A stretch of DNA of 32,879 bases, taken from contig JAFWTG010000117.1 of the NCBI GenBank assembly GCA_017519005.1, positions 1 to 32,879 of the forward strand, written 5' to 3'. Made by a program: the position numbers and the translations under genes. Position 1 is the first letter of the stretch, and each line of letters starts with the position of its first letter. Below the pieces are notes generated by a model that was given only the letters and a program-made list of their open reading frames with translations, ran no database searches and was not told the DNA's origin. Source of the stretch: Oscillospiraceae bacterium (GTDB taxonomy: Bacteria; Bacillota; Clostridia; Oscillospirales; Oscillospiraceae). Shown one piece after another: positions 1 through 32,879 of this stretch.

Positions 1-1
1 G

Positions 2-388
2 GGCTTTATGATCCAGGGCGGCGACCCCACTGGCACCGGTATGGGCGGCCCCGGCTACTGCATCAAGGGCGAGTTCTTTATGAACGGCGTGGACAACAAG
101 CTCAAGCACAAGCGCGGCGTCCTGTCCATGGCCCGGTCCTCCAATCCCAACTCTGCCGGCAGCCAGTTCTTCCTGATGCACCAGGATTCCCCCCATCTGG
201 ATAAGCAGTACGCCGCCTTCGGAAAGGTCACGGAGGGCCTGGAGGTCATCGACGCCATCGCTTCCGTCAAGGTGGACATGAACGACAAGCCTCTGACCGA
301 GCAGAAAATGGCCTCGATTCGCGTGGACACCCAGGGCGTCGATTATCCCGAGCCCAAGAAGCTCAGAGATCCCTATGGCAGATTCTAA
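2..388 (+). CDS. Peptidyl-prolyl cis-trans isomerase, cyclophilin type (5' end missing)
   Basis: C-terminal part of a cyclophilin that catalyses cis-trans isomerisation of X-Pro bonds and assists protein folding. The window cuts off the N-terminus; the reading frame is open from base 2 and reads GFMIQGGDPTGTG, the classic cyclophilin catalytic-core motif, so the first ATG at base 8 is internal and not a start. Further family signatures follow: GGPGY, a GVLSMAR segment, NSAGSQFF (the active-site strand) and the loop FGKVTEGLEVIDAI. No signal peptide or membrane segment lies in the visible part, so the location cannot be decided. The gene ends just before a hairpin-flanked repeat and the tmRNA gene. 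Family assignment is secure; which paralogue it is cannot be said. Confidence 0.95.
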   Translation, partial: GFMIQGGDPTGTGMGGPGYCIKGEFFMNGVDNKLKHKRGVLSMARSSNPNSAGSQFFLMHQDSPHLDKQYAAFGKVTEGLEVIDAIASVKVDMNDKPLTEQKMASIRVDTQGVDYPEPKKLRDPYGRF

Positions 389-390
389 TT

Positions 391-458
391 TGTCGCGCAG
401 CGACACCATACCTATTCACTATTATCTATTACCTATTATCTGCGCCGCCCAGCGGCGC
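391..458. repeat. Hairpin-flanked AT-rich intergenic repeat element
   Basis: Starting 2 bases after the cyclophilin stop codon there is a perfect 6-bp hairpin (TGTCGC, loop GCA, GCGACA; 391-405). Then comes a low-complexity stretch built from CTATTA/CTATTC-type units (about 411-440), and then a perfect 7-bp hairpin (GCGCCGC, loop CCA, GCGGCGC; 442-458) ending 5 bases before the tmRNA. The bracketed structure suggests a small dispersed repeat or a palindrome-bounded spacer; the hairpins could also stop transcription or help process the tmRNA 5' end. Only one copy is in the window. Confidence 0.5.
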
Positions 459-463
459 TACAC

Positions 464-814
464 GGGGCTGTACCGGTTTCGACGGGGATAGTGAGGCTGG
501 AATAGCGGGCGGAGGCGCCTGACCTCCACAAAACGGGTACCTTTTTTAAATTAACTGACAACGATAATCTCGTTCTGGCTGCTGCTTAATCAGCAACCCG
601 TCCGCCCCGGAAGGCCCACGAGCCGGGCTCGGGCGTGATTCAGTGGGGACCGTGCGTACGGTAAGCTTTGCCCGTGCCATGCATCATGAAGCTACCAAGG
701 CCGTAAGGGTGTTTGTTCCCGTGCGGCCGAGGGAACGTAAATAACAAACTGCGCCCGGAGAAGTTCCCGTCAAGTTATTTTCGGACAGGGGTTCAACTCC
801 CCTCAGCTCCACCA
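464..814 (+). ncRNA. ssrA: Transfer-messenger RNA (tmRNA)
   Basis: One-piece tmRNA that rescues stalled ribosomes by acting first as alanyl-tRNA and then as a short mRNA for a degradation tag. The 5' end GGGGCTGTACCGGTTTCGAC is the hallmark tmRNA start. The 3' end has a T-arm (ACAGGGG TTCAACT CCCCT) and an acceptor strand CAGCTCC followed by an encoded ACCA. The acceptor stem pairs GGGGCTG (464-470) with CAGCTCC (804-810), with one G-T pair. The length of 351 bases is normal for Firmicutes. The tag frame lies at 557-589. SmpB is not in the window. The open frame at 713-919 that crosses this RNA is spurious. Confidence 0.97.
557..589 (+). other. tmRNA tag-peptide reading frame
   Basis: After the upstream motif TTAACT the likely resume codon is GAC at 557. 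Reading on gives D-N-D-N-L-V-L-A-A-A followed by TAA (587-589). With the alanine carried by the tmRNA the tag would be ADNDNLVLAAA. The composition and the C-terminal LAA-type end fit a ClpXP degron, but there are three alanines after the last leucine where two are usual. The resume codon is inferred from position and context. Confidence 0.75.
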
Positions 815-846
815 AAAAAGACGCCGTCAGGCGTCTTTTTTGGTGG
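809..846. terminator. tmRNA terminator, perfect 17-bp inverted repeat
   Basis: Left arm 809-825 and right arm 830-846 are exact reverse complements around a GTCA loop; the arms carry A6 and T6 runs, as in a bidirectional intrinsic terminator. The left arm contains the tmRNA CCACCA 3' end itself, so the mature RNA end is only freed after trimming. Confidence 0.9.
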
Positions 847-915
847 AATCAAATTTTTTCCGTATGAACAACATAAAATAAACGATTTGTTGAATATAAA
901 ACAATTGATTGATTA

Positions 916-944
916 TTGAACTTCGATCGATCTCCTGTTATAAT
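916..944 (+). promoter_or_regulatory. Sigma-A-type promoter for the XRE regulator gene
   Basis: TTGAAC (916-921), a 17-base spacer and TATAAT (939-944), about 39 bases before the ATG at 983. The -10 box is a full consensus match and the -35 box matches five of six positions. Confidence 0.75.
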
Positions 945-982
945 ATAGCTGCGAGTGAGAGATAACACAGTGGAGGCCGGCC

Positions 983-2137
983 ATGATTGAATTGGGGGAA
1001 CGGATTAAGGCGCTGCGCCAGCGCGACGGGCGAACGCAGGAATCCTTTGCAAGGGAGCTCGGCGTTACGGCGCAGGCGGTTTCGCGGTGGGAGAAAGGGA
1101 TCTGCTATCCGGATATGGAGCTGATCCCCTCGATTGCGAACTTTTTCGGCGTCTCCATCGACGAGCTCTTTGGCTATGAAAACGAGCGGACGAAAAAGAT
1201 CGACGCCCTGTACGACAGGATCGTCGAGATGAATCGGATCAATAACGGGATTGATTTCAACCTTGACGAGTGCATCGCCCTTGCGCGGGGATCGCTGATC
1301 GAATTCCCGGGCAATGAAAAGCTGACCGCGGCCCTCGCCTCCGCACTTTACAACGCGGGTTCAATCCGCAGGGGGGAAGGCCATTGCGACAGCTCGGACG
1401 GCTTCGAGGTCTGCGACGTGGAGCGGCACAGGAGCAATCCCGAATGGCAGGAGGCCATTCAGCTTTATGAAAAGCTCCTGCGCACCGTCAAAAGCGGCGA
1501 GCTGCGGAATCAGGCGGTGCTGGAGCTCTCCCAGCTTTACAAATTTACCGGCGAACACGAAAAAGCCCTGCAGCTTGCGGAGTCCGCGCCGAATATCCAG
1601 GGCTCCAAGCTGTTTTTGCGCATCAATGCCTTCGACGGCAAGGAGGCTGTCGCGGCATCCGGGGAAGCCCTGGTCGATCTCTTGAGATGTCTGTCCGAAC
1701 TGATCCCGGCCATTGTGCGAGCGGACCGCAGCATCCCGCCCCTGGAAGCCGTCAAGCTGCTTTCCAACGCAGAGACGATGCTCGGGCTCGTGTTTGCCGA
1801 CGGCGATTACGGGAAGCTGATCAGCGCGATTGTCTGCCTGCACCTGCTGCGCTCCTATTATCTGTGGCTGGCCGGCGACAGGGACGGCGCCTTTCAGGCC
1901 CTCGACGCAGCCCTTGCGTGCGCGGAAATGTATGACGACGAAAGCAGCATGGCGCCCTATACCTCGCCGCTGCTCCAATACTCCAAACCCCTCGTGTGCA
2001 TGTTCGGCCGCAAGCTGACGCCGGAATTGCCGGAGATCTGGCCCTTCTGGGACGTACCGGAGGCCAAACGGGTGAAAAGCGAAATGCAGACCGATCCCCG
2101 CTGGGCGGAATGGGTGAGAAAGACGGGCGGCGCCTGA
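983..2137 (+). CDS. XRE-family helix-turn-helix regulator with long helical C-terminal domain
   Basis: Predicted DNA-binding regulator of 384 residues. Residues about 5-62 form a Cro/C1-type helix-turn-helix: IKALRQRDGRTQESFARELG, then VTAQAVSRWEKG (recognition helix), ending in FGVSIDELFG. The rest (about 75-384) is alpha-helical and looks like degenerate TPR repeats (for example the EWQEAIQLYEKLLRT and GEHEKALQLAES stretches), a layout common in Clostridia in which the C-terminal part probably senses a peptide, ligand or protein. The start ATG has GGAGG about 7 bases upstream, and a good promoter sits at 916-944. The lipoprotein gene at 2244 lies 106 bases downstream on the same strand and may be co-transcribed. 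The target genes and signal are unknown. Confidence 0.85.
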   Translation: MIELGERIKALRQRDGRTQESFARELGVTAQAVSRWEKGICYPDMELIPSIANFFGVSIDELFGYENERTKKIDALYDRIVEMNRINNGIDFNLDECIALARGSLIEFPGNEKLTAALASALYNAGSIRRGEGHCDSSDGFEVCDVERHRSNPEWQEAIQLYEKLLRTVKSGELRNQAVLELSQLYKFTGEHEKALQLAESAPNIQGSKLFLRINAFDGKEAVAASGEALVDLLRCLSELIPAIVRADRSIPPLEAVKLLSNAETMLGLVFADGDYGKLISAIVCLHLLRSYYLWLAGDRDGAFQALDAALACAEMYDDESSMAPYTSPLLQYSKPLVCMFGRKLTPELPEIWPFWDVPEAKRVKSEMQTDPRWAEWVRKTGGA

Positions 2138-2230
2138 TAGGATGATCCAATCAAACGATAAAACGACCCGAAGCGCCGCAGTGCGGACAATCGGGACAGA
2201 CAGCTTGACGAGCTTCGGAAAGGAAGCGGA

Positions 2231-2236
2231 AAGGAG
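2231..2236 (+). promoter_or_regulatory. Ribosome-binding site that sets a GTG start
   Basis: AAGGAG lies 7 bases before GTG 2244. The upstream in-frame ATG at 2142 has no comparable site and would put 34 charged residues ahead of the lipoprotein signal peptide, so the GTG is preferred. Confidence 0.7.
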
Positions 2237-2243
2237 CGTTCCA

Positions 2244-3107
2244 GTGAAGAAAGAAAGAGCGGCATTCCTTTGGAATCGAATTATGTGTGCGGCGGCAGCC
2301 TTCGCGCTGGTCGCCGCGGCAGGCTGCGGGATCCAACCCACGCACGGCGGCAGCGATATTCCCTCGCAGACTGCCGCAACGGAGCTTCCTCTGCAGAGCG
2401 AATCCGAGAGCTCCATCCTCGCTTCGAGCGGCAGGGACGATCCTGAAACGACGAAAGCGACGACCAGAAGGGAGGATCCGGGGTTTATCTCTGAGGACAG
2501 AGTACGGCTGAATACCTTTCTCATCGCCATTGTGCAGCAGAATATCGAAAACAGCGAGACCGATTTGGACGAGGACGCCGAGCTTGTGCGATTTGCCTTC
2601 GGCTATCGCAGAGATAACGACGCAGAGGCCATTGTCGAACGGGAAGACGAAAACGGCCTTTCCTGCCGCACCCTGACCCTTGCGCAGGTTAATGAGACGC
2701 TCGAGCTGTATTTCGGCCGGACCCTCTCCCCTGACAGCGAAGATTACAGCATTCTGAACGAGGCAGGGGAAGGCTTTCACTGCGTATTCCGCGACGGCTG
2801 TTTCTGGAACGTCCCGCCATATCCGGCGGAGGCCTACGATTTCCCGGTACGCTTTTGTCTGGTGGACAAGATCAACGAAGAGAGCGCCACGGTACATTTC
2901 AGACTGTATCGGGTCAATCCCGATATCTGGGGCGAGGGGGAAGCAAAGCGGCATCTGCCCCTTCTTCCCATGTTCAGTTTTCTGGACGCGGAAAGCACCA
3001 ATCCCGAGACAAAGGGGTGGATCACCAGGATCGGTCAGGGCACCGCTGTCCTCAGCGTTACGGGAGAAGAACTGAGGCTGGTCAAGTTGACGACCTCGCT
3101 CTATTGA
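2244..3107 (+). CDS. Putative lipoprotein of unknown function
   Basis: With the GTG start the protein has 287 residues. It begins with a lipoprotein signal peptide: a charged N-region (VKKER), a hydrophobic stretch rich in Ala, and a lipobox VAAAGC with the lipid-attachment cysteine at residue 28. A Ser/Thr/Glu-rich linker follows (about residues 30-75), as is usual for surface lipoproteins that need to clear the wall. The folded part (about 80-287) has many acidic and aromatic residues. I do not recognise its family. It follows the XRE regulator on the same strand and meets the small minus-strand gene at 3120 with only 12 bases between. It could be a sensor or ligand-binding partner of the regulator; that is inference from position only. 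Confidence 0.75.
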   Translation: MKKERAAFLWNRIMCAAAAFALVAAAGCGIQPTHGGSDIPSQTAATELPLQSESESSILASSGRDDPETTKATTRREDPGFISEDRVRLNTFLIAIVQQNIENSETDLDEDAELVRFAFGYRRDNDAEAIVEREDENGLSCRTLTLAQVNETLELYFGRTLSPDSEDYSILNEAGEGFHCVFRDGCFWNVPPYPAEAYDFPVRFCLVDKINEESATVHFRLYRVNPDIWGEGEAKRHLPLLPMFSFLDAESTNPETKGWITRIGQGTAVLSVTGEELRLVKLTTSLY

Positions 3108-3119
3108 TCCGCGTTCTGG

Positions 3120-3329
3120 TTATTCCTTTACTTCCTCTTCATCCAGACCGGCGGCGGGGATGGCAAAGCTGATGTGATCCTTCTCTTCGCCGGGGATTTT
3201 CCTCAAACCCCAAAGAAGGCTGCGAACTTCCAGGGTTCCGGCCTCCTTGTCTCTCTTGATCTGATACGGGATCGCAGAGAGTGCCAGCGCGCAAAGGGCG
3301 GTACGGCCAAGAATTTTTCCGATTTTCAT
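3120..3329 (-). CDS. Small membrane-anchored protein, conserved-type hypothetical
   Basis: A 69-residue protein. Residues about 8-22 (GRTALCALALSAIPY) form a single hydrophobic segment after a short basic start, so it is probably anchored in the membrane. The remainder is charged and ends in a very acidic tail (LDEEEVKE). A good Shine-Dalgarno site (GGAGGTG) lies about 5 bases before the ATG, which supports it as a real gene. Short proteins with this build are common in Clostridia, but I know of no function. It lies 81 bases downstream of the flavin-reductase gene on the same strand and may be read from the same transcript. Confidence 0.65.
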   Translation of the reverse strand: MKIGKILGRTALCALALSAIPYQIKRDKEAGTLEVRSLLWGLRKIPGEEKDHISFAIPAAGLDEEEVKE

Positions 3330-3359
3330 GGGAACACCTCCATCAATTTGATTTTAAAT

Positions 3360-3418
3360 AATTATTTTGAACGTGCTGCGGCGGCCAGGGCCTCTGCGGC
3401 ACGTTTGCTTCTATAACA
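3360..3418 (-). terminator. Weak hairpin between flavin reductase and small membrane protein genes
   Basis: On the minus strand AACGTGC and GCACGTT form a 7-bp outer stem, with GGCC/GGCC inside it, followed by an A/T-rich run without a clear T-tract. It could be a weak terminator or attenuator that lowers expression of the gene at 3120-3329. Confidence 0.3.
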
Positions 3419-3971
3419 GTTGTTTCCCGATCCCCCAGGCGTCTCCGACCTTTTCTCCGATCACGTGGTAGGCGTGATTGAAGGGGTCGAAGCAGAGGGG
3501 AGCGGCCTTTGCCATGTCGAGCCTGCCGTCGGTCAGGGCGGACTCGTCCACGCTGACGTTGACGATCTCGCCCCGGAGGATGCAGCTCTGCTTGTTGAAC
3601 TCGATGACCCGGCACTCGATGCAGACCGGCAGCTCCCGGATGATGGGGGCGTTGACCAGCGCGCTTCTCTCGGCGGTGAAGCCGGCCCGGGCGAACTTGT
3701 CCGCGGTCTTGAGGCCGGTGGCGATGCCCACGTAGTCACAGCCTGCGGCGTGGGCCGCGTCGGCCATGCTGACGGTGAAGGCGCCGGTTCTGGCGAAGTT
3801 GAGGCAGGTCTTGTGGCCGGGGGAGAGGCAGACGGACAGCTCGTTCTCCTCGCTGATGCCGCCCCAGGCGGCGTTCATGACGTTGGGCACCCCATTTTCA
3901 TCGTAAGTCGCCAGAATCCACACCGGCTGGGGAAGGCTCAGGGGCTTCGCGCCATAGTTTTTTCTGCTCAT
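3411..3971 (-). CDS. Flavin reductase-like (FMN-binding split-barrel) protein
   Basis: A 186-residue protein of the flavin-reductase-like domain family, small cytoplasmic proteins that bind FMN and reduce flavin or act as flavin oxidoreductases. Family features: the opening PVWILATYDENGVPNVMNAAW (a substrate-to-beta-strand motif that accepts FMN), CLSPGHKTCLNFARTGAFTV, a conserved DKF segment (AGFTAERS follows), and IECRVIEF in the later barrel strands. The length is right for the family. The ATG is preceded by AAGGAGG about 9 bases upstream. A promoter facing this gene lies at 4006-4034, back to back with that of the SLH protein gene. The physiological substrate cannot be told from the sequence. 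Confidence 0.85.
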   Translation of the reverse strand: MSRKNYGAKPLSLPQPVWILATYDENGVPNVMNAAWGGISEENELSVCLSPGHKTCLNFARTGAFTVSMADAAHAAGCDYVGIATGLKTADKFARAGFTAERSALVNAPIIRELPVCIECRVIEFNKQSCILRGEIVNVSVDESALTDGRLDMAKAAPLCFDPFNHAYHVIGEKVGDAWGIGKQLL

Positions 3972-4005
3972 GCTAATTGCCTCCTTCTAATATGTTTGTA
4001 TATCA

Positions 4006-4034
4006 AGTATAGCACGGCAGACGGCCGGATGCAA
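4006..4034 (-). promoter_or_regulatory. Promoter for the flavin reductase gene
   Basis: On the minus strand TTGCAT (4029-4034), a 17-base spacer and TATACT (4006-4011), 35 bases before the ATG. The -10 box is good and the -35 box is weak. Confidence 0.5.
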
Positions 4035-4068
4035 GAGAAAAAGCCAACGAGAAAATATCCAAAATCTC

Positions 4069-4097
4069 TGTACATCCTTGAATAAATATGCTATACT
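4069..4097 (+). promoter_or_regulatory. Promoter for the SLH protein gene
   Basis: TGTACA (4069-4074), a 17-base spacer and TATACT (4092-4097), 31 bases before the ATG at 4129. The -35 box matches four of six positions, so the call is moderate. It is divergent from the flavin reductase promoter, with about 35 bases between the two -35 boxes. Confidence 0.5.
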
Positions 4098-4128
4098 GGA
4101 TTTGGAGAAAAATATTAAGGAGGTATCC

Positions 4129-7100
4129 ATGATGAAGCGCAAGCTCACAGCGATGATCCTGGTCCTGTGCATGGTTCTTTCTCTGCTTCCCGGGACGGTG
4201 TTCGCGCAGGAGGAACCCCTTGCCTACAATCAGTTCCGGGTCACCTACGACATGAACGGCGGCTCGGTCTACTGGTCCAGAGGCAGCAGCCTGCCCGAGG
4301 GAACGGAGGAGGACTTTCTGGCGGACGGGGACCGGACCACCAACGTCAACCAGGCCAACACGGTCCATTTCCTGATCGACCCGACCCGGGCCGTGAACCG
4401 GGAGGCCTGGAACAACGGCGAATTCGTCACCTACGAGCCCTTCGAGGCGGCGGACCGCTCCATCAACGTCCGGGTCAGCTATCCCACGGAGGACAGCTGG
4501 TACAGCGCCAACGCCGTGGTGGACGGTCAGGCAACAGAGACCGGCTATACCTTTGAAAACAACGTGCTCTCCTTCAAGGCGGAGGCGGCGGTCGGAGAGG
4601 TCAACGTGGACATCTGGTGGACGGACCACGACTTCGCGTTTTTCAACTTTGAACCCAACGAGGGAGAGATCCTCATCGACTACCAGTGGAACAACGAGGG
4701 CGAGGTCATCGTCGATCCCGGCACGACGATCCTGCGCAGCTGCGCCCAGCCGGAGTATTCCCGCACCCGGTTCACGGTGCCCGACACCACCCAGAGCGTC
4801 AGCTTCACCTGGAGCGGCCACCTGCGGAGGCTCTGGGTCGAGGGCGAGGGAGACGAGAACGGCTGGGGCGAGATCTCCGGCGTCGGGCTCAGCTCCTATA
4901 CCTACGAACTGAACCGGGTCAACGAGTTCAACGATCCCTGGAACCACTACGGCGTCAACTTTGACTTCTTCTGGAACTGGAGCTGCGAGCTCCAGGCCTG
5001 CTACGACGTCTGGGGCGGCCTGGTCTACATGGGCCTGGGCGACGCCGAGCCCACGGAGCTGTTGTATGACGGCGATTGGCAGAGCTTTGCGGCGGACGGC
5101 CAGATTCGACCGGTCCGTCTGCGCTTCGACCAGGAACACGGCCTGGACCGCGGTCAGTATGAACAGGACGGCGTACTGCACTACGTGGACTCCAACGTGG
5201 CCCCCGAGGACCGGCTGCTCTTCGTCTTCGCCGAGTACACGACGGCCGACGGCGATGAGATACGGGACTGGATCGTGGAAGCCGGCGAGGCCGTCATGCC
5301 CGGTTTCACCCTGGCAAACAACATTCTGAGCTTCACCCCGGAGACGGGCTGTGAAATGCGGCTGGAGGTCTTCTGGTCCGAGGCGGAATACGATTTCCGG
5401 AACTTCGGCTGGGACGACGACACCCTGATGATCGAGTTCAACGCCTGGGGCGGCGGCACCGTCCACTGGGACGAGGGCGTGGACGTGGGAACCCTGCTCC
5501 AGCCCGAGCACGGCCGGGGCAAGATCCTGCTGCCCCTGAACACGCCCCAGCTGAGCTTCACCTGGGACGGCCACCTGCGCACCCTGGGCGTCTTCGGCCT
5601 GGACGGAAGCGAATGGAATCAGACGGAGTGGCAGGAGCCCGACTTCGACTCCTACACCCTGAGCCTGAACCAGACGGAGCCCGACGGCAGCCCACGGCGG
5701 CACTACATGATCAACTTCGACTTCGCCGACGACAACGATTGGAACTTCCTCTTTGCCGCCAACTACGATGACAACGGGGGCCTGGTCTTTTACGGCGTGG
5801 ACGAGATTCCCGACATGGAGCCTGAGGACTATCTGCCCCGGCAGGGCAATGGCAGAGCCTTCTGGCCGGACAACATCAGCTTCCGGTCCGGCGACGAGCC
5901 CGGCACGATCTATCTGCGCTTTGACCCGACCCGATGCATCGACTTTGAGCAGTGGGAGCAGGGCAATCTGGTCTTCCGGGATTCCTGGGAAAGCGAGGAC
6001 CGGGCCATCTCCGTCGTCGCCAAATACGCGGGTCTGGACGGAAGCTGGCACGAGGAGCTCCTGGTCCTCTATAGCGAAGCGGTCAGCGCGCGCGCGAGCT
6101 ATGATGGCAGCCTGTTGAGCTTCACGCCGGAGAGCGGCTACGGGGTGGACTTCGATATCTACTGGACCTTCCAGGATTACGAGTTCTCCCAGTTCCGGCC
6201 CACGGAGGAAAAGCCGGTGATGGTGAACGTGGACTGGTGGGGCGAAGGCAGCATCGGCATCGTGAACAGCCTGTCCGATGAGGATGTGATGATCGGGGAC
6301 GGACGGATGATGGTCCGCCTGTCCCGGGAGGTCAGCTCCCTGACCCTGGAATGGGACATGAACGACAATCTCCGCTGCATCAACGTCTACGGCCTGGGCG
6401 AGGACGGCGAGTGGCTCAACGGCATCGAGCCCTACGGCAACTGCTACACCCTGTATCTGGACCAGACGGACGAATGGGGCAACCCGAGGGATTGGTATCA
6501 CATCCAGTTCGAGTTTGAGGGGAACTCCATGCCCGACAACGGGATGCTCTTCGTCCGCTACGACGCGAACGGCGGCTCCGTCTTCCGGAGTCTCGACTAC
6601 GAAAACTATCCCGAGGCAAGCGCGGAGTACTACGAATTCGACGGTCAGGGCTTCTATTTCCTGGACGAGAACGGGGACAGCCGGGACGTCCGCCTCCTGA
6701 TCGACGAGACCAAGGCCATTGACTGGGAGCTTCTGGACAGCCAGGGCGAGATCGGCTTTCGGGAGCCCAACTGGTACGAGAACCGCTGTCTGATCGTCTA
6801 CGTCCGCAGCAGCAAGCTGGACGGCGTGGTGGTCTGGGACGGCAATCTGACGGAGTACGGCGAGTACAAGGGCTTCTCCTACTCCGGCGGCGAATACCTT
6901 ATCTTCGCGCCGTGGGGCAGCAGCGAGATGGAGATCAAGATCTACTGGACGGCAGAGGACTACTTCTTTGATATGTACCAGGGAACCCCGGAGGCACCGG
7001 TGGTGATCCAGGTAGACTGGTGGGGCGACGGTCAGATCAACCTGCCCGAGGTCCCTGAGGAGAACCTTTATCTGGAAGACAACCGCGCCAGGATCCGGGT

Positions 7101-9390
7101 CCCGCTGGACACCGAAAGCTTGACCTTTACCTGGGACGAGAACGATCCCCTGCGGCAGATCAACGTCAACGGCATGCAGGGGTATGAGGACTGGTGCAAC
7201 GACGTCCCCTTCGAGGGCAATTCCTATACCCTGGAGCTCAACGCGACCTGGGAGGACGGCAATCCCAGAGACTGGTATCACGTCCAGTTTGAGTTTGAGG
7301 ACGGCGGCTTCCAGGAGGACGGCATGCTGATCTCCTTCTACGACCAGGGAAAGGGCTCCATCTTCTGGGCCCTGGGCGAGGAGGAGCTTGCGGCGGACTC
7401 CGACCACTATCTGGGCTTTGGCTTTGAACGGGCTGTCTCCTACCTGGAGGACGGTGAAATCCTGCCGGTGCGACTCTTCTTCGACGAAACCCGGGCCGCC
7501 TTCTTTGACGACGACGGAGAACTCATAGGCTTCGAGGATGCTGTGGAGCTGAACGACCGCGCAATCACCGTTACCGCCGAGAGCATTGATTATAACGGCA
7601 AAATTGTGGACAACGGCGTCCTGACTGAATTGGGACAGGCACACGGCTACAGCTTCGAGAACAATCTGTTGAGCTTTATTCCGGAGAATGAGGTCTACGT
7701 CCTCCTGCACGTAAACTGGTGTCTCGCCGACACGGAGTTTGACGATTTCCAGCCCACGGAGGAATACCCGGTCATCGTCGAGTATTCCTGGCGCAATTAC
7801 GGCGAGATCATCCCGCCCGAGGGGATCGCGCCGGAGAATATCCTCCTTCAGCCCGGTCGGGCGAGAATGCGGGTTGCCGCCGATACCGAGAGCCTGACCT
7901 TTACCTGGGCGGAGGATTACGGCGTCAACCGGATCGAGTATTCCGATGTGAACTACGAGCAGGAGTGGCACGAATACTACGTGGACCAGTCTGAGCCGCA
8001 CAGCTTCACCCTGTATCTGGACAACGAGGATGACTTCGGCGTCTACCACTATTACATTCTGGACTTTGAGTTCTTCCCGGACAGCCGCTATCAGCTCTGG
8101 ATCGACTGGACAGGCTCCGAGGGCAACGTCTACTTCGGCCTGGATGAGATCCCGGAAATCGGCCTCGAGCAGTACGTCTTTGAGAATCCCTCCTTCCTGA
8201 CGGAGGATGCACAGGGGAATCCGCGCATCGGCACGGTTTATCTCCGTCTGGACCATCTGCACAGCATTTCGTACTTTGAGGAACAACCCACGGAGCTGTA
8301 TGATCTGGGCGATTGGGAGGGCTACGATCCCAGTATCTGGGTGGAATACGTCCATGACGACGGCAGCTGGTTTGAAGGCTTCGCGGTACGCCACGGTCAG
8401 GCCGCGGCCCCGGGCTTCAGTTTTGAGAACGACGTGCTCTCCTTCACGCCGGAAAACCAGAAGCCTGTCATAATCCGGGTATTCTGGAGCGACGATGACA
8501 TGAACTATGCCAGCTTCGAGGGATCGGAGGAGAAGCCCGTCGTTGTGGAGCTGCTGCTGGGCGGCAGAGCGCCCGTGGAGCTGCCGGAGCTGCCGGCGGA
8601 GGACGTTCTGGTCTGGCACGCCGCGGAGCACGACTACGTGAAGCTGCGCGTACCCGAAAGCTGTGCGGAGCTCAGCTTCGGCTGGGCCTGCGTGGGCGTC
8701 ATCGCCATGATTGAGATCGACGGCGCGGGGGAGAACGGAGAGCGCCTGACGCTCTATCCGCCGCACGGCACGAGCTATACGCTGGAGCTGAATCAAACCG
8801 AATTCGGCGCTGCGAAGCAGCATTATTTCCTGGCCTTCTGGGCGTTTGGCTGGCCGGAAAACCCCTTCGTTGACGTACCGGAAAACGCCTGGTATCGGGA
8901 CGCGGTGATTCTGATGAAGCTCGCGGGCATCACGGCCGGCACCTCGGTGGACACCTTCAGCCCGAATCAGATCGCCACCCGCGCCGAGGCCGTAACCTTC
9001 CTGTGGCGCGCCTACGGTTCTCAGGAGCCGACCGATACCGAATGCGGCTTTACGGATCTGGAGCAGGACGCCTGGTATCGGGACGCGGTCCTCTGGGCGG
9101 TGGAAAAGGGAATCACCGGCGGCACCTCCGAGACGACCTTCAGCCCAAATCAGGTTTGCAATCGGGCCGAAATCGTCACCTTCCTCTGGCGGGCGGCCGG
9201 GTCTCCCACGTCGGAGCTTCAAAGCTGTCCCTTCCTGGACGTATCGGAGCAGGACTGGTACAGAGACGCGGTTTTGTGGGCCTATGAAAACGGCGTGACC
9301 GCGGGCACCTCCGCGACGAGCTTCTCTCCGACAAAGAGCTGCACAAGGGCGGAAATTTCGATGTTCCTGTTCTGGGTTCTGATGAACTGA
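4129..9390 (+). CDS. Giant secreted repeat protein anchored by three SLH domains
   Basis: A protein of 1753 residues from ATG 4129; AAGGAGG (4117-4123) sits 5 bases upstream, and ATG 4132 (8 bases away) is equally possible. The ATG at 4078 lies upstream of the likely promoter and is rejected. Residues 1-26 are a signal peptide (MMKRK, hydrophobic core, cleavage after VFA). Residues about 36-1577 hold six divergent repeats of 252-265 residues. Residues about 1578-1753 are three SLH domains beginning FVDVPENAWYRDA, FTDLEQDAWYRDA and FLDVSEQDWYRDA, each with a TFSP/SFSP-plus-TRAE or NRAE motif; SLH domains bind pyruvylated secondary wall polymer in many Firmicutes. The protein is very acidic and rich in Trp, Tyr and Phe. 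It has no catalytic motif I recognise, so a surface, adhesive or glycan-binding role is only a guess. It is likely monocistronic, with a terminator directly after it. Confidence 0.88.
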   Translation: MMKRKLTAMILVLCMVLSLLPGTVFAQEEPLAYNQFRVTYDMNGGSVYWSRGSSLPEGTEEDFLADGDRTTNVNQANTVHFLIDPTRAVNREAWNNGEFVTYEPFEAADRSINVRVSYPTEDSWYSANAVVDGQATETGYTFENNVLSFKAEAAVGEVNVDIWWTDHDFAFFNFEPNEGEILIDYQWNNEGEVIVDPGTTILRSCAQPEYSRTRFTVPDTTQSVSFTWSGHLRRLWVEGEGDENGWGEISGVGLSSYTYELNRVNEFNDPWNHYGVNFDFFWNWSCELQACYDVWGGLVYMGLGDAEPTELLYDGDWQSFAADGQIRPVRLRFDQEHGLDRGQYEQDGVLHYVDSNVAPEDRLLFVFAEYTTADGDEIRDWIVEAGEAVMPGFTLANNILSFTPETGCEMRLEVFWSEAEYDFRNFGWDDDTLMIEFNAWGGGTVHWDEGVDVGTLLQPEHGRGKILLPLNTPQLSFTWDGHLRTLGVFGLDGSEWNQTEWQEPDFDSYTLSLNQTEPDGSPRRHYMINFDFADDNDWNFLFAANYDDNGGLVFYGVDEIPDMEPEDYLPRQGNGRAFWPDNISFRSGDEPGTIYLRFDPTRCIDFEQWEQGNLVFRDSWESEDRAISVVAKYAGLDGSWHEELLVLYSEAVSARASYDGSLLSFTPESGYGVDFDIYWTFQDYEFSQFRPTEEKPVMVNVDWWGEGSIGIVNSLSDEDVMIGDGRMMVRLSREVSSLTLEWDMNDNLRCINVYGLGEDGEWLNGIEPYGNCYTLYLDQTDEWGNPRDWYHIQFEFEGNSMPDNGMLFVRYDANGGSVFRSLDYENYPEASAEYYEFDGQGFYFLDENGDSRDVRLLIDETKAIDWELLDSQGEIGFREPNWYENRCLIVYVRSSKLDGVVVWDGNLTEYGEYKGFSYSGGEYLIFAPWGSSEMEIKIYWTAEDYFFDMYQGTPEAPVVIQVDWWGDGQINLPEVPEENLYLEDNRARIRVPLDTESLTFTWDENDPLRQINVNGMQGYEDWCNDVPFEGNSYTLELNATWEDGNPRDWYHVQFEFEDGGFQEDGMLISFYDQGKGSIFWALGEEELAADSDHYLGFGFERAVSYLEDGEILPVRLFFDETRAAFFDDDGELIGFEDAVELNDRAITVTAESIDYNGKIVDNGVLTELGQAHGYSFENNLLSFIPENEVYVLLHVNWCLADTEFDDFQPTEEYPVIVEYSWRNYGEIIPPEGIAPENILLQPGRARMRVAADTESLTFTWAEDYGVNRIEYSDVNYEQEWHEYYVDQSEPHSFTLYLDNEDDFGVYHYYILDFEFFPDSRYQLWIDWTGSEGNVYFGLDEIPEIGLEQYVFENPSFLTEDAQGNPRIGTVYLRLDHLHSISYFEEQPTELYDLGDWEGYDPSIWVEYVHDDGSWFEGFAVRHGQAAAPGFSFENDVLSFTPENQKPVIIRVFWSDDDMNYASFEGSEEKPVVVELLLGGRAPVELPELPAEDVLVWHAAEHDYVKLRVPESCAELSFGWACVGVIAMIEIDGAGENGERLTLYPPHGTSYTLELNQTEFGAAKQHYFLAFWAFGWPENPFVDVPENAWYRDAVILMKLAGITAGTSVDTFSPNQIATRAEAVTFLWRAYGSQEPTDTECGFTDLEQDAWYRDAVLWAVEKGITGGTSETTFSPNQVCNRAEIVTFLWRAAGSPTSELQSCPFLDVSEQDWYRDAVLWAYENGVTAGTSATSFSPTKSCTRAEISMFLFWVLMN
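4234..8859 (+). repeat. Six tandem ~255-residue protein repeats
   Basis: Repeat starts at about 4234, 4990, 5749, 6544, 7324 and 8092 (residues 36, 288, 541, 806, 1066 and 1322); spacings are 252, 253, 265, 260, 256 and 256 residues. Each has two parts. Part A opens with a YDxNGGxVxW-like strand, then VxLxFDxTRxID, DRxIxVxxxY, DGxW, and NNxLSFTPE followed by IxW. Part B opens PVxVxVDWWGxGxI, then GRARxRVPxDTxSLTFTW, LRxIxVxG, YTLxLNQT and WYHxxFEF. The copies have diverged strongly in protein and DNA, so they are old duplications and not a recent tandem array. The strand-like pattern suggests paired beta-sandwich domains. Confidence 0.85.
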
Positions 9391-9408
9391 GCGACGAAAA
9401 ATCACACA

Positions 9409-9449
9409 CAAACAAAGAGGTCGTCCGCTGCGGACGTCCTCTTTGTTTG
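9409..9449. terminator. Bidirectional terminator between SLH gene and fchA
   Basis: CAAACAAAGAGG (9409-9420) pairs exactly with CCTCTTTGTTTG (9438-9449), and inside it CGTCCG pairs with CGGACG around CTG, with one T-T mismatch between the two stems. It lies between two convergent genes, 18 bases after the SLH gene and 36 bases after the fchA stop, so it can serve both. Confidence 0.85.
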
Positions 9450-9485
9450 CGAAATAATTCGATTCCTTTCAGCGATACGCAGTGA

Positions 9486-10112
9486 TTACAGCGCGTTCAC
9501 AACCTTCTCATAGACGATGTGTGAGAGCGTCACGGTATCGTTGAGCAGCTCCTCTCCCTTGGTGCGGTAGGCTGCGGCGGCAGCCTCATCCTTCAGCGCG
9601 CCGAGGTTGATCAGCACGTTTAGCCAAGCCCCGTGTACGGCGGCGCTGAGCATCAGCGCGCCTACGCCGAGATCGCTGAGCGCGTTGGCGTTGGTCTTGC
9701 CAAGGCTGCTGTCTGCCAGCTTGACCGTCTCAAAGCAGAGCTCCATCATATGCAGGGGAGACTCAATACAGAGCTTCAGCGCGTCCTGCATGGCGGCGGA
9801 GCGGGCGGCCTTTTCTTCGGGCGTTTCCTTGGGCAGCGCCATCGCGGTGGAAAACTCGTTGAAGACCTCGGTATCATGCTCCATCGCGCTGAGGAACCGA
9901 TCCTTCAGCAAGGAAGCATGCTCGAAGCACTCCTGGGAAAGCGCCTGATAGTCGGCGTATTTCTTGCGGCCGAGGGTCAGCGCGTTGACCATGGCGATCA
10001 GCGCGGCGCCGAGGGAACCGGCCAGGGCCGAGGCGGAGCCGCCGCCGGGAGCGGGGGCGTCGGAGCCCAGCAGATTGGCAAAGGAACGAACGGTCAGTTC
10101 AGAAAGCTCCAT
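9486..10112 (-). CDS. fchA: Formiminotetrahydrofolate cyclodeaminase
   Basis: A 208-residue cytoplasmic enzyme that converts 5-formimino-tetrahydrofolate to 5,10-methenyl-tetrahydrofolate and ammonia. The family signature is APAPGGGSASALAGSLGAAL (residues about 19-38), followed by helical segments and the ALSDLGVGALM region, where the GV and small residues line the folate site. The length matches stand-alone bacterial cyclodeaminases. The ATG has AAGGAGG 5 bases upstream. It is the last gene of the hut operon, 10 bases after ftcD, and takes the formimino group loaded onto folate by that enzyme, so histidine carbon enters the one-carbon pool. Its 3' end meets the terminator at 9409-9449. Confidence 0.95.
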   Translation of the reverse strand: MELSELTVRSFANLLGSDAPAPGGGSASALAGSLGAALIAMVNALTLGRKKYADYQALSQECFEHASLLKDRFLSAMEHDTEVFNEFSTAMALPKETPEEKAARSAAMQDALKLCIESPLHMMELCFETVKLADSSLGKTNANALSDLGVGALMLSAAVHGAWLNVLINLGALKDEAAAAAYRTKGEELLNDTVTLSHIVYEKVVNAL

Positions 10113-10122
10113 AGAATCCTCC

Positions 10123-11034
10123 TTATTCCATATCCAGCAGGCTGTATTCCATGACCTGCTCGCGGCAGTTGAAGTTCTCCAGCTTGAGGTAATACTCCGC
10201 GCAGTCGATCAGCGCCTTCGCCGGGGTGATGCCCACCAGCTCGGAGCCGATGATGCGAACGCCGTAGCGGTCGGCCAGCGCGCGGATCATCTCATAGGCG
10301 TAAAACAGGGGAGTGCCCTCATAGTTGACCATATTCATGGAGACCTGGGCGATGTTCCGGTCCTCCAGCATAATGCCCAGCGCCTTGCAGTACTGGAAGC
10401 CGCCGGAGCTTCCGCGAATGGCCTTGGCGATGGACTTGGCAATCTCCAGATTGTCGGTGTCCAGGTTGACGTTGAAGGCAACCAGAGGCATTCTCGCGCC
10501 GATGGCGGTGATACCGGCGGTGGGATGAATCTTGCGCTCGCCGTAATCGGGAGCCCAGTCGGGATCCAGCAGCTTCTCAGGCATGCCCTCGAACTGACCC
10601 TTGCGGCACTTTGCCAGGTTCCTGCGCTCGGGGCGGGTGGCGGAGTCCTCATAGAGGAAGGAGGGGACCTTCAGCTCGTCCCAGATCCGCTGAGCGACCC
10701 GCTTGGAGAGATCGATGCACTCCTGCAGGCTTACGTCCATGGTGGGAACGAAGGGAATCACGTCAGTGGCGCCCATGCGGGGGTGCTGCCCCACGTGCTT
10801 GTTCATATCGATGAGCTCGGTGGCCTTCTTGCAAAGCTGGAAGGCGACTTCCTCGATGCCTGCGGGGGAACCGACCATCGTAAACACGCAGCGGTTGTGA
10901 CTGCCATCGGTCTGGACGTTCATCAGAGTCACGCCGGGAGCGGCCTTGGCCACGTCCACCAGCTGCTCAAATACGACGGGATCGACTTCCTTGCTGACGC
11001 TGAAGTTGGGGATGCATTCGATGATTTTAGCCAT
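10123..11034 (-). CDS. ftcD: Glutamate formimidoyltransferase
   Basis: A 303-residue enzyme that transfers the formimino group from N-formimino-L-glutamate to tetrahydrofolate, releasing glutamate. It opens with the family motif IIECIPNFS (residues about 4-12), then GSHNRCVFTMVG, MNKHVGQHPRMGATDVIPF and a C-terminal GVRIIGSELVGITPAKALI segment typical of the formiminotransferase domain. It is the single-domain form; the cyclodeaminase, fused to it in animals, is the separate gene downstream. AAGGAG lies about 8 bases before the ATG. It overlaps the end of hutI by 8 bases, which fits translational coupling in the hut operon. Confidence 0.96.
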   Translation of the reverse strand: MAKIIECIPNFSVSKEVDPVVFEQLVDVAKAAPGVTLMNVQTDGSHNRCVFTMVGSPAGIEEVAFQLCKKATELIDMNKHVGQHPRMGATDVIPFVPTMDVSLQECIDLSKRVAQRIWDELKVPSFLYEDSATRPERRNLAKCRKGQFEGMPEKLLDPDWAPDYGERKIHPTAGITAIGARMPLVAFNVNLDTDNLEIAKSIAKAIRGSSGGFQYCKALGIMLEDRNIAQVSMNMVNYEGTPLFYAYEMIRALADRYGVRIIGSELVGITPAKALIDCAEYYLKLENFNCREQVMEYSLLDME

Positions 11035-12256
11035 GATACTTAACTCCTTTTTTGATAACGGTATGGGCCAGATTGCTGCCCAAACGGTAACACAGATAGT
11101 TCAGATCCGGGGCGTCCCAGATCACCAGATCCGCCTGCTTCATGCGGTCGATCGAGCCGACCTTGTCCGCCATTCCGATGGCCGCCGCGGCGTTCAGCGT
11201 CACGCCTGTCAGCACCTCCTCGGGGGTCAGACGGTATTTCAGACAGGCGATGTTCATCACCAGCTGCAGATTCAGGCAGGGGCAGGAGCCGGGGTTGAAG
11301 TCGGAGGCCAGGGCCACAGGAACGCCGGCTTCAATCATCTTCCGGGCGGGCGCGTAGGCGGCGTTGAGATAGAAGCTGGTGGCGGGCAGCAGGCAGGCCA
11401 CGGTGCCGCCCTGGGCCATGCTTTGGATCCCCTCCTCGGGGCAGACGATCAGATGCTCCGCGGAGATCGCGCCGATCTCACCGGCCAGCTGAGACCCGCC
11501 GATGGCGTCGATCTCGTCGGCGTGAATCTTGGGAATCAGGCCGTACTGTCTGCCGCACTCCAGAATCCGGCGGGACTCCTCGGCGGTGAAGACGCCGGTC
11601 TCGCAGAACACGTCGCAGAATTTTGCCAGCTTCTGCTTTGCCACGGCCGGAATCATGACCTCGCAGAGCAGCTTCAGATAGTCCTCCCGATTCTCCTTGA
11701 ATTCCGGCGGCAGGGCGTGAGCTCCCATGAAGGTGGGGACCAGGTCCAGCGGGTGCTCCTTGTTGAGCCGTTTGATGACCTTGAGCTGCTTCAGCTCCTC
11801 GTTCTTGTCCAGACCGTAGCCGCTCTTGGCCTCGCAGGTGGTGGTGCCAAAGGCCAGCATTTCATCCAGGACAGCGCCGGCCTTTGCCGCCAGCTCGTCC
11901 TCTGTGGCGGCGTGGGTGGCCTTTACGGTGGAGAGGATGCCGCCGCCGGCAGCCAGAATGTCCAGATAGGGGACGTTCCGGAGCTTCATGGCCAGCTCGT
12001 TCTGCCGCCAGCCGCCGAAGATCAGGTGGGTGTGCGCGTCCACCAGACCGGGGGTCACAAGCCGTCCGCCGGCGTCGAGCTTTTCCCCCATGGTGATGGG
12101 CATGTTCCGGTCGCCGTAGGAGATGATTTCACCGTTTTCGGTGTAAACCCAGGCGTTTTCCAGCACCCGGAGCGTCCCCTGGTCGGCGCCCCGGCGGGCT
12201 TCCGTGCCCTCCGGGGTGACCAGCATGCCGATGTTATGAATCAGCAGCGAGCTCAT
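11027..12256 (-). CDS. hutI: Imidazolonepropionase
   Basis: A 409-residue amidohydrolase that opens the ring of imidazolone-5-propionate to give N-formimino-L-glutamate, the third step of histidine breakdown. The metal-binding motif VDAHTHLIFGG is present near residue 75, KIHADEIDAIGG supplies later metal and substrate residues, and ALASDFNPGSCP holds the catalytic Asp with the family's NPG motif. The length is normal. Its ATG overlaps the hutU stop in an ATGA-type arrangement, with GGAGG about 7 bases upstream, so it is co-translated with hutU. Confidence 0.96.
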   Translation of the reverse strand: MSSLLIHNIGMLVTPEGTEARRGADQGTLRVLENAWVYTENGEIISYGDRNMPITMGEKLDAGGRLVTPGLVDAHTHLIFGGWRQNELAMKLRNVPYLDILAAGGGILSTVKATHAATEDELAAKAGAVLDEMLAFGTTTCEAKSGYGLDKNEELKQLKVIKRLNKEHPLDLVPTFMGAHALPPEFKENREDYLKLLCEVMIPAVAKQKLAKFCDVFCETGVFTAEESRRILECGRQYGLIPKIHADEIDAIGGSQLAGEIGAISAEHLIVCPEEGIQSMAQGGTVACLLPATSFYLNAAYAPARKMIEAGVPVALASDFNPGSCPCLNLQLVMNIACLKYRLTPEEVLTGVTLNAAAAIGMADKVGSIDRMKQADLVIWDAPDLNYLCYRLGSNLAHTVIKKGVKYHG

Positions 12257-14271
12257 TTCAGAACCTCCATGGCCTCGTTGATCACGGCGTCGTCGGCCAG
12301 GAAGGGCAGGGTAATGTGATCCTTGCCGGCATACATGCTGTTGTACTCGGCGGCGGTGGTCAGGGCGTTTTCATTCCGCGCCCAGGCGCGGCGGGCCACG
12401 CCCACCATGGTATCCCAGGGCATGGACATCCGCAGGATCGTATCCACCCGCTCGGAGCCGTCCAGCACCATGCCGAAGCCGCCGTTGATGGCGCGGCCAA
12501 TTCCGGTGCCGCCGCCGTTGTGCAGGGCAATGTAGCTCATGCCCCGGGCTGCGTTGCCGGCGTAGCACTGCGTTGCCATCTCCGCCATGATGTTGGAGCC
12601 GTCCTTGATGTTGGAGGTCTCGCGGAAGGGAGCGTCGGTTCCGCCGGTGTCGTGGTGGTCACGGCCCAGAATCACGGGGCCGATCTCTCCGTTGCGGACC
12701 ATCTCGTTGAACTTCAGCGCGATGTTCATGCGGCCCATGGCGTCCTGATACAGGATGCGGCACTGGGTGCCCACCACCAGCTTGTTCTGCTTTGCGTCCC
12801 GGACCCAAACGTAGTTGTCGTAGTCCTGATAGCGGCGGTTGTGGGCCAGAATGTAGTCGGCGGCAGCCTTGTCCGTCTTGTCCAGGTCCTCCGGCTTGCG
12901 GCTGAGGCAGCACCAGCGGAAGGGACCGTAGCCGAAGTCGAAGAGGCAGGGCCCGAGGATGTCCTCCACGTAGGAGGGGAAGACGAAGCCGTCCAGGTCG
13001 TTCGCGCCGTTGCGGCAGACAGATTTCACACCCGCGTCATAGACGGCCTTCAGGAAGGAATTGCCGTAGTCGAAGAAATAGGTGCCCTGCTCATGGAATT
13101 TGCAGATCATCTCATAGTGGTGCCGCAGGGTCTTGTCCACCAGCTTGCGGAAGCCCTCGGGGTCCTTGTCCAGCATTTCAGTGCGCTGGGCAAAGGTGAG
13201 GCCCTGGGGGCAGTAGCCGCCGTCATAGGGGACGTGGCAGGAGGTCTGATCGGACATGAGGTCCACGTGGACCTTGTGTTCGTAGAGATATTCCAGCAGA
13301 TCCACGATGTTGCCGTTGTAGGCCACCGCACAGGCCTTGCCTTCCTTCTGATGCTCCAGGGCAATCCGGGCAGCCTCCTCCAGGCTGGCGGTGCGGTGGC
13401 TGACCCAGCCCTGGGTGAAGCGGGTCTCAATGCGGGAATCGTCCACCTCCGCAATGATGGCGGCCGCGCCGGCAATCTCTGCGGCCTTGCCCTGGGCGCC
13501 GCTCATGCCGCCGAGACCGGCGGAGATAAAGAGGCGTCCGGCCAGGTTGCCGTCGTTGGGAATGCCCAGCTTCAGGCGGCCCGCGTTCAGCAGGGTGTTG
13601 AAGGTGCCGTGGACGATGCCCTGGGGTCCGATGTACATCCAGCCGCCGGCGGTCATCTGGCCATAGTTGGCCACGCCGAGCGCGGCGGCCCGGTTGAAGT
13701 TCTCCTGATCGTCGAAGCAGCCCACCATCAGACCGTTGGAGATGATGACACGGGGTGCCAGCTTATGGGAGTGGAACAGACCCAGGGGATGGCCGGACAT
13801 GACCACCAGGGTCTGCTCGTCGGTCAGAGCCTCCAGATATTTCTTAATGAGACGGTACTGCATCCAGTTCTGGCAGACCTGCCCGGTTTCGCCGTAGGTT
13901 ACCAGCTCATAGGGATACAGCGCCACGTCAAAGTCGAGGTTGTTGTCGATCATGACCTGAATGGCGCGGCCCTCGATGCAATTGCCCTTGTATTCGTCAA
14001 TGGGTTTGCCGTACAGCTTGCCCTCCGGGCGGAAGCGATAGCCGTAGATGCGGCCGTGCTCCTTCAGCTCCTGAGCAAACTCCCTGGCCATCTGCGCGTG
14101 ATGCTGCTTGGGAATATAGCGCAGCGCGTTGCGGATCGCCATCGCCTTGTCCGCCTCGGTGAGTCTGGACTCCCGGCGGGGAGCTCTGCGGTATTTGGGA
14201 TCAAAGGGATGCAGCTCCGGCAGCTCGTCGTCCAGCCGGATTACGACAGCGTTTTTGGGATCGAAGTCCAT
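12253..14271 (-). CDS. hutU: Urocanate hydratase, long form
   Basis: A 672-residue cytoplasmic enzyme that hydrates urocanate to imidazolone-5-propionate using tightly bound NAD as an electrophile. Motifs: ETGQVCQNW, VVMSGHPLGLFHS, YGQMTAGGWMYIGPQGIVHG, the NAD-binding GLGGMSGAQGKA, and near the C-terminus GRDHHDTGGTDAPFRET and ALHNGGGTGIGRAINGG. It belongs to the longer family class (about 660-680 residues) that carries an N-terminal extension, compared with about 550 residues for the Bacillus enzyme. A strong AAGGAGG precedes the ATG. It sits 12 bases after hutH and overlaps hutI by 4 bases. Confidence 0.97.
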   Translation of the reverse strand: MDFDPKNAVVIRLDDELPELHPFDPKYRRAPRRESRLTEADKAMAIRNALRYIPKQHHAQMAREFAQELKEHGRIYGYRFRPEGKLYGKPIDEYKGNCIEGRAIQVMIDNNLDFDVALYPYELVTYGETGQVCQNWMQYRLIKKYLEALTDEQTLVVMSGHPLGLFHSHKLAPRVIISNGLMVGCFDDQENFNRAAALGVANYGQMTAGGWMYIGPQGIVHGTFNTLLNAGRLKLGIPNDGNLAGRLFISAGLGGMSGAQGKAAEIAGAAAIIAEVDDSRIETRFTQGWVSHRTASLEEAARIALEHQKEGKACAVAYNGNIVDLLEYLYEHKVHVDLMSDQTSCHVPYDGGYCPQGLTFAQRTEMLDKDPEGFRKLVDKTLRHHYEMICKFHEQGTYFFDYGNSFLKAVYDAGVKSVCRNGANDLDGFVFPSYVEDILGPCLFDFGYGPFRWCCLSRKPEDLDKTDKAAADYILAHNRRYQDYDNYVWVRDAKQNKLVVGTQCRILYQDAMGRMNIALKFNEMVRNGEIGPVILGRDHHDTGGTDAPFRETSNIKDGSNIMAEMATQCYAGNAARGMSYIALHNGGGTGIGRAINGGFGMVLDGSERVDTILRMSMPWDTMVGVARRAWARNENALTTAAEYNSMYAGKDHITLPFLADDAVINEAMEVLK

Positions 14272-14283
14272 AGTTCTTCCTCC

Positions 14284-15849
14284 TTATTCAAAATCGGGAA
14301 TCAGCGCTTCCACAGCCTTCACCAGCTCGCCGGAGCGAACCAGCCGTTCTATTTTTTCAATGTCCAGTCGAATCTCACGATCCTCCGCCATAAAGGGAAT
14401 CAAAGCGCGGACCTTATCGTAGACAATCTGAACCGCGGGGGAGAGGCCCTCGCCCCAGGGACCTACGCGGCGGCGAATATCCACTGCCTGACAGGCTGTC
14501 AGCAGCTCATAGGCCAGGACGGAGCGGGTGTTTTCCAGAATCAGACCGGCCTTCCGGGCGGCGGTGGTGCCCATGGAGACGAAGTCCTCCTGGTTGGCGG
14601 AGGAAGGAATCGTGTCTACGCAGGCGGGATGGGCGAAGACCTTGTTTTCCGAGGCCATGGAAGCCGCGGTGTACTGGACGATCATAAAGCCGCTGTTGAC
14701 GCCGGCCTTGGTGGTGAGGAAGGGCGTCAGACCGTTGGACAGAGCGGCGTTCACCATACGCTCGGTCCGGCGCTCGGAGATGGAGGCCAGCTCCGCGCAG
14801 GCGATTCCGAGGAAGTCGAAGGGAAGGGCCATGGGCTCGCCGTGGAAATTGCCGCCGGAAATGACGGCCTCGTCCTCCAGGAACATCAGAGGATTGTCGG
14901 TCACGGCGTTCAGCTCGATTTCCACCTTTTCCTGCACGTAGGCGAGGGCGTCCCGGACGGCGCCGTGGACCTGAGGGATACAGCGCAGGGCGTAGGCGTC
15001 CTGCACCCTGGCCCGCTGGCACCTTTGCAGGATTTCCCCGTCGGCTGTCAGCAGACGGACGTTCCGGGCGACCTTGATCTGACCCTTCTGACCCCGGGCG
15101 GTGTGCATCCGCTCCTGGAAGGCGTCCAGCTGGCCGCCCAGAGCGGTGAAGCTGACGGAAGCGATGATATCCGCCAGCTTGGCGGCTTGCAAAGTATCAT
15201 AGAGATAGAGCGCGCCGACGCTGGTCATTGCGCAGGTGCCGTTGGTGATGCCAAGGCCTTCCTTGCTGACCAGCGTATCCAGAACGGGAATCCCCGCCAG
15301 CTCCATCGCCTTGGCGCCGTCGTATTCCACGCCCTGATAGCGAGCCCTGCCGCGGCCCAACAGAACCAGCCCCATGTGACTCAGCGGAGCCAGATCGCCA
15401 GAGGCGCCGAGAGAGCCCTTCTGCGGGATGACGGGGGTAACGCCGCGGTTGAGCATCTCCGCGAGCATCGTGACCAGCAGCGGACGAACGCCGCTGATGC
15501 CGACGCAGAGGGCGTTGGCGCGCAGCAGCATCATGCCGCGGACCTGCTCGTCGGAATAGGGTTCGCCCGTGCCGACAGCATGACTCAGAATCAGGTTGGT
15601 GGAAAGCTTTGCGCTCATATCCTCCGGGACGGCCACGTTTGCAAAATCACCGAAGCCGGTGGTGATGCCGTAGGCCACGCGCTTTTCCCGGGAAATGCGG
15701 TCAGCTAACGCGCGGGACCGGATCATGGCCTGCATGGCCTCCTCCGAAATGGTCACCTTTGCGCCGTATCGGGAAACAGCTACAAAGTCCGGAAGCCGCA
15801 GGTCATGTCCGGTCAGAACGACGGTTTGGCCGCTATGGGGATAATCCAT
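14284..15849 (-). CDS. hutH: Histidine ammonia-lyase
   Basis: A 521-residue lyase that deaminates L-histidine to urocanate and ammonia, the committed step of the pathway. The self-forming MIO cofactor comes from Ala149-Ser150-Gly151 in the motif GSLGASGDLAPLSHMG, which is intact. The N-terminal YGITTGFG segment (Tyr60) supplies the catalytic tyrosine. Further family motifs are QDAYALRCIPQVHGA, DNPL and SGGNFHGEP. AAGGAG lies 11 bases before the ATG, a rather long spacing. It is the first gene of hutHUI-ftcD-fchA and is served by the promoter at 15922-15950. No HutP-type regulator and no histidine permease is in the window. Confidence 0.97.
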   Translation of the reverse strand: MDYPHSGQTVVLTGHDLRLPDFVAVSRYGAKVTISEEAMQAMIRSRALADRISREKRVAYGITTGFGDFANVAVPEDMSAKLSTNLILSHAVGTGEPYSDEQVRGMMLLRANALCVGISGVRPLLVTMLAEMLNRGVTPVIPQKGSLGASGDLAPLSHMGLVLLGRGRARYQGVEYDGAKAMELAGIPVLDTLVSKEGLGITNGTCAMTSVGALYLYDTLQAAKLADIIASVSFTALGGQLDAFQERMHTARGQKGQIKVARNVRLLTADGEILQRCQRARVQDAYALRCIPQVHGAVRDALAYVQEKVEIELNAVTDNPLMFLEDEAVISGGNFHGEPMALPFDFLGIACAELASISERRTERMVNAALSNGLTPFLTTKAGVNSGFMIVQYTAASMASENKVFAHPACVDTIPSSANQEDFVSMGTTAARKAGLILENTRSVLAYELLTACQAVDIRRRVGPWGEGLSPAVQIVYDKVRALIPFMAEDREIRLDIEKIERLVRSGELVKAVEALIPDFE

Positions 15850-15880
15850 GGTAGAACACGCTCCTTAATTCATTGTGCTG

Positions 15881-15912
15881 TGTTGAGAACGGGCTCCGGG
15901 GAGCCCACAACA
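15881..15912 (-). promoter_or_regulatory. Palindrome at the 5' end of the hut transcript
   Basis: GGGCTCC (15891-15897) and GGAGCCC (15900-15906) form a perfect 7-bp stem, with an outer TGTTG/CAACA stem (15881-15885 and 15908-15912). It starts about 10 bases after the hutH -10 box, so it would lie at the very 5' end of the mRNA, or act as DNA operator covering the start site. No T-run follows, so it is not an intrinsic terminator. Confidence 0.5.
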
Positions 15913-15921
15913 TTCTTGAAT

Positions 15922-15950
15922 ATTATAGCCTAATCGATTCCGAATTGCAA
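15922..15950 (-). promoter_or_regulatory. Promoter of the hut operon
   Basis: On the minus strand TTGCAA (15945-15950), a 17-base spacer and TATAAT (15922-15927), 73 bases before the hutH ATG. The spacing is ideal and the -10 box is a full consensus match. Confidence 0.75.
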
Positions 15951-16014
15951 GGGATAATATCAACAGTTTGCACAATTCCGTCGGATTCACAATCCGTTTT
16001 TTCACGGAGACTGC

Positions 16015-16042
16015 TTGACATCAAAGAGATTCCGATTATAAT
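16015..16042 (+). promoter_or_regulatory. Promoter of the GtrA-like gene
   Basis: TTGACA (16015-16020), a 16-base spacer and TATAAT (16037-16042), 43 bases before the ATG. Both boxes match consensus exactly. It is divergent from the hut promoter, with 64 bases between the two -35 boxes. Confidence 0.8.
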
Positions 16043-16084
16043 ATCGATAAAGAAATAATCCATCACGGGAAAGGCGGCTGCTGC

Positions 16085-16528
16085 ATGAAGAAGCTGATCC
16101 AAAAACTGCTGAATCGGGAGACGATCCTGTATCTTGTCTTCGGCGTGCTGACGACGGTGCTGAACGTTGCGGTCTTCTGGCTGATGAACCGGATACTCGG
16201 GGAAGAGCTGGTGCTGGTCAATAATGCCGTCGCCTTTGTCGCGGCTGTGATCTTTGCCTACGTCACGAACAAGCTGTTCGTTTTTGAGAGCAAGAGCTGG
16301 TCCGCAAAGACTCTGCGCGTGGAGATACCCGCCTTCGTCGGCGCGCGGCTGGTCTCCTTCGGCCTGGAAGAGCTGCTGCTCTGGATCTCCGCCGACGTGC
16401 TGAAGGTCGGTCAATATGAGCTGCTTGGAATTGACGGACTGATTATCGCCAAGCTGCTGATTCAGGTGCTTGTGGTCGTTCTGAATTACATCTTCAGCAA
16501 GTTCTTCATCTTCCGGAAAAAGTCATGA
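16085..16528 (+). CDS. GtrA-like membrane protein
   Basis: A 147-residue integral membrane protein of the GtrA family, proteins thought to move lipid-linked sugars across the membrane for teichoic-acid or polysaccharide glycosylation. Four hydrophobic segments are visible: about residues 14-33 (ILYLVFGVLTTVLNVAVFWL), 43-62 (NNAVAFVAAVIFAYVTNKLF), 80-100 and 118-140. The family-typical FAYVTNKLFVF and the closing NYIFSKFFIFR are both present. The translation signal is weak (AAAGGCGG, about 10 bases away) although the promoter is strong. No glycosyltransferase partner lies next to it; the hut operon is divergent and appears unrelated. Confidence 0.88.
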   Translation: MKKLIQKLLNRETILYLVFGVLTTVLNVAVFWLMNRILGEELVLVNNAVAFVAAVIFAYVTNKLFVFESKSWSAKTLRVEIPAFVGARLVSFGLEELLLWISADVLKVGQYELLGIDGLIIAKLLIQVLVVVLNYIFSKFFIFRKKS

Positions 16529-16535
16529 AGATACA

Positions 16536-16568
16536 GCAGGACCGTCGGCATGCTGCCGGCGGTCCTGC
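16536..16568. terminator. Hairpin between convergent GtrA-like and Cys4 protein genes
   Basis: GCAGGACCG (16536-16544) pairs with CGGTCCTGC (16560-16568); a T-G pair and CGGCA/TGCCG extend it to a 15-bp stem with a TGC loop. The following T-run is weak (CTTATGTT), but the place between convergent stops fits a terminator. Confidence 0.75.
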
Positions 16569-16580
16569 CTTATGTTCGGT

Positions 16581-16790
16581 TTACAGAGAAAAATCCTCTT
16601 CCTGAAATTTTGAAAAATCCTTCGCCTTGTAGCGGGAGGGCTTACGTTTCAGCGGATCGTATTTGAATCTCCAGCATTTGCCGTCGGGAGATACGAAGCC
16701 CTTTTTGGCGCAGAGCATCTGTTCACCGCTGGTTTGCCCTGCGTGCGCGCAATAGGAACAGAATTTCGCAACGTTTTTTCGAAACAGCAT
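16581..16790 (-). CDS. Small four-cysteine protein, function unknown
   Basis: A 69-residue basic protein with cysteines at residues 11, 14, 27 and 39 in a C-x2-C-x12-C-x11-C pattern, which could bind zinc or an iron-sulfur cluster. The segment KCWRFKYDPLKRKPSRYK is a recurring feature of short Clostridia proteins of this kind that I recall, but I know of no function. The ATG has GGAGG about 6 bases upstream. It lies 33 bases downstream of ylbJ on the same strand and is probably co-transcribed with it. Confidence 0.7.
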   Translation of the reverse strand: MLFRKNVAKFCSYCAHAGQTSGEQMLCAKKGFVSPDGKCWRFKYDPLKRKPSRYKAKDFSKFQEEDFSL

Positions 16791-16823
16791 GACAAGCCTC
16801 CGCGTATGTTCTGATTTGCTTTA

Positions 16824-17861
16824 TTATAGCACAGAGTTTGTCTTTTTCCAACGTCTTTTTGCGAAAAAAGAAAAAAAGATTCCGAGAATGACAAATAGGA
16901 TCGGCAGAAGCCGGCGAAAGGGGGCTTGGCCGCATTGCGGCGCGGACAGAAACAGCGCCAGCGTTCCGGACAGAATCCCGTGCAGCAGCTTTCCGAGCAG
17001 ATAACGCCGCATCGGAAGGCCCTCCGACCGAAAGAACAGCGCGGCCTGCAGATGGACGCAGAGACCGCCCCAGCCGCTCAGAAACGCCGCCAGCGGAAAT
17101 GCGCTGGAAGTCGGAAGCTCCCGCAGAAGCTCGGAGCCGCCGGCCAGCTCCAGAAATCCGGACAGTCCGGCCCGCAGGACGGGCGGAAGTAAGGAAATCG
17201 GCAGGACGGCCTCCACACAGGCCCAAACGGAACGGAAAAACACGACGGAGCCGGCCAGGCGCAGCATACTCAGCGCGCAGTCTCCGATGGCTTCCGGGAG
17301 GACCTGAAAGAACCCGCACTTGTTGGGCCTTTGCCCCCGTGCTGCGCGGGAGGGAGACGGCTCAGGCATTGGACGAAGCAGAAAGCCGACAAGCAGCAGC
17401 GAAATGAAATGAATCAGGAAAAGCGCCGCGCCGAGAACGGGATCCCGCAGGATTCCGCCCAACACGCCGATCAGAAAGGCCGGTCCAGCGATGTTGCAGA
17501 CCGCCGACAGGCGGATTGCCTCCTTCCGGGTCAAAACCCGTTTCCGGCAGAATGTTGCGGTCAGCTGAGCGCCCAGCGGATATCCGCCCAGCAAGCCCAG
17601 CAGGATCGGCAGGGCAAATCGTCCCGGGAGCCCCGGCAGACGAAGGCTGCCCTGCGGCTTGAATCGGTCTGCATTTGCTGTCGGCTCCATTCTCACCAGG
17701 CAGGCGGCGGACACCTGAATCGGAAACAGGGCGGGTATGAGCCTTGTTCCAACCTGACGAAGTCCGTCCCGTACACCCGCGGCCGCCTCCGCCGGGAAAC
17801 ACAGAAACAGAACGACGCCCAACAGCGGCGCGAAGAATCGCAAGCGGTCAAAATGCTTCAA
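16824..17861 (-). CDS. ylbJ: Sporulation integral membrane protein YlbJ-like
   Basis: A 345-residue polytopic membrane protein. The start is TTG 17861, which has GGAGGG 7 bases upstream; an open frame continues upstream to 18038 but would run through yqfC on the other strand and lacks these signals. Several hydrophobic helices are visible, including FFAPLLGVVLFLCF near the N-terminus and LPILFVILGIFFSFF at the C-terminus. GLLGGYPLGAQL and NIAGPAFLIGVLG are motifs of the nucleoside-recognition/Gate-type fold shared by YlbJ and related spore-maturation proteins. In Bacillus ylbJ is made in the mother cell under sigma-E and is needed for spore cortex formation. Divergent placement next to yqfC supports a sporulation role. 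Confidence 0.82.
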   Translation of the reverse strand: MKHFDRLRFFAPLLGVVLFLCFPAEAAAGVRDGLRQVGTRLIPALFPIQVSAACLVRMEPTANADRFKPQGSLRLPGLPGRFALPILLGLLGGYPLGAQLTATFCRKRVLTRKEAIRLSAVCNIAGPAFLIGVLGGILRDPVLGAALFLIHFISLLLVGFLLRPMPEPSPSRAARGQRPNKCGFFQVLPEAIGDCALSMLRLAGSVVFFRSVWACVEAVLPISLLPPVLRAGLSGFLELAGGSELLRELPTSSAFPLAAFLSGWGGLCVHLQAALFFRSEGLPMRRYLLGKLLHGILSGTLALFLSAPQCGQAPFRRLLPILFVILGIFFSFFAKRRWKKTNSVL

Positions 17862-17868
17862 GTGCGTT

Positions 17869-17874
17869 CCCTCC
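17869..17874 (-). promoter_or_regulatory. Ribosome-binding site that sets the ylbJ TTG start
   Basis: On the minus strand GGAGGG lies 7 bases before TTG 17861; a second overlapping GGAGGG lies 4 bases further upstream. No upstream in-frame ATG has a site this good. Confidence 0.65.
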
Positions 17875-17883
17875 CTCCGGAAA

Positions 17884-17919
17884 AGCCTATGCAAGAACGC
17901 GGCGCGGCTTGCATAGGCT
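17884..17919. promoter_or_regulatory. 12-bp perfect inverted repeat between divergent ylbJ and yqfC
   Basis: AGCCTATGCAAG (17884-17895) and CTTGCATAGGCT (17908-17919) are exact reverse complements around a 12-base GC-rich loop. It lies 27 bases before the yqfC ATG and 22 bases before the ylbJ start. It may be an operator, or the CATAGGCT on each strand could be the -10 part of a sporulation-sigma promoter; neither can be settled here. Confidence 0.5.
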
Positions 17920-17946
17920 GAAGCAGCATCTTCAAGGAGGGTTCCC

Positions 17947-18228
17947 ATGAAAAACGCGAGAATATTCACGCAAAGGCTCCTGGCAGCCGCGGATTTCCCC
18001 GGAGAAATCCTGACCGGCGTACCTGTCGTCGAAATCAAGGGAGACTCGGAGGCAGTCGTGATCTCCCATCGCGGGGTGATCTCCTACGACGAATCCAGCG
18101 TTCGGATCGCTTCCGCGCTGGGAGAGCTTCGGATCGAGGGGGACGGCTTGACGGTGTTTCGCATGAATCGGGAACGGATCGTGCTGCATGGCAGCGTCCG
18201 GCGGGTGTCTGTCGGAGCGGAGCCATGA
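17947..18228 (+). CDS. yqfC: Sporulation protein YqfC (YabP/YqfC family)
   Basis: A 93-residue protein of the YabP/YqfC family, small beta-rich proteins made during sporulation. Family features are TGVPVVEIKGDSEAVVISHRG, then VISYDESSVRIASALGELRIEGDGL, ending in a short strand pattern HGSVRRVSVG. No signal peptide or membrane helix is seen. AAGGAGGG lies 5 bases before the ATG. It overlaps yqfD by 4 bases (ATGA), the arrangement known from Bacillus where the pair is under sigma-E control. A role in forespore engulfment or coat assembly is known only loosely for the family. Confidence 0.9.
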   Translation: MKNARIFTQRLLAAADFPGEILTGVPVVEIKGDSEAVVISHRGVISYDESSVRIASALGELRIEGDGLTVFRMNRERIVLHGSVRRVSVGAEP

Positions 18229-19439
18229 AGAAGCGTCTGCGCGGAACGCTGCGTCTGGCGGTCCTCGGCGCATCGCCGGAGCGCTGCTTCAACCGCTGGT
18301 CCCGGGCGAATCTTCCGTTTTGGTCTCTTGAAAAAAAGTCGGAGCTGATTTTTCACTGTACGGCGTACCGCAGCGATTTGCAAATGCTGCGGGGGGAGGC
18401 TGCCCGCGCGCAGTGCGAATTGCAGATTCTCGGCCTCTACGGACTTCCGACGCTGCTTGCGCGGGTTCGCAGAAGAAGCGTCCTGACATTCGGACTTCTG
18501 CTTTCCGTCGCGGCGGTTCTGTATCTGCAGAGCTTCGTCTGGTTTATCCGTGTGGACGGCAATTCAGGCGTTCGCACCGAAACGATCCTGCAAGCGCTCT
18601 CCGAGGAGGGCGTCCGCTTCGGCGCGAAGGGTGCGGCGATCGATTCCGAGGATCTGAAGAACCGAATGCTCAATCGTATTCCGAAGCTGTCCTGGATCGC
18701 CGTCAACCGCTCCGGCGGCGTTCTGACGGTGCTCTGCGCCGAACGCGAGACCGTACAGCCGCCTCTGGATCAGCGGGGACTGGCGAACGTGGTTGCAAGC
18801 CGTCCCGGCGTGATTCGCGAGATCAACGTCATCAACGGCTTTTCGGAGCTGAAGCCCGGAGACGCGGTCAGGACCGGAGACATTCTGATCTCCGGGGTCA
18901 TGGAATGGACGACCCGCATACAGATGACCCATGCCAGCGGAGAGGTCTTTGCGGACAGCTTTCGCGCGCTTGTGCTTTCATGCCCGGCTTCCGTCTGGAA
19001 AAAGCACTACACAGGGCGGACAGAACGCTGCGTCACAATAATTTTTCAAAGAAAAAGAAGAAAAATATCAGGAAACAGTGGAATTTTCGGTACGATGTGT
19101 GATAGAATGGTGGAAACAAGCGAATGGACTCTGCCGGGCGGCTGGACCCTGCCCATCAGAATCGAGACCGTTACCCTTCGCGAGTACGTGCTGGAGCCGG
19201 TCTCGGTGACGCCCTCCGAAGCGAATTGTCTGCTGGACGCGGAAGCGCTCCGGCTGACGGAGGACGATATGATTGCCGGAAAGGTGCGGGCAAGAGTCAC
19301 AAAGCTGCAAAAGCGCGAGGACGGCTATATTTGTCAGGCGGACTTGAATTGCACGGAGCTGATTTCAAGAACCGTCCCCTTTGAGCCGTTCGGAGAGGAA
19401 GAAGTACATGGAGAAGTTAATCAACGCGGAACGGATTGA
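18225..19439 (+). CDS. yqfD: Sporulation protein YqfD
   Basis: A 404-residue protein of the YqfD family, a mother-cell sporulation protein. A basic N-terminal cytoplasmic region of about 80 residues precedes one membrane helix (VLTFGLLLSVAAVLYLQSFV, about residues 86-105). A POTRA-like segment follows (RVDGNSGVRTETILQALSEEG), then a family-typical stretch with LSWIAVNRSGGVLTVLCAER and a GDAVRTGDILISGV hybrid motif. The C-terminus carries a substantial extracytoplasmic domain. It overlaps yqfC by 4 bases and the phoH start by 32 bases, so it belongs to the same operon. The length and order match the Bacillus yqfC-yqfD-phoH cluster. Confidence 0.9.
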   Translation: MKKRLRGTLRLAVLGASPERCFNRWSRANLPFWSLEKKSELIFHCTAYRSDLQMLRGEAARAQCELQILGLYGLPTLLARVRRRSVLTFGLLLSVAAVLYLQSFVWFIRVDGNSGVRTETILQALSEEGVRFGAKGAAIDSEDLKNRMLNRIPKLSWIAVNRSGGVLTVLCAERETVQPPLDQRGLANVVASRPGVIREINVINGFSELKPGDAVRTGDILISGVMEWTTRIQMTHASGEVFADSFRALVLSCPASVWKKHYTGRTERCVTIIFQRKRRKISGNSGIFGTMCDRMVETSEWTLPGGWTLPIRIETVTLREYVLEPVSVTPSEANCLLDAEALRLTEDDMIAGKVRARVTKLQKREDGYICQADLNCTELISRTVPFEPFGEEEVHGEVNQRGTD

Positions 19440-20406
19440 GCAAATCATCAGCGTATTCGGAAATTTCGACGAAAACGTGAAACGGATCGAACAGACCTTT
19501 GACGTTCACGTGACCAACCGAGGAACCGAGCTCAAGGTTTCCGGCGAGCCGGAGGCGGCGGAGAGGGCCTGCAAGGCCATCGAGGGACTGCTGTCTCTGG
19601 CCGCAAAGGGGGAGACCATCGACGAGCAGAAGGTCCGCTATCTGATCGACCTGGTATCCTCCGGCAACGAGGACAAAATCGGAGAGATGGCGAAGGACGT
19701 GGTCTGCATCACCGCCAAGGGCAAGCCCATCAAGGCCAAGACCCTGGGCCAGCAGCGCTATATGAAGGCCATCATGAAAAACACCATCACCATCGGCGTC
19801 GGTCCGGCCGGCACCGGCAAGACCTATCTGGCTGTGGCCGCCGCCGTGGCCGCCTTCCGGGAGAAGACGGTCAACCGGATCATTCTGACCCGTCCCGCGG
19901 TGGAGGCGGGGGAGCGGCTGGGTTTCCTGCCCGGCGATCTGCAGAACAAGGTAGACCCCTATCTGCGACCCCTTTACGACGCCCTCTTCGATATGCTGGG
20001 GCCGGAGACCTATCAGAAATACCTGGAAAAGGGCAACATTGAAGTGGCGCCTCTGGCCTATATGCGCGGCCGTACGCTGGACGACAGCTTTATCATCCTG
20101 GACGAGGCCCAGAATACTACCCGCGAGCAGATGAAAATGTTCCTGACCCGTCTGGGCTTCGGCTCCAAGATTGTCATCACCGGCGATGTGACCCAGATCG
20201 ACCTGCCCACCGACAAGACCAGCGGCCTGAAGGAAGCGCTGAAAGTGCTGGAGAACATTCCGGACATTGCCATCTGCCGCCTTACCGCTTCGGACGTAGT
20301 CCGCCACGCCCTGGTCCAGAGCATCGTGGCCGCTTACGATAAGTACGAAAACGCCAAGGTTCAGCCGGAGAAGAAGACGCCTGTAAAGAACTACCGAAAG
20401 AGATGA
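19408..20406 (+). CDS. phoH: PhoH-family ATPase
   Basis: A 332-residue cytoplasmic P-loop protein. ATG 19408 is chosen over the upstream TTG 19381: it has GGAGAGG upstream and reduces overlap with yqfD to 32 bases. Walker A is GPAGTGKT (about residues 128-135), Walker B is FIILDEAQN, and the conserved TRPAVEAGERLGFLPGD and TGDVTQIDLP segments are intact. Before the ATPase core, residues about 15-70 resemble a KH/PhoH-like N-terminal domain. PhoH proteins are proposed RNA-directed ATPases and are nearly always next to ybeY, as here, suggesting a shared role in rRNA maturation or turnover; the exact reaction is not established. The stop overlaps the ybeY start by 4 bases. Confidence 0.95.
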   Translation: MEKLINAERIEQIISVFGNFDENVKRIEQTFDVHVTNRGTELKVSGEPEAAERACKAIEGLLSLAAKGETIDEQKVRYLIDLVSSGNEDKIGEMAKDVVCITAKGKPIKAKTLGQQRYMKAIMKNTITIGVGPAGTGKTYLAVAAAVAAFREKTVNRIILTRPAVEAGERLGFLPGDLQNKVDPYLRPLYDALFDMLGPETYQKYLEKGNIEVAPLAYMRGRTLDDSFIILDEAQNTTREQMKMFLTRLGFGSKIVITGDVTQIDLPTDKTSGLKEALKVLENIPDIAICRLTASDVVRHALVQSIVAAYDKYENAKVQPEKKTPVKNYRKR

Positions 20407-20909
20407 ATCCAATGAAAAATAAGATTGTCATTACGTTTCAAATTGAGAAAGGCGTCCGTCGCCTGCCCCTGTGGCTGCATCTGAAAAAGTGCATCGAGGC
20501 CGCGCTGGAGGCGGAGCGCGTGAACGCGCCCTGCGAGATCAACGTCCTGGTGGCGGACAATCCCACAATCAAGGCCATTAACAAGGCCTACCGGAACATT
20601 GACCGGGAGACCGACGTGCTGTCCTTCCCCATGTTCCAGTTTGAGCCGGGGAAGCTGCCGAAGGACCTGAGCGGGTACCTGGACCCCGAGACCGGCCTGC
20701 TGCCGCTGGGCGATATGGCCATCTCCTATGAAAAGGCCAGGGCACAGGCGGAGGAATTCGGCCACAGCGTCAAGCGGGAGCTGGGCTATCTGACCATCCA
20801 TTCCATCCTGCACCTCCTCGGCTACGACCACGTGGACGAGGGCCCCATGAAAAAGCAGATGCGGGCGCGGGAAGAGGCCATCTGCCAAATGATCGACCTG
20901 GAACGGTAG
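20403..20909 (+). CDS. ybeY: Endoribonuclease YbeY (rRNA maturation)
   Basis: A 168-residue zinc metalloprotein involved in 16S rRNA 3'-end maturation and ribosome quality control. The diagnostic metal site is present: GHSVKRELGYLTIHSILHLL followed by GYDH, giving the three zinc-binding histidines of the H-x3-H-x5-H type. The segment RETDVLSFPMFQFEPG is the family's N-terminal signature. ATG 20403 overlaps the phoH stop (ATGA); ATG 20412 three codons later is an alternative. The operon position between phoH and era is the standard Firmicutes one, though here a GNAT gene separates it from era. Confidence 0.96.
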   Translation: MNPMKNKIVITFQIEKGVRRLPLWLHLKKCIEAALEAERVNAPCEINVLVADNPTIKAINKAYRNIDRETDVLSFPMFQFEPGKLPKDLSGYLDPETGLLPLGDMAISYEKARAQAEEFGHSVKRELGYLTIHSILHLLGYDHVDEGPMKKQMRAREEAICQMIDLER

Positions 20910-20910
20910 A

Positions 20911-20949
20911 GCAAATTGAAAGTTGAAAATGGAAAGCTGACAATTGTCT
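20911..20949 (+). repeat. AT-rich repeat-like segment at the ybeY-GNAT junction
   Basis: The stretch has repeated TTGAAAR-type and AATTG units (TTGAAAGTTGAAAATGG, then GACAATTG), standing out from the GC-rich surroundings. It resembles short dispersed TTGA-unit repeats found between genes in Clostridia, as I recall. It supplies the first codons of the GNAT gene. A single copy is in view. Confidence 0.4.
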
Positions 20950-21455
20950 TTCAGGAGGCTGTCCCGGAAGATGCGTCGATTCTGACGGAGATCCGTCGAA
21001 GGTGCTGGGACGCGACCTATCGGGGAATTTACCCGGACGAGATGATCGACGACTACGATTTTTCCTCCCACAGCGCCAGAGACTTTGCCCGGATCAGCGA
21101 TCCGGAAAACGCCGTCTGGCTCGTTATGGACGGTGCGGACTGCGTGGGCTATCTCTACGTCGGCCCCTGCGGCTACGGTCCCTACAAGGACTTTGCGTTC
21201 TGCCTGAACAGTCTGTATTTTCTCCCGGAATACCAGCATATCGGTCTCGGCAGAAGGGCCTTCGCCCTTGCTGCCGCGGAATGCCGCCGCCGGGGATATG
21301 AAAAATTCTTCTGCGGCTGCAACGCCCACAACCGCAGCGCCAGAGCGTTCTATGAGCACATGGGCGGGGTTCTGGGCGCGGAATCTGCCGGGCATAAGAA
21401 TAAAGCCGAAGATCAGGTATATTACGAGTTTTATCTGAATACCAAGGAGAGATAA
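20916..21455 (+). CDS. GNAT-family N-acetyltransferase
   Basis: A 179-residue acetyl-CoA-dependent transferase. After the first strand (LTIVFQEAVPEDASILTEI) come the helix with WDATYRGIYPDEMIDDY, a central strand pair (LVMDGADCVGYLYVGP), NSLYFLPEYQHIGLGRRAF, which is the acetyl-CoA-binding Q/R-x-x-G-x-G/A loop (here QHIGLG), and the closing NRSARAFYEHMGG typical of the fold. The substrate is unknown. The only usable upstream start in this frame is TTG 20916, because a stop lies at 20907; no good Shine-Dalgarno is present and the start falls in AT-rich repeat-like DNA. It sits 6 bases after ybeY and 2 bases before era, in the place where other Firmicutes carry dgkA and cdd. Confidence 0.82.
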   Translation: MKVENGKLTIVFQEAVPEDASILTEIRRRCWDATYRGIYPDEMIDDYDFSSHSARDFARISDPENAVWLVMDGADCVGYLYVGPCGYGPYKDFAFCLNSLYFLPEYQHIGLGRRAFALAAAECRRRGYEKFFCGCNAHNRSARAFYEHMGGVLGAESAGHKNKAEDQVYYEFYLNTKER

Positions 21456-21457
21456 GA

Positions 21458-22351
21458 ATGAATACCAAATCCTGCATGATCGCCATCTGCGGACGGCCCA
21501 ACGTGGGCAAGTCCACTCTGACCAATACCGTCGTCGGGGAAAAGGTTGCCATCGTTTCCAACAAGCCCCAGACCACCCGGAACCGCATCTGCGGCATTCT
21601 GGATCGGGGCGATACCCAGTTCGTTTTCATGGATACCCCAGGCTTCCACAAGCCCAGGACGAAGCTTGGAGATTATATGGTCAATGTGGTGGAGGAGAGC
21701 GTGGCGAACGTGGATCTCGCGCTTTTGCTGGTGGAGCCCATCGCCAACGTGGGGCCTCAGGAGGAGGCGCTGATCGCCCGCTTTGAGCAGACTGGCGTTC
21801 CCGCCGTCCTGGTCATCAACAAGATCGACGAGGTGGAGGACAAGGAGCAGCTGCTGGCCGTCATCGTGGCCTACAAGGACGCCTTCGACTTCGACGCCAT
21901 CATTCCCATTTCCGCCAAAACCGGCGAGGGGATTGAGGATCTTTTGAAGACCTGCGAGGGCTACGCCGCGGAGTCCCCCTGGTTCTTCCCGGAGGGCATG
22001 CGCTCCGACCAGCCGGAGCGCCAGGTGATTGCGGAGATCATCCGGGAAAAGATGCTCTGGAATCTGGAAAAGGAGATTCCCCACGGCACCGCCGTGGAGA
22101 TCACGAAGTTTTCCGAGCGGGACAACGGCGTCATAGATATCGACGCCACCATCTACTGCGAGAAGGCCAGCCACAAGGGCATCATCATCGGCAAGGGCGG
22201 CCAGATGCTGAAAAAAATCAGCACCCAGGCCCGGGCCGACTGCGAGCGCTTTATGGGGGCGAAGGTCTATCTGCAAACCTGGATCAAGGTCAAGGAGAAC
22301 TGGCGCGACAGCGATTTTATGATTCGGAATTTCGGCTATTCGGATCAATAA
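21458..22351 (+). CDS. era: GTPase Era
   Basis: A 297-residue GTPase that binds the 3' end of 16S rRNA and helps 30S subunit assembly. All G motifs are present: G1 GRPNVGKS (residues about 8-15), G2 TTRN, G3 DTPG, G4 NKID and G5 SAKTG. The C-terminal KH domain carries the KGIIIGKGGQMLKKI motif. AAGGAG lies about 7 bases before the ATG. The length is standard. It is followed by the YqzL-like ORF and recO on the same strand. Confidence 0.97.
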   Translation: MNTKSCMIAICGRPNVGKSTLTNTVVGEKVAIVSNKPQTTRNRICGILDRGDTQFVFMDTPGFHKPRTKLGDYMVNVVEESVANVDLALLLVEPIANVGPQEEALIARFEQTGVPAVLVINKIDEVEDKEQLLAVIVAYKDAFDFDAIIPISAKTGEGIEDLLKTCEGYAAESPWFFPEGMRSDQPERQVIAEIIREKMLWNLEKEIPHGTAVEITKFSERDNGVIDIDATIYCEKASHKGIIIGKGGQMLKKISTQARADCERFMGAKVYLQTWIKVKENWRDSDFMIRNFGYSDQ

Positions 22352-22419
22352 TCGCCGCATAAGCGGGCCGCGGCATGCAAAAGCTATTTCCGAATTCATC
22401 CAAGGGGAGGCTTTTGTGT

Positions 22420-22614
22420 ATGGAGGATCCGCGCATGCTTTGGAAAGCGTTTGTACGCTCCGGCTCGCCGGAGATCTATCTGCAGTACCGGCAGGCTGCT
22501 GAGGCTGTGCCGATGATGGAATTACGGAGTGGCCATGTATATCAAAACAGAAGCGATCGTACTCCGGGAGGTCGAGATCAACGAGGCGGACAAGCTTCTG
22601 GATCTCCTTTCTAA
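22420..22614 (+). CDS. YqzL-like small protein
   Basis: A 64-residue ORF from ATG 22420, which has GGGGAGG 9 bases upstream. Its first part, MEDPRMLWKAFVRSGSPEIY followed by LQYRQA, has the pattern LWKxFxxTGxxxxYLxYK of the YqzL-like family, tiny proteins encoded between era and recO in Bacillus. The position fits exactly. The last 26 or so residues run over the start of recO in another frame and look unlike the family, so either a frameshift has removed the normal stop or this lineage has a longer, overlapping form. The function of the family is unknown. Confidence 0.5.
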   Translation: MEDPRMLWKAFVRSGSPEIYLQYRQAAEAVPMMELRSGHVYQNRSDRTPGGRDQRGGQASGSPF

Positions 22615-23290
22615 GGACCGGGGTCTGCTGACCGTCAAGGCGCGGGGCGTCCGTCGGGGCAGCTCGCCGCTGAAGAGCGCTTGTCAGCTGCTGACGCTTT
22701 CAGAGTTCACCCTTCAGGAATATCGCGGAAAGCTGTCCGTCCAGGAGGCGCAGTCCTTAGAGCAGTTCCGCCCCCTGCGGGACAATATCGAGCTGCTGGC
22801 TCTGGGCTCCTACTTTGCCCAGGCGACGGGCGCTGTTGCCCAGGAGGACGCCCCGAATCCCGCGCTGCTCTCGCTGCTCTGCAACGCCCTCTACGCGCTG
22901 GGAACGCTTCGCCGGCCGCAGCCGCTGGTCAAGGCCGCCTTTGAGCTGCGCCTGGCCTGCATGGCGGGCTTCACGCCTGATCTGAGCGCCTGCGCGGTCT
23001 GCGGCTCCGAGGAACCGGACCGCTTCGACCTCTCCCAGGGCACCCTGTCCTGCGCCGGCTGCAGGGCAGGGGAGAGCGGCATCCGGATGCCTCTGTCTCC
23101 GGGGATGCTGATGGCGATGCGCTATATCATTTGGTGCGACCCGAAGCGGCTGTTCTCCTTTACCCTGGAGGACGACGGACTTCGGGAGCTCAGCTCGATC
23201 ACAGAGGCCTATCTGATGACCCAGCTGGAGCACAGCTTCTATACCCTGGACTTTTACAAATCTCTCTTACATTACGGAGAATCCATATGA
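22535..23290 (+). CDS. recO: DNA repair protein RecO
   Basis: A 251-residue mediator that helps load RecA onto SSB-coated DNA in the RecFOR pathway and anneals complementary strands. ATG 22535 has GGAG 5 bases upstream; GTG 22529 in the same frame is less likely. The N-terminal OB fold begins with the family pattern KTEAIVLREVEINEADKLL. A C-terminal zinc finger is complete: CAVC followed by CAGC. The stop overlaps the mutS2 ATG (ATGA). The length is normal. Confidence 0.95.
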   Translation: MYIKTEAIVLREVEINEADKLLDLLSKDRGLLTVKARGVRRGSSPLKSACQLLTLSEFTLQEYRGKLSVQEAQSLEQFRPLRDNIELLALGSYFAQATGAVAQEDAPNPALLSLLCNALYALGTLRRPQPLVKAAFELRLACMAGFTPDLSACAVCGSEEPDRFDLSQGTLSCAGCRAGESGIRMPLSPGMLMAMRYIIWCDPKRLFSFTLEDDGLRELSSITEAYLMTQLEHSFYTLDFYKSLLHYGESI

Positions 23291-25659
23291 CAGAATTATA
23301 CGAAAAATCATTACAAAAGCTGGAGCTGGACCGCGTTCTGACCCTGCTGGCGGAGTGCGCGGTCAGCGGCGAGGCAAAGGACCGCTGCAGGCGTCTCGCA
23401 CCCATCTCCGACCCGGAGGACGTCCGCGCTCTGCAGACCCAGACCTCCGACGCCTGTCGGCTGATTGACCTGCGCTCCAGTCCCGCGTTTCAGGACGTGC
23501 GGGACGTGCGTGCCAGCCTGGACCGCGCGGACCGCGGCGGCTGCCTCAATCCCACGGAGCTGCTGGCGATCGCGGGCGTACTGCGCTGCGCCAGAGCCGC
23601 CAAGGAATACTACGACGGCGCCTGCGCGAACACCTCCCTGGACTGGATGTTCGCCGCCATGACCCCAAACCGCTATCTGGAGGAACGGATCACCGGCTCC
23701 ATCCTCTCCGAAGAGGAGATCGCTGACGCGGCGAGCCCGGAGCTGGCGGACATTCGACGGCACATGCGGATTCAGAGCGCAAAAATCAAGGAGAGTCTGC
23801 AAAAGCTGATTACCTCTCCCTCCTATTCCAAGTTTCTGCGAGATCCCATTATCACGCTGCGCCAGGATCGATACGTGGTTCCGGTGAAGGCGGAGTACAA
23901 GAACGAGGTCCCGGGTCTGATCCACGACGTCAGCTCCACGGGCTCCACCTTTTTCATCGAGCCCATGTCCTCCGTGAACGCCAACAACGCCCTGCGGGAG
24001 CTGCTGCTGCGAGAGAAAAAAGAGATTGAGCGGATCCTGGCGGAGCTCTCCGCCGAGGCGGCCGCCCACCGGGAAACCATTTCTCAGGACTACAGCCTCC
24101 TGGTGGATCTGGACGCGATTTTCGCCCGGGCAAAGCTGTCCTTCCGGATGCGCGCCGTCGCGCCGGAAATCCGTGACGACGGACAGCTGGAGCTGATTCA
24201 GGCCCGCCACCCGCTGATCGACCCCAAAACCGTCGTTCCCGTCTCCGTCCGCTTGGGAAAGGATTTTGACACCCTGATCATCACCGGCCCCAACACCGGC
24301 GGCAAGACCGTCACCCTGAAAACCATCGGACTTTTGACGCTTATGGCGGAGTGCGGTCTGCATATTCCCGCCGCCCACGGCAGCAGCATTTCCGTGTTTG
24401 AGAACGTGCTGGCGGATATCGGAGACGAGCAGAGCATCGAGCAGAGCCTCTCCACCTTCTCTGCCCACATGCGGAATATTGTGCAGGTAGTGGATCAGTG
24501 CAGCGAACACTCTCTGGTGCTGTTCGACGAGCTGGGAGCCGGTACGGACCCCGCCGAGGGCGCGGCCCTGGCGATTTCGCTGATCGAGTTTTGCCGCGGC
24601 CGCGGCAGCCGCGTTGCCGCCACCACCCACTATGCGGAGCTGAAGGTCTACGCCATGCGAAATCCCGGCGTCACCAACGCCGCCTGCGAGTTCGACGTGG
24701 AGACTCTGAAGCCCACCTACAAGCTGCTGATCGGCGTTCCGGGCAAATCCAACGCCTTCGCGATTTCCCGCCGGCTTGGCCTTCCGGAGGACATCATCAC
24801 CTCCGCCCGCAATATGGTCAGCCAGAACGACCTGGACTTTGAGGAGGTTCTGGACCAACTGGAGCAGCAGCGGCAGCAGATGGAAAACGCGAGAATCGAA
24901 GCCGAGCGCCTGCGGCAGGAAACCATGCGGACACAGCAGAAATCAGAGGAGTATTACGCCCAAATCAAGAAGGAAAAGGAACGAGCAGAGGCGCAGGCGC
25001 GCAGAGAGGCGCAGATGATTCTGGACGAGGCCCGCCGGACCGCCAACAGCGTCTACGAGGAGCTGAAGGCACTGCGCAAGCAGATGAAGGATACGGCCGA
25101 CGCGCAGGGCGTCAACGCCCGTCAGGCGGAGCTGCGCCGCCAGCTCAACGAGGCCGAAAGCAAGCTGGCGCCCAAGAAGGACGAGATTTCCCGGCCCAAG
25201 CCCTCCCGCGAGATCCGGGTCGGCGATACGGTGGAGCTCCTGAAGCTGGGAACCAAGGCGACGGTTCTGGCCCTGAACAAGGACGGAACCTATCAGCTTC
25301 AGGCCGGCATCATGAAGATCAGCGTCAAGCCGGACGAGGTCTATCTGCTGGAAAACGAGTCCTCCCAGGTTCAGAAGTTCATCGACAAAACCCGTCGGGA
25401 GTTCAAGAACCAGGCCCAGTCGCCCGAGCTGGATTTGCGCGGCATGGACGCCCTGGAGGCCGCCGCCGTTCTGACCAACTTCCTGGACAACGCCTTTATG
25501 GCAAATCTTCAGCAGGTCCGCATCATCCACGGCAAAGGGACCGGCGTTCTGCGCAAAACCGTCCATGAGGAGTTGAAGCACAACAAGCACGTGAAAAAGT
25601 ACCGGCTCGGCGTCTACGGAGAGGGCGAGGACGGCGTAACGATCGCGGAATTGGCCTGA
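23287..25659 (+). CDS. mutS2: Endonuclease MutS2
   Basis: A 790-residue ATPase of the MutS2 family, which in Firmicutes acts against homologous recombination intermediates or rescues collided ribosomes rather than in mismatch repair. The ATG 23287 overlaps the recO stop; the frame is open further upstream, but that part is antisense-frame noise within recO. Walker A is GPNTGGKT at residues 334-341, Walker B is LVLFDELGAGTDP, and the domain order is helical N-terminus, ATPase (about 300-520), a long coiled coil (about 530-640) with many Glu, Gln, Arg and Lys residues, and a C-terminal Smr domain (about 715-790) with LDLRGMD and IIHGKGTGVLR. It has no mismatch-recognition N-terminal domain, as expected. 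Confidence 0.97.
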   Translation: MTELYEKSLQKLELDRVLTLLAECAVSGEAKDRCRRLAPISDPEDVRALQTQTSDACRLIDLRSSPAFQDVRDVRASLDRADRGGCLNPTELLAIAGVLRCARAAKEYYDGACANTSLDWMFAAMTPNRYLEERITGSILSEEEIADAASPELADIRRHMRIQSAKIKESLQKLITSPSYSKFLRDPIITLRQDRYVVPVKAEYKNEVPGLIHDVSSTGSTFFIEPMSSVNANNALRELLLREKKEIERILAELSAEAAAHRETISQDYSLLVDLDAIFARAKLSFRMRAVAPEIRDDGQLELIQARHPLIDPKTVVPVSVRLGKDFDTLIITGPNTGGKTVTLKTIGLLTLMAECGLHIPAAHGSSISVFENVLADIGDEQSIEQSLSTFSAHMRNIVQVVDQCSEHSLVLFDELGAGTDPAEGAALAISLIEFCRGRGSRVAATTHYAELKVYAMRNPGVTNAACEFDVETLKPTYKLLIGVPGKSNAFAISRRLGLPEDIITSARNMVSQNDLDFEEVLDQLEQQRQQMENARIEAERLRQETMRTQQKSEEYYAQIKKEKERAEAQARREAQMILDEARRTANSVYEELKALRKQMKDTADAQGVNARQAELRRQLNEAESKLAPKKDEISRPKPSREIRVGDTVELLKLGTKATVLALNKDGTYQLQAGIMKISVKPDEVYLLENESSQVQKFIDKTRREFKNQAQSPELDLRGMDALEAAAVLTNFLDNAFMANLQQVRIIHGKGTGVLRKTVHEELKHNKHVKKYRLGVYGEGEDGVTIAELA

Positions 25660-25712
25660 CAGACGGGTATTTCCCGGATTCGCGAAGAATTCACTGCCTG
25701 GAAAGATTGTAC

Positions 25713-25741
25713 TTGACATTTTGTTTTGAAATGTGTATAGT
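25713..25741 (+). promoter_or_regulatory. Strong promoter of the HPr-like gene
   Basis: TTGACA (25713-25718), a 17-base spacer and TATAGT (25736-25741), 47 bases before the ATG. It separates the HPr-like gene from the mutS2 operon. Confidence 0.85.
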
Positions 25742-25755
25742 TACATTGTTTATTT

Positions 25756-25776
25756 GGGTGTCAAGGCACCCCCTTG
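25756..25776 (+). promoter_or_regulatory. Two alternative small hairpins in the HPr-like leader
   Basis: GGGTG (25756-25760) can pair with CACCC (25767-25771), or CAAGG (25762-25766) can pair with CCTTG (25772-25776). They share bases, so only one can form. The ribosome-binding site GAGGTG (25778-25783) follows at once. Small-hairpin chance matches are possible. Confidence 0.3.
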
Positions 25777-25788
25777 TGAGGTGACAAT

Positions 25789-26049
25789 ATGTTCAGCGTA
25801 ACGACTGTTGTGAAGTGTGCATCCGGTTTGCACAATAAACAAGCTACTTACTTCATTCAGAAGGCCAACGATTTCCGCTCCAGCATCTGGATTGAAGCGG
25901 AAGAGCGCAAAATCAATGCCAAGAGTCTTCTCGGCGTTCTCTCCATGGCCATCGTCACAGGGACTGAGGTGACGATCTCCGCAGAGGGACCCGACGAAGA
26001 AGAGGCCGTCAAGACCCTCGTTGATATGCTCAAAGAGGACCTCTTCTGA
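25789..26049 (+). CDS. HPr-family phosphocarrier protein with altered active-site loop
   Basis: An 86-residue protein of the HPr fold, the size of true HPr. The site His15 is present (CASGLHNKQA), and Ser46 in INAKSLLGVLS, the residue phosphorylated by HPr kinase, is also kept. The loop after His15 reads N-K-Q where HPr has A-R-P, so the Arg17 that stabilises phosphohistidine and Pro18 are both replaced. It may therefore be a poor PTS carrier and act as a regulator through Ser46, somewhat like Crh, which has lost His15. The GAGGTG site and a strong promoter serve it alone. It sits between mutS2 and uvrC and far from any other PTS gene. Its function is not settled by the sequence. Confidence 0.85.
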   Translation: MFSVTTVVKCASGLHNKQATYFIQKANDFRSSIWIEAEERKINAKSLLGVLSMAIVTGTEVTISAEGPDEEEAVKTLVDMLKEDLF

Positions 26050-26058
26050 CGCTGTTAC

Positions 26059-26088
26059 GCCCCAAAGGCCGTGAACGGTCTTTGGGGC
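26059..26088 (+). terminator. Stem-loop between the HPr-like gene and uvrC
   Basis: GCCCCAAAGGCCG (26059-26071) pairs with CGGTCTTTGGGGC (26076-26088), with one G-T pair and a TGAA loop. The stem is 13 bp and stable, but no T-run follows (AAGCTCTA), and the uvrC ribosome-binding site is close by. It may be a partial terminator, a 3' stabiliser of the HPr-like mRNA, or an attenuator for uvrC. Confidence 0.5.
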
Positions 26089-26112
26089 AAGCTCTATCCG
26101 GGAGGTAAATCC

Positions 26113-27936
26113 ATGACCAAAACGGAATTAAAGGAAAAGGCCCTTTCGCTCCCGCTGGCGCCCGGCGTCTATCTGATGCAAAACAAGGCCAACGAGGTCA
26201 TCTACGTGGGGAAGGCGAAGAAGCTGAAGAATCGGGTGAGTCAGTATTTTATTGATTCTGCCGCCCATACGCCGAAGACCCGCCTGATGGTCTCCCGGAT
26301 CGACCATTTTGACGTGATTCTTGCCGCCTCGGAGTTTGAAGCGCTGGTGCTGGAATGCAGCCTCATCAAGCGCTATATGCCGAAGTACAATATCCTGCTG
26401 AAGGATGACAAGGGCTATCCCTACCTGCGGCTGGATCTCTCGGAGCCCTATCCCGTGATGCGATTGGCCTCCAAAGCGCTGGAGGACGGCGCCAGGTACT
26501 ACGGTCCCTACGGCGGCCGCTATCTGACGCAAAAGGCGATCGACACTCTGCGGCTCACGTTTAAGCTGCCCGGCTGCGGAAAACAGTTTCCGCGGGAGAT
26601 CGGAAAAGAGCGACCCTGCCTGAACTATCAGATGGGCAACTGCGACGGCTGGTGCCGCGGAATCCCGGACCAGCAGGAATACCGCGAGCGAATCCAGCAG
26701 GCGGCCAGTCTCCTGTCCGGGAACTATAAGCCGGTTGCCGCGCAGCTTCGGGAAAAAATGCTGGAGGCCTCCGAGGCTTTGGAGTTTGAGCGCGCCGCGC
26801 AGCTTCGGGACCGAATGAACGCCATCGAGGCCCTTGGTCAGAAGCAGTTGGTGACGGCCGGACGCATGGCCGATACCGACGCCATCGGCTTTGCCCAGAC
26901 TGAGGCGAAAAGCTGCTTTTCCGTGCTTCATTACGTGGACGGCAATTTGGTGGATAAGGAATATGAAATCCTGCCGCTCGCCGACGATCCAGCGGAGGCG
27001 GTCTCCACGCTGATGAAGCAGTATTATCTGACCAGAGGCTCCGCCCCGAAGCAAATTTTGCTGCCCTTCGAGATCGAAGACGCGGAGCTGTTTGAGGAGC
27101 TGCTGCTGCAGACCCTGCACAAGCGGATTCGCATCCGGGTCCCCCAACGGGGCGACAACACCCGGCTTGTGGAGCTGGCCATGAACAATGCCCGCCAGGA
27201 AGCGGAGCGAATCACCACCAAGGAGGAAAAGCTCCGGGGAACCCTGGAGCTGCTTCGCCAGATGCTGAAGCTGGCGCAGCAGCCGCGCCGGATGGAATCC
27301 TACGACATTTCCAATATCTCCGGCACGGATATCGTGGCCTCCATGGTGGTATTCGAGGACGGAAAGCCCCTGCGCTCCGCCTACCGGCACTTCAAGCTGG
27401 AGGACCTGGAGGACCAGGACGACTACGCCTCTATGCGGCAGGTCCTCCGGCGGCGCTTTACGCATTATCTTGCACAGGACAAGGGGTTTGATGCGGCCCC
27501 CGATCTGCTCCTGATCGACGGAGGCGTGAACCACGCCCAAACCGTTCTGCAGGAGCTGACGCCCATGGGAATCCACATTCCCATCTTCGGCATGGTCAAG
27601 GACGACCGGCACCGCACGCGAGCCCTTGTGACGCCGGAGGGAGAAGAAATCGGCATCTCCGGCAAGCAGAGCGTCTTTGCGCTGATCGGAAGAATCCAGG
27701 AGGAAACGCACCGTTTCGCCATCAGCTATCACCGCAAGCTGCGGGGAAAACGCATGAAAGGCTCTACGCTTGACAAAATTCCCGGCATCGGGGAAAAACG
27801 CCGAACCGATCTGCTCAAGCGCTTCAAGACGGTCTCCGCCATCCGGAACGCTTCTCTCCAGGAGCTGCAGGGCGTTCTGCCCCGGGATGCGGCGATGTCT
27901 GTCTATCAGTATTTCCACGAGGAGGAACAGGCATGA
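26113..27936 (+). CDS. uvrC: Excinuclease ABC subunit C
   Basis: A 607-residue subunit that makes the 3' and 5' incisions in nucleotide-excision repair. ATG 26113 has GGGAGG about 8 bases upstream; the longer frame to 26071 would run into the hairpin and is rejected. Domains in order: GIY-YIG nuclease (about residues 13-90, with GVYLMQNKANEVIYVGKAKK), the Cys-rich CGKQFP...CLNYQMGNCDGWC segment, a UVR domain (about 200-235), an RNase H-like nuclease domain with YDISNISGTDIVASMVVF, and C-terminal helix-hairpin-helix motifs (LDKIPGIGEKRRTDLL). The length is standard. The stop overlaps the rsmD start by 4 bases. Confidence 0.96.
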   Translation: MTKTELKEKALSLPLAPGVYLMQNKANEVIYVGKAKKLKNRVSQYFIDSAAHTPKTRLMVSRIDHFDVILAASEFEALVLECSLIKRYMPKYNILLKDDKGYPYLRLDLSEPYPVMRLASKALEDGARYYGPYGGRYLTQKAIDTLRLTFKLPGCGKQFPREIGKERPCLNYQMGNCDGWCRGIPDQQEYRERIQQAASLLSGNYKPVAAQLREKMLEASEALEFERAAQLRDRMNAIEALGQKQLVTAGRMADTDAIGFAQTEAKSCFSVLHYVDGNLVDKEYEILPLADDPAEAVSTLMKQYYLTRGSAPKQILLPFEIEDAELFEELLLQTLHKRIRIRVPQRGDNTRLVELAMNNARQEAERITTKEEKLRGTLELLRQMLKLAQQPRRMESYDISNISGTDIVASMVVFEDGKPLRSAYRHFKLEDLEDQDDYASMRQVLRRRFTHYLAQDKGFDAAPDLLLIDGGVNHAQTVLQELTPMGIHIPIFGMVKDDRHRTRALVTPEGEEIGISGKQSVFALIGRIQEETHRFAISYHRKLRGKRMKGSTLDKIPGIGEKRRTDLLKRFKTVSAIRNASLQELQGVLPRDAAMSVYQYFHEEEQA

Positions 27937-28490
27937 GAGTGATTGCTGGAACCGCGCGCTCCGTCCCGCTGCTCAGCAGAGACGGGCTGGATACCCGTCC
28001 CACGACAGATCGGGTCAAGGAAGCAATTTTCAATATCATCCAGTTTGAGGTCGAGGGGCGTCAGGCTCTGGATCTCTTCGGCGGCAGCGGCCAGATGGCG
28101 ATTGAAGCGCTGAGCCGCGGCGCCGCAGGAGCTGTAATCGTGGATCAGAGCAGGGACTCTGTCTCCATAATCCGGCAGAACCTGACAAAGACGAAGCTGG
28201 CCGATCACGCGGAAGTGGTCTGCGCGGATTATATGGACTATCTGAATCGCACGAAAAAGAAGTTCGATCTCGTGTTTTTGGACCCGCCGTACCGCGAGAA
28301 ATTTCTGGAAAACGCGTTAAAACGGATTTCTGAAATTGACATCTTGAAATCCGGTGCTATAATAATATGTGAAAGACCGGCGGAAAAAGCCTTGCCCGAG
28401 GATTATACCGCCTTTCGCCGCGTCAAGGATTACCGCTACGGCAAGACGGGGATTACCGTTTATCGGGCAGGCGCTTCATTTGAAAGATAA
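27933..28490 (+). CDS. rsmD: 16S rRNA (guanine(966)-N(2))-methyltransferase RsmD
   Basis: A 185-residue SAM-dependent enzyme that methylates G966 of 16S rRNA. Motifs: MRVIAGTARSVPL at the N-terminus, RPTTDRVKEAIFNII, the SAM-binding LDLFGGSGQMAIEAL (about residues 47-61), and the catalytic FLDPPY (about 113-118). ATG 27933 overlaps the uvrC stop. In many Firmicutes rsmD is followed by coaD; here a coiled-coil protein gene comes next, 18 bases downstream. Confidence 0.95.
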   Translation: MRVIAGTARSVPLLSRDGLDTRPTTDRVKEAIFNIIQFEVEGRQALDLFGGSGQMAIEALSRGAAGAVIVDQSRDSVSIIRQNLTKTKLADHAEVVCADYMDYLNRTKKKFDLVFLDPPYREKFLENALKRISEIDILKSGAIIICERPAEKALPEDYTAFRRVKDYRYGKTGITVYRAGASFER

Positions 28491-28508
28491 AACAGGAGGA
28501 AACACCAT

Positions 28509-29030
28509 ATGAACGAACACGGGATCGAAGAAGTCATCAGCACCTTGTATGAAATGATTCAGGACGCCAGAAGCGTACCGCTGAGCGCTGAGAAGTGCAT
28601 CGTGGAGCGGGACCGGGTTCTGGATCTGCTGGATGAGATCAGCAATCAACTCCCCGGCGAGCTGAAGCAGGCGAAGACCATTGTGGAATCCCGCGGCGAG
28701 GTCATCAACAACGCCAAGCGTGAGGCCGAGAACATTCTGAAGCAGGCCCAGGCTCAGGCGCGTCAGATGGTTTCCGACGATGAAATCTACAAGCACGCAC
28801 AGGAAGAGGCCAACGCGATGATCCAGGCGGCGCAGGATCGAATCCGTGAGCTGAAAAACGTGACCAACGACTACGTGGACGACGCGCTGAAGCAGACCGA
28901 GCAGGCGATCTCCGAAGCTCTGAACGAGGTCAAGGAGTCCCGCGCCAAGTTCAACGCGTTAGTCGGAGCGCAGAACAAAGCCAAGAATCCCGCACCGGCA
29001 AATCCCGCGATCATCGAGAACGTCGATTAA
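28509..29030 (+). CDS. Coiled-coil protein resembling an F-type ATPase b subunit
   Basis: A 173-residue, mostly helical and charged protein. Residues about 1-55 are a small helical start, and about 60-150 form a long coiled coil rich in Ala, Glu, Gln and Lys (INNAKREAENILKQAQAQAR), resembling the dimerisation part of ATP synthase b subunits and DivIVA-like scaffolds. The tail has PAPANPAI. There is no membrane helix and no catalytic motif. AGGAGG (28494-28499) precedes the ATG. Coiled-coil proteins at this position, after rsmD, are common in Clostridia and may have a structural or cell-division role; that is not shown here. Confidence 0.75.
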   Translation: MNEHGIEEVISTLYEMIQDARSVPLSAEKCIVERDRVLDLLDEISNQLPGELKQAKTIVESRGEVINNAKREAENILKQAQAQARQMVSDDEIYKHAQEEANAMIQAAQDRIRELKNVTNDYVDDALKQTEQAISEALNEVKESRAKFNALVGAQNKAKNPAPANPAIIENVD

Positions 29031-29101
29031 ACAGTCAACGAAACATCACGCAACCGGAACGCGTCATCAAACAATTTAATACGAAATAATGGGAGGACAA
29101 C

Positions 29102-30805
29102 ATGGATCATCTGACACAGTACAAATTCTGGCTCGAAAACGCCCCGGTTTCCTATCGCGACACCCTGCAGGCCATGGAGGGCAACGATCTGGCGCTTAAG
29201 GGCTGCTTTGGTGCGGAGCTTGCCTTCGGCACCGCCGGTATTCGCGGTGTCATGGGGCTCGGCTGCAACCGTCTCAACGAGTTCACGGTCCGCCGTACCG
29301 CGCAGGGTATTGCCAAGTGGCTCAACGGCACCGAGCTTCCCAAGCGCTGTGCCATCGGCTACGACAGCCGCCACAATTCCCGCCTCTATGCGGAAATATG
29401 CGCTGCCGCTCTGGCAGAGACCGGGATCAAGGTTTTCATCTACCATGAGCTTGCGCCGACTCCCATGCTTTCCTACGCGGTCCGCGAGCTGAAATGCGGC
29501 TGCGGCATCATGGTCACTGCTTCTCACAACGCCGGTATTTACAACGGCATCAAGTGCTACGGCGAGGACGGCTGCCAGATGACCGACGAGCCCGCCGCCA
29601 TCGTCTATCGCGAGATCCAGAACACGCCCTACTTCGTCATGCCCGAAAAGAGCTTTGACGCGCTCAAGACGGAGGGCGTGATCGAGGACATCCCCATGTC
29701 CCTCTGGTCTGCCTATATGGACCGGGTCATGCAGGAAGGCCTGAATCTGGAGCGGGTCAAGAGCTCCGGCCTTCACGTGGTCTACACCCCCCTCTGCGGC
29801 ACCGGCAATAAGCCTGTCCGTGAGTTCTTCCGCCGGGTTGGCGTCAAGGCCGACATCGTCACCGTCCAGGAGAAGCCGGACGGCGATTTCAAAACCTGCA
29901 CCTATCCCAACCCCGAGACCGACGCCGCCCTCAACGAGAGCTACAAGATCGCCAATCAGGTCCATCCCGACCTGATCATCGGCACCGATCCCGACGCGGA
30001 CCGCGTGGCCGTGGCCGTTCCGGTGGACGGCGGCTTCCGCAAGCTCAGCGGCAACGAGCTGGGCTGTGTCCTGCTGGACTATATCCTCCGCACGCGCAGC
30101 GAGCGCGGCGACCTGCCCGAGGGCGCCGAGATTGTCAAGTCCATCGTGTCCACGCCGCTGGCCGACAAAATCGCCGCATCTTACGGGGTGGAGACGAAGA
30201 ACGTGCTGACGGGCTTCAAGTACATCGGCGGTGAAATCCTCCGGCTGGAGGGTCTGGGGCAGGAAGACAAGTTCGTCTTCGGCTTTGAGGAAAGCTGCGG
30301 GTATCTGAAGGGCACCTACGCCCGCGATAAGGACGCCGTCGTGGGTACCATGCTGGTCTGCGAAGCTGCCGCCTATGCCAAGGAGAACGGCATGAATCTT
30401 GCCGATTACATGGACGCGCTGTACCGGAAGTTCGGCTGCTACGCCGCCTACGTCCAGAGCGTGGAGCTGCAGGGCATCACGGCCAACGAAATCTCCAAAG
30501 CGTTTATGTCCAATATTCGCGAGCATACCCCGGCCGAGGTTGCGGGCTGCGCCGTCAGCGCCACCGTCGACTATCTGTCCGGCGTTCGCAGAAGCGTGGA
30601 CAGCGGCGCGGAGAATCAGACCGGACTGCCCAGCTCCAACGTCTTCACACTGGAGCTTGGGGAAAAGGGCAAGATTATCTTCCGTCCCTCCGGAACCGAG
30701 CCCAAGATCAAGCTCTACTACACGGCCATCGGCCAGGGCTGGGACGACGCGAACGGCCTGATGGACCAGTTCAAGTCCGCCATGTCCGGCTTCCTTCCCG
30801 CCTGA
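29102..30805 (+). CDS. Phosphohexomutase (phosphoglucomutase/phosphomannomutase family)
   Basis: A 567-residue enzyme of the alpha-D-phosphohexomutase superfamily that interconverts hexose 1- and 6-phosphates. The active-site phosphoserine is Ser141 in VTASHNAGIYNGIKCYGED; the family normally has TASHNP, here TASHNA. The metal-binding GTDPDADR is intact, as are the sugar-specificity part (FGFEESCGYLKGTYARDKDA) and the phosphate-binding RPSGTEPKIKLYY. The length fits the long PgcA-type mutases of Firmicutes that act on glucose and related sugars. GGGAGG precedes the ATG by about 6 bases. A small membrane protein gene follows 3 bases after the stop. Confidence 0.93.
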   Translation: MDHLTQYKFWLENAPVSYRDTLQAMEGNDLALKGCFGAELAFGTAGIRGVMGLGCNRLNEFTVRRTAQGIAKWLNGTELPKRCAIGYDSRHNSRLYAEICAAALAETGIKVFIYHELAPTPMLSYAVRELKCGCGIMVTASHNAGIYNGIKCYGEDGCQMTDEPAAIVYREIQNTPYFVMPEKSFDALKTEGVIEDIPMSLWSAYMDRVMQEGLNLERVKSSGLHVVYTPLCGTGNKPVREFFRRVGVKADIVTVQEKPDGDFKTCTYPNPETDAALNESYKIANQVHPDLIIGTDPDADRVAVAVPVDGGFRKLSGNELGCVLLDYILRTRSERGDLPEGAEIVKSIVSTPLADKIAASYGVETKNVLTGFKYIGGEILRLEGLGQEDKFVFGFEESCGYLKGTYARDKDAVVGTMLVCEAAAYAKENGMNLADYMDALYRKFGCYAAYVQSVELQGITANEISKAFMSNIREHTPAEVAGCAVSATVDYLSGVRRSVDSGAENQTGLPSSNVFTLELGEKGKIIFRPSGTEPKIKLYYTAIGQGWDDANGLMDQFKSAMSGFLPA

Positions 30806-30808
30806 TCC

Positions 30809-31036
30809 ATGAAAAACTACGGATTTCAGCGCGTCGTCGCGGTGTTTGTCGGCATCCTGCTGGTTCCGGCTGTGATTTTAGCCGTTATTTCCGGCGACGA
30901 GGGCGTCGTCGGCTCCGTGCTTGCGCTGGCTGCCGTTTATACGGTGTATATGATCCTGCTTCTGAAGAAATTGAAGGAGCAAAAGAATTCCGGAAATTCC
31001 CAGTCGAAGCAGCCAAAATCGCCGTTGATTCGCTGA
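30809..31036 (+). CDS. Small two-helix membrane protein
   Basis: A 75-residue protein with two hydrophobic segments (about residues 9-29, VVAVFVGILLVPAVILAVIS, and 35-53, GSVLALAAVYTVYMILLL) and a basic, Ser/Lys-rich tail. The start ATG follows the mutase stop by 3 bases with no good Shine-Dalgarno site, so it is probably translated by coupling. I do not recognise a family. It ends right at the terminator at 31038-31073. Confidence 0.6.
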   Translation: MKNYGFQRVVAVFVGILLVPAVILAVISGDEGVVGSVLALAAVYTVYMILLLKKLKEQKNSGNSQSKQPKSPLIR

Positions 31037-31037
31037 A

Positions 31038-31073
31038 TGAAAAAACGCTGTGCGAACGCACAGCGTTTTTTCA
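31038..31073. terminator. Bidirectional terminator, perfect 16-bp stem
   Basis: TGAAAAAACGCTGTGC (31038-31053) and GCACAGCGTTTTTTCA (31058-31073) are exact reverse complements around GAAC. A6 and T6 runs are in both arms, so it ends the mutase transcript and the minus-strand ohrR-like transcript alike. Confidence 0.92.
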
Positions 31074-31529
31074 CGTCATCTCTTGATTCTCTGCCAGCAG
31101 CTTGTACAGCAGCTTATACAGAACGGCGGCTTCCTCCGGTGAAAGCCGGACGCAGGCCCGCATTTCCGCCGGGACAGCCAGGGTCTTTTCCTGTAGGGCT
31201 TTTCCTTGCTCGGTCAGACGCACCAGCACGACGCGTTCGTCGTCCTTACAGCGTGCCCGGGTAACGCAGCCCTTGGCCTCCAGGCTTTTCAGCAGGGGCG
31301 TGAGGGTTCCGCTGTCCAGATACAGCCGTTTGCCGAGCTGCTTGACGCTGATTTCCTGTTCCTCCCAGAGCACCATCATGGTAATGTATTGCGTATAGGT
31401 CAGGTCCAGGGCGTCAAGATGCGGCCGATACAGGCGAATGATCTCCCGGGACGCGGCATAGAGGGGAAAGCAAAGCTGGTTTTCCAGCCGGAGCGACGCA
31501 AAGCGCTCATTTTCAGGAATATCAGGCAT
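31071..31529 (-). CDS. MarR-family regulator, OhrR-like peroxide sensor
   Basis: A 152-residue winged-helix repressor. ATG 31529 is preferred because it overlaps the stop of the preceding gene by 8 bases and fits the usual length; the frame continues upstream but that part belongs to the TSCPD gene region. Residues about 14-30 read RLENQLCFPLYAASREI, close to the OhrR segment whose reactive cysteine (here Cys20) senses organic hydroperoxides. The winged helix lies at about 50-105 (SVKQLGKRLYLDSGTLTPLL, then VTRARCKDDERVVLV), with a second cysteine in the wing. No ohr gene is in the window. It is transcribed with the TSCPD gene from the promoter at 31820-31848. Confidence 0.88.
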   Translation of the reverse strand: MPDIPENERFASLRLENQLCFPLYAASREIIRLYRPHLDALDLTYTQYITMMVLWEEQEISVKQLGKRLYLDSGTLTPLLKSLEAKGCVTRARCKDDERVVLVRLTEQGKALQEKTLAVPAEMRACVRLSPEEAAVLYKLLYKLLAENQEMT

Positions 31530-31779
31530 GGGCTTTGTTATAGGCCTGCCGAACGGCAATGGCGAGCTGGTCCGCGCAGGAGGTGGGCTTGTAGCCGCAG
31601 GTATTGCCACGCAGCACGTTCTCGATCTGATCGACGGTCATGCCGTTCACCAGCTTGCTGATGGCCTTCAGATTGCCGTTGCAGCCGCTGATAAATTCCA
31701 CGTTTGTAATCACGTCTCCGTTCAGATCGAAGTTGATCTGTGATGAGCAGACGCCCTGCGTCCGATAAGAATAACGCAT
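31522..31779 (-). CDS. TSCPD domain-containing protein
   Basis: An 85-residue protein with the TSCPD-type domain, known from the C-terminal zinc-binding part of class II ribonucleotide reductases and found alone in many Clostridia. It has four cysteines (residues 11, 33, 61 and 68) and a GCNGNLKAISKLVNGMTVDQ segment followed by TSCADQLAIAV, the TSCxD family mark. ATG 31779 has AAAGGATG about 8 bases upstream. The long open frame running upstream to 32769 is antisense to the aquaporin gene and spurious. It overlaps the OhrR-like gene by 8 bases and is probably co-translated with it. Confidence 0.88.
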   Translation of the reverse strand: MRYSYRTQGVCSSQINFDLNGDVITNVEFISGCNGNLKAISKLVNGMTVDQIENVLRGNTCGYKPTSCADQLAIAVRQAYNKAHA

Positions 31780-31801
31780 CGTTGTTTCATCCTTTCTGCG
31801 A

Positions 31802-31821
31802 TTTGATTGTGTGCAATTAAA
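31802..31821. promoter_or_regulatory. Candidate operator over the TSCPD-ohrR promoter
   Basis: TTTGATTG (31802-31809), spacer TGTG, CAATTAAA (31814-31821): 7 of 8 bases mirror. The A/T-rich inverted repeat is like MarR/OhrR-type operators (ATTG/CAAT core) and touches the -10 box, the right place for auto-repression by the OhrR-like protein. Binding is inferred. Confidence 0.5.
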
Positions 31822-31848
31822 TATACATCTCAAAATCGTTTTTGTCAA
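31820..31848 (-). promoter_or_regulatory. Promoter of the TSCPD-ohrR operon
   Basis: On the minus strand TTGACA (31843-31848), a 17-base spacer and TATATT (31820-31825), 41 bases before the TSCPD ATG. Confidence 0.8.
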
Positions 31849-31876
31849 GTGAGGGGGAATATTTTTCTGAAAACGC

Positions 31877-31905
31877 TTGCCAATGCGCTGGAGATGCTGT
31901 ATAAT
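31877..31905 (+). promoter_or_regulatory. Promoter of the aquaporin gene
   Basis: TTGCCA (31877-31882), a 17-base spacer and TATAAT (31900-31905), 48 bases before the ATG. Confidence 0.75.
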
Positions 31906-31913
31906 ACCACCGA

Positions 31914-31931
31914 CAAAAGCAGAAGCTTTTG
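31914..31931 (+). promoter_or_regulatory. Small hairpin in the aquaporin leader
   Basis: CAAAAGC (31914-31920), loop AGAA, GCTTTTG (31925-31931): a perfect 7-bp stem about 9 bases after the -10 box, so at the mRNA 5' end. It could be an operator or a 5' stabilising hairpin. Confidence 0.35.
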
Positions 31932-31953
31932 ATCTGACAGAGGAGGAAAAAAT

Positions 31954-32652
31954 ATGAAAGATCTGAGAAAGTATGCAGCAGAATTCATTGGCACCTTCGT
32001 TCTGGTCCTCGTAGCCTGCGGTACCGCGATCGTTACCGGCTGCGGTACTGCGGAAGGCGGAATCGCCGCCTATTTTGCCACCGCAGCGGCCTTTGGCCTT
32101 GTGATCGTGGCGATGGCCTATTCCATCGGCAACATCTCCGGCTGCCATATCAACCCCGCTGTTTCCATCGCGATGCTTGTCAGCAAGAAGATGAACGCCA
32201 AGGATTTCGTCTGCTACGTGATCGCGCAGGTTCTCGGCGCCATCGCCGGCGCCGCTGTGCTGGGTGTGATCTTCGGCTTTGACTGCGGCTTCGGCGCCAA
32301 CGCCGTGGACCCCGCCAAGCTTGGCGGCGGCTTCCTGGTGGAGGTTCTTCTGACCTGCATTTTCGTGCTTGCCATTCTCGGCGTGACCTCCCGCGAGTCC
32401 TTCAGCAAAGTTGCCGGCCTCGTGATTGGCGGCGCGCTGACCCTGGTTCATCTGCTGGGCATCGGCATCACCGGCACCAGCGTGAATCCCGCCCGCTCCC
32501 TCGGCCCCGCCATTTTCGCAGGCGGTCAGGCTCTGGAGCAGATCTGGATTTTCATTCTGGCTCCCCTGGTTGGCGGAATTCTGGCCGCTCTGATCTGGAT
32601 GTTCCTGGATAAGAAGGATCCGGAGCCCAGAAAAACTGCCAGGAAGAAATAA
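31954..32652 (+). CDS. Aquaporin / glycerol facilitator family (MIP) channel
   Basis: A 232-residue channel of the MIP family, six transmembrane helices. Both pore NPA motifs are present: SGCHINPAVS (about residues 66-75) and GTSVNPARS (about 173-181). An FIGTFVLVLVACG start in helix 1 and the basic tail KTARKK are as in AqpZ-type proteins. The close LGIGITGTSVNPARS resembles AqpZ water channels more than glycerol facilitators, since the second motif lacks the GlpF NPARD aspartate, but substrate choice is not certain. AGGAGG lies about 8 bases before the ATG. The gene has its own promoter and is probably monocistronic. Confidence 0.94.
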   Translation: MKDLRKYAAEFIGTFVLVLVACGTAIVTGCGTAEGGIAAYFATAAAFGLVIVAMAYSIGNISGCHINPAVSIAMLVSKKMNAKDFVCYVIAQVLGAIAGAAVLGVIFGFDCGFGANAVDPAKLGGGFLVEVLLTCIFVLAILGVTSRESFSKVAGLVIGGALTLVHLLGIGITGTSVNPARSLGPAIFAGGQALEQIWIFILAPLVGGILAALIWMFLDKKDPEPRKTARKK

Positions 32653-32700
32653 CGGAAACGCATGAAAAAGGGCGCGTTGCAAAATAGCGTCTGAAAACAA

Positions 32701-32740
32701 AGGCACCAGCTTTCCCCGAAAAAGGGGTTGGCTGGTGCCT
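32701..32740. terminator. Hairpin after the aquaporin gene, near the transposase start
   Basis: AGGCACCAGC (32701-32710) and GCTGGTGCCT (32731-32740) are exact reverse complements; CCCC/GGGG pair inside, with a small internal loop between. A weak T-rich tract follows (CTGTTT). It may end the aquaporin transcript, or belong to the left end of the insertion sequence that starts just beyond. Confidence 0.6.
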
Positions 32741-32762
32741 CTGTTTGTGGTAAAATTAAGTC

Positions 32763-32879
32763 GTGACACAAAACATTACCACAACAGAGTATAACGTAGT
32801 TGAGCGAAATGGTCAACTGAAATTTACTCTGAATACAGAAAAAATAATACCGGAGGATGCACCCGTCCGGCTGACAGAC
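32763..32879 (+). mobile_element. N-terminal part of an IS1182-like transposase, cut by the window edge
   Basis: From GTG 32763 the frame is open to the end of the window (39 codons). The segment TTEYNVVERNGQLKFTLNTE followed by KIIPEDAPVRL strongly resembles the N-terminus of IS1182-family transposases as I recall it, with the pattern of a short polar start, VVERNGQLKL and IPxDxPVRL. GTG is the first plausible start but lacks a good ribosome-binding site. Whether the element is intact, and where its ends lie, cannot be seen. Confidence 0.6.

Follow-up and report, generated by a model that had tools for sequence, protein, structure and literature searches.

A large SLH-anchored protein of an Oscillospiraceae bacterium carries six divergent two-part repeats of confident predicted fold

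The gene at positions 4129-9390 (plus strand) of the window, i.e. of the whole 32,879-nucleotide stretch of DNA analysed here, encodes a surface-type protein whose six tandem repeats are, from profile comparison and structure prediction, a real module of confident predicted fold, belonging to a family that is undescribed in the libraries we searched. The open reading frame specifies 1753 amino acids, with the coordinates and architecture noted earlier. A start resembling a signal peptide (residues 1-26, 4129-4206; MKRK, a hydrophobic core and a VFA/Q cut) was recognised by eye. It is followed by R1, the repeat farthest from the anchor (4231-4989, second half 4657-4983), R2 (4990-5751, second half 5413-5739), R3 (5752-6543, second half 6205-6531), R4 (6544-7323, second half 6988-7311), R5 (7324-8091, second half 7759-8088) and R6, which adjoins the anchor (8092-8853, second half 8527-8853), all on the plus strand and delimited by repeat alignment and profiles. 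Pfam finds three SLH domains on the same strand (PF00395; 8863-8991, 9049-9171 and 9229-9354; E 8.2e-28) and nothing else above cut-off, and SLH is likewise the sole Pfam family above cut-off in all six orthologues of the genus. The six regular repeats and the three SLH domains of the original prediction were found again, and so was the strong acidity: the pI is 4.05, with 18.4% of D+E versus 5.5% of K+R. Aromatic residues reach 15.2%; in a comparison set of 12 further SLH-type ORFs from this genome, a crude motif pick from 15 stretches and thus a subset of its SLH genes, they make up 8.6-13.1%.

The six repeats align end to end over their full length, with a pairwise protein identity of 26-37%. 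Profiles built on five of them recovered the left-out repeat at 138.8-209.5 bits; the best of 500 shuffles per repeat gave 3.6-11.0 bits. AlphaFold2, run on R3 with an alignment of 32 repeats, predicts mostly beta strands with short helices, at a mean pLDDT of 92.7 and a pTM of 0.85, and for the second half of R3 alone (109 amino acids) the values are 92.3 and 0.84. Disorder is ruled out by these scores for both the repeat R3 and its second half. As the second half is confidently predicted by itself, the term "two-part", already used in the original prediction, is apt. An internal duplication giving rise to the two halves was also considered but finds no support in their sequences: P 0.024 with profiles of the six repeats (one of 30 shuffles being equally good), P 0.038 over six columns with profiles A6 and A5, and P 0.15 over nine columns, under the top shuffles, with 42 repeats. 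By eye, the strand patterns of the two halves are similar.

Our repeat set comprises 42 repeats from nine proteins, of which 32 were used for the single scans and for the tree. Scanned one by one, these 32 stayed at noise level, the best E being 0.012 in Pfam (one member), 0.019 in NCBIfam (one member) and 0.0052 in PHROGs (two members, an unnamed family). The PDB sequences compared with our profiles contained nothing convincing, the best E being 0.79 for the repeat, 0.18 for the second half and 0.046 for the first half. By Foldseek, no PDB match reached E<=0.001, neither among the 816 for the whole repeat (best, the chain of an Ig domain, E 0.014, query TM-score 0.15) nor among the 666 for the second half (best, a fungal lectin, E 0.019, query TM-score 0.38). 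For the second half, fungal lectins occupy the first nine ranks, with weak E-values, and the best query TM-score among the 50 matches listed is 0.48, for a pilin (E 0.19). In BFVD, one of 472 matches stood at E 8.1e-4, with a TM-score of 0.22. A few family matches below cut-off, fn3_PAP (E 0.012), PA14 (0.02) and five others, each in one member, were judged to be noise, as were Filamin (E 0.039) in G189 and fn3_PAP (0.021) in the protein P0006; several of the weak family matches are Ig-like, which may be a faint signal of the fold. The profile search, structure prediction and fold comparison that the original prediction had called for thus returned a fold rather than disorder, and no confident match of a single repeat to a known family.

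The repeat, undescribed in these libraries, is nevertheless not wholly without relatives. The profile of the second half (42 repeats) scores 20.7 against that of the cadherin-like family PF12733 (P 0.0021, HH probability 13%), above all of 40 column shuffles (maximum 14.2); with 32 repeats the score is 19.6, for shuffle maxima of 11.7 (of 40) and 12.9 (of 50). The local alignment covers 29 columns and, forced wide, 78 columns at 14% identity. However, the repeat half has 105 profile columns versus 82 for PF12733, whose own profile was made from 22 of the 36 available matches and is that of the sole Ig-like family compared. PF12733 is absent from the families matched at E<=1 by the 32 repeats, the HMMER filters dropping most matches above about 0.1, and gives no match at E<=0.001 in the window's genome. 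This resemblance may be a general likeness between beta-sandwiches. The first half recalls Flg_new (PF09479), the Listeria-Bacteroides repeat, by its first hairpin, V-x-YD-x-NGG: the 42-repeat profile scores 20.2 (maximum of 40 shuffles 15.6) against a Flg_new profile of 69 domains gathered with a single seed. The match is however confined to 35 columns, or to 13 with the 32-repeat profile (17.4, shuffle maximum 15.1), and hmmscan reports no Flg_new among the 32 repeats. The cross pairs of halves and families are at shuffle level. Altogether, the two resemblances are faint leads that stop short of family membership. No paper describing this repeat was found in titles or the beginnings of abstracts, within a coverage that leaves out most subscription journals.

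Concerning the gene itself, translation probably starts at the second ATG (4132, giving 1752 amino acids): this is the equivalent of the first start codon of the ORF in G017, G002 and G022 (both ATGs are present in the orthologue of G004), and it lies 8 bases from the ribosome-binding site AAGGAGG (4117-4123, plus strand, identical in G004), versus 5 for the first ATG. A promoter-like site, TGTACA-17-TATACT with a TG extension, matches the consensus at 4069-4097 (plus strand) and is also present upstream of the G004 orthologue. A terminator-like inverted repeat at 9409-9449, seen in the sequence and by scan, separates the gene from its convergent neighbour; its core (9422-9436) is reported on both strands, and a variant of the hairpin is kept in G013, a genome without the repeat gene. 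In the region, the consensus scans give counts no higher than expected from shuffles, two promoter-like sites for a shuffle mean of 1.3 and three terminator-like sites for 3.8. The gene is solitary: it diverges from a flavin reductase gene (3411-3971, minus strand) and converges with a formiminotransferase-cyclodeaminase gene, the last of a minus-strand run for histidine degradation. A long antisense ORF (4003-9411, minus strand, 1802 amino acids) spans the repeat gene in codon register with its frame. We rejected it as a gene: it has no Pfam match, and the sense frame contains no TTA, CTA or TCA codon (zero of each), so that sense codon use alone keeps it open. Elsewhere in the window we observe a tmRNA gene (464-814, plus strand; tag peptide DNDNLVLAAA) and, directly after an HTH-TPR gene, an ORF of 321 amino acids (2142-3107, plus strand) with no Pfam match at E<=1.

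The family is rare, being found in six of 24 genomes of the genus and in four sporadic relatives within the class. A profile search of 60 relatives' genomes gave matches in six, all within the genus. At E<=0.01, seven of the 24 genus genomes respond, six strongly; the seventh, G023 (E 0.002), was judged spurious, its ORF being capsid-like by eye. The gene is missing from all four genus genomes with a completeness of 90% or more, so that its absences are not due only to incompleteness. Beyond the genus, matches occur in five of 300 genomes of the family (the window's own, G323, G189, and weakly G023 and G172), two of 394 of the order (own and G438), two of 391 of the class (own and G919) and one of 299 of the phylum (own); these samples overlap, and those of class and phylum were searched with the broader repeat profile A4. 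The G919 match (E 1.6e-9) is partial, distant and single, in a very large acidic surface-like protein (L077 3217-10572) from another family of the class; that of G172 (E 0.007) is a single match of 51 columns in another SLH protein. Within the window's genome, the six-repeat profile finds only the six places described at E<=1, and a search at maximum sensitivity of frames of at least 300 amino acids, in 15 stretches around other SLH genes, reached at best 2.2 bits (E 0.32). With the whole protein, tblastn gave C-terminal matches only, both in phages (12 records, residues 1500 onwards, a part made up of SLH with no more than the end of R6) and among the 20 plasmid records listed of 59; no relative of the repeat was present among 85 pattern matches in viral_contigs.

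The number of repeats varies from four to six across the six orthologues, and the more distant relatives place the module in other contexts. In G323 (L063 2410-7950, minus strand), four repeats precede a PnrA-like Bmp domain (an ABC substrate-binding domain, E 2e-27) and SLH in one polypeptide, which shows the module to be a reusable component. G438 has four repeats and SLH, with a FIVAR match below cut-off; in G189, Flg_new and SLH follow one divergent repeat and another stretch that the profile matches over 50 columns. Among five named relatives of the genus, one is titled from the rumen of a water buffalo and two bear "RUG" isolate codes, which we take to designate rumen genomes; the other two are "uncultured Clostridia" MAGs whose titles name no host.

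In the tree of 32 repeats, the grouping is by position and not by protein: the five-repeat proteins contain equivalents of R1, R3, R4, R5 and R6, while R2 is found only in G000 (the window's genome), G004 and G017. Because repeats group by position across species, the duplications are older than these species; this clustering, together with the 26-37% identity, rules out recent slippage. Whole-repeat dN/dS, 0.08-0.54 in four species pairs, indicates purifying selection on the repeats, and the view of ancient, constrained duplications expressed in the original prediction is thereby borne out. The highest whole-repeat values belong to R1 for G000-G004 (0.368) and G000-G017 (0.424), to the second repeat for G004-G017 (0.535, followed by R4 at 0.453 and R1 at 0.449), and again to the second repeat, counterpart of R3, for G002-G022 (0.178). 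That the first or second repeat comes on top in all four pairs hints faintly at a fast-evolving exposed tip, faintly since the pairs share members and the gene looks mosaic. In G002-G022, moreover, the SLH part has a higher dN/dS (0.208) than every repeat, which fits poorly with a specially exposed tip.

The gene indeed has a mosaic look, as if species had exchanged segments of it. Between G000 and G004, the synonymous divergence increases from the first repeat towards the anchor (R1 0.14, R2 0.20, R3 0.39, R4 0.35, R5 0.80, R6 0.79, SLH 1.04), four flanking genes giving 0.22, 0.67, 0.48 and 0.45. At 1352 sites two of the three genomes G000, G004 and G017 agree: G000 with G004 at 633, G004 with G017 at 446 and G000 with G017 at 273. 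The first pairing leads up to about residue 1100 (with a tie in 301-400), the second from about residue 1200 on; the maximum chi-square is 206, near residue 941, for a maximum of 21.7 in 2000 permutations. In the same direction, the repeat tree unites G000 and G004 in R1-R4, and G004 and G017 in R5 and R6 (support 0.935 and 0.688). All compared contigs are of MAG type, and a chimeric assembly may lie behind the mosaic or the neighbourhood pattern.

The repeat gene is also, from its neighbourhoods, an accessory gene. In the close relative G013, the pair of genes on the left side of the flavin reductase shares 99.7% and 99.1% protein identity with that of the window; the flavin reductase is 92% identical from residue 26 on, and FTCD_C 87.5%. 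There (L155 8257-8270), the matches to window 2638-3893 and to 9407 onwards are just 14 bases apart, so that G013 lacks the repeat gene and, with it, the beginning of the one for the flavin reductase; this genome is 74% complete and has no repeat match elsewhere. Near-identity of the left match steps visibly lower at about 3640 of the window, inside the flavin reductase gene, which is either a recombination edge or an assembly chimera. By eye, the repeat gene stands beside other genes in G002, G022 and G006, with a common downstream neighbour, and beside yet others in G017.

What could be the function of such a protein? With moderate confidence, we favour a fibre tethered to the surface by SLH and binding through its own repeats. 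The protein, secreted if we judge from the signal peptide seen by eye, would display its six folded two-part modules in a row; docking on a pyruvylated cell-wall polymer would fall to the three SLH domains, while the repeats would reach outwards with R1 at the tip and themselves bind a target such as plant fibre, the surface of the host or another cell, their number and divergence setting reach and specificity. The extended shape, the binding and the ligand of the array are here what we infer. The anchoring agrees with the three SLH domains above cut-off and with a CsaB-type pyruvyl transferase in the same genome (TIGR03609, 235.2 bits for a curated cut-off of 213.1), as is proper to SLH-anchored surface proteins. 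As the six orthologues have no Pfam-known domain besides repeats and SLH, it would most likely be the repeats themselves that bind. The predicted fold of the repeat and of its second half, a varying repeat number with conserved positions, the reuse of the module in G323, the signs of segment exchange, the richness in aromatic residues and, weakly, the dN/dS of the first and second repeats also speak for this view. Against a binding fibre, the best fold matches (Ig domains, fungal lectins, pilin) all have E above 0.01 and no binding domain was found; the identical anatomy would, besides, be expected of a mere spacer or of a minor component of an S-layer.

The repeats could thus be a passive stalk, providing length and stiffness, with any binding left to R1 alone or to a partner protein. 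Tandem folded modules ending in a C-terminal anchor are the usual anatomy of the stalks of Gram-positive fibrillar adhesins (PMC8286594), and in every species pair it is one of the first two repeats that evolves fastest. In G323 a PnrA-like binding domain does belong to the same polypeptide as the repeats; it lies, however, on the anchor side, between repeats and SLH, whereas the head of a stalk would be expected elsewhere, and this argues, without proving it, for a role of the G323 repeats beyond mere spacing. As the six genus proteins have no further Pfam-known domain, and as the repeats are rich in aromatic residues and keep position-specific sequences, we regard a mere stalk as rather unlikely.

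A more specific proposal is an array of CBM-like, aromatic-rich half-domains holding plant polysaccharide near surface enzymes. The high aromatic content, the fungal lectins among the weak fold matches and the rumen provenance of some relatives go in this direction, as does the company of other SLH proteins with GH53, or with a subtilase and dockerin, in the genome. However, Pfam detects no CBM, just two of the six repeats, R3 and R4, have the exact WWGxG motif, and the recognised neighbours (up to 15849) concern flavin reduction and histidine degradation, not polysaccharide breakdown, so that we hold this proposal to be unlikely. The genome contains other very large SLH proteins (contigs C79, C65, C47 and C70 of G000; 1758-3526 amino acids); four of its SLH proteins, one of them scanned in part, have GH53, subtilase with dockerin, cleaved-adhesin or PA14 domains, company that would suit a bacterium living on fibre. 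Finally, a structural S-layer protein in a subset of species, which SLH, large size, strong acidity, a single gene and a consensus ribosome-binding site might evoke, is very improbable given the strong matches in only six of 24 genus genomes (none of the four at least 90% complete) and the many other SLH genes (51 SLH matches in the genome).

Coming back to the fibre binding through its repeats, it can be set beside known systems. The kind of protein, an anchored surface protein of tandem modules, is known; the domain family is new. Like fibrillar adhesins, whose anchors include SLH (PMC8286594), it is a long surface protein of Gram-positive type, in which folded modules follow one another in tandem and the anchor is C-terminal. 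It differs from them in having no known adhesive domain or stalk family: the definition of fibrillar adhesin-like proteins given there asks, besides a filament standing out from the cell, for at least one of each, whereas Pfam finds SLH only. A module of confident predicted fold is thus added to the parts list of gut surface proteins, and the 42 repeats in nine proteins form a set open to naming and to further searches. Should plant fibre or the host surface prove to be what the repeats bind, this would bear on the attachment of uncultured gut and rumen bacteria. A bolder view, which we consider doubtful, is that they form a new superfamily of two-domain repeats of Clostridia surfaces, with position-specific binding kept for a long time and segments re-assorted between gut species by homologous recombination, the repertoire coming from the swapping of ordered modules and not from slippage. 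Periscope Proteins share with the present protein the tandem repeats placed between the N-terminus and a wall anchor, and a repeat number that varies in related species, here from four to six. As described in PMC9704523, their repeats are highly identical, in coding sequence too, and define them; those of the window differ widely at the protein level and have kept their positions. Where Periscope Proteins change in length through identical repeats, the present gene is a natural example of divergent modules, kept in order, that recombination seems to carry from species to species.
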